A stretch of 64,000 nt of DNA from a virus: the IMG/VR virus record IMGVR_UViG_3300037141_000236, positions 24,948 through 88,947 of that record; one strand, 5' to 3'. Position 1 is the stretch's first letter. The number at the start of each line of letters is the position of its first letter. This document shows, piece after piece, positions 1 through 64,000 of this stretch. Position numbers and translations under genes: made by a program. The notes under the pieces were generated by a model. It saw nothing but the letters and a program-made list of their open reading frames with translations, was not told where the DNA came from and searched no databases.

Positions 1-186
1 GGCGCACCATTTAAAATATCTTTAAAAAGTTCTTTTAAAACAATCGCAGGTGTTAAACTAGAGTCAAAATTACACAAGTTTTTTGAACAAAAACATAAAA
101 CAGGAGAATGGTTTGAGCTAGATCAATCCGATGTTGATAGTTTTGTTGATATTTGTGAAGCTTTTGAAAAGGCCTTGGCTGTATAA
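1..186 (+). CDS. T5orf172-type nuclease, C-terminal part
   Basis: The gene enters from the left edge and only its last 61 codons are visible. Its final third (KLHKFF, then EWFELDQSDVDSF) matches, residue pattern for residue pattern, the later gene at 4337-4708 (YLHRRF, EWFELDKTDVDGF), which has the full T5orf172/Mug113 layout of the GIY-YIG nuclease superfamily. The family is found as mobile or homing-type endonucleases in phages; catalytic activity cannot be judged because the GIY-YIG-like strand lies outside the window. A terminator follows directly. Confidence 0.6.
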   Translation, partial: GAPFKISLKSSFKTIAGVKLESKLHKFFEQKHKTGEWFELDQSDVDSFVDICEAFEKALAV

Positions 187-207
187 CGTAAAACTAATAT
201 TAATCAG

Positions 208-233
208 ACCGGAAGTAATCTTCCGGTTTTTTT
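208..233 (+). terminator. Rho-independent terminator
   Basis: An 8-bp perfect stem (ACCGGAAG / CTTCCGGT) with a TAAT loop is followed by a run of T. It closes the nuclease gene ending at 186. Confidence 0.85.
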
Positions 234-281
234 ATCATATTTAATTAAACAATCCGCGTGGATATCTAAAACCAGACCAAG

Positions 282-737
282 ATGACCAGAGTAATCAAAT
301 CCCTTCTTCTAATCGCGTTTATGGCTCTAATACCATTAAGTGTTAGCTCACATGAATCCAGAGATACAATAAAACCAAAGATAACGCAAATGATGGCTTT
401 GAACACTGAAGCCTCAAGTGCTTTTGAATTAGCATTGCAAGACGCCATTCTTAAAGGTGATATGAATCTGATGCATTCTTTTATTCTTCCCACCGTAGAT
501 TTCGTTATTAAAGCTAAAGGCGAAGTGAATACTGTTAAAGTTTCAGATAAAGATGCTTTGAATGGATTACAATTTGTATTAGCCCATCTACCAGCATGTA
601 CTTTAACAATCAGTTCAGCACAAGACGGTGGAAATATAATTTACATCTTAGAGTTTGATAAAAAGGATGGCAAAGCACCACTAGTGTGGGCGCTTTATAC
701 AAAGTACGGACAAATATTTAAAATATACGTAGGCTAA
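282..737 (+). CDS. Exported hypothetical protein
   Basis: This 151-residue protein starts with a classical signal peptide: basic residues R3 and K6, a hydrophobic stretch over residues 7-20, and a likely signal peptidase I site near residue 22. The mature part has no family I recognise; it holds an EFDKKDGKAPLVWALYTK segment that looks like paired beta strands. The stop overlaps the next start (TAATG), so it heads an operon with the membrane protein at 737. It probably acts in the periplasm or is membrane associated; function unknown. Confidence 0.7.
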   Translation: MTRVIKSLLLIAFMALIPLSVSSHESRDTIKPKITQMMALNTEASSAFELALQDAILKGDMNLMHSFILPTVDFVIKAKGEVNTVKVSDKDALNGLQFVLAHLPACTLTISSAQDGGNIIYILEFDKKDGKAPLVWALYTKYGQIFKIYVG

Positions 738-1057
738 TGGCAGCAGGAGATCCAGGAGGAGCACCTTTAAACCCAAATGATTTCACGAATGGAGATCATA
801 GTTGGAAGAATTGGGTAAGAGTAATGTGGGGTGCCCGTTACTTACAGTTATTTGCAATTGGGTTTGCTCTATTGATAGCTCAATTGTTTAATTTAGGTTG
901 GTGTTATGATGCGTATTCTAATGCAGCCGACGATGGAGTCTTAGCCATAATGTTAACTAGTGTTGGAATGTTTATTCCATTGACAATATGTTGTGTAATA
1001 GCTTATAAAGGTTTTTATCAATTTTGGCAAGATCAAACACATGGTATCTCTAGATAA
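737..1057 (+). CDS. Small membrane protein, two TM segments
   Basis: This 106-residue protein has a polar Gly/Pro/Asn-rich N terminus, then two clear membrane segments (about residues 36-57 and 69-96). It is coupled by TAATG overlap to the exported protein upstream. Two TM helices and small size would fit a holin-like or envelope protein, but nothing specific identifies it as such. Confidence 0.7.
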   Translation: MAAGDPGGAPLNPNDFTNGDHSWKNWVRVMWGARYLQLFAIGFALLIAQLFNLGWCYDAYSNAADDGVLAIMLTSVGMFIPLTICCVIAYKGFYQFWQDQTHGISR

Positions 1058-1559
1058 AGAAGACTTTAAGTCTTGGAAAATAAAGAAAGGACATCACTAT
1101 TGTTCGAACCTATTAAGGTTGAGTTTGTATTTAAAGCAAATCAGGCTCTCTTACGATGTTATATTCCAAGATTCTTGTGCGTATACTATGGCTTATCCGC
1201 ATAATTTGGATATTAATAAACTATTTGGCTTGTCATACGGGTATCACCATCATAATTCAATCAGATTTGGGTGGCATTCTAATAATGGCATTCAAATATT
1301 TGCATATTATTATGTAGACGGAATAAGAAAAGAAGAATGGATGTGTACTTTGAAAACAGGGGTACAATATAAGATGACAATTATTCGACAATCTGATAAG
1401 TATTCACTAGTTATAACAGGACCAGATAATCTTTTGAAGCAAAAGATAGTGAATCATGGATTGAATATGGTAAATTATGGTTATGAGCTTTTCCCTTATT
1501 TCGGTGGAACTCAAAAATGTCCGCAGGACATGATAATTTTAATGCATAAGAATGAATAA
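1041..1559 (+). CDS. Hypothetical beta-rich protein
   Basis: A 172-residue protein overlapping the previous gene by 17 bases. It alternates hydrophobic and polar residues in the manner of a beta sandwich and has a conspicuous GYHHHNSIRFGW segment near residues 67-78. No signal peptide is visible. I do not recognise the family. The start at 1041 is the first available Met; a later start cannot be excluded. Confidence 0.65.
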   Translation: MVSLDKEDFKSWKIKKGHHYCSNLLRLSLYLKQIRLSYDVIFQDSCAYTMAYPHNLDINKLFGLSYGYHHHNSIRFGWHSNNGIQIFAYYYVDGIRKEEWMCTLKTGVQYKMTIIRQSDKYSLVITGPDNLLKQKIVNHGLNMVNYGYELFPYFGGTQKCPQDMIILMHKNE

Positions 1560-1989
1560 ACAAGAAAGAACACAACAGTTGATAGAAAGCATGCTTAAAG
1601 AAGTGAGGCTTCCGACTGGCTATTTTCTTGTCACCACGACATTTCAATTACCTTCCGCAGATAAAGAATGGGAAACCGTTTTCAACCAAGGAGAGACAAT
1701 CAAGTTAGATCCTTCTTCTAAGAGCATCCAAACGCTAAATAAGATAGATGGAAGATGGGCAGCTAAAGACATTTCTTTATTGGATCTTATGCAACCCCAA
1801 CAATATAGAATATTCCAACAAGGTGTAAGGAAAATGAATCCTGAAGAAGTACAAACTTTGACAGGAAAATCTGCTGCACCAGTAACTCCAGAGCTAGAAT
1901 TCACCACAACTGTAAGAGGTATGGCGAAACGTATAAGAGATTATAAGTTAGATCCCGGAACAAAAATCAAAATCACTGTTATTAAGTAA
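1552..1989 (+). CDS. Hypothetical protein
   Basis: A 145-residue soluble protein overlapping its neighbour by 8 bases and running into the next gene through a TAATG overlap. It begins with a charged amphipathic helix (residues 3-20) and is otherwise mixed alpha/beta. No recognised domain. Its place in the 282-5165 operon, next to two long uncharacterised proteins, suggests a virion or assembly role only by position. Confidence 0.65.
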   Translation: MNKQERTQQLIESMLKEVRLPTGYFLVTTTFQLPSADKEWETVFNQGETIKLDPSSKSIQTLNKIDGRWAAKDISLLDLMQPQQYRIFQQGVRKMNPEEVQTLTGKSAAPVTPELEFTTTVRGMAKRIRDYKLDPGTKIKITVIK

Positions 1990-3191
1990 TGAAAGTCGAT
2001 TTGAAGGTAGGAGATGTGATTCTTACAGGTAAGTGGAAGAATAAGAAAGTAACTGTAAAAGAGTTTGGCACCAATGAATTAGGCCAACCCACAGTAAATG
2101 GAAAGCCTATGCTTAATTTTCGCATAGCTCGTTTAATGCCTGAAAAAGAAGATTTAAAAGAATTATGGGTTCCGAATCTTGAATATCTTATAAAACAATA
2201 TGGGTTAACAGGCCCAGGTCCTTTATTAAAATTTAAAGATGATCCACATGAATACGTATTGAAAAACGTATCTCCTGATAGAAAAAGTGTATTTGTTACC
2301 TTAAACCATCAACAAACATATAGAAAGCCTTTAAATAAGTTAGAAAAAGTTAACAGAAAATATGTTGGTTGGTTTTCTATACCGCTTATTTATGAATCAT
2401 CTACATATTTAAAAGAAATGGGAGAAGAAGACAAATATGTTCCAAGACCTGACGAAAAAGCTTTAGAGCTTATGAGACAGAGACAGGCTGCAACACAAGG
2501 CGGGCCCATTGAACAAAAGTTCATGATGGAACTGGCAAGCAAACTTCGTTTTGCTTTCTCAGATTTTTTAGATACCATGAATCAATACGGAATAAGTAAG
2601 ACGAATCCTCAATTTGAAGCTGAATTCAAAGTAAAGTATCCAGCTTCTATGGATATGCAACTCAAAGGGTTATATTATAAATTCACACAAGGCGGATCAG
2701 ATCTATTAAAAGGAATGTCCTTTGAACAATTGATAGCCATTGTATTAAAAGAAGTACAAGCACACACTGCTAACGATTTTTATATTCATTTAAAAGATAT
2801 TGTAACTAATATCACAAAACAAGTTATAGGCACATTAAAAAAAGAATCAATGACTGAGGGTAAGGATCTAAAAGTTCAATTGTTAATTGAACAAATCATG
2901 GGAGAAGCTAAAGCAAAATTAAAACTTGCTCCGGCACCAATTCAAGAACAAACTTTAGAAGAATATAAAGATCCATATGCTCCTGATTCAAAGGATGAAA
3001 TGCGTATAAGCGATATCCTTACAAAAGCAAGAGGAAGTAAAGGGATGGCTATACAATTAGCACAGCGTATGGCGTTTGCAATTACTGATGTTGCAAAAGC
3101 TTATAGAAGATTTAGAGCAGCAGAAGATATGAATGCACATCAAATAGCTCACGTGTTTTATAAAAGATACAGAGATTTAGGAGGTAAATAA
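1989..3191 (+). CDS. Hypothetical protein, possible virion component
   Basis: A 400-residue protein. The N terminus (DLKVGDVILTGKWKNKKVTV) looks like a small SH3/KOW-type barrel; the second half is mostly helical and rich in Lys, Glu and Ala. No enzyme motif is visible. The gene is translationally coupled on both sides. Length and position suggest a structural or packaging-associated protein, which is inference from context only. Confidence 0.7.
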   Translation: MKVDLKVGDVILTGKWKNKKVTVKEFGTNELGQPTVNGKPMLNFRIARLMPEKEDLKELWVPNLEYLIKQYGLTGPGPLLKFKDDPHEYVLKNVSPDRKSVFVTLNHQQTYRKPLNKLEKVNRKYVGWFSIPLIYESSTYLKEMGEEDKYVPRPDEKALELMRQRQAATQGGPIEQKFMMELASKLRFAFSDFLDTMNQYGISKTNPQFEAEFKVKYPASMDMQLKGLYYKFTQGGSDLLKGMSFEQLIAIVLKEVQAHTANDFYIHLKDIVTNITKQVIGTLKKESMTEGKDLKVQLLIEQIMGEAKAKLKLAPAPIQEQTLEEYKDPYAPDSKDEMRISDILTKARGSKGMAIQLAQRMAFAITDVAKAYRRFRAAEDMNAHQIAHVFYKRYRDLGGK

Positions 3192-4147
3192 TGGACAAAG
3201 ATAAACTAAACGAAGCTGCAGCTCCAGAAGTGGAAGCGCAGTTATCACAATTACAAGCAGCACATGACCTTCGTAAAGCCGAAATGGAAGACGATGAGTT
3301 GTGGTCTGCTATGGGTAGAGGCGCAAAGATGAGTTACATTGCAAAATTGAAAGCCCAAGAAGACAAGATTGAACGTCTTAAAAATCGTTTAGCTCGTTTG
3401 AAAATGGAGCCTGCAGTTGTAGAAGAAGAGGGTGGCAAGATGGAAGATTACATTGAAGGTCAAAAAGATCCTGAATGTGATATTGAATCAGAAGTCATTG
3501 CTTCAACAGAAACTCCAGGACAATCAGAAAAGGACATTGCTCAGAAGGCAGTACAACTTCGTAGGTCTATGGAAGGTATCATCAATAACATTGAGGATCT
3601 TGTTTTAAACAATGATAACCTAGAACCACATACTATTTCTGGAATTACAGAAATTTTAGCCAAATTTAAAGAAATCAAAGATGCATTGGAACATGCACCT
3701 GTTGTAGTAGAACCTGCAGTGATTACTATTACTGACGATATTGAGCCTGAAACAGCTCCAGAACCTCCACGTGAAGACGATCGTTATTTGTTGAAAGGCA
3801 AATATGATGAATTAAAGGAATTTGATAATGGAGTCGAAGTTGAATTCTCAGGGGATGCGATTGCCAAAGTTGTAAGAACTCGTTTCAAAGTAGAAGATGA
3901 AGAAAATGGAATGATGGTTATATCTGTTCCTAATGCTTACCAATCTTCTAAGCTATCAGAACCATCTTATAAGATCATTATATATTATGGAGATAACCGT
4001 TTGGGAGTCTATTCAGAATATAATGATGAAGATGGCAACCGAACAGCTGAGAAAGTTGAAAAGGAAATTCTAAGTCTATTGCACGATAAATCAACAAACG
4101 GTATGAGAACCACAATCGGAGATAACGGAGCATATATGCAAAACTAA
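3191..4147 (+). CDS. Coiled-coil acidic protein, possible scaffold-like
   Basis: This 318-residue protein starts with long charged helices (residues 1-75, heptad-like, KLKAQEDKIERLKNRLARLK), continues through an acidic Pro/Glu/Val-rich linker (residues 75-215) and ends with a compact alpha/beta domain (residues 218-310). Such a helix, acidic linker and globular tail arrangement occurs in scaffolding-type proteins, but the identity is not established. TAATG overlap with the gene before it. Confidence 0.65.
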   Translation: MDKDKLNEAAAPEVEAQLSQLQAAHDLRKAEMEDDELWSAMGRGAKMSYIAKLKAQEDKIERLKNRLARLKMEPAVVEEEGGKMEDYIEGQKDPECDIESEVIASTETPGQSEKDIAQKAVQLRRSMEGIINNIEDLVLNNDNLEPHTISGITEILAKFKEIKDALEHAPVVVEPAVITITDDIEPETAPEPPREDDRYLLKGKYDELKEFDNGVEVEFSGDAIAKVVRTRFKVEDEENGMMVISVPNAYQSSKLSEPSYKIIIYYGDNRLGVYSEYNDEDGNRTAEKVEKEILSLLHDKSTNGMRTTIGDNGAYMQN

Positions 4148-4151
4148 TAAC

Positions 4152-4340
4152 ATGACTATTTACTTAGTACAACATTATAAACCAGTAGATCATTATGGTG
4201 GAGAACCTGCTTTTAAAACCATAAACGAAAGTGATAATTTTAAAAAAGATTATTGTAAAGAAAAAGGTATTAAACTATTAGAAATTACATACAAAGATTA
4301 TAAGAATATCAAAGAAATATTAACCAATACTTTATTATGA
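4152..4340 (+). pseudogene. Remnant of an endonuclease C terminus
   Basis: The 62 codons end in a pattern (KKDYCKEKGIKLLEITYKD, then an NIKEIL helix) that is the usual last strand and helix of phage homing-type endonucleases with a PD-(D/E)XK or VSR-like core, where it reads roughly D-x-YC-K-x-x-GI-x-L-I-x-I-x-Y-x-D. The catalytic part is absent, so I read it as a decayed or truncated endonuclease. It directly precedes another mobile nuclease gene (4337), overlapping it by 4 bases. Confidence 0.5.
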
Positions 4341-4708
4341 ACGTATATTTATTAAGAGCGGGTACGACTAATTTCTATAAAATAGGTGTTTCTAAAAATA
4401 CAGAAACACGGGTAAATCAGTTACAAACAGGGCATAACGAAACCCTTTTAATAGTTCACCAATTCAAAACAAAACACGATTATCAATTAGAAGGTTATTT
4501 ACATAGACGTTTTACTGATAAGAATGTACAATTAGAATGGTTTGAATTAGATAAGACAGATGTAGATGGATTCCTAACAGCTTGTGCTCAAGGAGAATCA
4601 AATTTTGACATCGTATTATCAGAAAACACATACGTACAAGACAAGAATGCTTCCAGAACACGAAAAAGAAATAGTTACAAAGGGACTGGTTTTACACAGG
4701 ACTACTGA
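4337..4708 (+). CDS. T5orf172/GIY-YIG-like endonuclease
   Basis: A 123-residue protein with the T5orf172/Mug113 layout: first strand VYLLRAG, second strand FYKIGVS, a helix carrying TRVNQLQTG, then LEGYLHRRF and EWFELD. This superfamily nicks DNA and in phages often behaves as a selfish or homing element. The C-terminal 35 residues overlap the next gene in another frame and look unstructured, so the natural end may have been altered by insertion. It resembles the partial gene at the left edge. Confidence 0.7.
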   Translation: MNVYLLRAGTTNFYKIGVSKNTETRVNQLQTGHNETLLIVHQFKTKHDYQLEGYLHRRFTDKNVQLEWFELDKTDVDGFLTACAQGESNFDIVLSENTYVQDKNASRTRKRNSYKGTGFTQDY

Positions 4709-5165
4709 AGGACTATACGCTTATCAGATTGAGAAGCAGGTTGGTAATGTAGTTCATTTAGATCACGCGAAGAATAACTCTTTCAAGATTATTCGTATTC
4801 GCTTGGCCAACCCACACATTCTAGCTCACACAAGCATACTACCTGCAACAGCACCTACAGAATTACCAATCAATTCAACAGATACTCCTTTGTTTGCAAA
4901 GACAAAGAATATGAAGACGTTAAGTGATTTATTATCTTTGTTATCTAAAGAAGAATATAAGCCTTTATTTATCCCAATTAAGAAGGTCCATAAGAACGTA
5001 AGTCATTTTGATGCAAGCTCAATGCAAGACGATGATCCATCACAACCATCCCCATCTGATTATGGAGTAGATGCAGGGAATGTTTATCAAGAGAATGCTC
5101 TACAGGTAATGTATCTGAAGAAAAGGTTAGAAGAGATTACAAATCGAAAAATAAGGTTAATATAA
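4647..5165 (+). CDS. Hypothetical protein
   Basis: A 172-residue protein. I chose the Met at 4647 (MLPEHEKEIVTK) because an upstream Met at 4584 only extends into the nuclease reading region with no plausible protein character. The sequence is mixed alpha/beta with a Ser/Pro/Asp-rich patch near residues 126-140 and a C-terminal charged helix. No recognised domain. It is the last gene before a bidirectional terminator. Confidence 0.6.
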   Translation: MLPEHEKEIVTKGLVLHRTTEGLYAYQIEKQVGNVVHLDHAKNNSFKIIRIRLANPHILAHTSILPATAPTELPINSTDTPLFAKTKNMKTLSDLLSLLSKEEYKPLFIPIKKVHKNVSHFDASSMQDDDPSQPSPSDYGVDAGNVYQENALQVMYLKKRLEEITNRKIRLI

Positions 5166-5190
5166 AAGGCTCCAATTGGAGCCTTTTTAG
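5166..5190. terminator. Bidirectional terminator between convergent genes
   Basis: A perfect 8-bp stem AAGGCTCC / GGAGCCTT with an AATT loop, flanked by A on the left and T on the right, so it can terminate both the plus-strand operon ending at 5165 and the minus-strand genes ending at 5208. Confidence 0.85.
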
Positions 5191-5207
5191 TTTGTATCTG
5201 TTTATCT

Positions 5208-5552
5208 TTAGTGGAAAATTTTATCTTTGAAAGCTATTATCAAACCTACAAGAATTTGAGCAATTACCCAAACAGTTGTAGAAACTGTCTTGAAATGTTG
5301 TAACGCTTTAACTTCATCTCTAAGGTCTTTCATATCGGTAGGAGATAATACTTCATCAATGTCTTTTTTCCATTGCTTTAGTTCTCCGACAGTAGTTTGT
5401 TGGTTCTTTATAACCGCAAGTTCTTCTTTAACGTCGGACAATTCCTTTTGTATCTTCTCGTAATTCAGGTTTAAACGCTCTAATTCTTTGAGAATGTGTT
5501 GACTCCACTCTTCCCATGTTAACCCAGTATCATTGCTTTTCATCTCTGCCAT
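5208..5552 (-). CDS. Coiled-coil protein with C-terminal TM helix (XhlA-like layout)
   Basis: A 114-residue protein: a coiled coil over residues 14-90 rich in Glu, Lys and Leu, then one membrane helix (about residues 92-108) ending with a short basic tail. This layout, long coiled coil then C-terminal anchor, is seen in phage XhlA/holin-associated proteins. The sequence does not prove a lysis role. It is the downstream partner of 5552-6079, with overlapping stop and start. Confidence 0.6.
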   Translation of the reverse strand: MAEMKSNDTGLTWEEWSQHILKELERLNLNYEKIQKELSDVKEELAVIKNQQTTVGELKQWKKDIDEVLSPTDMKDLRDEVKALQHFKTVSTTVWVIAQILVGLIIAFKDKIFH

Positions 5553-6079
5553 TATCCCTCTTTGTGAAACTGTGTGATATTCTTAAAGTCATTGAAATCT
5601 TGTACGATATGACCGCTCATCTTGATTAATCCATTAGATAATACTAATATGTTAATCATTTGTTGAGACTCAGGACTAAAATAACCGAAACGAATAGATC
5701 CATTTGGTGCTTCTTGCCCTTCTCCTATTTGTATTTGTAATTGGGTTGCCCAATTTTGTAAATTATACACTGCAATCTCTTGTTGTGTTTGCTTTACATC
5801 ATTTTTACCTTCTTCGTCAGCAATCTGATCGCCTTTAGGCATTGGTTCTTCGACTGGTGTTTCTTCTCCTGCCTCTTGAATCTTATCAACAACGTTGATG
5901 TTTGATTTCTGAGCGATTTTAGATATCTGGTCAGGGTTAGCTTTGGCTAGGTCAGCCATAGTTAATTTAATTGCCGGAGGAGCTAATTCATGTAAGGCGA
6001 CCAAGTCGGTCTCTATCCTACTAATAGCTTCGTCAATGAGACGTTGTATTCTTTCTTTTCTTCTATTCTTATAAGACAT
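5552..6079 (-). CDS. Hypothetical protein
   Basis: A 175-residue protein with a basic N-terminal helix (YKNRRKERIQRLIDEAISR), an acidic Pro/Glu linker (residues 65-95) and a C-terminal alpha/beta part. It heads the two-gene minus-strand unit with the coiled-coil/TM protein, so the two probably act together. Function not recognised. Confidence 0.6.
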   Translation of the reverse strand: MSYKNRRKERIQRLIDEAISRIETDLVALHELAPPAIKLTMADLAKANPDQISKIAQKSNINVVDKIQEAGEETPVEEPMPKGDQIADEEGKNDVKQTQQEIAVYNLQNWATQLQIQIGEGQEAPNGSIRFGYFSPESQQMINILVLSNGLIKMSGHIVQDFNDFKNITQFHKEG

Positions 6080-6186
6080 TAGCCTGGTGACCAGTTATAA
6101 CATTAAATATGACCCTAAATCCAAAAAAGGGAGGTTCGTAAGAATAAAGCTGGTAAATTTACTATACAAACCAAAAAACATATAAT

Positions 6187-6456
6187 ATGTCATCAGCAAA
6201 ACTGTCTCTCGACCAGAAACTCGAAAATAAGCTTAAAACGGGAGTTGTTTGTTTCACTTTTCGCAAGAAAGATGGAACCATCCGTTACGCCGCAGGAACA
6301 CAGGACCTTTCCATTGTACCTGTTGAAAAGCATCCAAAGAAAACCGGCAACCTGGGAACAGCGACCAACATTTCTTATTACGATTTTTGTAAGGCCAACT
6401 TCCGGTCTCTCAAACGTTCTGAAGTAATTCGGATTAATTCGACAGTTACGAAGTAA
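6187..6456 (+). CDS. SH3-barrel protein (DUF2693-like)
   Basis: An 89-residue protein with VCFTFRKKDGTIRYAAGT in its first half and an ISYYDFCKANFRSLK segment in its second, the pattern of the small DUF2693/SH3-beta-barrel family common in Bacteroidetes and their phages. Biochemical role is unknown. It is a single-gene unit bounded by a terminator at 6499. Confidence 0.65.
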   Translation: MSSAKLSLDQKLENKLKTGVVCFTFRKKDGTIRYAAGTQDLSIVPVEKHPKKTGNLGTATNISYYDFCKANFRSLKRSEVIRINSTVTK

Positions 6457-6498
6457 AGAAAATCCCGGAGTAATATCCTGGCTATCTGCCGCGTCCAG

Positions 6499-6527
6499 AC
6501 CCCATCCTCATAGATGGGGTTTTTTTA
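6499..6527 (+). terminator. Rho-independent terminator
   Basis: An 8-bp stem ACCCCATC / GATGGGGT with a 6-base loop and a run of seven T follows the SH3-like gene. Confidence 0.85.
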
Positions 6528-6543
6528 TTATTATCGAGATAAC

Positions 6544-6574
6544 TTGATATTGGTTAACCGATTTTATATTTTTA
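6544..6574 (+). promoter_or_regulatory. Candidate promoter for folE operon
   Basis: A TTGA element lies 19 bases before TATTTTTA, matching the TTTG/TAnnTTTG spacing of Bacteroidetes vegetative promoters, with the last base A. It lies 21 bases upstream of the folE start and just after a terminator. Confidence 0.5.
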
Positions 6575-6595
6575 AGTGAATCCAAAAACTTAAAA

Positions 6596-7249
6596 ATGAA
6601 AATTGAAACTAAAAGTGACTTGATCGTTTGCAATGGAAACCTTCCATTAACAGATGCCGAGAAACAAAAAATGATTGAGGAAGCAGCCTACCATTATGGC
6701 CAATTCCTAACCTCCCTTAAATTTGATTGGGAGAATGATGTGAATGCAAGCGATACTCCAAGACGAGTAGCTAAGTCATTCGTAAATGATCTCATCGCAG
6801 GATGTTATGCCAACACTCCTAAAATCACTACATTTGCAAATACCGGTGAACAAGCTTATGACGGAATGGTATTTGAAGGTAACATAGATTTAAAATCTAT
6901 GTGTGCACACCATCATTTAAGTTTTATGGGAAAAGCACACATTGCTTATATCCCAGCGCCTAATAGTGAAATTGTAGGACTTTCAAAGTTAAATCGAATT
7001 GTGGAACATTTCGCCCGCAGACCACAGATCCAAGAAAATCTTACAATGCAAATTCATGATTTTATTAACAAGACTTGTAAAGGTAATTTAGGCGTTGCTG
7101 TAATGTTAGAAGCAAACCATTTATGTGCCTGCGTAAGAGGAGTTAAACATAATGCAACAATGGTAACATCCAAATTATCAGGTGTCTTCATGGACAATGG
7201 GAACTTGGCAAGAGGAGAATTTTATGAATTTGTAAAACGAATGAAATAA
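6596..7249 (+). CDS. folE: GTP cyclohydrolase I
   Basis: A 217-residue GTP cyclohydrolase I, which converts GTP to dihydroneopterin triphosphate and formate. The core signature is intact: C103-AHHH-LSF with the zinc ligands C103 and H106, the segment SKLNRIVEHFARRPQIQE, and the third zinc ligand C177 before RGVKH. Length matches bacterial FolE. In phages this enzyme feeds either folate supply or the preQ0/7-deazaguanine pathway for DNA base modification; no queC, queD or queE is visible here, so which applies is open. It starts a new transcription unit with its own candidate promoter. Confidence 0.92.
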   Translation: MKIETKSDLIVCNGNLPLTDAEKQKMIEEAAYHYGQFLTSLKFDWENDVNASDTPRRVAKSFVNDLIAGCYANTPKITTFANTGEQAYDGMVFEGNIDLKSMCAHHHLSFMGKAHIAYIPAPNSEIVGLSKLNRIVEHFARRPQIQENLTMQIHDFINKTCKGNLGVAVMLEANHLCACVRGVKHNATMVTSKLSGVFMDNGNLARGEFYEFVKRMK

Positions 7250-7257
7250 GAAATACA

Positions 7258-7800
7258 ATGGCAACTAAAGACGAAGGAATATTAGATGTAGTCTCTACAG
7301 GAGACGTTCTAACAAAGAGATACGGGTTTGAACATAAAGAAGTACCACTCGCCAATTGGCCGGCTGCTACCCAAAAGTTCCTACTTGCTGATGAAGTTTC
7401 TGAGATTGGTAGATTTATTATTACCAAATTTAAGAAAGAGCTGTCAGGCATTAACATTGGCTATGTCTTCAAACAGAAGGCAGGAAAGAAAGGCGAAGGT
7501 AGAATTTTAGGCCAAGCGAAAGCAGAATCTGAACTACAAAGAACTCTTCACGGACTAGACGCATTGATCCTAATTGGATTCGATACCTGGTCTCAAATGA
7601 ATTGGGATGAGAAGCTAAGACTAGTACATCATGAATTATGTCATATTGGCTTCACTCCGGACGGAAGTGATGTAAGTACAATTGATCATGAAGTAGAAGA
7701 ATTTTCAGAAGTAATGCAACATTGGGGTCCCGGCACTGACGCCCAAGTAAATCTTATAAGTGCTTATCAATCATTTTCTAAACTAAACGGAGGAAAATAA
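7258..7800 (+). CDS. Putative phage metallopeptidase
   Basis: A 180-residue protein with the zinc-peptidase motif H125-E126-L-C-H129 in the context RLVHHELCHIGF and a downstream DHEVEEF acidic segment (residues 143-149) that can supply a third ligand. This matches the phage putative metallopeptidase family (PhageMetallopep). Its substrate is unknown; possibilities are processing of phage proteins or attack on host factors. It lies 8 bases behind folE. Confidence 0.75.
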   Translation: MATKDEGILDVVSTGDVLTKRYGFEHKEVPLANWPAATQKFLLADEVSEIGRFIITKFKKELSGINIGYVFKQKAGKKGEGRILGQAKAESELQRTLHGLDALILIGFDTWSQMNWDEKLRLVHHELCHIGFTPDGSDVSTIDHEVEEFSEVMQHWGPGTDAQVNLISAYQSFSKLNGGK

Positions 7801-7801
7801 C

Positions 7802-8632
7802 ATGAGAGATTACATATCTTTTTCCACATACCGCTTATTTTCTTCTTGCGCCTTTAAATATCATTTACTTAAAGACCTTAACTACGCAGAAGGATCAAAT
7901 GAATTTCTTATTTTTGGGACAGCAATTCATGCTACCATTGAGGATATAGTAAACAAAAAACATAGTCATATTTTATATGAAGGACTTTTAAAAAAACATT
8001 TAGCCGCAGGAGGAGGAGAAGTATTTGCAAATTCGTATTTCGGCAAGAAAATGTTACCAGAAGGTGTAGCAATTCTAAAAGAGTTGGATATTCTTAATAG
8101 ATATAAAGGTTGGGAAATCGTGGGATCCGAAATAGAAATGTATGAACCTCTTTTCGAAGAGACTAATCAAATAATTTATTTTAAAGGAATTATTGACCTT
8201 GTTTTAAAACAAGGTGATAAATATATAATTATTGACTTTAAAACAGCTATGAAGCCTTGGGACATTGAAAAGAAGAAGGAAGATAAAGGATTCTTTGGGC
8301 AGCTGGCATTATACAAACACTTCTTCGCAGTAAAGAATGGAATTGATCCAAAGAACATCAGTACTAGATTTGTGGCTTTGGCAAGAGTTCCAATCAACAT
8401 ACAACAATACGAAATTAATATTAGCCAAGAATTCAGCGATGATATCCTTGCAGACATAAAACGTGTAGCTAAAGAAATAGGTACATCAACAGTGGGAATA
8501 GCACCCAAAGCAAAACATAGTGGAAGAGCAGATGCAAGTTATACTTGTAACTATTGTCCTTTCAAAGCTATGTGTACAAATCAAGTAAACCAGGTTGTTT
8601 TACCAAAAGAAGAAACCATTAAAAATGATTAG
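7802..8632 (+). CDS. PD-(D/E)XK nuclease, Cas4/RecB-like with Fe-S cysteines
   Basis: A 276-residue nuclease of the RecB/Cas4 type. Visible elements: N-terminal C16 in FSSCAFKY, H43, D132 (GIIDLVL), D145-x-K147 (IIDFKT), Q167 (GQLALYKHFF), and a C-terminal cluster C249, C252 and C258 (CNYCPFKAMC). The four cysteines are the classic 4Fe-4S set of Cas4/AddB-type exonucleases. It likely processes DNA ends in recombination or replication. No CRISPR genes are nearby. Confidence 0.85.
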   Translation: MRDYISFSTYRLFSSCAFKYHLLKDLNYAEGSNEFLIFGTAIHATIEDIVNKKHSHILYEGLLKKHLAAGGGEVFANSYFGKKMLPEGVAILKELDILNRYKGWEIVGSEIEMYEPLFEETNQIIYFKGIIDLVLKQGDKYIIIDFKTAMKPWDIEKKKEDKGFFGQLALYKHFFAVKNGIDPKNISTRFVALARVPINIQQYEINISQEFSDDILADIKRVAKEIGTSTVGIAPKAKHSGRADASYTCNYCPFKAMCTNQVNQVVLPKEETIKND

Positions 8633-9281
8633 ACCACGTGTCGGAATAGTGTTAGACTATAGTCTAAGAATTCCAGAATTCAAAGATATGTATTTGAAAT
8701 TAAAAGAACAGATACTGGTAGGCATGAGCGGCGCAGCCAATCTCCAACAAGAAGATTTAATAGATCAGAACAGTTATTGGAATAAAGCAGTCAAAGAGAA
8801 TCCAGCCATCATAGACTTCTATTCTAAACAAATTCCCCCCACAAGTAACTCCGGTAAAGACTTTGATATTACATTGAAGAAGTACTTTATGACTAATGAG
8901 CACAGACTTAAATTCTTAGAAGAATGGTCTTATGCTTTGTATGGTCAAGGGGCAATCAACAATAAGTCTGATGTGAATGTAATCAATACAGCACAATCTA
9001 AACTATGTGATATTGTGTTGATCGACAGATGTACTCATACAAGGAAGATACCAAACACATTCGCATTCTTATCTCGTGCCGGCTTATTTGTAAAGCAAGT
9101 GGTTTTTACTAATACAGAAGACGAGATAAATGAATTAAAGAAAGGATTGATCAGTTGTTATGACCCTTTTGAAGATCCAAGTATGATTATTGAAGTGGGA
9201 GGCAAATACAGCACACCATCAAAGAGTTTAATGGATTGGTTCATGAAAGTCGAAAAGCAGATAAAAGACAAAGTGAAGTAA
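8625..9281 (+). CDS. Hypothetical protein
   Basis: A 218-residue protein. I place the start at 8625 (MIRPRVGIVLDYS), overlapping the nuclease stop, because the upstream Met at 8595 lies inside the nuclease frame. The first strand VGIVLDYS followed by LIDRCTHTR and a QVVFTNTEDE segment is vaguely HAD-like, but the essential second Asp is missing, so I do not assign an enzyme. Located between a nuclease and a glycosyltransferase. Confidence 0.6.
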   Translation: MIRPRVGIVLDYSLRIPEFKDMYLKLKEQILVGMSGAANLQQEDLIDQNSYWNKAVKENPAIIDFYSKQIPPTSNSGKDFDITLKKYFMTNEHRLKFLEEWSYALYGQGAINNKSDVNVINTAQSKLCDIVLIDRCTHTRKIPNTFAFLSRAGLFVKQVVFTNTEDEINELKKGLISCYDPFEDPSMIIEVGGKYSTPSKSLMDWFMKVEKQIKDKVK

Positions 9282-9334
9282 TTCTTTGTTGGGAGCAAAA
9301 GATTTATTAGATTTAATGAAATAGAAATTATACA

Positions 9335-10618
9335 ATGAGCATAGAACGTAAAATTAAAAGAGCAGCAAAGAAATCTGATTTTCAAAAAGCTTTAGATGAC
9401 GGTGCCAAACAACAAAGAGATGCAGGTCTTTCTCTTGAGCAACGTAAAGAAGAACGCTATGAGAAATTAGAGAAGATTTTTTCTCAGTTGGGAGATCGTA
9501 AAAATAGGTATTTGTTTTACGCACCCGACATTCCTTTCCCATGTTCTACTGTTAAAGTAATATACGAACATGCCTACTACTTGAATCAAATGGGGTTCAA
9601 TGCAATTATCCTTCATGAAGTAAAAGGATTTCGCCCGAACTGGATTCAAAAACCAGAACTACTTAAAGAAGCAAAGATCATTTATCTATCTGAGAAAAAG
9701 AAATCAGGTGGATATTCTAAGCCATCATTTGCTTTCTCTCCAACAGATACAATCATTATTCCAGAAGGTTTCTGGACTGTGATGACAGGCTTCGCAGAAA
9801 CAAAGACATTACACAAAGTTGTTATGGCTTTTGGTTATGGAGGATTTGCAACAGCAGAACCTGGAGCGAACTGGGCATCATTAGGATTTACAGATGTACT
9901 TTGTGTTTCAGAACAGTTGAAAGAAGACTATTCTAAACTATGGCCAAACCTTACTTATCATGTGGTAGGTTATGATATTGATAGAGAATTATTTTCTCCT
10001 GTGGATGCGAATCTTATAAAGCCTGAAATTGCTTTATCTTGTCGTAGCAGAGAGGACGCACAATCCCTTATCAATATCTTCTACAGCAAGTATCCTTTCT
10101 TAGATATGTTCCAATTCAAGATTCTAAAGAAGATGGATACAAACGAATATGCAGAGTCACTAAGAACTAGTGCAGCAATGGTATTCGTAGATGAGAAGGC
10201 AGGGCATCCTGCTCCTCCATTAGAAGCGATTGCTTGTGGTGTAACAACTATTGGAGTATTCGGAAGAGGAATGGAACACCTTGTAGATCAAGAAGGATTT
10301 GTATGGCTTCCCTCAAACGATCCATTTATGATTGTGGAAGCAGTAGCGGAATTTTGTGTTAACTGGCTTGAGAACAATGTAAGACCAATCGAAGATAAAG
10401 CGATCCTTGATAAGTATCACACGGATGTAGTAAAGACAAAGCTTCTAAATGTATATGAAGAACTACAAATGAATAAGATCAAGTTATTCACTGCTGTTAA
10501 ACAAGCGGTAGACGAGTCAAAATTGGATACAGCAATAGATACAATGCCAATCGATTTCAAGGCAGACGAAGTAAAAACAGTAGCCGAAGTAATTGCGGAA
10601 ATAAACGAAACAAAATAA
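9335..10618 (+). CDS. GT-B glycosyltransferase
   Basis: A 427-residue sugar transferase of the GT-B fold. The N-terminal Rossmann half begins YLFYAPDIPFPCSTVK with a helix HAYYLNQMGFNA; the second half carries the donor-site signature HPAPPLEAIACGVTTIG, the E-x7-E-like region of GT4 enzymes. Cytosolic; the acceptor may be phage DNA, a virion protein or a host glycan. A further in-phase tail of 21 codons lies just after the stop in another frame (see findings). Confidence 0.8.
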   Translation: MSIERKIKRAAKKSDFQKALDDGAKQQRDAGLSLEQRKEERYEKLEKIFSQLGDRKNRYLFYAPDIPFPCSTVKVIYEHAYYLNQMGFNAIILHEVKGFRPNWIQKPELLKEAKIIYLSEKKKSGGYSKPSFAFSPTDTIIIPEGFWTVMTGFAETKTLHKVVMAFGYGGFATAEPGANWASLGFTDVLCVSEQLKEDYSKLWPNLTYHVVGYDIDRELFSPVDANLIKPEIALSCRSREDAQSLINIFYSKYPFLDMFQFKILKKMDTNEYAESLRTSAAMVFVDEKAGHPAPPLEAIACGVTTIGVFGRGMEHLVDQEGFVWLPSNDPFMIVEAVAEFCVNWLENNVRPIEDKAILDKYHTDVVKTKLLNVYEELQMNKIKLFTAVKQAVDESKLDTAIDTMPIDFKADEVKTVAEVIAEINETK

Positions 10619-10718
10619 TGAAACCATTAACATAATCCCAGCAGAACCAGAGCCTGAAAAGGAATGGTACGAAAAGAAGTAAGTTGATTATAATAACGGT
10701 TATAACGAGATTTAATAA

Positions 10719-10940
10719 ATGGCAGTAATACAACAAGTAAGAACAGCACCCACAAATTGGGTAATTGATTTTACAAAAATCGCAGCGATGTCTGCAACAT
10801 ATGAAGATATGGTTGCAATTAACGAAGCTTGCAAAATTGTAATGGGAATCAGAGGCAATACAATGTCTCAAGGGGAAGCATTAGCTTTTCATTCTCTAAT
10901 TCATTTGGGAGTATTAACAAAGGAACCAATAAAAGAATAA
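10719..10940 (+). CDS. Hypothetical protein
   Basis: A 73-residue, mostly helical protein (helices about 27-45 and 53-68). No family recognised. It starts the run that leads to the late sigma factor and baseplate genes, 36 bases after the remnant tail of the glycosyltransferase. Confidence 0.6.
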   Translation: MAVIQQVRTAPTNWVIDFTKIAAMSATYEDMVAINEACKIVMGIRGNTMSQGEALAFHSLIHLGVLTKEPIKE

Positions 10941-10941
10941 T

Positions 10942-11241
10942 ATGATAACTCATAATTCGGATATAGACACTTTAGAAATCCCTACAAATTATACGTTTCA
11001 AAACAAACTTATATATTTGGCGATACATGAAGTTCTAAAACCATATATCCATGAATCTTGGACTGAGAATACAATCATTACATTAAAGCAAGAATTATCC
11101 GGTAGACTTATAGAAACTTTTAAACTTCCATTTACAAAGATAGAAGTTACGAAGAACGGCAATGAAATAAAAGGGCATATAGAATACACCGGAGGCAATC
11201 CTTTAGAATTTATCTTATCAAACAAACACAATGAAAATTAA
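10942..11241 (+). CDS. Hypothetical protein
   Basis: A 99-residue alpha/beta protein that overlaps the next gene by 11 bases. The C-terminal half (KIEVTKNGNEIKGHIEY) looks like a beta hairpin. The position beside baseplate genes suggests a virion assembly role, unproven. Confidence 0.6.
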   Translation: MITHNSDIDTLEIPTNYTFQNKLIYLAIHEVLKPYIHESWTENTIITLKQELSGRLIETFKLPFTKIEVTKNGNEIKGHIEYTGGNPLEFILSNKHNEN

Positions 11242-11896
11242 TTATATCGTTACCACAACCTCTACAATTGAAGTATCAGAAGAAACTAGACAATCTATTG
11301 AACGCAATCTACAACCTGGAGATACTTATAACGTTGCCATATTCAATGATACTATTAACGAAGAGACTTCTTTAAATCAGATAATTTCTACATTAGGAGA
11401 CGATGGATATATTGTACTTGTTAACGATGGAAGTATTGTAAGGGAATTTGCTTCAGACATTTACGCTAAGTATGCGGATCTAGGAACTGATGATAAAGGC
11501 CCAATGGAAGTAATTAAACTTCCCATTGTAGAGCTTTGCACTCCCGTTGAAAAAGCAGCTCCTCATTTTAAAGGATTCCTCAATGCTTCAATCTGGAAAC
11601 CATACTTTGCAGAAAACGTAGGAGAACTTGATTTAACGTTGGCAACACGTGGAATCGACTTACTTCTTTATGGAGCCTTGATTCCTACAGTAATCGCAAA
11701 GAAACACGCATTCAATACAACATTAAAATATTATTCCTTCTTTGAATTCTTGAGCCGTCTTATTCGCGCTGACATTCCCGTTCTAGGGATCCCGAAAATA
11801 ACTTTGAAATGTATCAAAGATTACGAACTCAAGGATGTGCCGCAAGAAGAAAAACTTTTGCACTTTAGAGCAGCACAAGCCTCTCAATCAGCTTAA
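11231..11896 (+). CDS. Possible GT-A glycosyltransferase-like protein
   Basis: A 221-residue protein with a GT2-like arrangement: an N-terminal strand-helix unit followed by GYIVLVNDGSIV, then FKGFLNASIWKP and a region around ELDLTLATRGIDLLLYG. The expected DxD metal site is not clearly present (NDGS is the nearest), so activity is uncertain. It could be a partner of the GT-B enzyme at 9335. TAATG overlap into the following gene. Confidence 0.45.
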   Translation: MKINYIVTTTSTIEVSEETRQSIERNLQPGDTYNVAIFNDTINEETSLNQIISTLGDDGYIVLVNDGSIVREFASDIYAKYADLGTDDKGPMEVIKLPIVELCTPVEKAAPHFKGFLNASIWKPYFAENVGELDLTLATRGIDLLLYGALIPTVIAKKHAFNTTLKYYSFFEFLSRLIRADIPVLGIPKITLKCIKDYELKDVPQEEKLLHFRAAQASQSA

Positions 11897-12471
11897 TGCT
11901 CCCAAGAAGATCCAAGCCGAAGTTTAAACTTCCTTCGGTACACAGTAAAAAGATAGGCCCTCCACCTCCGTTTGTCCCAGAGGAAGAGAAAACGCTTGAA
12001 CAAATGTTGCCATCAAAAGACTTGGCAGCACTTAATAAAGCGTTGGAACAAATCCGTTCCGAAATATTCCATACAGAATCTACAGGCGAAGAGATAATTA
12101 ATCCATCAGGAACATTATCTTATTCATTAACCATCGATGGCAGTGTCCATTTCGATCCAGGACAAGTATCCAACGTTAAGATGAATGTTGAAACTAAAGG
12201 TGGTTTCGGTAATCCTGCAGCCCGAGAGGCATGTGTTGTGAATATTACAATGCATACTGATCTCGAGGGAGCAGAAGCAATCAAAGAGATATTCAATAAC
12301 TATATGACTGCAGGTGTACACCAATATACTGTACGTTTATATAAAGGAATCATATTATTCAGATCAATACAATTATACGACGCAAGAATAACTAACTACT
12401 TCACAGAAATAGATCCTGCCGGGAATGTCACAATCAATATTACGCTTCAGCCAGGCTTTTGGCACATCTAA
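11896..12471 (+). CDS. Hypothetical protein, probable virion component
   Basis: A 191-residue protein with a basic, Pro-rich N terminus (MLPRRSKPKFKLP, then GPPPPFVP) and a beta-rich C-terminal domain from about residue 66. Beta-rich fold and placement ahead of the baseplate cluster suggest a tail or baseplate part; no family recognised. Confidence 0.6.
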   Translation: MLPRRSKPKFKLPSVHSKKIGPPPPFVPEEEKTLEQMLPSKDLAALNKALEQIRSEIFHTESTGEEIINPSGTLSYSLTIDGSVHFDPGQVSNVKMNVETKGGFGNPAAREACVVNITMHTDLEGAEAIKEIFNNYMTAGVHQYTVRLYKGIILFRSIQLYDARITNYFTEIDPAGNVTINITLQPGFWHI

Positions 12472-12480
12472 TACGAATTA

Positions 12481-13278
12481 ATGCATGCGAATCAAAACGA
12501 AAATAAAGAAGTAAAGGTTGAAGTTGAGGTGAAAGTTCCTGCAAAACGCGGAAGGAAACCAAAACCTGGCTCAGTTAACCCAAAAAGTTACTTTGCCGAA
12601 GTACAAGAACAAGCTATCAAAGATTATTTGAGTGGCAATCTTTCAACTGCTCAGAAGAATAAAGTCTTTGAGACAATTATTGATCCTTGCTTAAAGAAAC
12701 TTGTGGATGGTGTCATGACCATGCCTATGTTTCAAAAGATTATAGGTATTAATAGAGATCAATTAAAGGAAGACGCATACTACCACGTAATATTCCAACT
12801 AGATAAGTTCAATCCTAATAAAATAGGTAAGTCAGGCGATCCTGTAAGAGCTTATTCCTACCTGGGAACAGTTGTAAAACACTATATTCTTGGCTTAAAG
12901 ATCCAAAATGATGGATACATCGCCAAACATGGTGGAGTTCTTGATGTGGATGAAATTGGCGAACATATCCCCGACAACAGACGTAATCCAGAAGAGTTTG
13001 AAGAACTTAAAAAGGGTCTTGTAGCACAGTTAGAGAAGACTGTGGAAACAAAACGTCTTAATAAAAACGACCTAATCGTTGGAAACACACTAAAATATAT
13101 GCTTTCCAACTGGCATAGGCTCGAATTCCAAAGTAAAAATGAGTTTGTAAGGCTTCTGTGCCATTATACTCAATTGAATCCACCAGTAGTGGCACGTAGT
13201 CTAAAGAAATATAAGTCTTTGGTATATGATATGCTAGTCCAACCAAAAGGTAAATCTAAGAAGAAACAGAAGAAGTAA
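12481..13278 (+). CDS. T4 gp55-like late sigma factor
   Basis: A 265-residue protein whose middle resembles the reduced sigma-70 region 2 of T4 gp55 and its relatives: a KFNPNK segment at residues 109-114, where sigma factors carry the conserved KF(D/N)P turn, then AYSYLGTVVKHYIL (124-137), like the region 2.3/2.4 helix. Very basic tails at both ends (KRGRKPKP and KGKSKKKQKK) would aid DNA or polymerase binding. It should direct host RNA polymerase to late promoters, and it sits immediately upstream of baseplate genes. It is longer than T4 gp55. Confidence 0.7.
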   Translation: MHANQNENKEVKVEVEVKVPAKRGRKPKPGSVNPKSYFAEVQEQAIKDYLSGNLSTAQKNKVFETIIDPCLKKLVDGVMTMPMFQKIIGINRDQLKEDAYYHVIFQLDKFNPNKIGKSGDPVRAYSYLGTVVKHYILGLKIQNDGYIAKHGGVLDVDEIGEHIPDNRRNPEEFEELKKGLVAQLEKTVETKRLNKNDLIVGNTLKYMLSNWHRLEFQSKNEFVRLLCHYTQLNPPVVARSLKKYKSLVYDMLVQPKGKSKKKQKK

Positions 13279-13306
13279 CTTCCTATTTATTATTAAACCA
13301 TAATAA

Positions 13307-13654
13307 ATGATAAAAAAGAGAGAAGATGTACAAGTTTCATCGTCTGGATTAGAAACACTTTTAAATAAAATATTAGAAGCATGCGAAGCAGACATAGAAG
13401 AAACAGAACAAAACATAGCCTTTTACAAGTCACAAGTAATGAATGACGTCAATGGAAAGGAAATGTACGGAACGTATCTAAATGATGCTTTAAAAATTAA
13501 AGGACAAGCGAGAGATAGATATATTAAAATCATTAATATATGGAAAGATCGTGTTAAGGTTAAAGAAATCTTGGAAAAGGCTTCTGGAACTGATGAAAGC
13601 CCTGAGAATTTACTTAAAGCTATTGACGAATTTTTTGAAACTGAACAGGACTAA
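13307..13654 (+). CDS. Helical hypothetical protein
   Basis: A 115-residue, highly charged all-helical protein next to the late sigma factor. Its size is close to that of the T4 late co-activator gp33 and its neighbour is gp55-like, but I see no sequence proof of that role. Stop and next start overlap (TAATG). Confidence 0.6.
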   Translation: MIKKREDVQVSSSGLETLLNKILEACEADIEETEQNIAFYKSQVMNDVNGKEMYGTYLNDALKIKGQARDRYIKIINIWKDRVKVKEILEKASGTDESPENLLKAIDEFFETEQD

Positions 13655-13830
13655 TGGATAATCAATTTTCAACAATCACAGAAGAAGAATTAAGACAACG
13701 AGTATCTCGCTTAGCTTCACAAGCCGCAGGAGTGAGACAGAATGTTTTAAAAGAATGCGACAACCTTGAGAATCTTTATAAGGAGATTCTTAAGTTAAGA
13801 AAAGAAATGGCTGACAGAGTCAAAGGATAA
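13654..13830 (+). CDS. Small helical protein, 58 aa
   Basis: Short gene fitted exactly between two TAATG overlaps. The product is one or two charged helices (TEEELRQRVSRLASQA and LYKEILKLRKEM). Tight coupling with both neighbours supports it being real; function unknown. Confidence 0.65.
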   Translation: MDNQFSTITEEELRQRVSRLASQAAGVRQNVLKECDNLENLYKEILKLRKEMADRVKG

Positions 13831-14762
13831 TGGAACCAAATAGGATAACCTCCGGTAGGCCGAAAGACTTACTTAAAACAAAAATGACGGATCTTACCAT
13901 CAACCACGAAAACTCGGGGCTTGGTAGGACTTTCTTTTTGGGTCAGGTTATTGATTCGAAAGATCCATCAAATGCAAATAGATTAAGAATTCGTATTCCT
14001 TTATTAGATAATCCTTTTTATGTAGATGACTCAGGTAACTTAACTACAACATCTGGACACGATAAACTTCCATGGTGCATTTCTGCTCATGGAAGAATGA
14101 TTGACACTCCTGAAAATAATAGCGTAGTACTCGTAGCTTTATTCGATCCGGCGAATCCAATGATGGGAAGAGTATGGTTCAGCGCAGTGCCTGAGCTATC
14201 AGCAACAGATATCTTTGATCAAACTCGTTTACAGCCAGAACAAGATTCTGGAGCTTGGAAGAATGCGGAGACATCCATTAATACAAAATATGGTAATACC
14301 CCAACTGTTGCAGGCCGACCAGCTTTACAAAGTAAAGCAAGGCAAACTAATCCTAGCGTGGGAATAAGAGGTAAAGATAATAACAAACTACTATTTGAAA
14401 CGGGCAAAACTACACTTATACAGAACCAAGGAGTGAATAACAAGACCACTTTAATTGAAATGACAGATAATTTAATGGTTATGAGTCAGCAATTGAGTAT
14501 TCTATCAAGTCAATCTAATAAAAGACTTCATCCTGTGTTGGGTGATCCTTTATTTACCTTCATGAGAAGTCAATTGGATCTATTGAATCAAATTGTTATT
14601 TTATTAAACACTTCTCCAGGCATCGGTAATAATGGGTATGCAGTTGCACCAGCAGTAACAGCACCGAATATACAGGCAGCGTATCAGAAGCTTACAGCAG
14701 ACTTTGATATATTGAAACAATTGGGAGAAGGACAAGCTAAGAATATAACCATCTCAGCATAA
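13830..14762 (+). CDS. gp5: Baseplate hub protein, gp5-type OB fold
   Basis: A 310-residue protein whose residues about 33-120 form the OB-fold domain of T4 gp5/VgrG-like hubs: FFLGQVIDSKDPSNANRLRI, then LPWCISAHGRM, then a VVLVALFDPANPMMGRVWF strand. It lacks the gp5 lysozyme domain; the C-terminal half is Gln/Asn-rich and helical. It would sit at the centre of the baseplate. Start overlaps the previous stop, and it opens the gp5, 14762, gp25, gp6 run. Confidence 0.75.
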   Translation: MEPNRITSGRPKDLLKTKMTDLTINHENSGLGRTFFLGQVIDSKDPSNANRLRIRIPLLDNPFYVDDSGNLTTTSGHDKLPWCISAHGRMIDTPENNSVVLVALFDPANPMMGRVWFSAVPELSATDIFDQTRLQPEQDSGAWKNAETSINTKYGNTPTVAGRPALQSKARQTNPSVGIRGKDNNKLLFETGKTTLIQNQGVNNKTTLIEMTDNLMVMSQQLSILSSQSNKRLHPVLGDPLFTFMRSQLDLLNQIVILLNTSPGIGNNGYAVAPAVTAPNIQAAYQKLTADFDILKQLGEGQAKNITISA

Positions 14763-15106
14763 TGTTAAGACAGACAGGAATAGAGAATAGATTGATTACA
14801 TTGGCGTCTCAGATAACACAGTTATTGACGCCGGGAATCCCTTTGTCTGATAAAGCTAGAGAGATTGCTAGACTTAATGCCATTGCAACGACAGAAACGA
14901 AAGATTCAGGATTTGTACCGGTAACTTTTGGCAATACGTTTATCTTCCCACACAATTTAGGTTATACGCCGAGTGTAACTTTGATTGTAGGATTCAGACA
15001 GCCATCAGATTTCCCTTACATTTCAGCAATAGATGATAATACTGTCACAGTAACGTGTGCATCGAATAATATTAATCCAACATTAATAAGAGTAATCTGT
15101 CATTAA
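14762..15106 (+). CDS. Probable baseplate/tail accessory protein
   Basis: A 114-residue protein with an N-terminal helix and a C-terminal beta domain (VTFGNTFIFPHNLGYTP) of the kind found at the ends of tail-associated phage proteins, where the F-x-H-N-L-G-Y-x-P turn recurs. It lies in the baseplate cluster, coupled by TAATG to the hub gene and abutting gp25. Confidence 0.55.
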   Translation: MLRQTGIENRLITLASQITQLLTPGIPLSDKAREIARLNAIATTETKDSGFVPVTFGNTFIFPHNLGYTPSVTLIVGFRQPSDFPYISAIDDNTVTVTCASNNINPTLIRVICH

Positions 15107-15481
15107 ATGGCTAAACCTAGTGCTTCGCTTCATTTTCCTTTTACAGAGGATCTCAATACGCACTCTTTATCAAGGGCGACGACTCCTAATGATGCGATAC
15201 AAAGCGCAATAACCGCGTTTTTACTAACGGAGAAGGGCCAACGTAGAGGTAATGCGATTGGGAGCTTTCTCCCCACATTACAACACCAATTAATTCCTTC
15301 ATCTGCTTTACCAGGATTTGCAGATGAACTACAATCAGAGCTACAACAACAATTTCCTGGAATCATATTTAATGATATTACATTAACACAAAATTTAGAT
15401 GATCAAGTTGCTAATTTAGAAGTATCAATTACGTTTTCAACTCCCATCACCGATGTCACCCAATTTTCGATAATCATATAA
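15107..15481 (+). CDS. gp25: Baseplate wedge protein gp25-like
   Basis: A 124-residue member of the GPW/gp25 family: the FPFTEDLNTHSLSRATTPND start, a TAFLLTEKGQRRGN motif (the L-x-T-x-x-G-x-R-x-x-x-P-x-x-G-like element) and a C-terminal beta strand pair. In T4 gp25 joins the sheath and the wedge. Order gp25 then gp6 matches contractile-tail modules. Confidence 0.85.
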   Translation: MAKPSASLHFPFTEDLNTHSLSRATTPNDAIQSAITAFLLTEKGQRRGNAIGSFLPTLQHQLIPSSALPGFADELQSELQQQFPGIIFNDITLTQNLDDQVANLEVSITFSTPITDVTQFSIII

Positions 15482-17685
15482 TGGCAACAGTATCAACTAA
15501 TCCAACGGTAGCAACTCCTTCTTCTACAGCAGGAACTCAAATTAACTATTTGAGTCGTGACTTTAATTCTATCCGTGCGGATTTAATAAACTGGAGTAAG
15601 TTATACCATCCTGACAAATTTATCTTTATAAACGACGCCACGCCTGATATGATGTATCTAGAAATGGTTGCATTCGTGGGAGATATGCTTTCTTTCTATA
15701 CAGATAAAACATTTAACGAATCATTCTTATCAACAGCTCAAGCTGCAGAATCAATTACTCGCATTGCCAAAGACCTGGGATTCTTTGAAACAGGTTCTAC
15801 TCCTGCACAAACACAAGTAACACTTACATTAACTGTTCCTTTTGTTACAATTAGTGGAGTTGTACAGCCAGACCCTGATTATTTAGTATCTATTAAATCA
15901 GGGATGGCTTTGCAATCAGATAGTGGAGTAAGTTTTGAAGTATTAGAAGAAGTTAACTTTGCAGACCAATTTAATAGAAATGTTATTCCTAATTTGGATG
16001 GTAATAATCTAATTATAAATTTCACCATAACTAAAACAGCTGTGGCGATTGCAGGACAAACGAAAATACAACGTTTCTTTGTATCCAATAACTTAGCAAA
16101 ACCTTTCTTAGTTGTTACAATGGACGATCAAGACATTACACAAATTGTAAGTATCTTGAATGTCCCCACAAATACATTCGTTGCTCCAATAGATGATGAC
16201 TTCAATGATCCTAATAAGACTTGGACAGAAGTAAGAGCTCTTTCTGATTCCACAGCATTTTTACCTTTAAGTCCGACAACAGTATCGACACAAGCTTTAG
16301 CTAGTTTCATTACTCCTGCAGTTCAACAAGGGGTTGATACTCCTATATCTAAAAGATTTATTGTTCGTAGAGATGTGAACGATATTGTTTCCTTAACATT
16401 TGGATCAAGCAGCACGTCATTTGCGTCATTTAACAATATGATTCAGACCGCGGTGGATCCAAACACTGTTTCTTTCAACCAAGTATTAAATAATACTTCT
16501 TTGGGAGAGATTCCTTTACCTAATTCAACCTTATTCATTAAGTATAGAGTAGGTGGTGGTGAACAAACGAATATTATTACAGGACAATTGAATACAATAG
16601 TTGCAAAGAACTTCTTTCCAGCAAGCCCTACTGCAAACTTAACAATCTTACAACAAGTAAGAAATTCATTATCTGTAGCCAATTTAATTCCGGCACTTGG
16701 TGGTAAAGACGTACCTTCAAGTGAAGAGATAAGAGTTACTGCTGGAAAAGTATTCGCAGCACAAGACAGAGCTGTTACTTATGAAGACGTTAAAGCTATT
16801 CTAAGTACAATGCCTCCAGAATTTGGAAGGCCATTTAGAATTTCATATGAAGAAATGAAACCTATGGTGGCTAACTTCCAACAAGTAGAAAATGGTGTTA
16901 ACACCTTGATGGCAAATCTATTAGCTGATCCAACAGCAATTGGTAGGCAATTGATTGCACAACAAATATCCAGCTTCATGGCAAATCTAAGAACAGGAAC
17001 AGCTATGATTGGAGCAAGTAACGTTGTATCTACATTGGATGCTGTATCGTTACAATTACTGGGCCAACTTCCAACATTATGGATTGGAGAAAAAGCAAGG
17101 TTATATGTATTAGGTATCGATGAATCAGGGCAATTACTTACAGCGTTCAAAGATCCTACAAGTGGATTATTTATATCTCCAAATCAATTATTAAAACAAA
17201 ACATACAACAGTTTCTTATTTCTAAAAGAGTAATAGGAGATTGGATTGATGTTGTGGATGCAAGAGTAGTAAACTTTCAAGTAGAATTTACAGTATTAAC
17301 AGACAAGAAGAATAAACAACAAGTGTTAGTTGACTGTTTAAATAAGTTAAGAGATTATTTCAATTCAAATAATTGGAACATCAATCAGCCTATTATGATA
17401 GCAAATGTCGTTACTGCTCTTCAGGAAATTAATGGAGTAGTCAATGTCGTTGACATTAGCTTTTATAACATATTTGGGTTAGGAAATGCGAGTCAAGACC
17501 CTGTCAGTGGCAGAGTTTATCAACCGGTTGAAAGTGGAAGATATAGAAACAATAGCCCTATACCAGCTTCTGTTGCAAATAATAGGTATCTTATGATGCC
17601 CGTGAATAACATAATTGTTTCTTACCCAGATCAGCAGTTCGAAATCCGATTTCCGGAAAGTGACCTCATAGCCAAAGCTTTATAG
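15481..17685 (+). CDS. gp6: Baseplate wedge protein gp6-like (baseplate J)
   Basis: A 734-residue protein, close to T4 gp6 in length. The N terminus INYLSRDFNSIRADLINW with ATPDMMYLEMVAFVGDMLSFY is the conserved opening of gp6/baseplate J proteins; the C-terminal part holds the NVVTALQEINGVVNVVDI segment of the same family. It forms the wedge ring of a contractile tail, so this is a myovirus-type virion. Overlaps gp25 by TAATG. Confidence 0.85.
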   Translation: MATVSTNPTVATPSSTAGTQINYLSRDFNSIRADLINWSKLYHPDKFIFINDATPDMMYLEMVAFVGDMLSFYTDKTFNESFLSTAQAAESITRIAKDLGFFETGSTPAQTQVTLTLTVPFVTISGVVQPDPDYLVSIKSGMALQSDSGVSFEVLEEVNFADQFNRNVIPNLDGNNLIINFTITKTAVAIAGQTKIQRFFVSNNLAKPFLVVTMDDQDITQIVSILNVPTNTFVAPIDDDFNDPNKTWTEVRALSDSTAFLPLSPTTVSTQALASFITPAVQQGVDTPISKRFIVRRDVNDIVSLTFGSSSTSFASFNNMIQTAVDPNTVSFNQVLNNTSLGEIPLPNSTLFIKYRVGGGEQTNIITGQLNTIVAKNFFPASPTANLTILQQVRNSLSVANLIPALGGKDVPSSEEIRVTAGKVFAAQDRAVTYEDVKAILSTMPPEFGRPFRISYEEMKPMVANFQQVENGVNTLMANLLADPTAIGRQLIAQQISSFMANLRTGTAMIGASNVVSTLDAVSLQLLGQLPTLWIGEKARLYVLGIDESGQLLTAFKDPTSGLFISPNQLLKQNIQQFLISKRVIGDWIDVVDARVVNFQVEFTVLTDKKNKQQVLVDCLNKLRDYFNSNNWNINQPIMIANVVTALQEINGVVNVVDISFYNIFGLGNASQDPVSGRVYQPVESGRYRNNSPIPASVANNRYLMMPVNNIIVSYPDQQFEIRFPESDLIAKAL

Positions 17686-17787
17686 AAATAATAGTACTAA
17701 ATTATAAAGGTATCATTGCAAAGGCACTGTAATTGTAACTTCCTTTTATTTTATTGATATTTAATAAGAACAGCATATTAATCTAAA

Positions 17788-18513
17788 ATGAGTAAAGCAA
17801 ATAATAAAGCTAAACCCAAATATATCCGTGAAGAGGACGTTGCACGTGAATTTCTAAGTATTAATAAAGAACTAAAACTTACTGATAAACAGAAGCAATT
17901 AGTTAAACAGATTGAGCAAGACAAGATTGTTATTGTTACTGGCCCCGCCGGAACGTCAAAAACGTGGGTCTCTTGTTACTCCAGCATACAATTACTAAAG
18001 AAGAATAAGATTTCTAAGATTATTCTTTGTAAACCTACCGTTATTACATCAGGCTCTGTGGATCTTGGAGCTCTTCCTGGAGAATTATCTGACAAAATTG
18101 GGCCATTTGCTGAAAGTTTCTATCAAAATTTCAGTGAGATCATCCCTGCACATGATTTAAAATCATTAATAGAATCTAAAGCTATTGAATTTGTACCTGT
18201 GCAGTTTATGCGTGGATATACTTTTAAGAAAAACACAATAGTGTTAGTGGATGAATTCCAAAATTTTCATTTTAACGAATTATATACTATCGTTACAAGA
18301 TTAGGTAAGGATTCTAAAATTGTCTTTGCGGGAGATGCTACACAAAATGACATTAAATTAAAGTATTTAGCGGTAGCTAAATTTCAAAAGCTTTTGGAAG
18401 ATTTACCTGGAATTTCTAATTTTGAGTTTGATCGTTCTGATAATATGCGTGATCCTTTATTGGTTGAAATCACGGATCGTTACGAAAAAATGAACGATGA
18501 TGAAAAAAAGTAA
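17788..18513 (+). CDS. phoH: PhoH-like ATPase
   Basis: A 241-residue P-loop ATPase of the PhoH family. Walker A GPAGTSKT at residues 52-59, CKPTVITSG at 81-89, Walker B VDEFQN at 154-159 and the GDATQND motif at 182-188 are intact. PhoH-like proteins are frequent in large phages; an RNA helicase-like or stress role is proposed. The 102-base gap before it holds only AT-rich sequence and a weak TATTTAAT element near 17757. Confidence 0.88.
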   Translation: MSKANNKAKPKYIREEDVAREFLSINKELKLTDKQKQLVKQIEQDKIVIVTGPAGTSKTWVSCYSSIQLLKKNKISKIILCKPTVITSGSVDLGALPGELSDKIGPFAESFYQNFSEIIPAHDLKSLIESKAIEFVPVQFMRGYTFKKNTIVLVDEFQNFHFNELYTIVTRLGKDSKIVFAGDATQNDIKLKYLAVAKFQKLLEDLPGISNFEFDRSDNMRDPLLVEITDRYEKMNDDEKK

Positions 18514-18694
18514 AACAGACAGAAAACATACAAAAGAGTCTGTTGGGCAAATTGTGAAAAATTATACTCATATGGAAGATTTAATTAGAGAACAAGCAGG
18601 CTGTTATCAACATTGTCTAAAAAACAAAAAGACTGATCTTTTAAAGGGTTTAAAATACAAATTAGAAAGATCAAACGGTCGAATTAAGAATTAA
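18497..18694 (+). CDS. Small basic protein
   Basis: A 65-residue Lys/His-rich, helical protein overlapping the PhoH gene by 17 bases. It could bind nucleic acid. No family recognised. Confidence 0.55.
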   Translation: MMKKSKTDRKHTKESVGQIVKNYTHMEDLIREQAGCYQHCLKNKKTDLLKGLKYKLERSNGRIKN

Positions 18695-18712
18695 TAGGTA
18701 TTTATAGAAGTA

Positions 18713-19360
18713 ATGCTACTACAAGAAGCCACATACCAAGATAACATTGATCAATTGAATAAAGTATTAGCTTACTTATTCAATCATCAGCAGATGTCTT
18801 ATATCCAAAAACAAACTTGGGATAAGATATTGAAAGAGCCTGATCTTGTTACAAAGTATCAAAAGCTTATGACCTTCTATAATGATAAGAAGAATAAGTT
18901 TCCTGATGCAAGAGAGATTCTTAAGAAATCAGCTCCAGAGATAAAGCCTGCCGGTGCTAAAGCAGAGCCTCTTTCTCCAGCCGGTGGAATTTCTCCTGAA
19001 CGTATGGAACAACAGATTAAATATTACAATTATGCCATTCGTACATTGAGAGACAATAAGCAAATGTCTAACGAACAATGGAGACAATATGTTGGAATAG
19101 GTAAAGAAGCTAAAGACCAAGAGGGTTTATTGCTTGCATTAAGTCAATTCTATAAAAACAATAAGTTTCCAAAAGCTAGTGACGTTGTAAAGCAAGCGCA
19201 AGCAGCATATCAACAAAAAGCCAATGCCGCCAAAGCATCAACTGGTGCAGTCGCTACCGGGTTAGACACATCTAAATTCTCGCCAGAGAAACAAAAGATA
19301 ATTGACTCATATATAAATTACCTTCAACAGATCACGGGTCGCAAAGTTGTATTTCAATAA
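18713..19360 (+). CDS. Protein with two internal repeats
   Basis: A 215-residue helical protein containing two diverged copies of a unit of about 60 residues: one ending KKNKFPDAREILKKSA (residues about 10-75) and one ending NNKFPKASDVVKQAQA (about 105-165), joined by a Pro/Ala linker. Both carry the (H/K)QQMS- or KQMS-like start. This indicates an internal duplication. Function unknown. The homing endonuclease gene begins one base after its stop. Confidence 0.65.
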   Translation: MLLQEATYQDNIDQLNKVLAYLFNHQQMSYIQKQTWDKILKEPDLVTKYQKLMTFYNDKKNKFPDAREILKKSAPEIKPAGAKAEPLSPAGGISPERMEQQIKYYNYAIRTLRDNKQMSNEQWRQYVGIGKEAKDQEGLLLALSQFYKNNKFPKASDVVKQAQAAYQQKANAAKASTGAVATGLDTSKFSPEKQKIIDSYINYLQQITGRKVVFQ

Positions 19361-20077
19361 ATGAGAGAATCATATTGTGTTTATTTTCACATTAACCCTA
19401 TTAAACAAGAAGTATTTTATGTAGGTATTGGAAATTCCAAAAGACCTTACAAAAAACAAGGTCGTTCTAAATTATGGGTAAACACTGTGAATAAGTATAG
19501 TCATGATATTATCATTATTCATAAAAATCTTTCTTGGTCCGAAGCAAGTCAGTTGGAAATACAATATATTAAACAAATAGGTCGTAAAGATTTAGGTAAA
19601 GGTTCTTTAGTAAACCTATCCTCAGGTGGTGAAGGTGCTATTGGTGTTAAGCGTTCTGACGAACAAAAACAAAAAATTCGTTTAAAACTAACAGGATATA
19701 AACACTCTAAAGAAGCATGTGAAAACATGGGCAAGTCTCGCTTAGGTAAACTGCGTCCGCACAAAGAAGAAACAAAACGTAAAATAGGTTTAGCTCATGT
19801 AGGAAAGAAACTTACTCAAGAACATAAAGATAATATTCGAACTGCTCGAACCGGTTGGGTTTATTCAGAAGAATCAAAACAAAAGATAAGCCAATCTAAA
19901 ATGGGTCACACTACGTCTTTCGAAGCTAAAGCCAAAATGCGCGCAGCAAAGTTGGGTATTAAGAATGGCCCACATTCAGAAGAAACTAAACGAAAAATGT
20001 CATTAGCCAAAATAGAAGGCTATAAAAGAAGAAAACTTTTAAAGGAATTAACAGAACAGAAGGTCACATTTGCTTAA
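19361..20077 (+). CDS. GIY-YIG homing endonuclease with NUMOD3 repeats
   Basis: A 238-residue endonuclease. The catalytic domain opens with YCVYFHIN and FYVGIG, the GIY-YIG strands; NLSSGGEGA follows. The C-terminal half contains repeated NUMOD3 DNA-binding motifs such as HSKEACENMGKSRLGK, TQEHKDNIRTARTG and HSEETKRKMSLAK. It is a typical free-standing homing endonuclease and abuts 18713-19360. Confidence 0.88.
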   Translation: MRESYCVYFHINPIKQEVFYVGIGNSKRPYKKQGRSKLWVNTVNKYSHDIIIIHKNLSWSEASQLEIQYIKQIGRKDLGKGSLVNLSSGGEGAIGVKRSDEQKQKIRLKLTGYKHSKEACENMGKSRLGKLRPHKEETKRKIGLAHVGKKLTQEHKDNIRTARTGWVYSEESKQKISQSKMGHTTSFEAKAKMRAAKLGIKNGPHSEETKRKMSLAKIEGYKRRKLLKELTEQKVTFA

Positions 20078-20097
20078 ATAATACAAATTAATACGGT

Positions 20098-20136
20098 AAC
20101 CATCTAAACATAAAAGTTAGGATGGTTATTTTTTTG
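20098..20136 (+). terminator. Terminator after the homing endonuclease
   Basis: A 7-bp stem AACCATC / GATGGTT with a long loop is followed by A and seven T. The T-run also forms the upstream part of the next promoter. Confidence 0.6.
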
Positions 20137-20140
20137 TTTG

Positions 20141-20148
20141 TACTTTTA
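20141..20148 (+). promoter_or_regulatory. Candidate promoter, -7 box TACTTTTA
   Basis: TACTTTTA preceded by TTTG lies only three bases before the ATG at 20152, which would give a leaderless or nearly leaderless mRNA. Confidence 0.4.
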
Positions 20149-20151
20149 GGC

Positions 20152-20403
20152 ATGGCAACTGAGCAACGCATATCTTCTGGACAAATACCTGAAATGATAC
20201 CATTTCTTGGTGCCCGAGTCTCCGTGCTTAATAAAAAAGGCGAAACGATCTGTGGCGAACTACAATTTGTAGGAATTCTTCCCTTGATTCCTGAGTGGGG
20301 CTTGGTATGTACCATAAGTCGTTTGCCTGGTGTGGAAATAAACAGCCTGGCTGACATAACATTATTAGATAAAGAATGGACCTGTAAAACCGAAACAACA
20401 TGA
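20152..20403 (+). CDS. Small beta-rich protein
   Basis: An 83-residue protein; I take the Met at 20152 (MATEQRISSG), since the upstream Met at 20122 lies in the terminator stem. ARVSVLNKKGETICGELQFVG followed by WGLVCTI suggests a small SH3/Sm-like barrel. ATGA overlap with the membrane protein downstream. Confidence 0.6.
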   Translation: MATEQRISSGQIPEMIPFLGARVSVLNKKGETICGELQFVGILPLIPEWGLVCTISRLPGVEINSLADITLLDKEWTCKTETT

Positions 20404-20588
20404 TCGCACTCTGTATGATTTTGTATCTTTCTGGAATAGTTATTATACAAGCTGCATTCTTAGCTTATCTTTTCCGAAACTATGGAGTTACTGAACGGTT
20501 ACCTTGGCCTCTACGTTTGGTAGCACTGCTTTCATTTCTTTCACTGATTGCAAGCTTCTATTTTGTATTTCAAAACCATTTAAAATGA
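20400..20588 (+). CDS. Small two-TM membrane protein
   Basis: A 62-residue protein with two hydrophobic helices (residues 2-24 and 37-58) separated by RNYGVTERLPWP. Overlaps both neighbours by four bases. Function unknown. Confidence 0.65.
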   Translation: MIALCMILYLSGIVIIQAAFLAYLFRNYGVTERLPWPLRLVALLSFLSLIASFYFVFQNHLK

Positions 20589-20827
20589 GTGCACGATTCA
20601 CAAAAACAGTTCCTGAGTTTGTTTATATGGAAGCAGTTGGTTCCGGATGGTTTGCTGGACTTTATGTACATCCCAAAGCAGGAAGAAAAATGAGAAAATT
20701 CCAATTGGTTGAAGTGCCAATGGATCCTCCAAAAACTAAAAAACCCAAAAAGAAGAAAGCTCCTTCTAAAGGAAACCCCATGCGATACGATAGGGTTCTG
20801 TTCACTGCGAAAGATCTGTATAAGTAA
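20585..20827 (+). CDS. Small Lys-rich protein
   Basis: An 80-residue protein starting at 20585 (ATGA overlap). A beta-rich N-terminal half is followed by a strongly basic stretch PKTKKPKKKKAPSK (residues 50-63), possibly nucleic-acid binding. No family recognised. Confidence 0.6.
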   Translation: MSARFTKTVPEFVYMEAVGSGWFAGLYVHPKAGRKMRKFQLVEVPMDPPKTKKPKKKKAPSKGNPMRYDRVLFTAKDLYK

Positions 20828-20842
20828 CACCCCCATATTAAT

Positions 20843-22069
20843 ATGATACACTTTAAGGTTGATAAGAAAGCTGAGGCGGTTACTTTCAGAACAACTTTGA
20901 AATTTGAAAGTTGGTTTCTCACTCTGCAAGTAACAAAGCTCCTCTATTATAATAATGAAGCTACACTCGGAGAACAAGACTTCGAGACGGTTTTCTATTG
21001 GCCGGAATCTAAATACAGAGATCACGGTTATCTTAAACAATGGATACTCGACAATAACTACCTTTATCAATCTGGCAAGAATTACGAAGTACAATTCGAA
21101 GCTGTGATGGTTGAAAAAGATCGTAATCATAAGCACATTGTAAGAGTCTTTAACGAATCCGATTGGGAGAACTATTGGGAAGTTCTTGTTCCTCCATGTG
21201 ATTCAGGTACTCGTTTAGATTATCTCGTAGAAGAGGGAAAATCATTCAGATATCGTTACAATTGTACTGAAGGACAATACGAAGGAATCCCTTTGAGAAT
21301 CATTGATGGTGAAATACAAGACTATCCTTATGTTCCTATACGTCAAGGGTTTTTCGATTGGGTGAGAGAAACTAAGGAAGAGATTCCAGTAGTTGAGGCG
21401 GAGCCAAGTTTATTCTATCCATTTACATTAAGGCCTGATGGGTTTTATTTTGCTGGAGACTTCTTATATAGTAAGGCAGCATTTAATGGTGCAGAGTACT
21501 ACAACCCTGTAAGAAGACTATTCCCCATTCCTGAGACAAGCCTCTGGACAATAGTTAAAGGCTGGGCTCCTCCTGCTGAACCAAAGAAGAAAAAGAAGGA
21601 AAAGAAAACTGAGCTTACTCCAAGGCAAAAGAACCTTATTAAGGAACTGAAAGAGTTTATCATTCCCGGTGGAACGCCTGCTGACTACGAAGAGCGTATG
21701 GCTGCAGTATCTCCTTATACAATCATTTGGAATTTATTTGTACACAAGCCCGAACATGAATACTCAGGAAACGATTATAAAACAATCTTCAACCACCTTA
21801 CCGGAATTGTCGAGAAAGACAAACCTGCAATCGTTTTACCATTTGAAGAGACGAAGTTTTACTATACGCGATCTGAACGAACTGATATCGACACGCGGTT
21901 CCAAATCATAAAGATTGAAAAGAAAGCCAACGGAGAGATTTGGAGAATACAAGGATTCCATGCTGATAAGAAGTGCATTGACCATTCTGATAAAAATTAT
22001 TTTAATCCTGGAGGCAAAGAAGTTTTATTCCCAATAGAACCCACAGACCTAATCCCAGAAACAAAATGA
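20843..22069 (+). CDS. Hypothetical multi-domain protein
   Basis: A 408-residue protein rich in aromatic residues, with repeated beta-rich units and a basic helical linker (KKKKKEKKTELTPRQKNLIK) near residues 248-268. No motif I can assign. ATGA overlap with the next gene. Confidence 0.65.
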   Translation: MIHFKVDKKAEAVTFRTTLKFESWFLTLQVTKLLYYNNEATLGEQDFETVFYWPESKYRDHGYLKQWILDNNYLYQSGKNYEVQFEAVMVEKDRNHKHIVRVFNESDWENYWEVLVPPCDSGTRLDYLVEEGKSFRYRYNCTEGQYEGIPLRIIDGEIQDYPYVPIRQGFFDWVRETKEEIPVVEAEPSLFYPFTLRPDGFYFAGDFLYSKAAFNGAEYYNPVRRLFPIPETSLWTIVKGWAPPAEPKKKKKEKKTELTPRQKNLIKELKEFIIPGGTPADYEERMAAVSPYTIIWNLFVHKPEHEYSGNDYKTIFNHLTGIVEKDKPAIVLPFEETKFYYTRSERTDIDTRFQIIKIEKKANGEIWRIQGFHADKKCIDHSDKNYFNPGGKEVLFPIEPTDLIPETK

Positions 22070-22254
22070 ATCGACATCCTGCTTTAGAAGTCTTATTGGC
22101 TTCAGACCGAATGATTGAGAAAATTGACGAAGCATTAAACATTTTAAAACCAAACACATATGGCATCGGTGACAATGAAACAAACAGACTTTATTCTCAA
22201 ACAAGCAGTACAACTCAAAGGGACAAAGTTTTGGGGCAAAGTAAGAATGATTGA
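22066..22254 (+). CDS. Small helical protein with overlapping C terminus
   Basis: A 62-residue product; the first 32 residues (HPALEVLLASDRMIEKIDEALN) form a good helix, but the rest overlaps the next gene by 95 bases in another frame and lacks protein character. Either the stop was lost recently or the overlap is natural. Confidence 0.45.
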   Translation: MNRHPALEVLLASDRMIEKIDEALNILKPNTYGIGDNETNRLYSQTSSTTQRDKVLGQSKND

Positions 22255-23089
22255 AACAGATCCCGAGACAGGAGAACAAACTCGTATTTATGTGCAACTT
22301 CTTTCTTCAAAGAGGGATCACCATGAAGCTTCTGGATTTAAAACAGAGAGGTTTGACTACCAACTTGTTCCATGCCTGTTTGATGAAATAGAAGACAGGG
22401 CTGCTTCTAATAATGACATTTTCTCTTTAATATCAAGAGGAGACCTGGCAAAGATCAAAACGCTCAAACTTAAAAACCTTGACAGGCAACCTATGGGCCG
22501 AGCCATAGGTCATCACGGTGCGATTGGCTGGGCTCTTGCTGTCGGAACCATTGAAGTGATTCAGTACCTTCTGGAATATTCTCCGAAACTAAGACATTCA
22601 GCAGGTTGGCTTAACTATCTTTATAATAGGCAAGCGACAACAACACAAGCTGAGTACCTTTTGATTTATGATCTTCTTTTAAAACATTACCCCAATCAAT
22701 TGGTAAACTCCCAGGTGGTTCGCAATATGCAATATCAGGAAGATAAATATTTCGCGATAATACCAATGTATCTTAAACAAGAAGGTGTGGCAGCACGCAA
22801 TGTAAAAGGATACCAAAACTTACTTGTCCACGCTTTACGTTCCGGAGCTTATAAAATAGCACAACATTTGATTGTGAATGGGTTTGATTTATACCAAACC
22901 ATTGATTTTTTAAAACATGAATCTTTTCGCACACATGGTAATCCCGATCGAACCCAATTAGATGGTGTTCGAGAGATATTGAAAAGTCGTGGCCATGCAA
23001 GCACAGCTATTGAGGATCTTATTAAGTTCGCCAAGGATCCAGAACGTTGGGAAGCGAATGAAGTAATCAAACAAGAAATCGGGTTATGA
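22160..23089 (+). CDS. Ankyrin-like protein with IKQEIGL tail
   Basis: A 309-residue protein. Residues about 80-260 contain helix-turn-helix pairs such as IGWALAVGTIEVIQYLLEY and ALRSGAYKIAQHLIVNGFDL, typical of diverged ankyrin repeats, so it likely binds another protein. The last residues read EVIKQEIGL, the tail shared with many small proteins further along. A start at 22175 (second Met) is also possible. ATGA overlap with 23086. Confidence 0.7.
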   Translation: MASVTMKQTDFILKQAVQLKGTKFWGKVRMIETDPETGEQTRIYVQLLSSKRDHHEASGFKTERFDYQLVPCLFDEIEDRAASNNDIFSLISRGDLAKIKTLKLKNLDRQPMGRAIGHHGAIGWALAVGTIEVIQYLLEYSPKLRHSAGWLNYLYNRQATTTQAEYLLIYDLLLKHYPNQLVNSQVVRNMQYQEDKYFAIIPMYLKQEGVAARNVKGYQNLLVHALRSGAYKIAQHLIVNGFDLYQTIDFLKHESFRTHGNPDRTQLDGVREILKSRGHASTAIEDLIKFAKDPERWEANEVIKQEIGL

Positions 23090-23451
23090 AAACCATAGAA
23101 GAAGACTTTTGTGTTCTCTTGCCTGAAGATCGGGAAGAAAACAAAATTGTATTCTTGCGTATTGAACTTCTTCTTTTAGATAATGGCTATCAATGGCCGG
23201 GATCTCAAATATTTGATTATAAAAAGACCTTCAGATACCTGCCGCGAGCAACAAAGTTTACAGTTCGAAAAGAGGAGCGCGGTAAATTTATAAGGTATTC
23301 AACATTTCCTCATGCAGAAGGGTTCTGTATATCTCCTGATATATTAATTGATTACTTTGAAAACGATGGTTTATATCCACCTGCGTTACAAAGAGCATAC
23401 GATTGGATTCACATGGAAATTTACCCTGATCCAATAACCCTAGCGTGCTAA
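23086..23451 (+). CDS. Hypothetical protein
   Basis: A 121-residue alpha/beta protein overlapping the ankyrin-like gene by four bases and ending its operon. No signal peptide or known motif. Confidence 0.6.
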   Translation: MKTIEEDFCVLLPEDREENKIVFLRIELLLLDNGYQWPGSQIFDYKKTFRYLPRATKFTVRKEERGKFIRYSTFPHAEGFCISPDILIDYFENDGLYPPALQRAYDWIHMEIYPDPITLAC

Positions 23452-23468
23452 CATTCTCAACAATAAGG

Positions 23469-23499
23469 TTTATCCGTTAACAATCTTTCTATATCTTTA
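23469..23499 (+). promoter_or_regulatory. Candidate promoter, -7 box TATCTTTA
   Basis: TTTA then 19 bases to TATCTTTA (23492-23499), followed by CGGTAT. The TATCTTTAnGGTAT core recurs at 45955 and 51503. It lies 20 bases before the next start. Confidence 0.5.
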
Positions 23500-23519
23500 C
23501 GGTATCAATAACAACGCCC

Positions 23520-24899
23520 ATGAGAATTAATCCTTATTTTGCCGACACAAGACATGCAGCCATCTTTAAAGATGGTGAAGAACTCAACCGGTGTAATATG
23601 AAAAATGGTCTTGAAATTATGGCACCGGTGGGTGCATCCCTTTATTTTGGGGAAATAATTGACTGTTGGGATAGTGTAACCATCACTTGCTCATTCATTG
23701 GATTATCAGGTTCCCGAGCGATCCCATGTGAAAATCTTCGAATAATACCAGGTAGCATTCATGCATATAAGCCAGAAGATTTTAAACACGGTCAAAAGTT
23801 TACCGCAAAATATAAGGGCCAGAGAATTGTCGGAGCCGTTTCAATTTCCGGAGGAGAAATCTACTTATGTCAAAACGTAGAGAACGGCAAATACACCAAG
23901 GAAAAATTTGGTTTTGATTTTTCTTATGTGATTTACGATGGGTGTGGATCAATAGATCCTTCCGGTCTCTTTACCGAATTAGTTTTCAGCGACGGGTGGG
24001 GATTCGATTACGAAGCAAAAATAAATCCCATTACGTTTGAGCCGGTTACAGATGAATGGGTTGAAATGACTGGTGGTGATATCACATTGGGCAAAACAGT
24101 TAAGCATATTTATGGAGGAACTGGGATTATCACGCGATTAGATTCCCGTATTATCGGAATTAAATGGGAAAATCACTCCTATGATTCAGAATATACTTCA
24201 AAGATAATATTCAAAAATCTCTTAACGAAGAAAGACAATTCAATGTCAGAACTCACCACACGCTTAAATGAAGAAGCAGTATTGCGAAAAATACCGTTAA
24301 ATGATGAGACTCAGGTCAATGCAGACAATGTTCACGAAGGTGAATCAGTAAGAATATATTCTCATTCTGATGGTGGAAAACTATTAGGTGTAGGAACCAT
24401 AAAGACACGCAGTGGAGTCTGGGGCGCAACTGTTGACCGTCTTGGGGCAGTAAGCTATACTAGCTATTGCTGCCTCCGCAGACTTGATTACAAAGAATGC
24501 TCCCCTTTATTTAAAGACCATCTTAAAATAAATCTTAATGTATTTCACATTAGTGGTTTGAAAGGAATCATCACAGGTTTTTCTCGCACGGCTGAATCGT
24601 CAAAAATGAAAATCTACATAAAATGGGAAAAGACGGAAGATAATTCGCATAATTCCGAACCCGTTAAGTATTCTGAACTCTTACTTCCCCAACTTTATTT
24701 CAAATCTAACCAAACACAAACCATAAAACCAAACACAAATGAAAAACGCGAGCACAAAAGTATTGAAGTATGTCGACCGGTTGCAACAATCACAAGCGGA
24801 CAAAGACGCCCAGGAAACACAGTTTCAGGCAGAGGAAGCAAAACAACAATTAGCAGGGGACATCAACGCCACAAAGCGATCGATAGCGCAGCATGGTAA
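23520..24899 (+). CDS. Hypothetical protein, possibly a fusion of two barrels
   Basis: A 459-residue protein. Its first 240 residues and the part from MSELTTRLNEEAV (residue 242) look like separate beta-rich units, each with SH3-like segments (GTGIITRLDSRIIGIKW and LKGIITGFSRTAESSKMKIYI share the same G-I-I-T-x-x-S-R plan). Its last 53 residues overlap the next gene in another frame and look like shadow coding, so the original stop has probably been lost. Confidence 0.6.
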   Translation: MRINPYFADTRHAAIFKDGEELNRCNMKNGLEIMAPVGASLYFGEIIDCWDSVTITCSFIGLSGSRAIPCENLRIIPGSIHAYKPEDFKHGQKFTAKYKGQRIVGAVSISGGEIYLCQNVENGKYTKEKFGFDFSYVIYDGCGSIDPSGLFTELVFSDGWGFDYEAKINPITFEPVTDEWVEMTGGDITLGKTVKHIYGGTGIITRLDSRIIGIKWENHSYDSEYTSKIIFKNLLTKKDNSMSELTTRLNEEAVLRKIPLNDETQVNADNVHEGESVRIYSHSDGGKLLGVGTIKTRSGVWGATVDRLGAVSYTSYCCLRRLDYKECSPLFKDHLKINLNVFHISGLKGIITGFSRTAESSKMKIYIKWEKTEDNSHNSEPVKYSELLLPQLYFKSNQTQTIKPNTNEKREHKSIEVCRPVATITSGQRRPGNTVSGRGSKTTISRGHQRHKAIDSAAW

Positions 24900-25026
24900 G
24901 CTCCTTGCAAAACAAACCAGCATGTATCCTTTTGACCCACAAGCTATCATTTCTCTCCAGGTAAAACTTGAAGGTCTGGAAGACGGTTTGAAACGTCTCG
25001 AAGCCCTGCACGCAGAATTGTTCTAG
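24739..25026 (+). CDS. Coiled-coil protein
   Basis: A 95-residue protein that is a continuous charged coiled coil (QQSQADKDAQETQFQAEEAK, later LEGLEDGLKRLEALHAELF). It overlaps the 3' end of the previous gene by 161 bases. Well-formed heptads make it more credible than the overlapping frame. A terminator follows. Confidence 0.65.
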   Translation: MKNASTKVLKYVDRLQQSQADKDAQETQFQAEEAKQQLAGDINATKRSIAQHGKLLAKQTSMYPFDPQAIISLQVKLEGLEDGLKRLEALHAELF

Positions 25027-25049
25027 GAACAATCTTCACTGTATTAAAG

Positions 25050-25079
25050 AACCCTTGATAAATCAATCAAGGGTTTTTT
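25050..25079 (+). terminator. Rho-independent terminator
   Basis: A 10-bp perfect stem AACCCTTGAT / ATCAAGGGTT with a short loop and a T-run. Confidence 0.88.
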
Positions 25080-25096
25080 AATTGTTGAGAAGTTGG

Positions 25097-25104
25097 TATC
25101 TTTA
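25097..25104 (+). promoter_or_regulatory. Candidate promoter, -7 box TATCTTTA
   Basis: TATCTTTA preceded by TTG-containing sequence, directly after a terminator, with the ATG at 25109 only four bases downstream, suggesting a leaderless transcript. Confidence 0.45.
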
Positions 25105-25108
25105 TAAT

Positions 25109-25320
25109 ATGAAAAACTCTAAAACGTTAGAATTCGAAAAATCATTGCCGATAGTTTCGATAAAGTAATTACTGACCCTGAGACTATCGGGCGAAGAGAA
25201 GAAATTATTGAAAAGACGTTAAAGGTCATTTTGAATATAGCACATTCAAGCATGGGGCTTGAGGGTGAAGATCCTGATCTTGAAGATGATATGTTTTTAT
25301 CCTTATTGAACGGACTATGA
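25109..25320 (+). pseudogene. Frameshifted small gene
   Basis: Translation from ATG 25109 stops after 18 codons, but a second frame beginning at the A5 run 25137-25141 is open to the stop at 25318-25320 and reads IIADSFDKVITDPETIGRR, then a helical acidic protein ending LLNGL. Adding one A to the run would join MKNSKTLEFEK to that frame as one product of about 70 residues. The downstream part overlaps the next start by ATGA, like intact genes here. Homopolymer sequencing error, mutation and recoding are all possible. Confidence 0.6.
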
Positions 25321-25640
25321 GCTGGGGAGATGATGGCGAACCAATGGAAGACTTTTCAAGTTTTGTCCCTAATCCTTTGGAAGAGATAAACGAAAAGTTG
25401 AGAACGGATGCCGCTGTCCTGAAAAGGGCTATATGGTCTCTTGGCCAAAAGATTGTGGAACTTGAAGACGCTGTGATAAAAAGGGATCAGTATCTAAAAG
25501 AAGCGAAGGCATGTACAGATAAGCAGTATGTAGAAATAATACAATTAAGAGAAATGCTTGCAGAATTAACAGGAGATGGCCTTTCTGCAGCCGAACACAA
25601 AATTAAAAAAGAAATCAATGCGTCCAATAAAGATAATTAA
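25317..25640 (+). CDS. Coiled-coil protein with IKKEI tail
   Basis: A 107-residue protein: an acidic N terminus then a long coiled coil (residues 22-90). It ends EHKIKKEINASNKDN, a variant of the shared tail in which the next start (25618) lies inside the tail codons. Four-base overlap with the frameshifted gene upstream. Confidence 0.7.
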   Translation: MSWGDDGEPMEDFSSFVPNPLEEINEKLRTDAAVLKRAIWSLGQKIVELEDAVIKRDQYLKEAKACTDKQYVEIIQLREMLAELTGDGLSAAEHKIKKEINASNKDN

Positions 25641-25989
25641 AGTCGGTCACATGAAGCATCCGGGTAAAGAGGAAGAGCTACCCTCATCGTACAATCAGCT
25701 TGATAATTTTCTAAAAATGAATTCCACCACTGCATCTGAACTTAAAATGCAAGAAGTATTAATTGGGTGGGATATCGCACATCCGCCTTTAAGTATTCAA
25801 AGCATGTCTCCAGATGACATTGGCAAAACAGTTGCTTATCTTCCCAAACGCTCTTCACTTATTGAATCAGTGAAAGCTTCTGAAGGCGGAATTATTACTG
25901 CTTACAATGATACTTATGTTTTTGTACGTTTTGGAAGAGGGTCCATTGGAAGTAGTCAAGCTTGTAATCCCGAAGATTTACGTTACTAA
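25618..25989 (+). CDS. Small barrel-like protein
   Basis: A 123-residue protein starting at 25618 (MRPIKIIKVG). The C-terminal half DDIGKTVAYLPKRSSL with GGIITAYNDTYVFVRFG resembles an SH3/KOW barrel where G-x-I-x-x-x-x-D-x-x-V-x-V-x-F forms the central strands. No tail of the shared type. Function unknown. Confidence 0.65.
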   Translation: MRPIKIIKVGHMKHPGKEEELPSSYNQLDNFLKMNSTTASELKMQEVLIGWDIAHPPLSIQSMSPDDIGKTVAYLPKRSSLIESVKASEGGIITAYNDTYVFVRFGRGSIGSSQACNPEDLRY

Positions 25990-26022
25990 TGTTAGGAAGA
26001 TTCCCCAAGCTTTTTGTATTTA

Positions 26023-26505
26023 ATGATAATGAAAGAGATTGAGTTTAGTTGCATTATGGTTGGTTTCGACCTTCCTAACTTCCAGGAGTTTACTGAAAAA
26101 TTTATACACCCTGAAGATGTGCTTAAATTAGAGGAGACCCCCCACGTAACAATTTGTTTTGGACTTTCTCCAAACATCTCCTTAGACGAAGTAAAATCGC
26201 TATTATTGCCGCTTAAAGACATCTACATTACTTCTTCTGAGATTAACGAATTCATACAAGATGGTTTTGAAGTTGTTAAATTCGCAGTCAGTGCTCCGCT
26301 CCTAGAACAAATGAATGATGTGATGACATCAACCCTTGATTACACCAAAGTAAATCCAGGTAGATATAAGCCACACCTTACGATTTCGTATGTTAAACCC
26401 GGAACGGCACTTTCATACAAGCGCACTATCCAACCATTGATTTTAAAACCCGTTAACTACATTTTTAGTCGTCCGAACGGTGAAACCATTTATTTTACAA
26501 TATGA
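26023..26505 (+). CDS. 2H phosphoesterase (possible Acb1/anti-CBASS type)
   Basis: A 160-residue protein with the two H-x-T motifs that define 2H phosphoesterases: PHVTICFG (H41, T43) and PHLTISYVKPG (H118, T120). The family cleaves 2',3'- or 3',5'-linked (cyclic) nucleotides. Phage members include Acb1, which degrades the cyclic signals of CBASS defence; size and the YVKPG context after the second motif fit that group, but the same fold also serves RNA-end processing. Start at 26023 or 26029; a TTTTTG/TATTTAAT element just upstream may be its promoter. Confidence 0.8.
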   Translation: MIMKEIEFSCIMVGFDLPNFQEFTEKFIHPEDVLKLEETPHVTICFGLSPNISLDEVKSLLLPLKDIYITSSEINEFIQDGFEVVKFAVSAPLLEQMNDVMTSTLDYTKVNPGRYKPHLTISYVKPGTALSYKRTIQPLILKPVNYIFSRPNGETIYFTI

Positions 26506-27209
26506 TAGAATATTTTAAACTCTGCCCAACTTGTAGTGAGAAAATCACATATAAAAGCGCCCAAGTTTTGAAAGAATCAGTTGCTAATAATCGAAATTGT
26601 CGCAAGTGTTTTAGAAAAGTTCCAGGATTCGTTGAAAAATTATCAAAAGGTTGGTTTCAGAAAGGGCATAGGCCTTCTACTGCTGATAATAGAAAAGGTA
26701 AATCTTGGGAAGAAATCTATGGTGTAGAAAAAGCGAAAGAAATAAAACTAAAACGTTCACAAAAGAAACAACCAATTACTTCAAATATCCAAAGAAGTAT
26801 AGCGTGTAAAAACGCAGGTTGTGGAACTTCCAATAAAGGGCGAAAATGTTCCGAAGAAAACAAAAAAGCATCCAGGCTTTTAATGGTAGAACGTTTAAAA
26901 GCTACTCACCAAAATTTTCACCCACCTTATAATAAACTTGCTTGCGAACATTTCAATAAACTCATGATAGAAGAAGGTATTCACATACAACATGCTTTAA
27001 ATGGTGGTGAATATCATATTAAAGAGTTAGGATATTGGATTGATGGTTATGATAAAACAAACAATATTGTTTATGAGTTTGATGAAAAGACTCATTTTAA
27101 AGTGGATGGCGTTTTAAAAGAGAAAGATATTAAACGTCAAAAAGAAATTGAAGACTTCTTAAAATGTAAATTTATTCGAATTAAGTGGACAGATATCCAA
27201 ACCCTGTAA
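26502..27209 (+). CDS. Zinc-finger homing-type endonuclease
   Basis: A 235-residue protein. N-terminal zinc finger C8-x2-C11 ... C33-x2-C36; a middle region with KGRKCSEENKKASRL resembling NUMOD3; and a C-terminal nuclease core YWIDGYDKTNNIVYEFDEKT, then DIKRQKEIEDFL and FIRIKW, the pattern of VSR/PD-(D/E)XK-type homing endonucleases. It overlaps the 2H gene stop by four bases, so it sits cleanly between genes. Confidence 0.75.
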   Translation: MIEYFKLCPTCSEKITYKSAQVLKESVANNRNCRKCFRKVPGFVEKLSKGWFQKGHRPSTADNRKGKSWEEIYGVEKAKEIKLKRSQKKQPITSNIQRSIACKNAGCGTSNKGRKCSEENKKASRLLMVERLKATHQNFHPPYNKLACEHFNKLMIEEGIHIQHALNGGEYHIKELGYWIDGYDKTNNIVYEFDEKTHFKVDGVLKEKDIKRQKEIEDFLKCKFIRIKWTDIQTL

Positions 27210-27272
27210 GCCCTTCTTAATTTGATTTCCTGTTGGTTGATTACCAAATTTCTCATAAACAAGTAATCAATC

Positions 27273-27725
27273 ATGACTTCCTACACAAATATACGTTGCC
27301 AAACATATTATGGCTCAAGTCCAGTTTTTTCAGCAAACTATGGTGAAGTGGTTCTTAACTGCATTCATTTCATAGATCCGGGAACAAATGCAATTAAATG
27401 GGTTGTAACGTATGCAACACCGTATGTTGAGCCTGCATATGCAGCACCACATTCTACTGTGACAGTGCAACCTGAGCCTTATCAAGCACAAACAGTTTCA
27501 AGTATGATCTATTACCAAACAGAACTTTACAAGGAACAAAACATGAATGCAGCGATGAGACGTTTCTTACAAGTGAAAGGTTTGGAAGAAGACTTCAATA
27601 GACTTTTTGCAGATGAACAAGTTAGAAAAGAAATGGCCTCCGCTGTGAAGTTAACCTTAGATGCCCAACCGTTACCAGAGGAAGCACTTTCTGGTTATGC
27701 AGCGACCGGTAGTTCTACAAAATAA
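27273..27725 (+). CDS. Hypothetical protein
   Basis: A 150-residue protein: a beta-rich aromatic N-terminal half (to about residue 60), a Val/Pro/Gln linker and a helical C terminus. No signal peptide. Function unknown; it opens a run of four unknown genes of similar base composition that could be structural. Confidence 0.6.
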   Translation: MTSYTNIRCQTYYGSSPVFSANYGEVVLNCIHFIDPGTNAIKWVVTYATPYVEPAYAAPHSTVTVQPEPYQAQTVSSMIYYQTELYKEQNMNAAMRRFLQVKGLEEDFNRLFADEQVRKEMASAVKLTLDAQPLPEEALSGYAATGSSTK

Positions 27726-27764
27726 ACCTTATAAATCAAATTAGTATCCTTAAATTTATATATT

Positions 27765-28184
27765 ATGGCAGTGAAAGTAAAGAAAGAACCTCTTAAACTA
27801 GGTGAAGATATCGAATGGGGCAAAGGGAAAAACAATTTTCAAACAACGGTAATTGGTTTCTTCCAACCACCTTTAGGGTCGTATGCTTACAGGACACCTC
27901 CAAAGAGAATCTTAATTGAACTACCTGAAAGTAAAGTTCAACGTTTTAAAAACGCGTATAACCCCATTTACACTGGTAAGCAGTTAAAAATAATGTATAA
28001 AAACAAACAAGATCAAATTAAAATGCATCTTGTGGAAGATATAAAACATTATGCAGTGGCAAATCCAACAGGGTTAAGACGCTTGGATCCTTTTATGCAA
28101 GCGCAAAGAGCAATCTTAAATGAAATTTATGTTGGAAGACACACAAGTCCTTCCGGCGTTTTAATAAGACAAGTTAAAAAATAA
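27765..28184 (+). CDS. Hypothetical basic protein
   Basis: A 139-residue Lys-rich protein. The AT-rich 39 bases before it include AAATTTATATATTA, similar to AAATTATATATTA before the Hc1-like gene at 29188; this may be a late promoter element. Residues QRAILNEIYVG weakly resemble the shared tail but are internal. Confidence 0.6.
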   Translation: MAVKVKKEPLKLGEDIEWGKGKNNFQTTVIGFFQPPLGSYAYRTPPKRILIELPESKVQRFKNAYNPIYTGKQLKIMYKNKQDQIKMHLVEDIKHYAVANPTGLRRLDPFMQAQRAILNEIYVGRHTSPSGVLIRQVKK

Positions 28185-28186
28185 AT

Positions 28187-28453
28187 ATGAGACACGTGAA
28201 ACTAACACCACTGGCCGTAACAATTTCAAAGGTATCAGCAATGAAGAAAGGCACAGGAGCATTCCCTGCCAAACTAAAAGCTCCCAAGCCACTTGATCCT
28301 GCTGTTGAGAAGGCTTTAAAAGAACGTCTTGCTGCTTTGACAGGAAAAACAGTTGCTGCCATCGACGAGACAAAACGTAAAGAAAGAGTAAAGAAAGGTT
28401 ACGGCAGTCTTGAAGAAGCAATGAAACAAATGAAACAAGACATAAAGAAATAA
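28187..28453 (+). CDS. Small Lys/Ala-rich protein
   Basis: An 88-residue basic protein with helical segments VEKALKERLAALTGK and LEEAMKQMKQDIKK. It may be nucleic-acid associated. Lies two bases from each neighbour. Confidence 0.55.
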   Translation: MRHVKLTPLAVTISKVSAMKKGTGAFPAKLKAPKPLDPAVEKALKERLAALTGKTVAAIDETKRKERVKKGYGSLEEAMKQMKQDIKK

Positions 28454-28455
28454 TT

Positions 28456-29139
28456 ATGGCTTACGTTGGATATAAAACACCGCTTCCTTCACCAATGCCT
28501 CCACCTCCAGCAAGACCTAAATCTTCTATGGGATCTCTTGGACCATTATCACCTCATCGCATGCCTGCAGCTGAAAAATCATTATTATGGCAAATACAAG
28601 GTATGCATGATGAAATGGATTGGGAATTTCCCACAACCATTCAAATGTTATGGCTTGTAAATACAAGAGCCTTTGTGGTGGCTAATTATCATTCTAGCCA
28701 ATGGCCTTCATGGATGCTTGAAGTAACTCCAACCGAACCACCAAGAGACCCAAATGATGATGGAGGCTTAGCAGAAGCAACAAGAGCCGCGGGAGTACAA
28801 GTGGGTGTTCTTATGTCTGACCCCATAATAAATTCATATCCCGGCTTATTAACCCCTACTGAACTCACTCAGCCTTTAGATAGAGAAACAGAAGATGCTA
28901 AAGTTAAATGGAATGCTGCAAAGTTACAAAACTTAAATGCATTACGAATGGGTAATAAATTCAAAGTAGATGATGAAGGAAACGTTCGTTTTGATGCGGG
29001 TGTTGACTATTACCAACGTGCTGCCATTCGGGAGCTTATAGAAGAATTTGGCGCGATTCCTGAAGATCACGTTGACTTCAAACCCCAGCGCAAAAATACC
29101 TGGAAAGAGAGGTTCCTTAAATGGATAAAGGAAAAATGA
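28456..29139 (+). CDS. Hypothetical protein with Pro-rich N terminus
   Basis: A 227-residue protein with a Pro/Ser-rich leader (PLPSPMPPPPARPK), an aromatic middle region and a charged C terminus (RKNTWKERFLKWIKEK). No family recognised. The TA-rich 48 bases after it precede the Hc1-like gene. Confidence 0.6.
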   Translation: MAYVGYKTPLPSPMPPPPARPKSSMGSLGPLSPHRMPAAEKSLLWQIQGMHDEMDWEFPTTIQMLWLVNTRAFVVANYHSSQWPSWMLEVTPTEPPRDPNDDGGLAEATRAAGVQVGVLMSDPIINSYPGLLTPTELTQPLDRETEDAKVKWNAAKLQNLNALRMGNKFKVDDEGNVRFDAGVDYYQRAAIRELIEEFGAIPEDHVDFKPQRKNTWKERFLKWIKEK

Positions 29140-29187
29140 TATAATTTCACCATATTTAATGTATAACAAACTAAATTATATATTAAA

Positions 29188-29367
29188 ATGGAATCATTCA
29201 ATTCAATTAAAGTACTAGTAGAAGGCGTTCAAGCGGACATTGACAAATTCGAAGCAGGTAACAAAGCAGCAGGAACTCGAGTAAGGGCAGCAATGCAACA
29301 AATCAAAGCTCTTTGCAAAGATGTACGTAACGATGTACAAGCAGTAAAGAAAGCACCTAAATCATAA
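29188..29367 (+). CDS. Histone H1-like Hc1 nucleoprotein
   Basis: A 59-residue protein matching the Hc1/HBP family of small bacterial histone H1-like proteins: FNSIKVLVEGVQADIDKFE, then GNKAAGTRVRAAMQQIK (the family hallmark G-N-K-A-A-G-T-R-x-R-x-x-x-x-x-x-K), then helix KDVRNDVQAVKKAPKS. Such proteins compact DNA and are common in Bacteroidetes and Chlamydiae. In a phage it may condense genomes or modulate host chromatin. It has its own AT-rich upstream region. Confidence 0.85.
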   Translation: MESFNSIKVLVEGVQADIDKFEAGNKAAGTRVRAAMQQIKALCKDVRNDVQAVKKAPKS

Positions 29368-29370
29368 ACC

Positions 29371-29586
29371 ATGGAAACAAATTTCAAAACAGTAACAGAA
29401 ATAATTGCTGACAAAGATAATTGCAATTGTCCGTTGGAATTAAGTGTGATACCTAATTATATGGGTATTAATTTGTGTTCTGTGGAAGCAGTCAGTTGGC
29501 AAAAGCAAAGCGATGGTCAATTAACACAATTGACTATATACTTTACTCCTGCAGAAAAAGACACACCAATAACCGAAGTGCCATGA
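29371..29586 (+). CDS. Small hypothetical protein
   Basis: A 71-residue protein with the CNCPLELSVIP segment and a beta-rich C-terminal half. Starts three bases after the Hc1-like gene and overlaps the next gene by four. Unrecognised. Confidence 0.6.
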   Translation: METNFKTVTEIIADKDNCNCPLELSVIPNYMGINLCSVEAVSWQKQSDGQLTQLTIYFTPAEKDTPITEVP

Positions 29587-29822
29587 AAAAGAAGTATAAG
29601 TACAGACTCAAAGAAACAATTCGCAAAGCTGGTATCTCCGAAGATATATTTTGGTGTGCACAGTTTATTGATGAAGAAGATTTTGAGAAATATGGAAAGG
29701 ATGACATGTTTTGGTCTACCATCTCCAATTTTCTTGATCCGACTTCAAAAGAAGAAGCTTTGAAAGATATTGAACGACATAAAAATCAAGAAGAACCTGT
29801 GATCAAATACCACGAAGCATGA
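29583..29822 (+). CDS. Small hypothetical protein
   Basis: A 79-residue acidic protein. The start at 29583 (ATGA overlap) is preferred to an upstream Met at 29475 that runs through the preceding gene in another frame. Unrecognised. Confidence 0.6.
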   Translation: MKKKYKYRLKETIRKAGISEDIFWCAQFIDEEDFEKYGKDDMFWSTISNFLDPTSKEEALKDIERHKNQEEPVIKYHEA

Positions 29823-29965
29823 AATATTTCTTCAGATCATTAAAAGTTATTCCTTGGGGAATAATAAACATATGTTCGATACTTTGGCACTTTGATACGA
29901 ATCATTGTGTTTCATTTAATACATTGTATAATGAAATTTTAAAACCTGGTCCAAGGTATAGGTAA
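29819..29965 (+). CDS. Small protein, 48 aa
   Basis: Short gene joined to the previous one by ATGA overlap. A hydrophobic stretch (LKVIPWGIINICSILWHF) may associate with the membrane. No family recognised. Confidence 0.45.
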   Translation: MKYFFRSLKVIPWGIINICSILWHFDTNHCVSFNTLYNEILKPGPRYR

Positions 29966-29975
29966 TTGAAGGAGA

Positions 29976-30020
29976 AAGGGATGTGATCGCTTACAACGGC
30001 TTCTGCATCCCTTATCTTTT
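29976..30020 (+). terminator. Possible terminator
   Basis: An 8-bp inverted repeat AAGGGATG / CATCCCTT with a 22-base loop, followed by ATCTTTT. Weak because of the long loop. Confidence 0.45.
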
Positions 30021-30033
30021 CAACCAAGGTTTA

Positions 30034-30065
30034 TTTGTCAAACAGGTTGACTGTTTGTAACTTTA
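30034..30065 (+). promoter_or_regulatory. Candidate promoter of the sigma factor gene
   Basis: TTTG (30034-30037), a 20-base spacer, then TAACTTTA (30058-30065), very close to the Bacteroidetes -33/-7 consensus. It lies 30 bases before the sigma factor start. Confidence 0.6.
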
Positions 30066-30095
30066 GCGTAATTAATATTAACTAACTAGTTGATT

Positions 30096-30959
30096 ATGAA
30101 ACAGATAAGAGTGGGATCGGATACGATCATCAGCAGGGATATAAACCTGGAACGCTATTTAAAAGACATTCGAAAGATGCCTACAATGAATTACACTGAA
30201 GAAAGGTTAGTAATCATCGAAGCACAGAAAGGAGACCAAGCCGCTTTCGAAAAACTTATTACTGCCAACTTACGATTCGTTGTAAGCTGTGCAAAGGAAT
30301 ATCAATATCCAGGAATTGAGATCATCGATCTTATTCAGGCTGGCAATGTTGGACTTATGGAAGCGATAACCAAATTCGATCTTACCAAAGAAATCAAATT
30401 TATCTCTTATGCAGTATGGTGGATTAAAAACTCCATCATTGAATTTTTAAGAGAGAATACAAAGGCAATTCGTTTACCTTACAACCAACAAAACGAAATC
30501 CAACGTTATTTCAAAGAGAAGGATAAATTAGAGAAACAATATGAGACGACTCTCAACGCCGATCAGGTGGGGCAGTTGACTGATACTGATATCGATGTTG
30601 ATTATATCCGTCAAGCTCTGTTGTGTAATTCACATGCACAATCAATGAATGACCCAATTGGAGGAGGAGATGGTGGAGAAATTGGTATTGTTGAAGACCT
30701 AATTTCAGATCCTCACGCTAACTTTCTTGACGGCTATGATCACGCTTTCAGGAGACAGCAAGTGAGTCGTGCGTTAGGAAAGCTTTCACCAATACAAAAA
30801 CAAATCATCGTCCTTTCCTTTGGGTTGGAAGATTCAATCAGTCGTTCAAACGAAGACATTGCAGAACAATTAAAACTAACTGCAGAAAGAATCCGACAAA
30901 TCAAAAACCAAGCTGTTGCTAAACTTGGTACCCTTGATTACCTTTCCATTTGTAGGTAA
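30096..30959 (+). CDS. RpoD-like principal sigma factor
   Basis: A 287-residue sigma-70 protein of the length and plan of the Bacteroidetes principal sigma factor: region 1.2 (ERYLKDIRKM), region 2 (NLRFVVSCAKEYQ, DLIQAGNVGLMEAITKFD, then FISYAVWWIKNSI), region 3, and region 4 with helix-turn-helix SNEDIAEQLKLTAERIRQIK. It should bind host core polymerase and recognise -33 and -7 elements. The region 2.4 segment after WWIKNSI (IEFLRENTKAIRLP) differs from what I recall of host proteins, so promoter choice may differ. I used ATG 30096; a TTG at 30090 is in frame. Single gene between promoter and terminator. Confidence 0.88.
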   Translation: MKQIRVGSDTIISRDINLERYLKDIRKMPTMNYTEERLVIIEAQKGDQAAFEKLITANLRFVVSCAKEYQYPGIEIIDLIQAGNVGLMEAITKFDLTKEIKFISYAVWWIKNSIIEFLRENTKAIRLPYNQQNEIQRYFKEKDKLEKQYETTLNADQVGQLTDTDIDVDYIRQALLCNSHAQSMNDPIGGGDGGEIGIVEDLISDPHANFLDGYDHAFRRQQVSRALGKLSPIQKQIIVLSFGLEDSISRSNEDIAEQLKLTAERIRQIKNQAVAKLGTLDYLSICR

Positions 30960-30983
30960 TATAAGAACATAAAATTAACGGTC

Positions 30984-31017
30984 AAAAGGGTTACTTGACG
31001 GTAACCCTTTTGCTTTT
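30984..31017 (+). terminator. Strong terminator after the sigma factor
   Basis: An 11-bp perfect stem AAAAGGGTTAC / GTAACCCTTTT with a 6-base loop, followed by GCTTTT. Confidence 0.88.
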
Positions 31018-31024
31018 CCGGTCG

Positions 31025-31032
31025 TATATTTA
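31025..31032 (+). promoter_or_regulatory. Candidate promoter, -7 box TATATTTA
   Basis: TATATTTA directly downstream of a terminator, with TTTG 12 bases upstream, 20 bases before the next start. Confidence 0.45.
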
Positions 31033-31052
31033 GACAAACAATCAAACCACTT

Positions 31053-31976
31053 ATGAGACAAACAAAAACCACAACCCAAGTTGCCCGTGATGACAAGTAC
31101 TTAAAGTTCCTGATGGCGCTTTATTTAAAGATCAGTAAAGGTTATACCCGAATTTCGATTTCTGCCTTATGTGTAGAACATAAGGTTGATTCCGTTGTTG
31201 TACAAGCCGTCCTTGATTTGGGCTGGGTGAACAAAATGGCCAACACAATGCAATACTATTGGAGAGGTCCAATTCCAATCGAAGCAATGGCCGAACAAGT
31301 CCAATCAAAAATCACCGCGATAAAGAATACAAAGACTGTGAATGAGAGGTTTAAATCAACTCCACTCAGTGCAACCGGCAAACCGCTTATTCCCGTTGTT
31401 AAATCAACAGAGCCACAAAAAGTATTGAAGGGTGCCATTCCAAGGTATCTTGATTTCCTTGAAGCTCTTTACTTTTTGACAGCCGAAGGTAAAACCGACA
31501 TCACCATAAGTAAAATAACAGCTGAGCATAAAGTAGGCTCTTCTATTCCCGGTGCGTTGATAAAGCTTAATATTATTTCCAAAGAAAAAGACGAGACATA
31601 TAAAGGCCAAGGTCGGAAAGTGCTTTGGTCCTGGATTGGCGGGATTCCTGATGCAACGATGGCAGAACTCGTATTGAAGACAAACAATGCAGAAATCGTA
31701 TCGCAAAGTGCAAATGCAAAAAATAAGGTTATAAAGATTGCTCCTGGTATTCCCGAAAGATTCCATCACATACTAAAGAAAGATCCCAGCGTACCTGAAA
31801 TCAAAGTGGCGATCATACCAACTCCTCCTGTTGTTATTCCTGCGAAAGAATGGAATGTAAAAGTAACGCCAAGCCTTTCTGATAAAGAAAAAGCTTTGAA
31901 AAGAGAAATTGCTTTGAAACTTTTGGATCTTGGCGAATTCGAACGTGCAAACAAAATGTTAGACGAACTTCTGTAA
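31053..31976 (+). CDS. Tandem winged-helix-like protein
   Basis: A 307-residue protein with two related units of about 75 residues: KYLKFLMALYLKISKGYTRI to IPIEAMAEQVQSKI (residues 14-87) and RYLDFLEALYFLTAEGKTDI to IPDATMAELVLK (about 130-210). Each has a helix, a (T/S)IS-x-L/I-x-x-EHKV helix-turn-helix-like core and a YYW or LWSW wing. This suggests a DNA-binding protein born by duplication. The C terminus is a helical pair. It follows the sigma gene, so a role in regulation is plausible. Confidence 0.6.
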   Translation: MRQTKTTTQVARDDKYLKFLMALYLKISKGYTRISISALCVEHKVDSVVVQAVLDLGWVNKMANTMQYYWRGPIPIEAMAEQVQSKITAIKNTKTVNERFKSTPLSATGKPLIPVVKSTEPQKVLKGAIPRYLDFLEALYFLTAEGKTDITISKITAEHKVGSSIPGALIKLNIISKEKDETYKGQGRKVLWSWIGGIPDATMAELVLKTNNAEIVSQSANAKNKVIKIAPGIPERFHHILKKDPSVPEIKVAIIPTPPVVIPAKEWNVKVTPSLSDKEKALKREIALKLLDLGEFERANKMLDELL

Positions 31977-31994
31977 ACCCTAAAACTTTATTAT

Positions 31995-32177
31995 ATGAGA
32001 GGTAAGATTGATCCTATGGAACAATACTTAGAAAAGAGGTTAAAGGATTTTGGAATTGTTTGCCCATCACCGAGAGGAAAGAAAAACGAAATGCTTTTCG
32101 AAGTTCCGAAGACTGAAGCAGAATGTGAAGATTTAATTCGTATATTATTAATCGCTCGTAGAGAGTTTAACAATTGA
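31995..32177 (+). CDS. Small hypothetical protein
   Basis: A 60-residue alpha/beta protein (MEQYLEKRLKDFG helix, then EMLFEVPKTEAECEDLIRIL). No family recognised. The opposite strand is open but lacks protein character. Confidence 0.55.
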   Translation: MRGKIDPMEQYLEKRLKDFGIVCPSPRGKKNEMLFEVPKTEAECEDLIRILLIARREFNN

Positions 32178-32180
32178 TTT

Positions 32181-32285
32181 ATGGCACGATTACAAAACCT
32201 AAAGCGCTGGTTAAGCAATAACTTAACCTTCTTCACAACGAACGGGAACAAACAACACCGAATTTCTCCAAGGTATATTCGCTAA
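32181..32285 (+). CDS. Possible 34-aa basic peptide
   Basis: A short open frame with ATG three bases after the previous stop, basic and tryptophan-containing (LKRWLSNNLTFFTT). It fits the gap but has little independent support. Confidence 0.35.
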   Translation: MARLQNLKRWLSNNLTFFTTNGNKQHRISPRYIR

Positions 32286-32290
32286 TTTTA
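32283..32290 (+). promoter_or_regulatory. Candidate promoter, -7 box TAATTTTA
   Basis: TAATTTTA followed by G, 13 bases before the start at 32304; one of the recurring TAnnTTTA boxes. Confidence 0.4.
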
Positions 32291-32303
32291 GTAAATTTAC
32301 CTT

Positions 32304-32513
32304 ATGAAACGATCGGACTATTTCTTTTTCGCTATTATGTTGACTTCAATGTTAACAGCAATGTACTTTATGCTATGGAGCGTAATGCCGTTCTGGATGC
32401 AATTCTGGTGGGTGTCTTTACTCCCATTAGTTATTATCAAAGTTTTCTTCCCAAATACCAAAGCAGGTAAATGGTTATTGTCTGACCCTTTTAATAAACC
32501 CAAAACAAAATGA
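32304..32513 (+). CDS. Small two-TM membrane protein
   Basis: A 69-residue protein with two aromatic-rich membrane helices (residues 6-26 and 30-49) and a basic tail. First of several small membrane proteins between 32.3 and 33.7 kb, which may remodel the envelope. ATGA overlap with 32510. Confidence 0.65.
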   Translation: MKRSDYFFFAIMLTSMLTAMYFMLWSVMPFWMQFWWVSLLPLVIIKVFFPNTKAGKWLLSDPFNKPKTK

Positions 32514-32713
32514 CAAACGCACAACAACTCGGTTACGATTACTTCTACCACTACAACGAATATTCGAAAAAGTGGTTTTGTATTCACAAAGACAGCCTTA
32601 ACAACTACACTGAAAGAAACCCCAAGCAGCCAATGAATTGGAAAGATGGATCCTCAGTTGAAGATGCTGCAGCGCATATGCTTACTGTTCTTCACACTGT
32701 AACTGCTGAATAA
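32510..32713 (+). CDS. Small hypothetical protein
   Basis: A 67-residue soluble protein rich in Tyr and Asn (YDYFYHYNEYSKKWFCIHKD). Overlaps the preceding gene by four bases. Function unknown. Confidence 0.55.
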   Translation: MTNAQQLGYDYFYHYNEYSKKWFCIHKDSLNNYTERNPKQPMNWKDGSSVEDAAAHMLTVLHTVTAE

Positions 32714-32968
32714 ATGATCATTTCATTTCTCTTTGGTTTGTTTGTTTCTCTTGCTGGGGTTATTGTTTATGCAGTGACCACAAGCGATAGTGAATCACAA
32801 TCCATAAAAGCATTGGAAGGTGAAAGAGATCGTTTAAAAGGTTCGCAGCAACATATGTTTGAAATGTGCGAAGACTTCAAAGAGTGTAATCAGGAATTGA
32901 AAGTCGAAAACGAAAAATTAAAAGTTAACGACCCGTATGAGAAAATGCGGAAAGAATGTGGGCTATGA
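32714..32968 (+). CDS. TM/coiled-coil protein with MRKECGL tail
   Basis: An 84-residue protein: N-terminal TM helix (residues 1-22), then a coiled coil, ending DPYEKMRKECGL, a variant of the shared C-terminal tail. The start of 32956 lies inside the tail codons. The same plan, TM then coil then tail, recurs in the next gene, so the two are probably paralogs. Confidence 0.65.
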   Translation: MIISFLFGLFVSLAGVIVYAVTTSDSESQSIKALEGERDRLKGSQQHMFEMCEDFKECNQELKVENEKLKVNDPYEKMRKECGL

Positions 32969-33465
32969 TTTTACTTATCTGTTCTATTATTTGGGGTATC
33001 ATCGGGTTAATCATGTCAATAGTATTTGTTGCTGACAGCGACAATACGGATGATCACAATGCCCTTGAGTGTTTTCTTATCTTCCTGTGTATTACTGCTT
33101 TTGGGATTCCTTTATTAGCAGCAGCTGGTATTCACAATATATGGATGCAGTTTAATAAGAAATCCTATAAGAAAGAAAAAGCATTAGCTGTAAAGATCAT
33201 TGATGACATGCAAAAGAAGATTGATGAATTGGAACGTGAAAAAGAAGAAGATGATAACTGTATTAAACGAATGGCTCGTGAATATCAGGATCTGAATACT
33301 GCTTACAAAAAGCTCATTCACGACGATCCCATAGAAAAGATGCGCAGAGAGATTGGTTTGGGCATTGAACCTGAAGAAGAAAAACTTACAGTAAGACCAG
33401 CAATAAAATTCACCAAGAAACGTAAAAAGAAACCAGTGTCTACTGGTTCTTCATCAACATTTTAA
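32956..33465 (+). CDS. TM/coiled-coil protein with internal MRREIGL motif
   Basis: A 169-residue protein with two TM helices (residues 1-26 and 36-56), a coiled coil (71-110) and DPIEKMRREIGL, which parallels the DPYEKMRKECGL end of the previous protein. Here a further basic tail of about 35 residues follows the motif (KKRKKKPVSTGSSSTF), so the motif need not be terminal. Confidence 0.65.
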   Translation: MWAMILLICSIIWGIIGLIMSIVFVADSDNTDDHNALECFLIFLCITAFGIPLLAAAGIHNIWMQFNKKSYKKEKALAVKIIDDMQKKIDELEREKEEDDNCIKRMAREYQDLNTAYKKLIHDDPIEKMRREIGLGIEPEEEKLTVRPAIKFTKKRKKKPVSTGSSSTF

Positions 33466-33468
33466 ACA

Positions 33469-33666
33469 ATGGTACTACTTCTCTTCATATACGGCTTTAT
33501 AGGGTTCCTCTTTTGGTTCGCCGGAATGTTCCTTCATAAGGGATTAATAGCATCTTCCTCTGCAAATAAGATTGCTTTCTTAATTTTCTGTATTATTCTT
33601 TGGTTGCCTCTATTATGTTTCGCTTTATACCGTAAAATTAAAAACCATGAAGGACCTCATTCTTAG
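33469..33666 (+). CDS. Small two-TM membrane protein
   Basis: A 65-residue protein with two hydrophobic helices (residues 1-23 and 33-53) and a charged C terminus. It overlaps the next gene by 20 bases. Confidence 0.6.
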   Translation: MVLLLFIYGFIGFLFWFAGMFLHKGLIASSSANKIAFLIFCIILWLPLLCFALYRKIKNHEGPHS

Positions 33667-34096
33667 AAGCTACCAAATTGCCCATTTACGTAAATGGGAT
33701 AAACTTTATATTGCTGTCGACATTCATGACGTTACTCTAGAAGCGAATTACTCGAAGGGAATACCAACTACCTTCCTAAGTAACGCCAAAGAGGTTCTCC
33801 AACGTCTAACGCAAAGAAAAGACGCTGTATTAATACTTTATACCTGTTCCTTCCCTGCCGAAATTGAACAATACTTAGAATTCTTTAAATCTCACGGTAT
33901 TGAATTCAAACACGTCAATGAAAACCCCGACGCACCAAACACAGCCTTCGGTTGTTTTGATAAGAAGTTCTATTACAACATTCTTATTGAAGACAAAGCC
34001 GGATTCAATCACGTAAAAGATTGGGCTGAAATTGATGAAGCTTTGAATGAGATTGACAAAGCTAGTGTGGATCTCGCACTGAACGCTCCGAGATAA
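33647..34096 (+). CDS. HAD-like phosphatase-related protein
   Basis: A 149-residue protein with a HAD-like first strand YIAVDIHDVTLEA (D25), a second motif LYTCSFP and a C-terminal FYYNILIEDKAGF segment. In the family motif D-x-D-x-(T/V) the second Asp, the general acid/base, is replaced by H27, so activity may be altered. Substrate unknown. Confidence 0.6.
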   Translation: MKDLILRSYQIAHLRKWDKLYIAVDIHDVTLEANYSKGIPTTFLSNAKEVLQRLTQRKDAVLILYTCSFPAEIEQYLEFFKSHGIEFKHVNENPDAPNTAFGCFDKKFYYNILIEDKAGFNHVKDWAEIDEALNEIDKASVDLALNAPR

Positions 34097-34154
34097 ACCT
34101 TTAGAATCAACCTTCTACTCCCTTATTACCCTTCTTTTTAATAAAAACGTTTAC

Positions 34155-34162
34155 TATTTTTA
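34155..34162 (+). promoter_or_regulatory. Candidate promoter, -7 box TATTTTTA
   Basis: TATTTTTAG lies 22 bases before the lipoprotein start. GATTCTAA just downstream mirrors TTAGAATC at 34101. Confidence 0.45.
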
Positions 34163-34184
34163 GATTCTAAACCAATCTAATTAT

Positions 34185-34367
34185 ATGAAACATTTATTAT
34201 CCCGTAACCTTCTTCTCGTATCTGCAATGGTTCTCCTTTGCATAACCATCAACTCTTGTGGTTGTGGTTGTTCGGATAAGAAAGCTGCATTAGTTATTGT
34301 ATCAGATACAACAGCTACAGCTGATACAACCGCAATTATCGTTACCACTTCAGATTCTATAAAATAA
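34185..34367 (+). CDS. Small lipoprotein
   Basis: A 60-residue precursor: basic start, hydrophobic core (residues 9-22) and lipobox INSC with C25 as the lipidated residue, followed by GCGCSDKK and a Thr-rich stretch. The mature peptide of about 36 residues would be anchored in the envelope, where superinfection exclusion is one possible role. Confidence 0.75.
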   Translation: MKHLLSRNLLLVSAMVLLCITINSCGCGCSDKKAALVIVSDTTATADTTAIIVTTSDSIK

Positions 34368-34371
34368 AATT

Positions 34372-34719
34372 ATGGCAAAGAAAAACAAAGTTAAAGCTAT
34401 TGAGTTTGGCGACAAAAGTAAACCTAAACGTTTTACAATCGTCTGTGGGCCTTTTGATCTTGAACATGTCACTGACGGGACACCTTGTGTTTGTAAACAA
34501 TGTGGTGCAAAATTATGGATAAGTGATTCATCCTTGCTTGCCGTTGCCGAAAAAGACCCTGACATAACAATGGAAAATTTACGTGTGCTTTGTGTTCCGT
34601 GTGGGCAAGAAGTCGTAAAGAAAGAAAACATTCAGAAAGCCAATCTAACAGCTCAGCAATTGGAAGAATTGGAAAGGTTCATGAAAGAAAAACCGAAGAC
34701 TCAAAATGGAGAATTATAA
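34372..34719 (+). CDS. Zinc-ribbon protein
   Basis: A 115-residue protein with a four-cysteine zinc ribbon: CVCKQCG (around residues 39-45) and CVPCGQ (about 76-81), followed by a helical tail. It may bind nucleic acid or protein. Overlaps the next gene by 14 bases. Confidence 0.65.
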   Translation: MAKKNKVKAIEFGDKSKPKRFTIVCGPFDLEHVTDGTPCVCKQCGAKLWISDSSLLAVAEKDPDITMENLRVLCVPCGQEVVKKENIQKANLTAQQLEELERFMKEKPKTQNGEL

Positions 34720-35218
34720 GGAGTGGACTTATATGGATAAGAGTGGTTGGAATAGAGGGCCTTGGGATAAAGAACCTGACAAAGCAATTTGGATTGACCC
34801 CACGACTGGTTATCATGTTTCCATTGTAAGGACACATACCGGAGCTTTGTGTGGTTATGTGATGGTACCGAAGTCACACAAAATGTATAAGAAAGCTTAC
34901 GATGACGTTCCTTATGAATGTCACGGCGGATTAACTTTCGGTAGAGAAAAGGAACAAGACAAAGTTCCAAATCAAACAATACAATATATGCCGATGAAAC
35001 GACTTTCATCACCTAAGAAAATGAAAGTGTTTGGTTTCGATTGCGCACACTATGGAGACTTGTCTCCCGGAATGGCTTTAAACTTTGGCAATAGAGAAGA
35101 GACATACAAAGATTGGGTTTATGTAAAGAATGAAGTAGAACAGTTGGCGTTACAGTTTTGGGGTGACGATGATACAGCTGGCGCAATTAACAAAATAAAA
35201 CAAGAGATTGGGTTATGA
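34706..35218 (+). CDS. Hypothetical protein with IKQEIGL tail
   Basis: A 170-residue protein rich in Trp, Lys and Asp, ending NKIKQEIGL, the shared tail. The body is beta-rich and not recognised. The tail overlaps the next start by ATGA. Confidence 0.65.
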   Translation: MENYKEWTYMDKSGWNRGPWDKEPDKAIWIDPTTGYHVSIVRTHTGALCGYVMVPKSHKMYKKAYDDVPYECHGGLTFGREKEQDKVPNQTIQYMPMKRLSSPKKMKVFGFDCAHYGDLSPGMALNFGNREETYKDWVYVKNEVEQLALQFWGDDDTAGAINKIKQEIGL

Positions 35219-35988
35219 GCAGATTCAACATAGGTAATATGGCGCGTTTAAAATCCCCATCAAGTCTTTTGAAAGATGGTTGGGTTAAAGATGCTCTTGG
35301 AGGGTATAGTCATCCAAGCTATTGTTTGACAATTAATTCATCGATGGCAGGGGAACTGGTATATGCTCGTCTTGCATTGATTTCAAGAATTGACGATAAG
35401 CATGTTGAATTTTCGAATATTGGATACACTTGGCCTTTACGTGTAATGGAGAACTGGGAGGAAATTGGTTTGTCAGAAGAGGAACCAGAAGTAATCATTG
35501 AAGAACACCCTGCTAAAGTACATATCACCGCCAGCGTTCTAACTGAACAATCAGCTTTAGCAGAGATATTCTTTACAGACTTTCTTGGGAAACTCGATCC
35601 AATACAAAAGATAAGAGCAGCTAAGGTTCTCATTTCTGAATTTGAACCTCACAATCCCATCCTGCAAAAGCTTTGTGGCGATACAGAAATATTTAATTCT
35701 AAAGACGTCCCAAGAGGAGCCTGGATGAATAATTCCAGAGCCGTCGATACTGGGCCTTACGTTGTAGCATGTCAGAGAATGGGAAGCAGACTTACTTTTG
35801 TTAAGCTTGTTATGAACAAAACAGGTCTTGGGTTGAAAGAAGCAAAGGATGTTGTGGACAATTTGCTTTCGCCTTCTACTCATACAGTTGTTGCCTACAA
35901 TCTTTCTCTTGATTGGGCAAATGAATGGGTGGCAGATATCAATTATGAGTGTCCCGATGCAAATGCCCAGGTGGGAATTTTAATTTAA
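35215..35988 (+). CDS. Protein with ribosomal L7/L12-like C-terminal domain
   Basis: A 257-residue protein. Residues about 191-219 read RLTFVKLVMNKTGLGLKEAKDVVDN, split here as RLTFVKLVMNKT and GLGLKEAKDVVDN, matching the helix-turn-helix core of the L7/L12 C-terminal domain (K-x-x-T-G-L-G-L-K-E-A-K-x-x-V). In ribosomes this domain recruits translation factors. The N-terminal half is barrel-like and not recognised; an EEIGL string occurs at residues 82-86. It may interact with host translation GTPases. Last gene of its operon. Confidence 0.7.
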   Translation: MSRFNIGNMARLKSPSSLLKDGWVKDALGGYSHPSYCLTINSSMAGELVYARLALISRIDDKHVEFSNIGYTWPLRVMENWEEIGLSEEEPEVIIEEHPAKVHITASVLTEQSALAEIFFTDFLGKLDPIQKIRAAKVLISEFEPHNPILQKLCGDTEIFNSKDVPRGAWMNNSRAVDTGPYVVACQRMGSRLTFVKLVMNKTGLGLKEAKDVVDNLLSPSTHTVVAYNLSLDWANEWVADINYECPDANAQVGILI

Positions 35989-36025
35989 ACTAACCTTCTG
36001 AGAGCTTAATTTTGTAGGCGAATGT

Positions 36026-36039
36026 TATTTTTACCTTTA
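36026..36039 (+). promoter_or_regulatory. Candidate promoter before the AAA+ gene
   Basis: TATTTTTA (36026-36033) and overlapping TACCTTTA (36032-36039), with TTTTG at 36010-36014 upstream. Either could be the -7 box. Confidence 0.45.
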
Positions 36040-36076
36040 CCTTTATACAAACATTAAATCTAACAACCTTCCCAAT

Positions 36077-37210
36077 ATGTCAAATAAGTCAAATTTAAAA
36101 GGAGCTAAGAGCATTGCGCAAAAACTTGCAGTTCTTAAAACAAACGAAGAAAAAGCTGAAGCTGCAGGACAAAAACTTGCTGACAAACCAGATGTAGAAC
36201 AAATCTGGGTTGAAACAGGCAGCCAATACTTCCGCAGAGAAATCGGCCGTCACTTCAAACAACTTGATAACGCTGTATATACAGTGGAAATCACACAGAT
36301 GGGCGAATTCTATTTAGAACGTCAAGAAGAACGTTTTGATTTTCCTTACAAAGTTTACGGCCTGGAAAGCAAATTGATCCAACGTACTTTAAAGACTTAT
36401 AAAGCTACAACCGGCAATATGGGTCTTCTATTGAACGGTATCAAAGGAACAGGTAAAACTGTCACTTCAAAGATCCTGGCCAACGAATTGAATATGCCTG
36501 TCATTCTTATTTCCAAATACATTCCTGGTGCCCACTTCTTCCTGAATACCATTGAGCAGGATGTTACCATCTTCATCGATGAATACGAAAAGGTTTACGA
36601 AGAAGATTCTGAAATGCTTGCAATCATGGATGGAGCATTAAACTCCGAGCATAGACGCGTATTCTTATTGACCACAAATAAACTATATGTCAATGAGAAT
36701 CTGTTGCAACGCCCAAGTCGTATTCGTTACTTAAAGACCTTCCAGGACTTGACTCCCGAAATCACCGAAGAGATTGTTGATGATTGTTTGATTCACAAAC
36801 AATTCAAAACAGAGGTTTTAAAGTTCATCGCGAATTTAGAGATCATTACTGTTGACATTGTGAAAGCAGTTGTGAGTGAAGTAAACATTCACGAAGAGCC
36901 GCCATTGAATTTCAAGGATGTATTCAATGTGAAGAAGATCACTGGCAAGTATGATGTATCCATTGTGGACCTTACCGGTGTGTCCATTCCATTTAAAAAG
37001 AATGTAACCATCAATCCAAGAAACTTTGACGATGCCGAACAATATATCGGTTATAACTTCATGGTTGGTAACGAACACTTGGGAAGAATTACAGAAGTGT
37101 TGGATACTCATACGATCAAGATCCAACCTGCCAAAAAGAAATCGAAAGAGATTACTGTTAAATTTGAAAGTGCAGATTCCATTCACAAAAATTACGCATT
37201 TGCGTTTTAA
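36077..37210 (+). CDS. AAA+ ATPase
   Basis: A 377-residue AAA+ protein. Walker A GIKGTGKT at residues 121-128, Walker B TIFIDEYEK near 164-172, and sensor 1 LLTTNK followed by NENLLQRPSRIRYLK. The N terminus is helical; the C-terminal 70 residues form a barrel-like unit (YIGYNFMVGNEHLGRITEVL). The nearest general resemblance is to BCS1-like/phage AAA ATPases; the substrate is unknown. It starts a new transcription unit. Confidence 0.85.
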   Translation: MSNKSNLKGAKSIAQKLAVLKTNEEKAEAAGQKLADKPDVEQIWVETGSQYFRREIGRHFKQLDNAVYTVEITQMGEFYLERQEERFDFPYKVYGLESKLIQRTLKTYKATTGNMGLLLNGIKGTGKTVTSKILANELNMPVILISKYIPGAHFFLNTIEQDVTIFIDEYEKVYEEDSEMLAIMDGALNSEHRRVFLLTTNKLYVNENLLQRPSRIRYLKTFQDLTPEITEEIVDDCLIHKQFKTEVLKFIANLEIITVDIVKAVVSEVNIHEEPPLNFKDVFNVKKITGKYDVSIVDLTGVSIPFKKNVTINPRNFDDAEQYIGYNFMVGNEHLGRITEVLDTHTIKIQPAKKKSKEITVKFESADSIHKNYAFAF

Positions 37211-37212
37211 CA

Positions 37213-37536
37213 ATGGGACCTTTCGAATGGATAGCACCGAAGGCTTATAATCGCTGGAGAACCTTTCGTTTAAAGCGTTATAAGAGGAAGAAAGTAAAGG
37301 AGATGAAACTCATCCCGGAGCAGCTTTACCATATTAAATTCAAAGTAAAGATTGGAGATAAAGTAAGTCCCCAGTTATGCGGCGAGTATGATATTGTAAT
37401 TCCTGCGACCGGGATTTACTTTGCTAAAATAAAGCTACAAGATCATTTAGAAAGAATGATTTCTGCGGAAGTAATAGAGTTTGATATAGTTCAAGATTCC
37501 TCTGAATCTTCTTCGGATTCATCTTCTTCAATGTAA
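37213..37536 (+). CDS. Hypothetical protein with Ser-rich end
   Basis: A 107-residue protein with a basic N-terminal helix (RTFRLKRYKRKKVKEMK), a beta-rich middle and a terminal run of Ser/Asp. The Ser-rich end lies opposite the acidic frame of the minus-strand gene 37491-37613, so one of the two may be a shadow there. Confidence 0.55.
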   Translation: MGPFEWIAPKAYNRWRTFRLKRYKRKKVKEMKLIPEQLYHIKFKVKIGDKVSPQLCGEYDIVIPATGIYFAKIKLQDHLERMISAEVIEFDIVQDSSESSSDSSSSM

Positions 37537-37613
37537 TCCACATCATCGCGACGTTCCACAAGGCTTTGTATACTGCAGGCAATGATAAGTAAAAATAAAA
37601 CAAGTGCTCCCAT
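37491..37613 (-). CDS. Possible antisense small lipoprotein or TM peptide
   Basis: A 40-residue minus-strand frame: hydrophobic start MGALVLFLLIIACS, with a possible lipobox LIIAC, then a strongly acidic tail (ERRDDVDYIEEDESEEDSEE). It fills the 95-base plus-strand gap and overlaps the 3' end of the plus gene. The order signal, then acidic tail is protein-like, but no promoter is evident. Confidence 0.35.
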   Translation of the reverse strand: MGALVLFLLIIACSIQSLVERRDDVDYIEEDESEEDSEES

Positions 37614-37631
37614 TACATATAAATATTTTAA

Positions 37632-37847
37632 ATGAGAACGAATTGTTTAATATGGTCTGTGAAGTATCGAATAAACAACCCCGGTAGTAAATTGAAAGCC
37701 GAATGGGATAGTAAGCTATGTTGGTTTCACTATTATGTTATTGATGGCGAATTTGAGATACATTGTGAGCAGAGATACGAAGGCCGTTGGACACCATTGT
37801 TTGTGCCAAAAATAAGAAAAGTCAAATTAAGAAAGAAAAACAAATGA
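37632..37847 (+). CDS. Small hypothetical protein
   Basis: A 71-residue basic protein rich in Trp and Tyr; beta-rich by appearance, ending KIRKVKLRKKNK. Overlaps the next gene by four bases. Confidence 0.55.
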   Translation: MRTNCLIWSVKYRINNPGSKLKAEWDSKLCWFHYYVIDGEFEIHCEQRYEGRWTPLFVPKIRKVKLRKKNK

Positions 37848-38059
37848 AATTCCCCGAAGATAAAATTATTGCTGAAGTAACCATGACAGCCAAAGAAGAC
37901 GAACATGGTAATAAGCAAACTGTTTCTTTCACAACTGATAAGGTTTCTTTGTTAGACATTGATAAAGGAACCATTGTGTTAAACATTGTGGGCGATGAAG
38001 GAGTTAACATAACTGTTAAATTCACTAAACCGATGGAGGATGAAGTAGAACATGTTTAA
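37844..38059 (+). CDS. Small acidic beta-rich protein
   Basis: A 71-residue protein beginning at 37844 (ATGA overlap). Strand pattern KIIAEVTMTAKEDEHGNKQT with TIVLNIVGDEGVNITVKF suggests an all-beta fold. Unrecognised. Confidence 0.6.
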   Translation: MKFPEDKIIAEVTMTAKEDEHGNKQTVSFTTDKVSLLDIDKGTIVLNIVGDEGVNITVKFTKPMEDEVEHV

Positions 38060-38294
38060 TCTCGGTGATATTGTCGTGCGAATTGATAACAGCCATCACG
38101 GAATGAGTATTGGAATGATTTCCCGTATTGTTGGTTTTGAACGAGATCAACTTAGATTACACGATTTCAATCCAGATACTTCTCATATGCCTGAAAACTT
38201 TAGACACGCAACAGATGAAGAAGCATTCGATTATCGACAAAAACATTACACAAGTACAAAATTACAAATCATGAAAGAAGTTTATGGGGAATGA
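38052..38294 (+). CDS. SH3-like small protein, tail MKEVYGE
   Basis: An 80-residue protein opening with FNLGDIVVRI, the G-D-x-V strand common to the small barrel family of this phage, and ending KLQIMKEVYGE, a Y-type variant of the shared tail. The next gene starts inside the tail codons (ATGGG). First member of the long 38-64 kb array. Confidence 0.65.
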   Translation: MFNLGDIVVRIDNSHHGMSIGMISRIVGFERDQLRLHDFNPDTSHMPENFRHATDEEAFDYRQKHYTSTKLQIMKEVYGE

Positions 38295-38532
38295 ATATGA
38301 TGAAGTGATGAAAGCAATGATTGTAACGTTTGCTACTCGCTTAAAAGAAAACCCCGACGAAGTGATAGTAATTGAATCGTTCATCATTGAAGAAGGATTG
38401 AAATACTTTACTGAAACGGAACAATACGAGTTATGTCAGCTTTTATTAAACTTCACAAAGGATCACCCTGAGAAGGTTATTTTGATGACAAAGAAACAAT
38501 TTTTCGAAGACGACAAATGGGAAACGATATAA
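38284..38532 (+). CDS. Small helical protein
   Basis: An 82-residue acidic helical protein (TFATRLKENPDEVIVIESFI; YELCQLLLNFTKDH). It lacks the shared tail. Overlaps both neighbours. Confidence 0.6.
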   Translation: MGNEYDEVMKAMIVTFATRLKENPDEVIVIESFIIEEGLKYFTETEQYELCQLLLNFTKDHPEKVILMTKKQFFEDDKWETI

Positions 38533-38933
38533 AATATAAATCCGGAGATCGTGTAACAGTTAAGTTGGAAGGTATTCCAGAGTTCGAAGCAAAGATCATG
38601 GCAAAAGAACAATGGAACGCTGATCAGCATGAAAAGAATCTTAATTGGTTCCTTTCCCTTGCCGGTGTTAAACCATCAATTAAAAAATTGATTGGGATAT
38701 TACAAGATGACGATGATAATGGTGATCGTGATTTTACAATTTGGAAACCACAAGATTATGATTGTATTGATGATATCGTTTGGGATTCTTTTGTGGGCAC
38801 ACCGCCGTTCTTCAGAAGACAACATTACTTATGGACACTTGAAAAATATTTCAGACCATCATCCGGTATTATCGCAGAGGAATATAAGATAAAAAAAGAG
38901 ATTTATGGCGAAGGTACCAGACTTAAATTATAA
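38517..38933 (+). CDS. SH3-like small protein, tail IKKEIYG
   Basis: A 138-residue member of the barrel family: IKYKSGDRVTVKL start, aromatic middle, tail YKIKKEIYGEGTRLKL. The next ATG is embedded in the EIYG codons (ATTTATGGC). Confidence 0.65.
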   Translation: MGNDIKYKSGDRVTVKLEGIPEFEAKIMAKEQWNADQHEKNLNWFLSLAGVKPSIKKLIGILQDDDDNGDRDFTIWKPQDYDCIDDIVWDSFVGTPPFFRRQHYLWTLEKYFRPSSGIIAEEYKIKKEIYGEGTRLKL

Positions 38934-39300
38934 TTTCAAAGCAGGTGATATTGTAAGTATCACCCTACCCAGTATTGAAACATTTGAATCTCGCATTGTG
39001 GGATTAGATAATCAATGGGCTACAATTGGTTCTCCTTGGTATTGCGAAATACCAATTGAACTTATTCCGCGCTTGCAAGAAATACAAGACAATCAGGGCA
39101 AGAACCCTTTAATTTGGGTTCTTGGTTTAAAAGCAATGGAAAAACACGTAGTTGAAAAACGTTTTACTCTCGCTCATGGGATATTACCTTTTAAAGAAGG
39201 AATGGGCTATGCCACACTTGATGAGCAATATATCGAAGAAAGCCCTTTTGCACTGGCAGAATTTAAAATAAGAATGGAAACAGGATTGAAATTAAGATAA
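38905..39300 (+). CDS. SH3-like small protein, tail IRMETGL
   Basis: A 131-residue paralog of 38517-38933 (NYNFKAGDIVSITLPS start; WVLGLKAMEKHVVEKRF middle). It ends EFKIRMETGLKLR. The next gene is on the opposite strand, so this tail cannot serve as a coupling signal for a downstream start. Confidence 0.65.
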   Translation: MAKVPDLNYNFKAGDIVSITLPSIETFESRIVGLDNQWATIGSPWYCEIPIELIPRLQEIQDNQGKNPLIWVLGLKAMEKHVVEKRFTLAHGILPFKEGMGYATLDEQYIEESPFALAEFKIRMETGLKLR

Positions 39301-39903
39301 ATCAAATAGGGAATCCAAAGCCTTATTAACATCCACGAATCCAACAACACCATCAACTGTGCCTTGATTACTATACTGCCAAACAGTGTAATGATCCCAT
39401 CCATGAGGAAGTGTAGGTTGATCTTCATTGGCGTACTGAGCAAGCCACAATGGAATCATCCCGAAGGTATGATCTTTAGGAAGATATTGATTAAAGAAAG
39501 GAGTATAACTATAAATCATAATGTTATGCCCTAGATCCTTCATCGTATCAATAAAACATTGAATCCATTCCCTTACAAGTTCCGGAGACAAGTTACTTTT
39601 ATTAGTTTCGATATCTAATACAGGAAGAATATCATAAGCAGGAAATTTATCGAGCGCTGCAGCAAATGCTGTTGCTTCTGCTTTGGCATCAACCATAACG
39701 CCAGGATCATTCATCTCAGCAAAGTGATAATAACCTACTTTAAGTCCCGCCGCTTTAGCATTGGTACCGTGTGATATAGCAGTTGCATCCATAAACTTGA
39801 TACCATCAGTTGATTTAATATAAACGAAAGAAAGCTCTTCAGCTTTTACTTTAGAGAAGTCAGGGTTCCCTTGCCAATGTGAAATGTCTATGCCTAATGC
39901 CAT
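39292..39903 (-). CDS. GH25 lysozyme (endolysin)
   Basis: A 203-residue glycoside hydrolase family 25 muramidase, which cleaves peptidoglycan between MurNAc and GlcNAc. The start at 39903 gives MALGIDISHWQG with catalytic-region D6, and PVLDIETN holds D97 and E99; WLAQYANEDQP and WQYSNQGTVDG are further family segments. A longer upstream frame is available but is not protein-like. No signal peptide, so release would need a holin. Lone minus-strand gene; it overlaps the plus gene end by 9 bases. Confidence 0.88.
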   Translation of the reverse strand: MALGIDISHWQGNPDFSKVKAEELSFVYIKSTDGIKFMDATAISHGTNAKAAGLKVGYYHFAEMNDPGVMVDAKAEATAFAAALDKFPAYDILPVLDIETNKSNLSPELVREWIQCFIDTMKDLGHNIMIYSYTPFFNQYLPKDHTFGMIPLWLAQYANEDQPTLPHGWDHYTVWQYSNQGTVDGVVGFVDVNKALDSLFDLS

Positions 39904-39963
39904 TATGTTACCTATTTTGATCTTTAAATAGGTGTTTTTCAGCAGGTTTATAAATATAAATCG

Positions 39964-39971
39964 TAAATTTA
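39964..39971. promoter_or_regulatory. Symmetric TAAATTTA box in divergent region
   Basis: TAAATTTA is palindromic and lies between the endolysin (minus) and 39992 (plus), so it could be read as a -7 box either way; on the minus strand TTTG lies 12 bases before it. Confidence 0.4.
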
Positions 39972-39991
39972 GCTTATAATACACAAACACT

Positions 39992-40357
39992 ATGAGAGCA
40001 ATCGATGTAAGTAAATTAAAAGTTATCGCTTTGGCCGTACTAATGAGAGCTTCAGGCAAAATACCTGATGATCATATGGAAAACACCTTTTCGGCTGCTT
40101 GGGATCACGCTAAAGAAAGAGAGGAAAGAGAAGGCGATGTTGTAGAAGCTGCAACGTGGAGACAAGAAGGCATAAATGGTATGCAGTTTGGATTTGCATA
40201 TCCAACTTATCTTCAGAAGGGAGAAATGTTTTACGTTATGATTGGCGATGAAGTTGTTGCCGTCGATAAAAAGTATTTGTATCCCGTTTTCGGGCCGACA
40301 GATTCAAAGACAATGAGAGCAGAAGTTGAAAAAATGAAGAAAGAAGTTGGACTATGA
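39992..40357 (+). CDS. Hypothetical protein with MKKEVGL tail
   Basis: A 121-residue protein with a helical N-terminal half (KLKVIALAVLMRASG; FSAAWDHAKEREEREGD) and a beta-rich second half ending VEKMKKEVGL. Not an SH3-type opening, so the tail is attached to a different domain. ATGA overlap with 40354. Confidence 0.65.
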   Translation: MRAIDVSKLKVIALAVLMRASGKIPDDHMENTFSAAWDHAKEREEREGDVVEAATWRQEGINGMQFGFAYPTYLQKGEMFYVMIGDEVVAVDKKYLYPVFGPTDSKTMRAEVEKMKKEVGL

Positions 40358-40608
40358 ATAAAGCCATAACACCTGCAATGCTTCCTTTGTTGAAAGGAAG
40401 CAATGTGAAATGTATCAAAGCTTCCTTTACTGGAGGACTCCTGGTTGAAGGCAAAATTTATACAGTTGAACGAGTTTTGTTGAGAGACAATCAATTGTTA
40501 AAGCTGAAGGGAATTCAAAATCAGAATTTCAGACCGGCAAGGTTTGAATTGGTTATTTATACATTGAAGCTTCGGGAAATAATGATTAAAGAAGAAATTG
40601 GACTATGA
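40354..40608 (+). CDS. Small barrel protein, tail IKEEIGL
   Basis: An 84-residue protein: LLKGSNVKCIKASF then GGLLVEGKIYTVERVLLRD, an SH3/KOW-like plan, ending MIKEEIGL. ATGA overlap on both sides. Confidence 0.65.
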   Translation: MNKAITPAMLPLLKGSNVKCIKASFTGGLLVEGKIYTVERVLLRDNQLLKLKGIQNQNFRPARFELVIYTLKLREIMIKEEIGL

Positions 40609-40859
40609 AACCAGAAGAATTTAGATTAGAAATGATCGTCAGAGTTAAAGATGACGCAAAAGATTCTGACTTCACCCCAGGAGAAAAACTTTTAACAAAA
40701 GGGATCATTTATTTTGAAGGGAATTATTTTATTCTTGTACAAGCCTGGAATAAAGAAAAAAAGAATCTCGGGCCGAACATCAATATCAGCGAAGTTGAGG
40801 TGGTGAAAACTGAAATGGAAGAACAGATGGAGAAAATCAAAAAAGAAATACAATCATGA
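40605..40859 (+). CDS. Small barrel protein, tail IKKEIQS
   Basis: An 84-residue protein starting MKPEEFRLEMIVRVKDDAKD and ending MEKIKKEIQS. Its first ten residues (MKPEEFRLEM) match those of the next gene (MKPEDFRLGA), marking a tandem duplication. Confidence 0.65.
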   Translation: MKPEEFRLEMIVRVKDDAKDSDFTPGEKLLTKGIIYFEGNYFILVQAWNKEKKNLGPNINISEVEVVKTEMEEQMEKIKKEIQS

Positions 40860-41128
40860 AGCCGGAAGATTTTAGATTAGGAGCTACAGCCGTTGTCGTT
40901 GGTGATGATCAAACCGGCTACCATAATGGTGAGGTAATCATAATGAAAGGAGTTTATTGGTCTTGGAGGACTGGATGCCATTATGTTTTAACAAAATCCT
41001 TGCGGGATCAAAACCAAAACTTATCTATTGAAGGAAATATCAGTTTGAGTGCTTTGGAATATCCCACGACACCTTTGGAAAAGGAAATGAAAAGAATTAA
41101 AAGCGAGATCAATAGCGAAGGAAAATGA
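40856..41128 (+). CDS. Small barrel protein, tail IKSEINSEG
   Basis: A 90-residue tandem paralog of 40605-40859, with MKPEDFRLGATAVVVGDD at the start and MKRIKSEINSEGK at the end. ATGA overlap on both sides. Confidence 0.65.
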   Translation: MKPEDFRLGATAVVVGDDQTGYHNGEVIIMKGVYWSWRTGCHYVLTKSLRDQNQNLSIEGNISLSALEYPTTPLEKEMKRIKSEINSEGK

Positions 41129-41457
41129 ATACACACAAATATCATTTAGGCGACATTACTTTAAAAGCAGGTATTGAACATGAAGTTATATCAATCGTTT
41201 GGCAAAAGAGATATAAAACATTTGTTTATGGTATCACAAACGGGTCAAAAGGATCTGTTACCGATACACAAGCTTACTACCATAAATTCCTTCTTGCGGA
41301 TGATAGTTATGATATAATAGAATGGGATACTAACAAACGATTTCTTAAATGTGCAGTACAATTCGTTGAAGAAGATAGTTTATCAATCATTCGAACGGGC
41401 ATAGCTGCCTACATTGAGCAGCATGAACGCATAATCAGAGAAGAAATTGGCTTGTGA
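41125..41457 (+). CDS. Small barrel protein, tail IREEIGL
   Basis: A 110-residue member: KYHLGDITLKAG opening and HERIIREEIGL end. The next gene starts 30 bases later, so the complete tail is kept without start-stop overlap. Confidence 0.65.
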   Translation: MNTHKYHLGDITLKAGIEHEVISIVWQKRYKTFVYGITNGSKGSVTDTQAYYHKFLLADDSYDIIEWDTNKRFLKCAVQFVEEDSLSIIRTGIAAYIEQHERIIREEIGL

Positions 41458-41487
41458 TTTATTCTTAAAAGCCATATTTAATAGTCA

Positions 41488-42243
41488 ATGATCGATTCTC
41501 TGCTACCTCATAAGGATTTACACCCTAAAATCTGGCCTCTCGGCGTTGAAGGGAAGATTAATCCTCTTGTTAGAAAGAAATTACTTCAGATAGCTTTAGA
41601 CTTTAAAAAGACATTTGAATTAAAAGAGGTGGGGTTATTGGGACAACTCAATGTTATTGACGTTGTTATGACAGGATCACTGGCAAACTACAATTTTACA
41701 GAGCATAGTGACATTGACCTGCACCTAATCATTGATTATAGTGATGTTGCACCAGAATATCTCTCAGTTGTTAAGTCTTATTTAGATGATAAGCGTCTTC
41801 TGTACGCATTCAAACACAATATTACAATATTTGGCTTTGACGTTGAAGTGTACGCTCAAGACAAAAACGAACCTCACATCAGTTCCGGTACATATTCTCT
41901 TGTAAAGAACGATTGGGTCATTCATCCTTCTGAGAAATTCAAAGAACCTGATAAAGTATGGATAGAGCAGAAGGCCAAAGCGCTTATGACATTCATTGAC
42001 AGGCTCGTTATGGATGCAACCACAATGCCTTTCGAAGAGATTTTACCGTTGGTGGACAAGACCAAAGCTAAACTCAAGGAATTACGCGGCATATCTTTGA
42101 ATTTAGGAGGGGAATTTAATGAAGGGAACATCTTATTCAAAATCCTTCGCCACACTGGATATCTCAAGATTTTAGATGATTTAAAGAAAGCCTTAGTTGA
42201 TAAGCATTTATCAATAAGTGAAAAATTAAAACGAAAAGGTTAA
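41488..42243 (+). CDS. Nucleotidyltransferase-like protein
   Basis: A 251-residue protein with the pol-beta nucleotidyltransferase signature: MTGSLANYNF (G63-S64), HSDIDLHLI (D75, D77) and a third Asp in FGFDVEVY (D118). The C-terminal half is helical. Phage proteins of this type may add nucleotides to RNA or proteins; the target is unknown. No shared tail. A terminator overlaps the stop codon. Confidence 0.75.
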   Translation: MIDSLLPHKDLHPKIWPLGVEGKINPLVRKKLLQIALDFKKTFELKEVGLLGQLNVIDVVMTGSLANYNFTEHSDIDLHLIIDYSDVAPEYLSVVKSYLDDKRLLYAFKHNITIFGFDVEVYAQDKNEPHISSGTYSLVKNDWVIHPSEKFKEPDKVWIEQKAKALMTFIDRLVMDATTMPFEEILPLVDKTKAKLKELRGISLNLGGEFNEGNILFKILRHTGYLKILDDLKKALVDKHLSISEKLKRKG

Positions 42244-42266
42244 CTGTACTAAGTTAACCTTTTTTC
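42234..42266 (+). terminator. Terminator overlapping a stop codon
   Basis: An 11-bp stem AAAAGGTTAAC / GTTAACCTTTT, 8-base loop and T-run; the TAA of the preceding gene lies in the 5' arm. Confidence 0.85.
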
Positions 42267-42314
42267 TTAACCCGTTGTTCTGTCATTAACCTATTAAAAT
42301 AGCAATAAAATCAC

Positions 42315-42322
42315 TAATTTTA
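42315..42322 (+). promoter_or_regulatory. Candidate promoter, -7 box TAATTTTA
   Basis: TAATTTTA located 15 bases before the next ATG and after the terminator. Confidence 0.4.
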
Positions 42323-42337
42323 TAAAAACACCCTGTA

Positions 42338-42718
42338 ATGAAGATAGACACAAAGATAAAAATCCTATTTGATGGAGAAGATAAGGAAGGAACATACGTT
42401 CTCATTGCCATCGGCACCGATGAAGAGGATAATCAAATATTCGTTACAGCAGAGCAAGCTGATTATATTGAGCTTATGCGAATTCAAGATTTAAACATTT
42501 CGGAAGACGAACAAACAGAGATGGTTAAAAAGAATTTACCTAACTTCAAGCCGATTGCTTTTCCTGTTGGGTTGATTTATGACAACTTGCTGGCTGAAAT
42601 ACCAGAAGAGAATCTTGTCATTGTTGATTTGAAAGGCGTTAATCCAGAAAACTACATGAAATCTAAAACAAATAAAACAGATGAAACCACAGACGCCACT
42701 GAAGAAACTGAAGGATAA
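42338..42718 (+). CDS. Hypothetical acidic protein
   Basis: A 126-residue protein: beta-rich N-terminal half (KIKILFDGEDKEGTYVLIAI) and a Thr/Glu-rich, probably disordered tail (TDETTDATEETEG). The tail overlaps the next gene by 38 bases. Unrecognised. Confidence 0.6.
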   Translation: MKIDTKIKILFDGEDKEGTYVLIAIGTDEEDNQIFVTAEQADYIELMRIQDLNISEDEQTEMVKKNLPNFKPIAFPVGLIYDNLLAEIPEENLVIVDLKGVNPENYMKSKTNKTDETTDATEETEG

Positions 42719-43097
42719 GGTAATGCTCCATGATGGAATGCACGGAATTGTATTTGGCGAAGTTGTTGGCATGAGTAATCCGAAAGATGAAAATGAACAA
42801 ATTAGATATCTTCTTAAGTTGTTTAATTGTACTGGTGGTTTTAGTTTCCATAGTGTTAAAGAGATATCCAAATTGATTAAAGAATGGATAAAAGAAGAAA
42901 CAGTTGAGGACTTTAAAACTTATTTTGCTAAAGAAAGCATGGTGGTCACAAAAGCTCCTGATTTTGTAACCTACAGCTGGATTGATGAAGACTGTTTGTA
43001 TACCGACGAGCAAATATTAGAATACGAAGCAGATAAGATACGAGTCGAAGTGTGGAAAAAGAAACGTCCACTGCGTCCTACACCAAAACAAGCATAA
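42681..43097 (+). CDS. Hypothetical protein with IRVEVW motif
   Basis: A 138-residue protein; LKDKVMLHDGMHGIVFGEVVG is SH3/KOW-like. Near the end, ADKIRVEVWKKKRPL resembles the shared tail in its W form, followed by a basic extension. A start at 42723 is also possible. Confidence 0.55.
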   Translation: MKPQTPLKKLKDKVMLHDGMHGIVFGEVVGMSNPKDENEQIRYLLKLFNCTGGFSFHSVKEISKLIKEWIKEETVEDFKTYFAKESMVVTKAPDFVTYSWIDEDCLYTDEQILEYEADKIRVEVWKKKRPLRPTPKQA

Positions 43098-43101
43098 GAT
43101 T

Positions 43102-43389
43102 ATGGAATTACATAAATTTGATTATGTAAGGATTAAGACTGCTAAAGAGTTTAATCTTTGGCCTGAGCAACACCCTGACGGTTGGAATTCTAAAGGCCAA
43201 ATGGATTGTTATTTGGGCCAATGGGTTGTTATTTTAGATTGTGATAACAATAGGAAAACTTTCAGAGTCGAGAAAATCGTAAAAGATAAGCAGTCGAGAA
43301 ATTGGATATTCAATTATTTTGATATCGCGTCACATTCTGGAACCGTTGAAGCCGCAGAACTTAAAATCAAAATGGAAATTGGATTATGA
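43102..43389 (+). CDS. Small protein, tail IKMEIGL
   Basis: A 95-residue protein with HKFDYVRIKTAKEFNLW opening and AELKIKMEIGL end. Aromatic, beta-rich body. ATGA overlap with 43386. Confidence 0.65.
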   Translation: MELHKFDYVRIKTAKEFNLWPEQHPDGWNSKGQMDCYLGQWVVILDCDNNRKTFRVEKIVKDKQSRNWIFNYFDIASHSGTVEAAELKIKMEIGL

Positions 43390-43619
43390 ATGAAGATTGG
43401 ACAAACAGATGGGTTAAATGTCTTGATACTCAAAACATAATAGAGTTACATTTAACCAGTGGTAAATATTATCAAGTACTCCATGAGTTTGATACCACAG
43501 GTATTTGTGTGGTAAATGATCTTGGCGAATACAGTGGCGCATTATATAAAGGAAGGTTTGAGGTCGATGATATAGTTTTCGCAGAACAACTAATTAAACA
43601 AGAAATAGGACTAACATGA
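43386..43619 (+). CDS. Small protein, tail IKQEIGLT
   Basis: A 77-residue protein; GKYYQVLHEFDTTGICVVND forms the strand core, and it ends EQLIKQEIGLT. ATGA overlap on both sides. Confidence 0.65.
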   Translation: MNEDWTNRWVKCLDTQNIIELHLTSGKYYQVLHEFDTTGICVVNDLGEYSGALYKGRFEVDDIVFAEQLIKQEIGLT

Positions 43620-44260
43620 AATATAAAATCAAATGTGTGGCACCAAAAGTATATTGTATCGAATTTGATAAGATGTACGATATGGCGATGACATTTTTAA
43701 GATGTCAAGAATTCTATGAATCACCCAAGTTCAAAGGACAACGATTTACTCTTATTGAATTTATGGCTTGGTATTCTAAAGAATGGGGAGGAGATTGTTT
43801 TACTTATGCAAGCGACTGGGCTGGGTTTAATATGCCCGCCTCAATTGTAAAAGATTGCCTACTTCCAGTTCCCATTGACTTTAACATTTACGATGATGCG
43901 ATGCTTACCATTCATAATCAATGTAGAAAGCTATGCGGTTCTGAAGACTTCTATATTATTGGAGTATTGAAAAACCATGATGCGTTTGACCATGAATTGG
44001 CACATGGCTTTTATTATACAGTCCCAGAATATAAGAAAGCAATGGATGAAGCCCTAAAAGAACTTCCAACAATGCAAAAGAAACGAATTTACAAGCATTT
44101 AAAAAAATGGGGAGGTTATTCTTCTAATGTATTAAAGGACGAAGCACAAGCATATCTTGCAACAGGCTTTGAGAATCTTAATATCAATCGCAAATATTTG
44201 TTACCATTTATCAAAATCTTTAAAGCCCAAAAGAAATGCAACCTTTTAAATACAAAGTAG
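43616..44260 (+). CDS. Putative zinc metallopeptidase (HELAH)
   Basis: A 214-residue protein with H126-E127-L-A-H130 in FDHELAHGFYY and a downstream DEAQAY (E176), the minimal gluzincin-type arrangement of two His and a Glu. Cytosolic by sequence. Possible roles are attack on host proteins or self-processing. It is inserted within the array of small tailed proteins and has no tail itself. Confidence 0.65.
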   Translation: MKYKIKCVAPKVYCIEFDKMYDMAMTFLRCQEFYESPKFKGQRFTLIEFMAWYSKEWGGDCFTYASDWAGFNMPASIVKDCLLPVPIDFNIYDDAMLTIHNQCRKLCGSEDFYIIGVLKNHDAFDHELAHGFYYTVPEYKKAMDEALKELPTMQKKRIYKHLKKWGGYSSNVLKDEAQAYLATGFENLNINRKYLLPFIKIFKAQKKCNLLNTK

Positions 44261-44541
44261 GTGATATGATGATTGTTGATGGGCGATACGAAAGAATCGT
44301 TGCCACCGGAGTGATCAGTGATAGAGAACCAAGAAAGTTATACGCCATGAAATGCGAAAGAGGTAGAGGTAATACGCTTAAAGATTGTCTTAAATCATCA
44401 ATATTCTGGGGCGAAGTCATCGTATATGAAGGTGTTGATGTAAATGAAAACGTTTGGTGGATACAAGAAGATATGATACAAATTTCAGATGATACTTTAA
44501 GTTATCAAACAGAGTTAATAAGACAAGAAATTGGGTTATGA
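44236..44541 (+). CDS. SH3-like small protein, tail IRQEIGL
   Basis: A 101-residue member: FKYKVGDMMIVDGRYERIVA opening, WWIQEDMIQI near the end, and ELIRQEIGL tail. It overlaps the peptidase end by 25 bases and the next gene by ATGA. Confidence 0.7.
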   Translation: MQPFKYKVGDMMIVDGRYERIVATGVISDREPRKLYAMKCERGRGNTLKDCLKSSIFWGEVIVYEGVDVNENVWWIQEDMIQISDDTLSYQTELIRQEIGL

Positions 44542-44861
44542 CAAATTTAAAGCCAGGCGATTGGGTTGTAATGGGCGAACCAGGTTCTGGTTGGACTCTG
44601 AATGAAAAAGGACTTGTCGCACAAGTTAAAGAAGTGGGGCGTTTTTCTTACGATTATGATATTGTTTTAGATTCTGCATCAAACCCTGGATTAATAGGAA
44701 CCCAGTGCGCAGGAGAAGTTTCAGGATTAAAAGGCTGCACTTCTGAAAGATTATATACTGCATCACGAGTGCAAATAGAAGAACAGCTTTCAAGACTTCC
44801 TGGAACATTCCATTATGCTTTACGTATAATAAAACAAGAAATAGGGTTATGTGTCACTTAG
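44538..44861 (+). CDS. SH3-like small protein, tail IKQEIGL
   Basis: A 107-residue member: NLKPGDWVVMGEPGSGWT opening; ends RIIKQEIGLCVT, with three extra residues because the downstream start (44849) lies inside the tail codons. Confidence 0.7.
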   Translation: MTNLKPGDWVVMGEPGSGWTLNEKGLVAQVKEVGRFSYDYDIVLDSASNPGLIGTQCAGEVSGLKGCTSERLYTASRVQIEEQLSRLPGTFHYALRIIKQEIGLCVT

Positions 44862-45175
44862 GCGATATTGTTTTACATACTCCCACAGGTATCACCGGCG
44901 TAATTGGAGCTCTCGGTGCACCCAAGAAAAAATCCGCTGATGTAAGAGACTGTGTTATCATTGTGGATTCTTCTTTCAAAGACTACAAAGCAGTTTTCCC
45001 AATGCAAAAGGATTATATTAAACAATGGAAGGCACAAAGAAATAATTTCACATATCTAAGTAAACTCAAACCTCCCTTAAGTTGTATTTGGGTTCCGAAA
45101 GAAGAAATAGAAATCATTATGCCAGGAGTTTTAGTTGCAGTAATTAAAAAAATAAGAAAAGAAATCGGCTTATGA
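44849..45175 (+). CDS. SH3-like small protein, tail IRKEIGL
   Basis: A 108-residue member: CHLGDIVLHTPTGITGVIGAL opening, IWVPKEEIEII before the tail, end KKIRKEIGL. ATGA overlap with the next gene. Confidence 0.7.
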   Translation: MCHLGDIVLHTPTGITGVIGALGAPKKKSADVRDCVIIVDSSFKDYKAVFPMQKDYIKQWKAQRNNFTYLSKLKPPLSCIWVPKEEIEIIMPGVLVAVIKKIRKEIGL

Positions 45176-45588
45176 ATATTAAAGAAAGAGCCTGCCGGCT
45201 AGTTGAAAAGCTTTATGGTGTTGAAGTACAAGTAGAAGATATTGCGTGGGGTGGATATGCGAGAAGCCATAAGAGTCAAATTGTTGTAAATAGAAATGAG
45301 GAAGATGTTGCGTTTTTTCTTTCTGTCTTGTTTCATGAAGCTGGTCATGTACATTGTTTCCGAAATAGAATCTACCCTGCCTATCATGGCATTTGGGGAA
45401 TCTCCATGTTAAGTAAAAAAGAAAAACGAGCTGTTGTGTTAACTGGATGGAAAGCAGAACAATATGTCGATCGCTGGGCTGAGAAAGAGATGAAGAAACA
45501 TTTTCCTAAATATAAGTTTTATAAAGGTTACGAATGTGAAGCAGATAGGAAGTGGTTGCACGATAATCATTTATACAAATGGAAGTAA
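45172..45588 (+). CDS. Putative zinc metallopeptidase (HEAGH)
   Basis: A 138-residue protein with H55-E56-A-G-H59 in LFHEAGHVHCF and a downstream AEQYVDRWAEKE helix that could give a third ligand. The small size recalls minimal gluzincin or ImmA/IrrE-like peptidases. Substrate unknown. Located at the end of an array of tailed proteins. Confidence 0.65.
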   Translation: MNIKERACRLVEKLYGVEVQVEDIAWGGYARSHKSQIVVNRNEEDVAFFLSVLFHEAGHVHCFRNRIYPAYHGIWGISMLSKKEKRAVVLTGWKAEQYVDRWAEKEMKKHFPKYKFYKGYECEADRKWLHDNHLYKWK

Positions 45589-45866
45589 AAGACTATAAAG
45601 ATTTAGACGAAGCCATTGAAAGTGTAAGAGATGAAATTCCATTACACATTCCTGAAGGTACGCAAGTCATTGGAATAGGATCAGGTCACAATGAATCTAC
45701 TCATGAAGATTATAAACGTGTTTGGAATTGGACGAAAGACGATATTGGAGTGATTATTTCATATATGGGTAAAAGCAGATACAAACAACACGTTTATAAA
45801 ATACAAAAAGATACTGGTGCTATCTGTTTAGTCCGCGCCGAAGGCTTTAAACCTATCGTTTCTTAA
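45579..45866 (+). CDS. Small hypothetical protein
   Basis: A 95-residue alpha/beta protein (DLDEAIESVRDEIPLHI; GTQVIGIGSGHNEST). No shared tail. It ends the operon before the duplicated regulatory block. Confidence 0.55.
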   Translation: MEVKDYKDLDEAIESVRDEIPLHIPEGTQVIGIGSGHNESTHEDYKRVWNWTKDDIGVIISYMGKSRYKQHVYKIQKDTGAICLVRAEGFKPIVS

Positions 45867-45879
45867 TATAAAAAGAAAC

Positions 45880-45973
45880 TCATTGATTATCAAGCAGTTA
45901 CAGATTTCCTGAAATTATTGTTGTTTAAGGGGTGGTTGGTCACGTGATTACCTGTATCTTTATGGTATAGAAA
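45880..45973 (+). promoter_or_regulatory. Promoter with upstream IHF-like element (copy 1)
   Basis: A 32-base block (45880-45911) is 28/32 identical to 51429-51460. It includes TATCAAGCAGTTA, which fits the IHF consensus WATCAANNNNTTR, and a TTGAT-T-ATCAA core. After 43 bases comes TATCTTTATGGTATAGAAA (45955-45973), identical to copy 2, with GGTTGGT 15 bases upstream of the -7 box. Confidence 0.6.
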
Positions 45974-46000
45974 TTAAAACAAACAAAAAAACCACATACC

Positions 46001-46273
46001 ATGAAAACCACATTGAAAGGTACAATCGCAACAGTTTTTTCAAGCGCCAAAAACAGAGTAGTGACCGTGAAGCTGAAAAGCGGTTTTGCAAAGATTTACG
46101 AAAACGAACCTGAGGTCACTGTGCATGTGGGATTGTTTACTGCAAAAAGAACCATCGCGCATATGTACGTTGGAAACCCCGGCGAGAAAAATTTCCGGCC
46201 GATGATCAAAAACGGCAAGGAAGTAAAGGTCCTAATCCAGATGGACAAGTTCAAAGTTATTGACGCTGACTAA
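46001..46273 (+). CDS. Small beta-rich protein
   Basis: A 90-residue basic protein (VVTVKLKSGFAKIYE; KEVKVLIQMDKFKVI) driven by the copy 1 regulatory block. GC content and codon use are higher than in its neighbours. No family recognised. Confidence 0.6.
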   Translation: MKTTLKGTIATVFSSAKNRVVTVKLKSGFAKIYENEPEVTVHVGLFTAKRTIAHMYVGNPGEKNFRPMIKNGKEVKVLIQMDKFKVIDAD

Positions 46274-46359
46274 ATTTCCCTGCCATGGGAACAACAGGGG
46301 AGGCGCACCTGTATAAAAACCTCTTTTTAAATCTAATTAAATCTAATCCCATAAAAGAA

Positions 46360-46659
46360 ATGGCCTTCACATTCAAAACCACAAAGTCTACCGGTCGCTT
46401 CAGGTCTTTCAATCCTGACTTGCACGAGATCAAGTTGAACAAAAAGGTAGTTGGAAGCATTTCCGATAGTGAGCCTTACAAGATTTCTTTGATGGTAAAA
46501 AAGGTTGTTTCTGAAGGCACTGTTGATAATAACGTAAATTGCGGTTGGACCATGATTCGGTTCAAGCACGAATCAGCAACGCTGAAAGAAGCACAAGCTT
46601 GGTTGAACGAAAAATTCGATTTGATCATTAAACAAAACGACATATACACAGGTGAATGA
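46360..46659 (+). CDS. Small hypothetical protein
   Basis: A 99-residue protein. The Met at 46360 (MAFTFKTTKSTG) is preferred; an upstream Met at 46285 adds a sequence that lies in an apparent leader. Ends with a helix ATLKEAQAWLNEKFDLI. Overlaps the next gene by four bases. Confidence 0.55.
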   Translation: MAFTFKTTKSTGRFRSFNPDLHEIKLNKKVVGSISDSEPYKISLMVKKVVSEGTVDNNVNCGWTMIRFKHESATLKEAQAWLNEKFDLIIKQNDIYTGE

Positions 46660-46850
46660 AAGCTCGAAGAACCTTTAAGACTCATCCATTTTTAGTTGTT
46701 GCTTGGCTACCTGCCGGACACATTTTTGGATTGAAGAAAAAGAAAAGCATCCGGAGAGATCGCTTCAAAACATTACTGGAGGCCGAAAGAGAAGAAGCTG
46801 CATTATTAAAAATCGGAGCATTAACCACATCTATAAGAGAGGGAAAATAA
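46656..46850 (+). CDS. Small basic protein
   Basis: A 64-residue protein with a Lys/Arg-rich centre (GLKKKKSIRRDRFK) and a helical C terminus. Possibly nucleic-acid binding. Unrecognised. Confidence 0.55.
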   Translation: MKARRTFKTHPFLVVAWLPAGHIFGLKKKKSIRRDRFKTLLEAEREEAALLKIGALTTSIREGK

Positions 46851-46851
46851 C

Positions 46852-47088
46852 ATGGCAAAGATGATAATCAAGAAAACAGAATTCGAAAACTACCCTTCAG
46901 CCAATTCACTTGAGTTTGATTTCGAGCCCGGTTGTCGCAATAATAAATGTATGGTCATTGAATCAGCTAACTCATTGGGAGATGTTGAAATTGAAACTAG
47001 TGATGGTTATGGAAACAACGCTTCCTTTTTTCTTAATCAGGAAGCTTTGAAAGAATTGATTATCCACCTTCAAAAACAAGTGAAATGA
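46852..47088 (+). CDS. Small hypothetical protein
   Basis: A 78-residue protein: beta-rich with a CRNNKCMVIES loop and a C-terminal helix (LKELIIHLQKQVK). ATGA overlap with the next short gene. Confidence 0.6.
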   Translation: MAKMIIKKTEFENYPSANSLEFDFEPGCRNNKCMVIESANSLGDVEIETSDGYGNNASFFLNQEALKELIIHLQKQVK

Positions 47089-47252
47089 GCAAACGCGTAT
47101 CAAAAGAATGGAGAGCCTGGCTTGAACAAGCAAACTCACAAGATGATGGAAGTATTGTTTCCATTGATAATAAAGGCAAAATCCGTGTTGAACGTTATAC
47201 TCCTGGGCCAACACGTTTTCAAAGATTCATAAGCAAATTCAAAAGGAAATGA
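47085..47252 (+). CDS. Small basic protein, 55 aa
   Basis: Short gene held between two four-base overlaps. Basic and polar (WRAWLEQANSQDDG; FQRFISKFKRK). Coupling supports that it is real; unrecognised. Confidence 0.55.
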   Translation: MSKRVSKEWRAWLEQANSQDDGSIVSIDNKGKIRVERYTPGPTRFQRFISKFKRK

Positions 47253-47608
47253 AACATACCAGAGATGAAATAAAAGATGGGAAAGATTACTTCAGTTTCT
47301 ATATGGAGCTTGCCGGCAATGGCAACTCTATAAAAAATTGCACGGGAGTATTTAAAGTGAAGTTGCAACACAGAGACAAACTTGGATATGGATCTTGGGG
47401 AGTAAGTGGAGGGACAAACACTGGTTACGAATCAAACCTCACTAACCGTTTAAATGGAAGTAAACCTTGTAACGGTGTAGATTGTGAATTTTACGATACA
47501 GAGGAAGAAGCTATTATTGCGCATGACAAACAGGTGCTGAAGTTTGTTTTCACAGGAGATACCGCTAAACAGAAAAAAGCAAAACTGAACAAAAAAATAT
47601 CCAAATGA
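47249..47608 (+). CDS. Hypothetical protein
   Basis: A 119-residue protein, Gly/Asn-rich in the middle (YGSWGVSGGTNTGYESNLT) with a Lys-rich end (QKKAKLNKKISK). Overlaps both neighbours by four bases. Confidence 0.6.
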   Translation: MKHTRDEIKDGKDYFSFYMELAGNGNSIKNCTGVFKVKLQHRDKLGYGSWGVSGGTNTGYESNLTNRLNGSKPCNGVDCEFYDTEEEAIIAHDKQVLKFVFTGDTAKQKKAKLNKKISK

Positions 47609-47811
47609 ATACTCCCGAAGTTAAAAAGAAAGTAATCAAGCACGCTTCCGAAATCTACCCTTATGGCTCTGCCTGGTTTCATGCCGGTGTCCATAGCTAT
47701 TTCATGGATGGGGAGCAGCCACAAAGACCTTGCAGTGATGATTATATTATGGGATATCAAACTGCACAGATATCAAAACTCAAAGACAGATTCGAATTTA
47801 AACCCATCTAA
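47605..47811 (+). CDS. Small hypothetical protein
   Basis: A 68-residue protein with aromatic-rich middle (YPYGSAWFHAGVHSYF) and DDYIMGYQTAQISKL helix. ATGA overlap upstream. Unrecognised. Confidence 0.55.
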   Translation: MNTPEVKKKVIKHASEIYPYGSAWFHAGVHSYFMDGEQPQRPCSDDYIMGYQTAQISKLKDRFEFKPI

Positions 47812-47812
47812 T

Positions 47813-48109
47813 ATGGCATACGTAACCATTCTCAAAGGTGCAATGATGGGACTTGTTGGACAACTTGTGGACTTTGATAGAGTCACCATTGGATCCACTG
47901 ACTTCAAATTTTCTGCGGGAGACTATCGTGAAGCCACATTCGAAGAGATTTGTCGATTGGTATTAAAGAAGGAAACTGTTATAAGTTTCACATATACTGA
48001 AGGACAGGATGATTGGTGCCAAACGTTCTCTAACAAATGGGAATTGCATTTTTGCGGTGGCGATGTTTGCCTAATTAACCCTCAAGGCATTTGGGTTGGT
48101 ACGCGATAA
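47813..48109 (+). CDS. Hypothetical protein
   Basis: A 98-residue protein starting at 47813 (MAYVTILKGAMM), one base after the previous stop; an upstream Met at 47663 runs through the previous gene in another frame. It ends LINPQGIWVGTR and its 3' end carries the promoter for 48126. Confidence 0.55.
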   Translation: MAYVTILKGAMMGLVGQLVDFDRVTIGSTDFKFSAGDYREATFEEICRLVLKKETVISFTYTEGQDDWCQTFSNKWELHFCGGDVCLINPQGIWVGTR

Positions 48110-48121
48110 CCTTTATCTTTA
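48090..48121 (+). promoter_or_regulatory. Candidate promoter inside a gene end
   Basis: TTTG (48090-48093), 20-base spacer, TATCTTTA (48114-48121) followed by GG. The ATG at 48126 is four bases downstream, implying a leaderless transcript. Confidence 0.5.
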
Positions 48122-48125
48122 GGTT

Positions 48126-48638
48126 ATGAATACAGAACTCGAAGAAGCAACGCGGAAACTCAAAGATGAGATTTACCGTAAAGAACTAAGGAAGCTGAGA
48201 AATCTTATGCACCAATGTTATTTCCCTGTAAGATTTCATCCTTCTTTAGGTGAGCCCAAAGATGATTACTGGGATGAACAATATAACCTTTATAAGAAAT
48301 CAAAAGGTGATGCAAAAGTTAAGCTTGCAGAAGAAAAACACATTCAAGTATATGTCCTGGCAAATAAGATAGGTCTTACTGAAAAGGAAAGGAATATACT
48401 TTGGATAAAAGAAAGATATCGAAAAGTCCAGTCGCAGGAAGAACTCAGTAAAAAACCTTTGAAAGAAGGCCGCGATAATAAAGACGTTCATGTTGGTTCA
48501 GGTGGCGGTGGCTCAGGGAAAGTGCGTTATCCCAGTAAGAAACGCTCCCGTGCTGTCTGGAAGAAATTTTATGCATTGTTTCCTTACTATGCGAAACTTG
48601 ATGGTTGGGATGGCAAAACCTCAAAACGAATGAAATAA
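48126..48638 (+). CDS. Hypothetical basic protein
   Basis: A 170-residue protein with a helical N terminus containing TRKLKDEIYRKEL, which looks like the shared tail motif placed at the start, then a helical body, a GSGGGGSG linker (about residues 128-135) and a basic C-terminal domain. Function unknown. Confidence 0.6.
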   Translation: MNTELEEATRKLKDEIYRKELRKLRNLMHQCYFPVRFHPSLGEPKDDYWDEQYNLYKKSKGDAKVKLAEEKHIQVYVLANKIGLTEKERNILWIKERYRKVQSQEELSKKPLKEGRDNKDVHVGSGGGGSGKVRYPSKKRSRAVWKKFYALFPYYAKLDGWDGKTSKRMK

Positions 48639-48639
48639 A

Positions 48640-48834
48640 ATGGACTATGCACCGTATATAGGTTCTGATGGTAAACTATGTTTGCAAGGAACCGAAATAA
48701 AAGGTATTGTCGGATCAAATGAAACAAAGGATACAATCCTTCGGATCGCCAACAAGTTCCCTCACCTTTATATTGTCATTCTTCCGAATCCTCTTAAAAG
48801 GGATAACTTTTTCTTATTCAGTTATTGCTTATGA
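48640..48834 (+). CDS. Small hypothetical protein
   Basis: A 64-residue protein (GSDGKLCLQGTEIKGIVGSN; LYIVILPNPLKRD). ATGA overlap with the zinc-finger-like gene downstream. Unrecognised. Confidence 0.5.
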   Translation: MDYAPYIGSDGKLCLQGTEIKGIVGSNETKDTILRIANKFPHLYIVILPNPLKRDNFFLFSYCL

Positions 48835-48944
48835 GAACGCTCATCAAACAATTCCTCTGCCGCCATGTGTGGGACTACTGGAGTAATCAATACAAAAGAT
48901 GTTACAAGTGCGACAAGGTACACTTTCATAAAGTTAAGAAATGA
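48831..48944 (+). CDS. Small zinc-finger-like protein, 37 aa
   Basis: Short coupled gene encoding LIKQFLCRHVWDYW, then RCYKCDKVHFHK. The C-x-H ... C-x-x-C arrangement and the H-x-W spacing resemble very small DUF1660-like phage zinc proteins. Four-base overlaps on both sides. Confidence 0.55.
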   Translation: MRTLIKQFLCRHVWDYWSNQYKRCYKCDKVHFHKVKK

Positions 48945-49261
48945 TTGACATCGATAAGGAATTCGCATTACTTAAAGCATACATGAAGTTGTATATTGAA
49001 CTTCTTATGCAAAATGAGAAGCATCCTCCCTCCTTTGAACATTATAAAGAAAACCTTTCATTCTTCGCTGCTTCTCCGTATGTGGAATTGTATTGCGTGC
49101 ATGGCAAACAACATGCCGTTGGTTCCGGAACATTTGACTGGGCAATGAAACAAGATGATTGGATTGCTTACCGACATTACCAAAGTTATAAGTGTAAAGA
49201 GGTTAATGTAACTGATTGGACCTGGAATAAGAACCTTCATAAGACGGCTTGTAACAAGTAA
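48941..49261 (+). CDS. Hypothetical protein
   Basis: A 106-residue protein with an N-terminal helix (KEFALLKAYMKLYIELLMQN) and aromatic-rich C-terminal half. Unrecognised. Last gene before the promoter at 49267. Confidence 0.55.
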   Translation: MIDIDKEFALLKAYMKLYIELLMQNEKHPPSFEHYKENLSFFAASPYVELYCVHGKQHAVGSGTFDWAMKQDDWIAYRHYQSYKCKEVNVTDWTWNKNLHKTACNK

Positions 49262-49266
49262 ATTCT

Positions 49267-49274
49267 TATCTTTA
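49267..49274 (+). promoter_or_regulatory. Candidate promoter, -7 box TATCTTTA
   Basis: TATCTTTAGG located 18 bases before the next start, with CTTGTAAC about 14 bases upstream. Confidence 0.45.
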
Positions 49275-49292
49275 GGTCTAAATCCATTAACG

Positions 49293-49757
49293 ATGAGCAG
49301 AAATAAAATCGATATACGCACGTTGGCAGACATGGCAACAGCTATAAGCCATTACGAAGCTTTGGCAGGCTACTTCTCTCAATTGGATCCCGCACAGAAA
49401 GCAACACTTGATCCCGCTTGGGACAGAGCTTGTGCAAGTGCCAAACATATGGATCACAATTCATTTGAAATCTGGCAAGACATCAACTTTCACATTATAA
49501 GCCAAATGTGGGGTAGTACTGCTTGCGGTTGGGGAGGCATGGGTGGTGCCATGATGACAAAAGCTTACACAATGATAATCGAGAACCATCAAAACAAGTT
49601 GGCTTTCGTTTATTGGCACGGAAAGCTTGCATACATTGTCGATACCGATGAGAAATGGGAAACATATGTAAAGAGAGGCTATCAAGGTTTACCCAGCCTT
49701 CATTCGCTCCCAACACAATTAACCGTTGTATACATTGGAAATAACAGAAGAATATGA
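49293..49757 (+). CDS. Hypothetical protein
   Basis: A 154-residue protein: helical N-terminal half with FSQLDPAQKATLDPAWDRA, a Gly/Met-rich WGGMGGAMMTKAY segment and a beta-rich end. Unrecognised; coupled to the next gene by ATGA. Confidence 0.6.
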   Translation: MSRNKIDIRTLADMATAISHYEALAGYFSQLDPAQKATLDPAWDRACASAKHMDHNSFEIWQDINFHIISQMWGSTACGWGGMGGAMMTKAYTMIIENHQNKLAFVYWHGKLAYIVDTDEKWETYVKRGYQGLPSLHSLPTQLTVVYIGNNRRI

Positions 49758-49969
49758 AAAGCGAAACAATAAAATCATTTACTTATAGTGAATTGCTAAC
49801 CAAGTGGGAAGCATCCTACAAGAAGCAACGTGAACTGTTTGCTGAAGCAGATAAGTTCGGAACTGATCCAAAAGTGTGGCCGGTATTGACATTGAAAGCC
49901 TGTGAACAAAGGGATATCACAGATTCATACGCAATGGAAATCTTCGAACGTAAAGGATTCAAATCATGA
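49754..49969 (+). CDS. Small helical protein
   Basis: A 71-residue protein of two or three helices (SELLTKWEASYKKQRELFAE; VLTLKACEQRDI). Overlaps both neighbours by four bases. Confidence 0.6.
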   Translation: MKSETIKSFTYSELLTKWEASYKKQRELFAEADKFGTDPKVWPVLTLKACEQRDITDSYAMEIFERKGFKS

Positions 49970-50334
49970 AAACAGACGTTCTCATAGCAACAGTACTTCT
50001 TGGTTGGAAAGAAGATAGAAGTTTCCCTGACAAAGGAAGAGTGTTTCGTTCTCCCGGCGGAGCTCTTGAAATGGATACCACTTTCAAATTCAAAACAGAT
50101 TATAATGAATTGATGAAGGCATTCAGCGCCATTGAACAAATGGGCTACACCATCGAATTAATATCTTTTAGAGTTGGCAATAAAGGTCCCACTAAGTATG
50201 TAGCTTTTATTCACGAAGACCAAAAAACCCTTATTTGCAGATTTACTTCTTTTGACAGGCTTGAGGCAATGTATTTGGTAGTATGCCATTTTGCTTTATG
50301 GATTTCAAAAGGCAAACCAAAAATAGAAATATGA
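49966..50334 (+). CDS. Hypothetical protein
   Basis: A 122-residue alpha/beta protein (LMKAFSAIEQMGYTIELISF; DRLEAMYLVVCHFALWIS). Unrecognised; ATGA overlaps on both sides. Confidence 0.6.
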   Translation: MKTDVLIATVLLGWKEDRSFPDKGRVFRSPGGALEMDTTFKFKTDYNELMKAFSAIEQMGYTIELISFRVGNKGPTKYVAFIHEDQKTLICRFTSFDRLEAMYLVVCHFALWISKGKPKIEI

Positions 50335-50624
50335 AATATCATTGGGTAATACTTAAACACGTTCCCACAGGTAAATGGCTATCAACCAACGCTCAAGGAG
50401 AAACAGAACTCGTTGATGCACCTGAAGATGCTTTGCCTTGTGATCTGAACGCCTGGGAAGGTAACATCATCAACATGGAAGATGCAACGGCAACGGATGG
50501 TACAATCATTACCGGTGATGATATCATGGTGTACAATTATACTGTGAAGGTTACAAAACCAATTCCAGGTGCATGCACAACATTCAAAGAAAATAACACA
50601 ACTGATTCAATATGGATCCAGTAG
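50331..50624 (+). CDS. Hypothetical protein
   Basis: A 97-residue protein starting at 50331 (MKYHWVILKHVPTGKWL), with beta-rich character. The C terminus overlaps the small TM gene by 13 bases. Confidence 0.6.
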   Translation: MKYHWVILKHVPTGKWLSTNAQGETELVDAPEDALPCDLNAWEGNIINMEDATATDGTIITGDDIMVYNYTVKVTKPIPGACTTFKENNTTDSIWIQ

Positions 50625-50737
50625 AATTTATCCAAGGGGAACTACAAACATTGCAATGCACATTAGGCGTTGTATTATTCATCATACTCGGTTGCCTGAC
50701 TACAATGGCAATTTGGGTTTATCGCAAAAAGAAATAA
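50612..50737 (+). CDS. Small single-TM protein, 41 aa
   Basis: Short protein with one membrane helix (LGVVLFIILGCLTTMAIWVY) and a basic end RKKK. Immediately after its TAA, the same frame continues as IRKEIGL and a stop, so it may once have carried the shared tail. Confidence 0.6.
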   Translation: MDPVEFIQGELQTLQCTLGVVLFIILGCLTTMAIWVYRKKK

Positions 50738-50760
50738 ATCAGAAAGGAAATTGGATTATG
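50738..50760 (+). other. Untranslated copy of the shared tail sequence
   Basis: Directly after the TAA at 50735-50737, in the same frame, codons read I-R-K-E-I-G-L followed by TGA (50759-50761) overlapping the next ATG (50758). It is the same sequence that ends neighbouring genes, but not translated unless the stop is read through. Confidence 0.7.
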
Positions 50761-51081
50761 AATTTCAAGGTAAGAGATTGGGTTATATATGAAGGTCAGC
50801 CTTATCAAATTGCTTTAATACTGGGCAATGTAAAAAGCAATGATTGTTTACTCATTGTACCAAAAGGTTTTAAAACTGCTTTCCAATTAAATGCAGGAAG
50901 TATCCCTGCCTGGAAAACCTTAATAAAAGGTTTTCCAGGCAAAAAGTTCGAAGTAATACAGGCAGAAGAGTTAGTTCATGTGGGATCTGTTTATTACTTC
51001 TGGTGCACGACAGATGAACTTTCCGGTACGGTTGGAATAACTGTTGAGGAAATAAAGATTAAAAAAGAAATAGGTCTATGA
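50758..51081 (+). CDS. SH3-like small protein, tail IKKEIGL
   Basis: A 107-residue protein opening NFKVRDWVIYEGQPYQIALI, an SH3/KOW-like plan in which the usual G-D is R-D, and ending EIKIKKEIGL. ATGA overlap with the next gene. Confidence 0.65.
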   Translation: MNFKVRDWVIYEGQPYQIALILGNVKSNDCLLIVPKGFKTAFQLNAGSIPAWKTLIKGFPGKKFEVIQAEELVHVGSVYYFWCTTDELSGTVGITVEEIKIKKEIGL

Positions 51082-51383
51082 GCAAATTCAAAATAGGAGA
51101 TCGTGTTGAATGTCTCACCATCAAAGAACTTATTGTAAAGAACCCTACTTTTGGTAAAGCTAAGATTACTGAAGTTGGGTCATGGGCAGGTGCAGGCTAC
51201 AAAGAAGGCAAAAGGTTTACAATTCGAACAGAGAATAATGGAAAGGATGAAACTGCATACTTTCCTCTTGAAATAGATGCTGATCCACATAGAGGCGTTT
51301 ATGGTTGGGCTTTGAAACTATCTCTTGCCACCATTGAGGAAGTAGAACAAGATATCTTAAAAGAGATTTATTCTAAGGAATAA
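51078..51383 (+). CDS. SH3-like small protein, tail LKEIYSKE
   Basis: A 101-residue member: SKFKIGDRVECLTIKEL opening and EEVEQDILKEIYSKE end. Last gene of its operon; no downstream start overlaps the tail. Confidence 0.65.
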   Translation: MSKFKIGDRVECLTIKELIVKNPTFGKAKITEVGSWAGAGYKEGKRFTIRTENNGKDETAYFPLEIDADPHRGVYGWALKLSLATIEEVEQDILKEIYSKE

Positions 51384-51402
51384 ACCCTCAATACATAATC
51401 CT

Positions 51403-51521
51403 ATCATTTATTGGTATAGAAACGTAAGTCATTGATTATCAATGAGTTACATATTTCTTGCTTTTATTTTGTGTTTTAGTAGGTTGGTAACCTAATCTCC
51501 CGTATCTTTATGGTATAGAAA
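51403..51521 (+). promoter_or_regulatory. Promoter with upstream IHF-like element (copy 2)
   Basis: Contains a perfect inverted repeat TCATTGAT-T-ATCAATGA (51429-51445), an IHF-like TATCAATGAGTTA, and, 42 bases after the 32-base block, TATCTTTATGGTATAGAAA (51503-51521) with GGTTGGT upstream. A further partial copy of the promoter end (TTTATTGGTATAGAAA) lies at 51407-51422. The 164-base gap contains no gene. Confidence 0.6.
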
Positions 51522-51547
51522 AAGAAACAAAATCTAAAAACAACCAC

Positions 51548-51988
51548 ATGGCCATCACAAAATTAACCTGCATCCAAGTTCGCACACAGTTAGAACTCGC
51601 TTTGAAAACAATTGGTGAGCAACACGGAATTCGGTTTGATATCGGCAAAATTCGTTTCAATGATGTTTCTTTTCGCTGTACTCTGAATGCGGAAGCGAAA
51701 AATCAAACCATTGCGCTTGCAACGAATGCTATCTATGCGACAACCGTTCCAAGCACTGGCACAAAGGATTTGAATTTCTATATGAATCGTTCTTATCGCA
51801 AAAATGCAAACTGCATTACTTATACTGTCATTGAATTTCATCCGAGCCGTCCAAAATACAAGTTTGTCGTTTCAACACCGTATGGAACCAGATATCGCGC
51901 GGCTGCAAAATGGTTGGATAGCATGAAGGATGTTACACCAAGCAAACTTGACGACGAAATTTTGGGCGGGGAACTAAGTTCACTCTAA
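51548..51988 (+). CDS. Hypothetical protein
   Basis: A 146-residue basic alpha/beta protein (TCIQVRTQLELALKTIGEQ; ITYTVIEFHPSRPKYKFVV). Codon use is somewhat more GC-rich than in neighbours, as at 46001, the other gene with this type of promoter. Unrecognised. Confidence 0.6.
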   Translation: MAITKLTCIQVRTQLELALKTIGEQHGIRFDIGKIRFNDVSFRCTLNAEAKNQTIALATNAIYATTVPSTGTKDLNFYMNRSYRKNANCITYTVIEFHPSRPKYKFVVSTPYGTRYRAAAKWLDSMKDVTPSKLDDEILGGELSSL

Positions 51989-52039
51989 ATCAAAATTCAC
52001 TCTAACACCAAACAAATAAATTCACTTAAATCAAAACAT

Positions 52040-52309
52040 ATGTCACTCGAAATCGGAAACCACAAAAGCTCTACTTCTTACTACGAATTTCACTCGTATA
52101 AAAAGGCAGCGATCATCAAAGCGAAAAACATCTTGACTGGCCGAATCAAAGGCAACGAAGAACAAGCCCAAGAATTGATGTATCCCAATCACGTTGTTGT
52201 GTATGCCAACACCAAAGAACAGGCAATGCAAATATTGTGTAAGCGTTATGCCAAAGTGCGTTACAACCACATATTCAAGTGCGTATCCAAATTGCGTAGT
52301 TTTAAATAA
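52040..52309 (+). CDS. Small hypothetical protein
   Basis: An 89-residue basic protein with helices AAIIKAKNILTGRIKGNEEQ and EQAMQILCKRYAKV. Unrecognised. Same transcription unit as 51548. Confidence 0.55.
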   Translation: MSLEIGNHKSSTSYYEFHSYKKAAIIKAKNILTGRIKGNEEQAQELMYPNHVVVYANTKEQAMQILCKRYAKVRYNHIFKCVSKLRSFK

Positions 52310-52331
52310 CTTCATCTCAAAATCAAACATC

Positions 52332-52583
52332 ATGCGTTGCATCGGAAAAAAGAAAATCGGAGATTTAAAAGGCGGACAAATGTTCTCAATTGATCTCGTA
52401 AGTGAGAAACTTCCAAACCCAGGCCTGTGCATAAGACTTGCAGCAGTTGCAGTCATCGTAAATGGTTGTGCAATGCCAAGGGCATCGAATTATACCAAAG
52501 GAGATTCCTTCATTGCCATCCGCGTTAGTAATGGGAAGCCAGCAATGTATCACACTGATCAAGAAGTATACGTTTACGAATAA
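52332..52583 (+). CDS. Small hypothetical protein
   Basis: An 83-residue protein. Start at 52332 (MRCIGKKKIGDLKGGQ) rather than an upstream Met within the previous gene. IGDLKGGQMFSIDLV and SNYTKGDSFIAIRVSNGKP suggest a small beta fold. Confidence 0.55.
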   Translation: MRCIGKKKIGDLKGGQMFSIDLVSEKLPNPGLCIRLAAVAVIVNGCAMPRASNYTKGDSFIAIRVSNGKPAMYHTDQEVYVYE

Positions 52584-52594
52584 AACCCAAAACC

Positions 52595-52864
52595 ATGAAA
52601 AAGAAATCAGATACTTATTTTGCAGTTGCAGTAACCTGGAATAAAAAATATGATTATTTCAGTGGTCGCGATAAACTCGAAAAAATCCTTAGCCGCGAAT
52701 GTTCAGGCTCAGGTTGTGGAATGGGAACTGCTGACGCAGATTGGTGTTACAAGCAGAAAGCCACAGCGATCAAGATTGCCAAGCGCCTCAAAAGACTGAA
52801 GTGGTTGTCCAGTGTTGACATCACAAAGTATTCAGATACTGAAGATGTAAACATTGAATTCTAA
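52595..52864 (+). CDS. Small hypothetical protein
   Basis: An 89-residue protein with a Cys/Gly-rich loop (ECSGSGCGMGTADADWCYK) and a basic helix (AIKIAKRLKRLKWL). The cysteines could bind metal. Unrecognised. Confidence 0.55.
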   Translation: MKKKSDTYFAVAVTWNKKYDYFSGRDKLEKILSRECSGSGCGMGTADADWCYKQKATAIKIAKRLKRLKWLSSVDITKYSDTEDVNIEF

Positions 52865-52866
52865 CT

Positions 52867-53007
52867 ATGAAAGCATCAATTCACAAAGCTCCGAAGTTCA
52901 GTGTTGTTCCAAAAATGTTTAAACAATGGAAGCAACCAAATCATATTCATAGACTCTACTTGTCCATCGTGTGGTTTGGTTATGTTCTCTTTATAAAATA
53001 CAAATGA
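52867..53007 (+). CDS. Small basic protein, 46 aa
   Basis: Short gene two bases after the previous stop and overlapping the next by four. Basic first half and hydrophobic end (LYLSIVWFGYVLFIKYK), possibly membrane bound. Confidence 0.5.
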   Translation: MKASIHKAPKFSVVPKMFKQWKQPNHIHRLYLSIVWFGYVLFIKYK

Positions 53008-53132
53008 GGCACCTGAAATATTTAATCCCTCTGTGGATCATGTTAGGAATTATCATTGGCATTCTGCTTTACACAACTCCTGAAAAACCTCACAAACAAT
53101 TCGTTATCGACAGTAAGTCACATTACGTGTAA
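53004..53132 (+). CDS. Small single-TM protein, 42 aa
   Basis: Short gene coupled by ATGA; a TM helix (LIPLWIMLGIIIGILLY) followed by a polar tail. Unrecognised. Confidence 0.5.
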   Translation: MRHLKYLIPLWIMLGIIIGILLYTTPEKPHKQFVIDSKSHYV

Positions 53133-53157
53133 CCTCTTCTTATAAGAATTATACATT

Positions 53158-53184
53158 AAAAGCACCCTTTGTGGTGCTTTTTTA
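53158..53184 (+). terminator. Rho-independent terminator
   Basis: An 8-bp stem AAAGCACC / GGTGCTTT with a 6-base loop, then a T-run. Confidence 0.85.
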
Positions 53185-53185
53185 T

Positions 53186-53193
53186 TAATTTTA
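53186..53193 (+). promoter_or_regulatory. Candidate promoter, -7 box TAATTTTA
   Basis: TAATTTTA directly after the terminator T-run, with TTTG 14 bases upstream and the next start 23 bases downstream. Confidence 0.45.
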
Positions 53194-53216
53194 CGTAAAC
53201 ATCTAACCTTATCACA

Positions 53217-54002
53217 ATGGACATTCTAAAAGAAATGGATAAAGACATCGCAGAGAAACGCGAAGTCGCCGAAGACTTGACAACTCAAGCCAAACAATTG
53301 TTATTGACCGCAGAGAATAAAGAACGCGATGCCCTTGTCTCAGCAGGTCTTGATCGCCACATCAAAGAGATCGATACAACAAGAGGCGTTGAGATCGAAA
53401 GAGAACAATTCGAAGCCAAGTATGGTAACAGAGTTCTCCACGCCGACGAAATCAAAGCATTATGTGTGAAATACAATCTGCGTTTCCTGAATACACATTA
53501 CTTCAACGGTAAAGTGGATGCACAAACCGGAATGAAGGTTGCTAAGTTGATGGCTGATCACAAAACAGAAATGGGAAGAGACAATTCCGATTTGTTTTAT
53601 GTGCTTGCGCCACCAAGGGCGTTTGCTTTACGTGAGAAACCAAAGAAGGTTGTGGATCTTGATCCAATCTTATTCTATAAGATCCCTGGTTCTGGAGGCC
53701 AATATTACACTTACGTCCATAAATGGGGCGAAGACTTCACAGTGATGAGAAAATTTTCCGGCTGGCTGTTTAAGAGTGTAACCAATATGATTCTGATGCC
53801 TTTCTTATTCGCAACAGCGGTTGGGCAAGTTGTGTTCTTTGGATTTGCACATCACTTGTGCCCTTGGTCACTGTTGACTTTGATTCCTGCCGCAATTGCC
53901 ACTGTTATTTTTAACTCTAACTTTGGCAACGGTAATCCCGAACGCGCGTTAACTGAAAGAGTATGGAATGAAGATACAAAACGTTCCAATTTGTTCTGGT
54001 AA
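53217..54002 (+). CDS. Membrane protein with coiled-coil N terminus
   Basis: A 261-residue protein: charged coiled coil (residues 1-75), a middle domain, and two membrane helices near residues 190-235 (MILMPFLFATAVGQVVFFGF and SLLTLIPAAIATVIF). It is a single-gene unit between terminators. It could organise or modify the inner membrane during infection; no family recognised. Confidence 0.65.
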   Translation: MDILKEMDKDIAEKREVAEDLTTQAKQLLLTAENKERDALVSAGLDRHIKEIDTTRGVEIEREQFEAKYGNRVLHADEIKALCVKYNLRFLNTHYFNGKVDAQTGMKVAKLMADHKTEMGRDNSDLFYVLAPPRAFALREKPKKVVDLDPILFYKIPGSGGQYYTYVHKWGEDFTVMRKFSGWLFKSVTNMILMPFLFATAVGQVVFFGFAHHLCPWSLLTLIPAAIATVIFNSNFGNGNPERALTERVWNEDTKRSNLFW

Positions 54003-54031
54003 GCTAACCTTCACATACGTTAATTTCTGTA

Positions 54032-54067
54032 TAAAGAGAAGTCTGTAATGGATTTCTCTTTATTTTT
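54032..54067 (+). terminator. Rho-independent terminator
   Basis: A 9-bp stem TAAAGAGAA / TTCTCTTTA with a 13-base loop, then TTTTTA, which also resembles a TATTTTTA -7 box for the next gene. Confidence 0.75.
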
Positions 54068-54097
54068 ATATATTAATTGAACTCAACTATAAACATC

Positions 54098-54337
54098 ATG
54101 AACACACTCGGAATCATATTAGGCATTGTTTTAATTTGTGCGTTTCTTACTTACCTTTGGCGCCAGATTATGATTAGCGAAATCAACAAAATTGTTGACA
54201 AGATGGAACCGTTTGAAACATCACAAGAGATACTTGATGAGCTGGATTCTGACATGGAAGACAGTGGCATGGCACAAGGAGAAATCGAAAGTAACCTCAA
54301 TCACTGGAAAAATAAATACATAATCACAAGAAAATGA
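54098..54337 (+). CDS. Small single-TM protein
   Basis: A 79-residue protein with an N-terminal TM helix (residues 2-23) and an acidic helical cytosolic part. I chose ATG 54098; an in-frame TTG lies at 54077. ATGA overlap with the next gene. Confidence 0.6.
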   Translation: MNTLGIILGIVLICAFLTYLWRQIMISEINKIVDKMEPFETSQEILDELDSDMEDSGMAQGEIESNLNHWKNKYIITRK

Positions 54338-54891
54338 CTTACGATAAACTATTCAAAGCGTTAAGCGAATTCTACGAGAAGAAAAACTGGAAAGTAAAGT
54401 TCTATATGCAGCATTCAACCTTCTCCTATGAAATCTATCATAGCCAGGATGCATTTCATGGAAAGCCTTTGTATGTGAGCACAATCTTCTATCATGGCCC
54501 GGACAATATTGATTCAATGGGCAAGTCAATCATTGACGATATCAAAACTAATCGAGCTCGATTGAAGAAGGAGAATCCAAAGCCATTTACTTATCTCCCA
54601 CAGAATGATCCCAAAGCACAAGAATGTGTTTCTGTGGAAGACTGGACTCCAAATGATCCGCGTCCTGTTCTTGATCCTAAAAAGATGACAGTAACAGTCG
54701 ATGGCAAAACTATCAAAGTAAAGGAAGTAAAGGCGAAAGACCTGGTGCAAAAGAAACCATTACTTGTTCCTTTGAAAAGGGATACATTGATGAGTACTCA
54801 AAGACAGGTCACAACACCAATTAAAAAGCTTATTGTCCGAACACCTAAGTTTGGAAAGAAACGCCCCATCATTCGTAAAAAAAGAAAATAA
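54334..54891 (+). CDS. Hypothetical protein with basic C terminus
   Basis: A 185-residue protein: alpha/beta first half, Pro-rich linker (PKPFTYLPQNDPKAQE) and a basic end (GKKRPIIRKKRK) that could bind nucleic acid. Unrecognised. Confidence 0.6.
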   Translation: MTYDKLFKALSEFYEKKNWKVKFYMQHSTFSYEIYHSQDAFHGKPLYVSTIFYHGPDNIDSMGKSIIDDIKTNRARLKKENPKPFTYLPQNDPKAQECVSVEDWTPNDPRPVLDPKKMTVTVDGKTIKVKEVKAKDLVQKKPLLVPLKRDTLMSTQRQVTTPIKKLIVRTPKFGKKRPIIRKKRK

Positions 54892-54892
54892 C

Positions 54893-55114
54893 ATGACACA
54901 GGAAGAAGATGACCAAATAACACGTGTGGCTTTCGTAGCTGCACTCATTGCAGCTGAAGCTCCTGCCGATATCAACGAAGAAGTTTTATTTGTTATGGCA
55001 AAAAAAGCGATTGCTGGCATGGGTCCAAAAGAATTAGCCGAGTTGGAAGCATACAAGGAACAATTCAAAGCTTGGGATGCAAATAAAGACAAAGAAGAAA
55101 TATGGCGAAGGTAG
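54893..55114 (+). CDS. Helical protein, tail KEEIW
   Basis: A 73-residue helical protein starting at 54893 (MTQEEDDQITRVAF). It is a paralog of the next gene: ITRVAFVAALIAAEA and PKELAELEAYKEQFKAW match ISRVDFLVALAKASA and PKQLEILDAKKEAWLKW. It ends KDKEEIWRR, a W-form variant of the shared tail, with the next ATGGC inside the codons. Confidence 0.6.
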   Translation: MTQEEDDQITRVAFVAALIAAEAPADINEEVLFVMAKKAIAGMGPKELAELEAYKEQFKAWDANKDKEEIWRR

Positions 55115-55350
55115 AAATTTCAAGAGTAGACTTTCTTGTTGCATTGGCAAAAGCAAGCGCAGCTACTCCAGAAGAACAAGAATTGGTTAAAGACAGTCTT
55201 GCACTGATTTTGAATGCACATTTGTTTTTAGAAGAAGCAACACCCAAACAACTTGAAATATTGGATGCAAAGAAAGAAGCTTGGTTGAAATGGAAGAACA
55301 GTGGCGAGTCAGCTGAAGACACAATCAAAAGAGAAATCGGACTAATATGA
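55102..55350 (+). CDS. Helical protein, tail IKREIGLI
   Basis: An 82-residue tandem paralog of 54893-55114, all-helical, ending EDTIKREIGLI. It shows the shared tail on a fold different from the SH3-like family. Confidence 0.65.
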   Translation: MAKVEISRVDFLVALAKASAATPEEQELVKDSLALILNAHLFLEEATPKQLEILDAKKEAWLKWKNSGESAEDTIKREIGLI

Positions 55351-55406
55351 AAAAGAAACGATCCGCCAAATACGAAATAGAAAATAACACCGAAACCAAT
55401 GAGTGA
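55347..55406 (+). CDS. Possible 19-aa peptide
   Basis: A short frame with ATGA-type overlaps at both ends (MKKKRSAKYEIENNTETNE). It may simply bridge translation between 55350 and 55399. Confidence 0.3.
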   Translation: MKKKRSAKYEIENNTETNE

Positions 55407-55725
55407 ACTCTGGGAAGAATATGAAGAAAGGCAAAAAGACAAAGCTATGGCAAAGTGGCATAAGGCAAAATACCTATTGTATATCCCTTTGATAGCAATA
55501 TTAGGATACTTTGCTTACATTTTGTATTGGCCTATCAACGCCATGCATATAACTTATTTTATTTGCGCAGTGCTCGCCATACTCGTTCACAAATTCTTAT
55601 GGAAAAAGAATTGGAAAGAAGAGCCTTTAGAATACACTTACTTCTTGTGTTTCTTCTTCGGACCATTTGCCTTACTTTATATGATACAAGCAGCCATCAT
55701 ATGGCACCAAATGAAACGCCCATGA
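55399..55725 (+). CDS. Small membrane protein, about three TM segments
   Basis: A 108-residue protein with hydrophobic segments near residues 27-45, 50-66 and 80-100 and a charged N terminus. Unrecognised; ATGA overlap with the next gene. Confidence 0.6.
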   Translation: MSELWEEYEERQKDKAMAKWHKAKYLLYIPLIAILGYFAYILYWPINAMHITYFICAVLAILVHKFLWKKNWKEEPLEYTYFLCFFFGPFALLYMIQAAIIWHQMKRP

Positions 55726-56150
55726 CCCTGACAAGAACAATTGAATTGGAAGCTGAGATATCCGCAACCATTCACAAAGATAACAATTGTACAGTAACCT
55801 TCGATTATTCGATTGGAGAAGGAATTACTGATAGGGCTTCCAAAGTGTCAGCCTACACATTTAACCCTCTTACAGAGGAGTTTTTCTTGCTTTATACAGT
55901 GTTTGGCAAGGATAAGATACGTTGCCTGGAATCTTTATTAGTTTATGTGCAAACACATACCAAGGAAATGAGTTCTTATACTGTCTCTTGGTCACGAAAA
56001 GTTCTCGGCAGTGTAGGTTCCATGCGATCCAAAGTAAATGTTTCGTATTTTTATGGTAAGAATGTGAAGGATGTCATTGATAAATTCTTTGCAGGTAAAG
56101 GTCCCGATATGTATTATGTGTGGGAAATCAAACTAAATCCTTCTGCCTAA
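55722..56150 (+). CDS. Hypothetical beta-rich protein
   Basis: A 142-residue protein starting at 55722 (MTLTRTIELEAEISATI), since the longer upstream frame overlaps the membrane protein. Strand-rich with a helix ESLLVYVQTHTKEM. TAATG overlap with the next gene. Confidence 0.55.
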   Translation: MTLTRTIELEAEISATIHKDNNCTVTFDYSIGEGITDRASKVSAYTFNPLTEEFFLLYTVFGKDKIRCLESLLVYVQTHTKEMSSYTVSWSRKVLGSVGSMRSKVNVSYFYGKNVKDVIDKFFAGKGPDMYYVWEIKLNPSA

Positions 56151-56377
56151 TGTCATACGCAAGACTTCGTAAAGCTGATTGTAAAGTATCTACCAATATT
56201 AAAGGACTGATCTTTGAATCCGGGCAACAATATAAAGTTGTTAAGAATGGTGACTCTTATTATGTTCAAGAGAAAGGCTCCAAGAAAGTGAATGACGGTA
56301 TGTGGCTGAAAGAAAATGTCTTTTTATCTTGCTTTGATCTCATTGAAATGAAACTCTATCGCAATGCAAAAGTTTGA
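56150..56377 (+). CDS. Small barrel-like protein
   Basis: A 75-residue protein starting at 56150. FESGQQYKVVKNGDSYYVQEKG is an SH3-like strand set. No shared tail. Overlaps 56364 by 14 bases. Confidence 0.6.
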   Translation: MSYARLRKADCKVSTNIKGLIFESGQQYKVVKNGDSYYVQEKGSKKVNDGMWLKENVFLSCFDLIEMKLYRNAKV

Positions 56378-56693
56378 CCTTCTGGATAAGATAACATTAA
56401 AACATCACCCAGGAGCTTTTACAATCGTGGGTGTGATCACGCCTAATCCTGATTTGGAAGAAAGAACATATCTCATTTCTATTCCGTTAAAATTCAGTGA
56501 TGGTTTTCTATATACTCTTGAAATGCGAGACGGTTGGCAAGCAGGCCAATGGTTTGATTATACCACGTTTATAGAACCAATGATGATTGAAGGCAAATAC
56601 TATATGTGGGTTAGCGAATGGAAAGTAAAAGATAGCGTACTCACACCGGAACAACTAATCGTTAAACAAATAAGACAAGAGATCGGATTATGA
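56364..56693 (+). CDS. Small barrel protein, tail IRQEIGL
   Basis: A 109-residue member: FDLLDKITLKHHPGAFTIVGV opening, EGKYYMWVSEWKVKD before the tail, end KQIRQEIGL. It resembles the next two genes in its C-terminal half. Confidence 0.65.
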   Translation: MQKFDLLDKITLKHHPGAFTIVGVITPNPDLEERTYLISIPLKFSDGFLYTLEMRDGWQAGQWFDYTTFIEPMMIEGKYYMWVSEWKVKDSVLTPEQLIVKQIRQEIGL

Positions 56694-57046
56694 GCTTCAA
56701 AGCAGGTGATATCATTGAGACAACGTTTATGCCTGGAAGGTTTCTGGTGATGATGTATCGTCCGAAAGAAGACCCGAAGAGCAGCATGATTGAATATATG
56801 ATTGCGTTGCCAGACGATTTCAAAATACCCACCGCAGAACATAAAATTTGTGATGTCAAAGAAGATTTCTTTCAAGAGTATAAAAAAGCTGGATACAAGA
56901 GTGATTGGCCTAAATGGATTGCAGAGTCTCCTGGCTCAGAAAAATATGTTTTGGTTGGGCAAAGATATATGTGGGTTCATCCAGAAGAAATAAAAGATCC
57001 TTTTGAAACAACCGAAGAGCAAATAATAAAAGAAATTGGCCTATGA
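56690..57046 (+). CDS. SH3-like small protein, tail IIKEIGL
   Basis: A 118-residue member: SFKAGDIIETTFMPGRFLVM opening; WIAESPGSEKYVLVGQRYMW, then TTEEQIIKEIGL. Clear tandem paralog of 57043-57360. Confidence 0.7.
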   Translation: MSFKAGDIIETTFMPGRFLVMMYRPKEDPKSSMIEYMIALPDDFKIPTAEHKICDVKEDFFQEYKKAGYKSDWPKWIAESPGSEKYVLVGQRYMWVHPEEIKDPFETTEEQIIKEIGL

Positions 57047-57360
57047 GCAAGTACAAGCCCGGTGAATGGGTTAAGGTTAAGGGACTTGAAGGTGAGTTCC
57101 AAATCTATCTCTATCGTAAGTATGAAAATACCAGGATTTCTTCCGGATATATTATTGGTGTTACCAAGAATGTTGATCAACATTCTATATTTGATGGCCA
57201 TGATGAAGAATGGGCTAGGTGGATCCATAATTCACCCGGCTCAGAAAAATTTATGCTCCGTGGAGTAACCTATGCTTGGATTGAGGAAGAAGATATTGCT
57301 GGTGAAGATCCTTTACAATCAACTGAACGTATAATCAAACGAGAAATTGGGCTGCCATGA
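57043..57360 (+). CDS. SH3-like small protein, tail IKREIGLP
   Basis: A 105-residue member: SKYKPGEWVKVKGLEGEFQI opening; WIHNSPGSEKFMLRGVTYAW, then STERIIKREIGLP. Paralog of the preceding gene. Confidence 0.7.
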   Translation: MSKYKPGEWVKVKGLEGEFQIYLYRKYENTRISSGYIIGVTKNVDQHSIFDGHDEEWARWIHNSPGSEKFMLRGVTYAWIEEEDIAGEDPLQSTERIIKREIGLP

Positions 57361-57503
57361 AGAACATACTATTATTCCTTTCGGGTAAATACAAGCGGTC
57401 TTTGCTTTTAAAAGCGGAGAAGGTTGTTTGGGACATCTATAAGAATCAAGGACTAACATCAACAGGATGGGCCGCAAGAGAAGCAATAAGAAAACTTAAA
57501 TAG
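57357..57503 (+). CDS. Small basic protein, 48 aa
   Basis: Short coupled gene (ATGA) encoding a helical basic protein (LLLKAEKVVWDIYKNQG; WAAREAIRKLK). Unrecognised. Confidence 0.55.
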   Translation: MKNILLFLSGKYKRSLLLKAEKVVWDIYKNQGLTSTGWAAREAIRKLK

Positions 57504-57505
57504 CC

Positions 57506-57808
57506 ATGTTTAAAGAAGGAGACCAATTCGTTGTCAAGACAAAAGAACAGTTTGCTGCTGAATTTGGAACAAAGGAAAACTCTAATAACTTTCTTTTGGA
57601 ATCTGATGGCCACATAATTTATTTTAATGATGCCAACATGGGTAAATTTTATGGTAAAGTTGTAACAATATGTCAGATAATGGGAAGAGGTCGGTATACA
57701 ATAAAGGAAGAACAAATTTATAAATGGACAGCTGAAATGTTTCAACTAAATATTACAGCAACCTTGGCTTCCGCCGAACACATAATAAGAGAAGAAATTG
57801 GGTTATGA
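57506..57808 (+). CDS. SH3-like small protein, tail IREEIGL
   Basis: A 100-residue member: MFKEGDQFVVKTKEQFAAEFG opening is close to that of 59933 (LKEGDLVRFKTWEEL). KVVTICQIMGRGRYTI forms the second strand pair; it ends EHIIREEIGL. Confidence 0.7.
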   Translation: MFKEGDQFVVKTKEQFAAEFGTKENSNNFLLESDGHIIYFNDANMGKFYGKVVTICQIMGRGRYTIKEEQIYKWTAEMFQLNITATLASAEHIIREEIGL

Positions 57809-58143
57809 TACTATATGCAATAAAATATAAGCCCGGAGATAAAGTTCGTGTAAGATTCTTTGAAGACCTTCAAACGAAATATTCTTCTGACCCAAGAACC
57901 AGCTGTTTACTTATTCCTGCTGAGACAGATAGGAATTCGATTCAATTTTTAGGGTCTATGACACTCTTGTGTGGTAAAATAGTTACCATTTCAAATGTTA
58001 TCCCGCAAGACTCTCATAAAAAGAAATATGATCGTTATTATGTTGTAGAAGACGACAATGACAGTTATTGGTCAGATGCAATGTTTATTTCTCCAGAAGA
58101 AAAAGCTACATTACAAATTAAACAAGAGATAGGTTTAGTATGA
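57805..58143 (+). CDS. SH3-like small protein, tail IKQEIGLV
   Basis: A 112-residue member: KYKPGDKVRVRFFEDLQ opening, GKIVTISNVIPQD and end LQIKQEIGLV. The next gene is convergent on the minus strand, so the tail is conserved without any downstream start to couple to. Confidence 0.7.
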   Translation: MILYAIKYKPGDKVRVRFFEDLQTKYSSDPRTSCLLIPAETDRNSIQFLGSMTLLCGKIVTISNVIPQDSHKKKYDRYYVVEDDNDSYWSDAMFISPEEKATLQIKQEIGLV

Positions 58144-58962
58144 TCCACACTTGTTAACAATCTTATAACCTTTGCTGGTGATTTTATGATAAGCTTTACG
58201 GATCCCTTTAAGAAGTCTCTTAACCATTGATTCTTTCATTTCAGGGCCAAAGCTCTTTGATTTTCTACCTCCCCAATTCTGGCCCATGAATGGTTCTTCC
58301 GACGCCAAATGAATACAAACAATCTCTGGAATGAACTTCCTTTTACCTGCAGGAAATTGTTTAAGATGTAATACATCAGTACGATCGTATGCTGCATGTT
58401 CTCTTGGATAAGTTATGACTCCAGATCCAATTGGATTCCACATTTGAAAGAAACCTATTGGCCAATAACCATCTCCTTTGTATTGAACTACTCGTTGTCC
58501 AATTGGAAAATGATGCATATGCATATAAACCCAGCCATCATAGATTGGTTTATGAATACTTTGATGGATAAACTCTTGCCAAGCTTTATATGAATTGCAC
58601 ATTAAGCGATCTATGCCATAGATACAGTCTTTATCTAGCGATAAACGATCTAATAACTCTTTTGTAAGAGGGGGAAGCCAGATATCAGCATCTAGTTGCA
58701 CTACCCAACCATCCTTATCTAATTTCTTGAGGCCTTCGTTGATTCCCAAAGCTTTGTTTGCCACAGGGCCATCAGTATAGAACGCATCAGTTTGAATGCA
58801 AGGAACATTATAAAATTGACATACTTGGAAAGTAGCCAAGTCTTTAGTGTCGGTCACAACAACCATACGATTAAAGAGAGATTTATTATTTGGAAGGGTG
58901 ACTTTTAGAAAATCACTGTAGCCAATACAAACTACAACTGCTTCGATCTTGATTTGGGACAT
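58135..58962 (-). CDS. GT-A glycosyltransferase
   Basis: A 275-residue sugar transferase with a GT-A fold: N-terminal strand EAVVVCIGYSDFL, then VVVTDTKD, ALGINEGLKK and WVVQLDADIWLPP with the metal-binding D91-A-D93. WNPIGSGVITYP lies in the acceptor half; the end is basic. The acceptor is unknown. Together with the enzymes at 9335 and perhaps 11231 it suggests glycosylation of phage DNA or virion. Last gene of the minus-strand block. Confidence 0.78.
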   Translation of the reverse strand: MSQIKIEAVVVCIGYSDFLKVTLPNNKSLFNRMVVVTDTKDLATFQVCQFYNVPCIQTDAFYTDGPVANKALGINEGLKKLDKDGWVVQLDADIWLPPLTKELLDRLSLDKDCIYGIDRLMCNSYKAWQEFIHQSIHKPIYDGWVYMHMHHFPIGQRVVQYKGDGYWPIGFFQMWNPIGSGVITYPREHAAYDRTDVLHLKQFPAGKRKFIPEIVCIHLASEEPFMGQNWGGRKSKSFGPEMKESMVKRLLKGIRKAYHKITSKGYKIVNKCGSY

Positions 58963-59019
58963 TTAGAGCCTATTTTTATTATAAATAGACTAATGATTAT
59001 GTAAACTTTGAGAAGTAGA

Positions 59020-59151
59020 TTACTTTTTCCTGAGTTTATAAGTATGTTCGTAGCATATTCGAATCATCACCCAACGTTTATTCCTCCATACAAACACTAC
59101 AAATTGCGTAGCTTTACCACAATGATGACAATGCGGTCTATCTTTTCGCAT
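59020..59151 (-). CDS. Small zinc-ribbon-like protein, 43 aa
   Basis: Minus-strand gene between two other minus genes, encoding RPHCHHCGKATQFVVFVW then MIRICYEHTYKLRKK. C-x2-C plus a downstream C/H pair suggests a minimal zinc ribbon. The plus-strand frame over the same bases is not protein-like. Confidence 0.6.
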   Translation of the reverse strand: MRKDRPHCHHCGKATQFVVFVWRNKRWVMIRICYEHTYKLRKK

Positions 59152-59162
59152 TATTGTTTTCA

Positions 59163-59807
59163 CTATTCAGAAGCCTCACAACACATTTCTTCACCAGCTT
59201 CTCTGCCTTCCATTTCTTCTCCGAAGGCCACATCAAGTTTATAAGACTTGTCTCCAGCACCTGAGGTTTTTGTGTTAAACTCTTTCTTCTTGCCATTTAC
59301 GACAATTGAAAGGATCTTATAGTTTGTGAAACCCGAGAGGTCCCACATTTTAAGAGCTCCAAATAATTCTGCTTCAGAATCGAACTTAAGAAGGATATAA
59401 TCTTCAGGTTTACTGCTGTAAGCCCTTTGTAGTTTGCGTTCTTTAGGTTTGGATTCTTCATCTCCTTCTAATATTCCAAGCATTTTATGCGCAGGTTTAT
59501 GCGCAGGTTTACCAGAAGAATGCCTTGCTTTTATTTTACGATCCTCATGACCATATTTTGACTTAACGGCTTCATCACCCAGTGAATCCATTTCATCCCC
59601 CAAGTCACCATTATCATACTTCGCGACAATTACTTCCTTACCAAAGAAATCATCAATGATATGACTATAAATCAACGCTGCTGCATCTTCACGAGAGACA
59701 TGAAGCTTGGTAACAGCTTCATCGATCTTACTTTGGATCACAGACTTTTGTTCACTTGTTAAAAGGTATTGCGGGACGAGTACGGTACTTACTTCTTTCG
59801 GATTCAT
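59163..59807 (-). CDS. Hypothetical protein
   Basis: A 214-residue protein starting the minus-strand block. Helical N terminus (SEQKSVIQSKIDEAVTKL), a charged His/Lys-rich linker with a repeated KPAHKPAHK, and an alpha/beta C-terminal domain (YILLKFDSEAELFGALKMW). Unrecognised. Confidence 0.6.
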   Translation of the reverse strand: MNPKEVSTVLVPQYLLTSEQKSVIQSKIDEAVTKLHVSREDAAALIYSHIIDDFFGKEVIVAKYDNGDLGDEMDSLGDEAVKSKYGHEDRKIKARHSSGKPAHKPAHKMLGILEGDEESKPKERKLQRAYSSKPEDYILLKFDSEAELFGALKMWDLSGFTNYKILSIVVNGKKKEFNTKTSGAGDKSYKLDVAFGEEMEGREAGEEMCCEASE

Positions 59808-59888
59808 GTTTTATGTTATCAAGGTTTAGAAGATAAATCTGTGAAATTAATATTAGCTAAACAACAAACCCGTTCTTTTTCATGTGAA

Positions 59889-59912
59889 TTTGAGTGTTTA
59901 TTTGTATTTTTA
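59889..59912 (+). promoter_or_regulatory. Candidate promoter, -7 box TATTTTTA
   Basis: TTTG (59889-59892), 12 bases, TATTTTTA (59905-59912) followed by GG; it restarts plus-strand transcription after the minus-strand block. Confidence 0.45.
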
Positions 59913-59932
59913 GGTTATAAACTGTGAAGACT

Positions 59933-60217
59933 ATGTTGAAAGAAGGTGATCTTGTGCGCTTTAAGACTTGGGAAGAGCTCTGTGATGAGTATGGAGAAGA
60001 TCCTTCTGGTAAGGTTTACCTTCCTAACGGTAGAGCTCTGCTGAAAAAACGGCTTGGTGATATTTTAGGCAGTGCAGCTTATCTAGATAAACTTACCATT
60101 GATAATATGTGGATTGTCAAACCTGGCAGCCGGCCATGGTTTCCAGAACTGTTTAAAAAGTTTGAACCAATTGATGAAGCAATGTTAAAAATAAGAAAAG
60201 AAATATGGCAACAGTAA
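59933..60217 (+). CDS. SH3-like small protein, tail IRKEIWQQ
   Basis: A 94-residue member: MLKEGDLVRFKTWEELCDE opening; LKIRKEIWQQ end with the next ATGGC inside the codons. I chose ATG 59933; an in-frame GTG lies at 59924. The opening matches that of 57506. Confidence 0.68.
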   Translation: MLKEGDLVRFKTWEELCDEYGEDPSGKVYLPNGRALLKKRLGDILGSAAYLDKLTIDNMWIVKPGSRPWFPELFKKFEPIDEAMLKIRKEIWQQ

Positions 60218-60534
60218 ATTATAAACCCAAAGAAGAATTTAGTCTTGGGGAATTTGTCACACATGATAATTGTGAGAAGCTGGGAGGCGATCAAATTATA
60301 ATGATTGCTACTCGTCTTGTGGACAATGTAACGTTTTTTGGCATAGAGGATAAAGGGAGAGGTATGTATTGGGAAAAGTTTGGAGGTAAATCCATGCACA
60401 CAATTAAAACGCTCAGTGGAATTTCCCTTGGTAAAACGAAAGTGGCCTTCTACGATGCACACAATTTAACCAAAACAAATCACATAACAGTACAAGAAGA
60501 AATCATCAAACAAGAAATATACAATCAAAAATGA
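60205..60534 (+). CDS. SH3-like small protein, tail IKQEIYNQK
   Basis: A 109-residue member: EFSLGEFVTHDN opening, DQIIMIATRLVDNVTFFGI strand pair, end EEIIKQEIYNQK. Overlaps the previous gene by 13 bases and the next by 4. Confidence 0.68.
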   Translation: MATVNYKPKEEFSLGEFVTHDNCEKLGGDQIIMIATRLVDNVTFFGIEDKGRGMYWEKFGGKSMHTIKTLSGISLGKTKVAFYDAHNLTKTNHITVQEEIIKQEIYNQK

Positions 60535-60869
60535 CTCTAAAAGATAAAGCGGCTAAGGCCGAGAGAGATAAGGAAATGCAAGAATGGAAAGATGCATTGG
60601 CACTTGCCGAAGATATGACTCGCACAAGTAAAGTATTGGCTTGTACAACAATGTCTGATCTAAGAAAAGTGGTAAAGGAACTTGGCCCATTCATTTCTTA
60701 TTCAAGACCTGATGCTAAAGTTTGGGGTGCAGAAAAGATTTTGCTATCAATCATTGCAATAAGACAAGGCGCTGCGATTGAGCACATGACCAGAGTGAAT
60801 GGCTTGAGAGCGAAGGTAGCAGAACTAGTTCTGGCAAACAATTATGGACAACCTTGGGATGAAGCGTAA
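60531..60869 (+). CDS. Helical hypothetical protein
   Basis: A 112-residue all-helical protein (DKAAKAERDKEMQEWKDALA; AEKILLSIIAIRQGAAIEHM). No shared tail. Unrecognised. Confidence 0.6.
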   Translation: MTLKDKAAKAERDKEMQEWKDALALAEDMTRTSKVLACTTMSDLRKVVKELGPFISYSRPDAKVWGAEKILLSIIAIRQGAAIEHMTRVNGLRAKVAELVLANNYGQPWDEA

Positions 60870-61128
60870 GAAACCTGACATGGATAGCATAAAGCAAATG
60901 ATTATGGATTTGCATGTTGCGGAACATCGCATAAGGAATGAGTGTGGCCTGACACCTGCAAATTTAACATTGGAAGAACGCTTGGCACTTAGTCTTTTAC
61001 ATTTAAAACAAAGCCAAGATGCTTTCATGAAAGCTGTTAATGAAACGGCGGGCATTACTGAGGAAGCAAAGGCCGCAGCTGCAAAGAAACTTAAAGAAAT
61101 GGCTAAAAAGAAAGGAGAAAGTAAATGA
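60859..61128 (+). CDS. Helical protein with internal IRNECGL motif
   Basis: An 89-residue helical protein. Near the N terminus EHRIRNECGLTPAN repeats the shared motif in the Cys form seen at 32968, followed by about 60 further residues ending in Lys-rich helix. Start at 60859 or 60844. Confidence 0.6.
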   Translation: MKRKKPDMDSIKQMIMDLHVAEHRIRNECGLTPANLTLEERLALSLLHLKQSQDAFMKAVNETAGITEEAKAAAAKKLKEMAKKKGESK

Positions 61129-61418
61129 TTTGGCTAATAGGTTATTTGGCAATTGGATTAATTTCACTGGGTGTGCTTTTATACAAGTATAAGAAAGACA
61201 CCCAAGAGATGGAAAAGGAACTTATGGTCTTTGCGGTCTTTTTAACAATCCTTGGCTGGCCAATAGTATTTGTCGGCGGAGCTATTCTTCAAAGGAATCT
61301 TAATAAGACAGTTCGCACACAAGCGGAACTGTTGGAACAAGAAAAGATGGCCGATATGGATGATGAAGAAAAAGCCAACTACATAATGATGCGCGACATT
61401 TTTAAAAAGAAACCATGA
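61125..61418 (+). CDS. Small two-TM membrane protein
   Basis: A 97-residue protein with TM segments at about residues 2-20 and 35-55, then a charged helical tail. ATGA overlaps on both sides. Unrecognised. Confidence 0.62.
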   Translation: MIWLIGYLAIGLISLGVLLYKYKKDTQEMEKELMVFAVFLTILGWPIVFVGGAILQRNLNKTVRTQAELLEQEKMADMDDEEKANYIMMRDIFKKKP

Positions 61419-61732
61419 AAACAAAGAAGTTTAACTTGGGAGATATTGTTAGGGATGATAATTCATCAACAACCGGTAAGATAATCATCATTGCGCAAAA
61501 CAGAGAGTCGAAGACCTATCATTATGGAATTGGAGATCCTAATAATGGGTACACAATTAAACATTTCTTCAAAAAATACGAATCACATTATTTTTTCACA
61601 TTTGATGGTGAAATGGAAGCCTCAGAAGAGGAAGTCACCTTTCACGATGAAAGTGTGTTGACTTTATTGACACCCGTGAATCCTTTAATTTCTGTCGAAC
61701 AACAAATAAGAAAAGAGATATGGCACCATTAA
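61415..61732 (+). CDS. SH3-like small protein, tail IRKEIWHH
   Basis: A 105-residue member: KKFNLGDIVRDDNS opening, GKIIIIAQNRESKTYHYGIG strand pair, end EQQIRKEIWHH with the next ATGGC inside the codons. Confidence 0.7.
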   Translation: MKTKKFNLGDIVRDDNSSTTGKIIIIAQNRESKTYHYGIGDPNNGYTIKHFFKKYESHYFFTFDGEMEASEEEVTFHDESVLTLLTPVNPLISVEQQIRKEIWHH

Positions 61733-62046
61733 AACCAGGGGATTGTATTGTAAGAACATTACTAGGTGGTAACAGCAGAACCGCCTATAAATGCAACCAC
61801 ATTTATAAAGTACTACGTCATGAAGAGGATACTGTTTTCACTGAAATGGATTCGGTGGGAAGTAATCATAATGGTTGGGGAGTAGGACACTTTAGGAAAG
61901 CAACTCTCGAAGAAGCAGAGTTGTATGATCTGTTTGGCATCTGCGATTGCAACATCATTGATACAATGGAAAAAATGTTATTGGTTAGATACGAAAGAAT
62001 TATTAAAAGAGAAATTTATGGCAACAAAAAAGATCAAGCTTGTTAA
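61720..62046 (+). CDS. SH3-like small protein, tail IKREIYGNKK
   Basis: A 108-residue member: LKPGDCIVRTLLGG opening, HIYKVLRHEEDTVFTEM strands, tail YERIIKREIYGNKKDQAC. The next gene starts inside the tail codons (TTTATGGC). Confidence 0.68.
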   Translation: MAPLKPGDCIVRTLLGGNSRTAYKCNHIYKVLRHEEDTVFTEMDSVGSNHNGWGVGHFRKATLEEAELYDLFGICDCNIIDTMEKMLLVRYERIIKREIYGNKKDQAC

Positions 62047-62389
62047 GCCGAAATTCAAATACAAATATCACGTGGGCGATATTATTTGGGCCAATTGGGC
62101 ACCTGATGATGGATATGATCTTGAATTAGGAAGAGAAATTGTTGCTGTCATTTATAGAACTGACCTTAACGATCTCTTTTATGCAACAAAACCCATTGTA
62201 GGAGAAGAGCCCACCGGTTGTTTAATTGAACCGAATGATGATTATAAATTCATTGAGCTTTTACCTGGACAACCAACAAATGTTGAATTGGGTTTATATA
62301 TAAGTGAAGAAGAAGTTGATCATTGCGAGCCCATGACACCATTAAAGAAAGCCGAAGCAAAAATAAAACTTGAAATAGGATTAGTATGA
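62018..62389 (+). CDS. SH3-like small protein, tail IKLEIGLV
   Basis: A 123-residue member starting at 62018 (MATKKIKLVKPKFK): YHVGDIIWANWAPDDG opening, EIVAVIYRTDLNDLFYAT strands, end AKIKLEIGLV. ATGA overlap with the next gene. Confidence 0.68.
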   Translation: MATKKIKLVKPKFKYKYHVGDIIWANWAPDDGYDLELGREIVAVIYRTDLNDLFYATKPIVGEEPTGCLIEPNDDYKFIELLPGQPTNVELGLYISEEEVDHCEPMTPLKKAEAKIKLEIGLV

Positions 62390-62739
62390 AATTTCAGAAA
62401 GGAGATAAGGTAAGAATGCGACATGAAAGTGAATGGGCACACATACCTGGCTATGAACGTCATGAATTCTTACCTAAACAGCTTGCGCCTGTGGGCAGAG
62501 GCGCAATTCACAAATATACAAGAGTCACGATTGATTTTACACACGCAGCATTAAGTATGTCTGTAGAATCTTTAAATAAGATTGAAACTGTGACAGGTTG
62601 TTTTGGAAATATTGTTGCAACAGAAGGTTTTAATTTTCCTGAAGACTTATTAGAATTGGTTGAAGAAGCAGATGATAGCATACAAGCACAAGAACAACAA
62701 ATAATAAAAGAAGTTTATGGCAAAGCAAAAGAAATATAA
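62386..62739 (+). CDS. SH3-like small protein, tail IKEVYGKAKEI
   Basis: A 117-residue member: KFQKGDKVRMRHESEW opening, tail QQIIKEVYGKAKEI with the next ATGGC embedded. Confidence 0.68.
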   Translation: MKFQKGDKVRMRHESEWAHIPGYERHEFLPKQLAPVGRGAIHKYTRVTIDFTHAALSMSVESLNKIETVTGCFGNIVATEGFNFPEDLLELVEEADDSIQAQEQQIIKEVYGKAKEI

Positions 62740-63019
62740 ACCAGGAGAACACATTACTCTTATCTCTACACATAACCGATATAAAGTAATGGTTGTTGCA
62801 GTTGAGAAAGAAACTGGAGAGTATTTTTATGCTTTCGAAGATAAAGAAAAAGGAAAGCCCTTAGAAGGATTTTCTGACAATGATCATTATGTATTTTCTT
62901 ATGCGCCGGAATATACAAGCGATACACTTTTAATCTTTGGCGGAGAAGATCGAGTCGCGTTCGAAGAAGATGAATTAGAAACAGTTTGTGAAAATATTAA
63001 AAAAGAAATAGGGCTGTAA
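62717..63019 (+). CDS. SH3-like small protein, tail IKKEIGL
   Basis: A 100-residue member: KKYKPGEHITLISTHNRYKV opening, EKETGEYFYAFEDKEKG strands, end CENIKKEIGL with a TAA stop one base before the next ATG. Confidence 0.7.
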   Translation: MAKQKKYKPGEHITLISTHNRYKVMVVAVEKETGEYFYAFEDKEKGKPLEGFSDNDHYVFSYAPEYTSDTLLIFGGEDRVAFEEDELETVCENIKKEIGL

Positions 63020-63020
63020 T

Positions 63021-63356
63021 ATGACAAAGACAATGCAAAAATATAACCTGGGAGATTATATTACCGGGATCTATTCCGAACATCAATCAGATGCTTATTA
63101 TAATAATCTGTCAGCAAAAGATAGAAAAGGAAAGATCGTAGCAATCATAAGGGATTACAATGATATTTGGTATGGTGTAATTTCAGACGAAGTAAAATCA
63201 CCTTATTCAAAAGATCATTGGGAACTGGTTGATTGTGATGAAACTTGTGCCGCAGAGATGACAAATGTTAGTTGGTTGCAACAAGAAGCCATCGAAGTTG
63301 AAAAAGATCCGTTTTTATTAGCACAAATTAAAATAAGAAAGGAAATTGGAATATGA
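63021..63356 (+). CDS. SH3-like small protein, tail IRKEIGI
   Basis: A 111-residue member: KYNLGDYITGIY opening, KGKIVAIIRDYNDIWYGVI strands, end IKIRKEIGI. ATGA overlap with the next gene. Confidence 0.7.
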   Translation: MTKTMQKYNLGDYITGIYSEHQSDAYYNNLSAKDRKGKIVAIIRDYNDIWYGVISDEVKSPYSKDHWELVDCDETCAAEMTNVSWLQQEAIEVEKDPFLLAQIKIRKEIGI

Positions 63357-63712
63357 TAACAGACTTTAAAACAGGCGACAGAGTTAAATTCAAACCAATT
63401 AAAGAATTGGAGAAGCTTTCTAATTGGATATCAACTGAAACTATTCATAATAGAACGGAAGAAAATTTGATGAGGCTTCTCTTTCAAGATCCGAAGTTAG
63501 AGAACCATAATTACGTCTTAACCAGACCTCATAATGTTTGGGATAAAGAATTTATTGTATCTTTAGTAAGAGAATACGACAATTGTTTAGAAATAGGTGA
63601 ACCACATACCGGGCCATTAGGCTATGCACACCAGTCTGAATGGTTTATGAAAGTTGATGATTTGAGCATCGCAGAACGACAAATTAAAAAAGAAATATAT
63701 GCTAACAGTTAA
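63353..63712 (+). CDS. SH3-like small protein, tail IKKEIYANS
   Basis: A 119-residue member: DFKTGDRVKFKPIKELEKL opening, similar to 57506 and 59933; end RQIKKEIYANS with the SET gene start inside the tail codons. Confidence 0.7.
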   Translation: MITDFKTGDRVKFKPIKELEKLSNWISTETIHNRTEENLMRLLFQDPKLENHNYVLTRPHNVWDKEFIVSLVREYDNCLEIGEPHTGPLGYAHQSEWFMKVDDLSIAERQIKKEIYANS

Positions 63713-64000
63713 AACTTATTTAGACAAAAGCTTGATTCCCGGTGCAGGGATAGGACTTTTTGCTTCTGAATTTATTCCCAAAGATACAATCATCTGGGAG
63801 TTTAATCACAATCTTGATCAAATCTTTAAAAAGGAAATGGTCGAAGCCTGCAATGAACTTGACAAAGACTTCCTTATCAAATATTGCTTCGTATTCAAAG
63901 GCGATTACTATCTTTGTGTGGACAACTCACGTTTCTATAACCATTCAGACGATCCGAATTGTTATTCAACAGATTACAATGAAGAATATCTTGGTTATAC
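63699..64000 (+). CDS. SET-domain protein (partial)
   Basis: The first 100 codons are visible; the gene leaves the window. It carries the SET-domain signatures: SLIPGAGIGLFASEFIPKDT with the cofactor-loop G-x-G-x-G-L-F-A at residues 15-22, and RFYNHSDDPNCYS with N81-H82-S83 and P86-N87. SET proteins transfer methyl groups from S-adenosylmethionine to lysines. The C-terminal Tyr-containing post-SET part lies outside. A phage-encoded Hc1-like basic protein at 29188 is a conceivable substrate. Confidence 0.82.
   Translation, partial: MLTVKTYLDKSLIPGAGIGLFASEFIPKDTIIWEFNHNLDQIFKKEMVEACNELDKDFLIKYCFVFKGDYYLCVDNSRFYNHSDDPNCYSTDYNEEYLGY

Follow-up and report, generated by a model that had tools for sequence, protein, structure and literature searches.

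Locus Organization

The window analyzed here comprises bases 24948–88947 (64,000 nucleotides) of a phage contig of 88.9 kb. It includes a T4-like capsid gene, the annotated matches of which include Flavobacterium phages. In this window, a short open reading frame (ORF) encoding a small membrane protein is closed by a TAA codon, and the codons that follow directly behind it spell a peptide tail found at the ends of many other genes of this phage (Table 1). The seven tail codons (50738–50758) continue in the frame of the membrane-protein ORF and are followed by their own TGA at 50759–50761. The ATG of the next gene occupies 50758–50760, giving a 4-nt ATGA overlap with that TGA, and a Shine–Dalgarno (SD)-like string, AGAAAGGA, lies within the orphan tail at 50741–50748. 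The initial annotation had described RKKK-TAA, then IRKEIGL and a stop, then an overlapping ATG, and both its coordinates and its reading proved exact. Its assignment of the product as a transmembrane (TM) protein is supported by hydropathy, with a 19-residue Kyte–Doolittle maximum of 2.48 in the one hydrophobic segment, which is flanked by acidic residues on the N-terminal side and basic residues on the C-terminal side. The codon use of the ORF is coding-like; it falls at the 16th percentile of real gene windows, a value reached by only 1.7% of off-frame windows. No homologue of the membrane protein was found in Pfam/PHROG searches or in scans for relatives.

Table 1. Coordinates of the orphan tail, its neighbors, and informative tail-bearing genes (positions in the window)
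Feature	Position	Strand	Description
Small single-pass membrane-protein ORF	50612–50737	+	41 aa, MDPVEFIQGELQTLQCTLGVVLFIILGCLTTMAIWVYRKKK; ends RKKK-TAA, without tail; hydropathy, codon use
In-frame TAA stop	50735–50737	+	directly 5' of the tail codons, at the site of the pre-tail codon
Orphan tail, IRKEIGL-stop	50738–50761	+	ATC AGA AAG GAA ATT GGA TTA TGA; without own start codon
Next gene, small-protein array member	50758–51081	+	107 aa; N-terminal FKxxDxV, probable SH3-like barrel; own tail IKKEIGL-stop
Translated tail of gene 50758, IKKEIGL-stop	51058–51081	+	ATGA overlap with 51078–51383
Membrane protein with tail (precedent)	32714–32968	+	ends NDPYEKMRKECGL-stop; hydropathy, tail listing
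Membrane protein with tail and extension (precedent)	32956–33465	+	MRREIGL (codons from 33340), then 34-residue extension; profile scan, hydropathy
Tail-bearing gene, IKQEIGLV-stop	57805–58143	+	no same-strand start behind; next + start 1.8 kb off; converging gene 58135–58962

The Tail Is Shared by an Array of Small Proteins

The strict EIGL form of the motif I-[KR]-x-E-I-G-L closes at least 18 further ORFs, and about 30 end in the motif when the variants EIW, EIY, and EVYG are included. It is found on small proteins of an array with an N-terminal F/Y-K-x-G-D-x-V motif and a probable SH3-like barrel; the array proteins are only weakly interrelated, which makes the tail the best conserved region among them. 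The small paralogues are joined through ATGA overlaps, and the array has clearly been rearranged and duplicated. In a structure model of a small array protein (pLDDT 69.6), the tail forms, with moderate confidence, the end of a C-terminal helix. A fold search with this model returned SH3/CAP-Gly-like matches only, none of them significant, and searches of Pfam, PHROGs, and phage records with the array members tested gave nothing meaningful. A comparable tail array was absent from every other record searched, and the shared tail is more remarkable than its orphan copy.

Several features of the array were recorded in passing. The roughly 30 small and mostly poorly related proteins with the motif or a variant of it at their ends are spread over 22160–63712. 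At the variant tails EIW/EIY/EVYG (38268, 38889, 60191, 61706, 62002, and 62701), ATGG stands directly after KEI or KEV (GAAATATGG, GTTTATGG), and in most of them the ATG of ATGG is the start of the next gene, so that the junction is shortened and the last tail residues are changed. The tail IKREIYGNKKDQAC-stop lies in another frame at 62002–62046, which suggests that an overlooked gene ends there and that the ORF at 61925–62389 really starts at ATG 62027 or nearby. The converse of the orphan, loss of a stop, is seen in EIGLCVT at 44829–44861, where TGA became TGT at 44850–44852 and added three residues, and in the extended tail at 33340–33465.

Selection on the Tails Appears to Act on the Peptide

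The glutamate of the tail is invariant (25 of 25), and its codons are divided between GAA and GAG at 20:5, the 80:20 ratio of the genome. Codon choice at Ile1, Glu4, and Ile5 was likewise the same as in the genome (P = 0.13, 0.62, and 0.96, respectively). The glycine codons show a mild excess of GGG (P = 0.016), and the leucine codons end in A because this final A belongs to the ATG of the next gene in the ATGA overlap. Tail and coupled start also occur apart from each other. The gene at 57805 has no close start behind its tail, nor do those at 41125–41457, 55102–55350, and 61415–61732, and 19 of the 35 ATGA junctions have no tail. Given an invariant glutamate with genome-like codons, tails without a next start, and tail-less ATGA junctions, the tails look, as judged from sequence, to be selected as peptide and not as DNA. 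The initial annotation had singled out the orphan as the one place where the protein function of the tail could be separated from an RNA function; this was wrong, since the tails without a close start and the tail-less junctions make the two roles separable at many places.

The Orphan Tail Is Unique and Was Probably Translated until Recently

A degenerate 24-base tail pattern, searched with up to two mismatches, matched 14 sites of the window, as opposed to no site in any of 100 shuffles, so the orphan is not a chance occurrence. Thirteen of the matches are C termini of in-frame ORFs and the fourteenth is the orphan. Among the 140 gene stops of the window, only that at 50737 is followed by an in-frame tail; three further matches of this search fall in intergenic sequence or in the start or body of the gene that comes next. 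When all six frames of the window were scanned with a peptide profile, no other tail was located immediately after an in-frame stop, and no decayed orphan tails were seen.

The orphan differs from the translated tails at a mean of 3.1 of seven third positions and 2.0 first and second positions; the translated tails differ among themselves at 3.0 and 2.2, respectively. The untranslated remainder thus has the substitution pattern of translated copies, which suggests that its lineage was translated until recently. The orphan is not a recent DNA copy of another tail, and its lineage looks to have been translated for most of its history. In simulations of free decay, in which the start codon was fixed and any other RNA constraint was ignored, the probability that the motif stayed intact was 0.31 at 0.1, 0.037 at 0.3, and 0.0075 at 0.5 substitutions per site. 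Such low survival argues that the orphan was detached recently or is still read, although intact orphans are the easily noticed ones and this biases the estimate toward a recent event. Of 30 translated tails, 16 are preceded by a codon that a single substitution would turn into TAA (AAA in eight, CAA in seven, and TTA in one), which makes this an easy place for a nonsense change.

A Recent Nonsense Substitution as the Favored Explanation

These data favor, with moderate confidence, a recent loss of the tail from the 50612 gene by a nonsense substitution, with the relic now serving as the leader of gene 50758. The locus has the arrangement of a nonsense-truncated gene, an in-frame stop followed at once by the undamaged rest of the coding sequence; the tail begins at the very next codon and keeps the frame. 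The tail is present on further membrane proteins of the phage (32714–32968 and 32956–33465), and tail ends are labile in the opposite direction too, as in the TGA-to-TGT change and the 33340 extension described above. It is the pre-tail codons close to TAA, the existence of tailed membrane proteins, and the tail that lost its TGA that incline the balance this way. Against it, RKKK followed by a stop is a natural way for a small membrane protein to end, and this one may never have had a tail. The initial annotation had offered three options for the locus; the recent nonsense change is the best fit, by virtue of the codon pattern, the abutting in-frame stop, and the tailed membrane proteins, whereas neither stop readthrough nor a role of the string in starting the next gene held up (see below).

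In the proposed course of events, the tail is a protein element that closes a C-terminal helix and is encoded by about 30 phage genes. The 50612 gene would most likely once have been among them, until a recent single nonsense substitution converted its pre-tail codon from AAA or CAA to TAA and left the membrane protein ending in RKKK. The tail codons would persist because gene 50758 has its start codon and initiation region within them. The former 4-nt ATGA overlap would have become a 20-nt gap between the TAA and the start of gene 50758, and therefore gene 50758 probably starts by independent initiation and not by coupling. In gene pairs of Escherichia coli and Haloferax, a gap of about 20 nt nearly abolished termination–reinitiation (PMC10666635); gaps of about this length are ordinary in the phage genome.

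The orphan resembles known nonsense truncations of C termini that leave a short untranslated relic, in that an in-frame stop is followed by intact former coding sequence up to the old stop. It differs from a plain truncation in that the lost piece is common to about 30 genes of the same genome and the relic holds the start codon of the next gene. With pairs that use ATGA termination–reinitiation (PMC10666635, PMC6728339), and with the 35 such junctions of the phage, it shares the 4-nt overlap of old stop and next start, but here 20 nt separate the actual stop from the start, and at that spacing the tested pairs had lost almost all coupling. The orphan itself is a small evolutionary event, the loss of a short C-terminal motif. 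In a phage that carries one tail on about 30 poorly related proteins, it offers a natural comparison and suggests that a bearer can lose its tail. Because the relic still bears the marks of past translation, it also supports the treatment of the tails as protein elements.

The main rival is a rearrangement junction, which we consider unlikely but the most serious of the alternatives. Here the membrane gene would never have had a tail; either a rearrangement joined it to the final 21 nt of a tail gene that has since been lost, or gene 50758 brought the end of its old neighbor along as a leader. The clear history of rearrangement and duplication among the small ATGA-joined paralogues is compatible with this, as are the natural RKKK end and a second membrane gene (61125–61418) that adjoins the array and has no tail. 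The join would, however, have had to fall in frame (a one-in-three chance) and precisely where the tail codons begin, leaving no extra bases, and in array genes located behind non-tail genes no vestigial tail precedes the start.

Possible Readthrough, Frameshifting, or Assembly Error

Conditional readthrough of the UAA, or a frameshift, could give some molecules of the membrane protein the tail. In favor of this, the tail is intact and in frame and has a substitution pattern that looks translated, and the base at +4 is A and not U, which makes the strongest terminator. These points are outweighed by the identity of the stop, since UAA is the least read-through stop codon in bacteria (PMC5289835). 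TAA is the commonest stop in the window, ending 82 of its 140 genes, and is therefore not recoded. No tRNA gene was found on the contig, and folding of the region behind 50737 detected no structure beyond chance (z = -0.6 to -1.1). The locus therefore has none of the hallmarks of programmed readthrough, be it a leaky stop or context, a recoding tRNA, or a stimulatory structure. The initial suggestion that readthrough adds the tail thus has almost nothing in its favor, and we regard conditional readthrough or frameshifting as the least probable of the explanations weighed here. Equally implausible is an extension of this idea in which the stop would act as a regulated switch, with readthrough giving a minor, membrane-anchored display of the tail and termination giving a plain anchor and an uncoupled gene 50758 with an SD-like start; were it true, the tail would be shown to whatever partner recognizes it.

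For a -1 frameshift, the ORF end offers C AAA AAG, and no X XXY YYZ site leading into the extension was found. The -1 frame enters gene 50758 and not the tail, and upstream it is not coding-like (-0.12 bits per codon). A frameshift yielding a fusion with gene 50758 was also rejected.

If the stop stemmed from an error in assembly or sequencing, or from a minor strain variant, the population would have no stop at this position. The locus is represented by a single metagenome record in which one base decides the matter; set against this, the membrane-protein ORF and its surroundings are otherwise intact, and a single-base error creating a stop at precisely this codon is a priori rare. We judge this explanation highly improbable, if a little less so than readthrough.

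A Possible Role of the Orphan Tail as a Ribosome-Binding Leader

The remaining alternative, that the orphan string was kept for RNA reasons as the ribosome-binding leader of gene 50758, appears improbable as well, though not to the degree of readthrough or assembly error. The orphan occupies positions -20 to -1 relative to the start of that gene, and AGAAAGGA is complementary to the 3' end of 16S rRNA (-10.3 kcal/mol) at a suitable distance (9-nt spacer), a pairing that ties for third strongest among 140 genes. The lean of the tail glycine codons to GGG and the final A of the leucine codons also accord with an RNA role. General use of SD pairing is not evident in this phage, however. Its genes are SD-depleted relative to controls; across all gene starts of the window, the start regions are A-rich and the mean SD pairing energy is -1.86 kcal/mol, vs. 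-2.75 kcal/mol in controls. The same avoidance is seen in Bacteroidota, in which normal ribosomes make no use of SD pairing (PMC9976891). The phage thus resembles Bacteroidota-type SD-less initiation (PMC9976891) in its genome-wide SD depletion and A-rich start regions, and departs from it in that the orphan tail forms one of its strongest SD-like strings. A search of the contig for a phage bS21 gene, a possible reason for SD use, found none. Also against a leader role, the orphan string as an initiation region scores below 84% of non-tail starts, a translated tail (63333) uses identical AAG GAA codons, and, as described above, there are tails without a next start and coupled starts without a tail. 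The earlier proposal that the tail string helps to start the next gene accordingly finds no support as a general function. Most synonymous positions are free and the initiation score is low, leaving the SD-like AGAAAGGA as the one feature in its favor. Very strong SD-like strings were seen at a handful of genes in the window (61125, 3191, 50758, 63353, and 38052).

Relatives and Other Records

Scans of IMG/VR and phage records returned no relative covering the 50612–50761 locus, and an ancestral tailed form was not seen among them. Queries with the next gene, the upstream gene (49966–50334), the membrane protein, an AAA ATPase, and two tail DNA patterns yielded no usable relative, and a scan with a sigma factor yielded distant relatives only, without the tail motif. 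The proteins concerned gave no meaningful score against any Pfam or PHROG family. Relatives of the capsid gene (L008–L011) are fragments of 17–19 kb from elsewhere in the genome. In the closest of them, L008, whose capsid is 91% identical, a protein encoded at 11821–12084 on the minus strand ends in EKMKAEIGLK; from its EIGLK end, the tail probably exists in a second, related phage. No tail array was detected in relatives among huge phages and Flavobacterium phages.

In GTDB genomes, the tail pattern occurred in 51 stretches with one match each, and many of these belong to an unrelated Poribacteria family or lie at the end of a SufC-like protein. Among many Poribacteria and Latescibacteria loci (L026–L072), an unrelated small-protein family ends in GGGKPWSQIKKEIGL, with seven C-terminal residues identical to those of the tail. 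Two further observations concern L001. An SNF2-like helicase ORF at 10587–13187 on the minus strand contains an apparent intein, delimited by eye from CLPGEAPI to SKNC, and ORFs near structural genes (14853–15620 and 16777–17649) look like GIY-YIG endonucleases.
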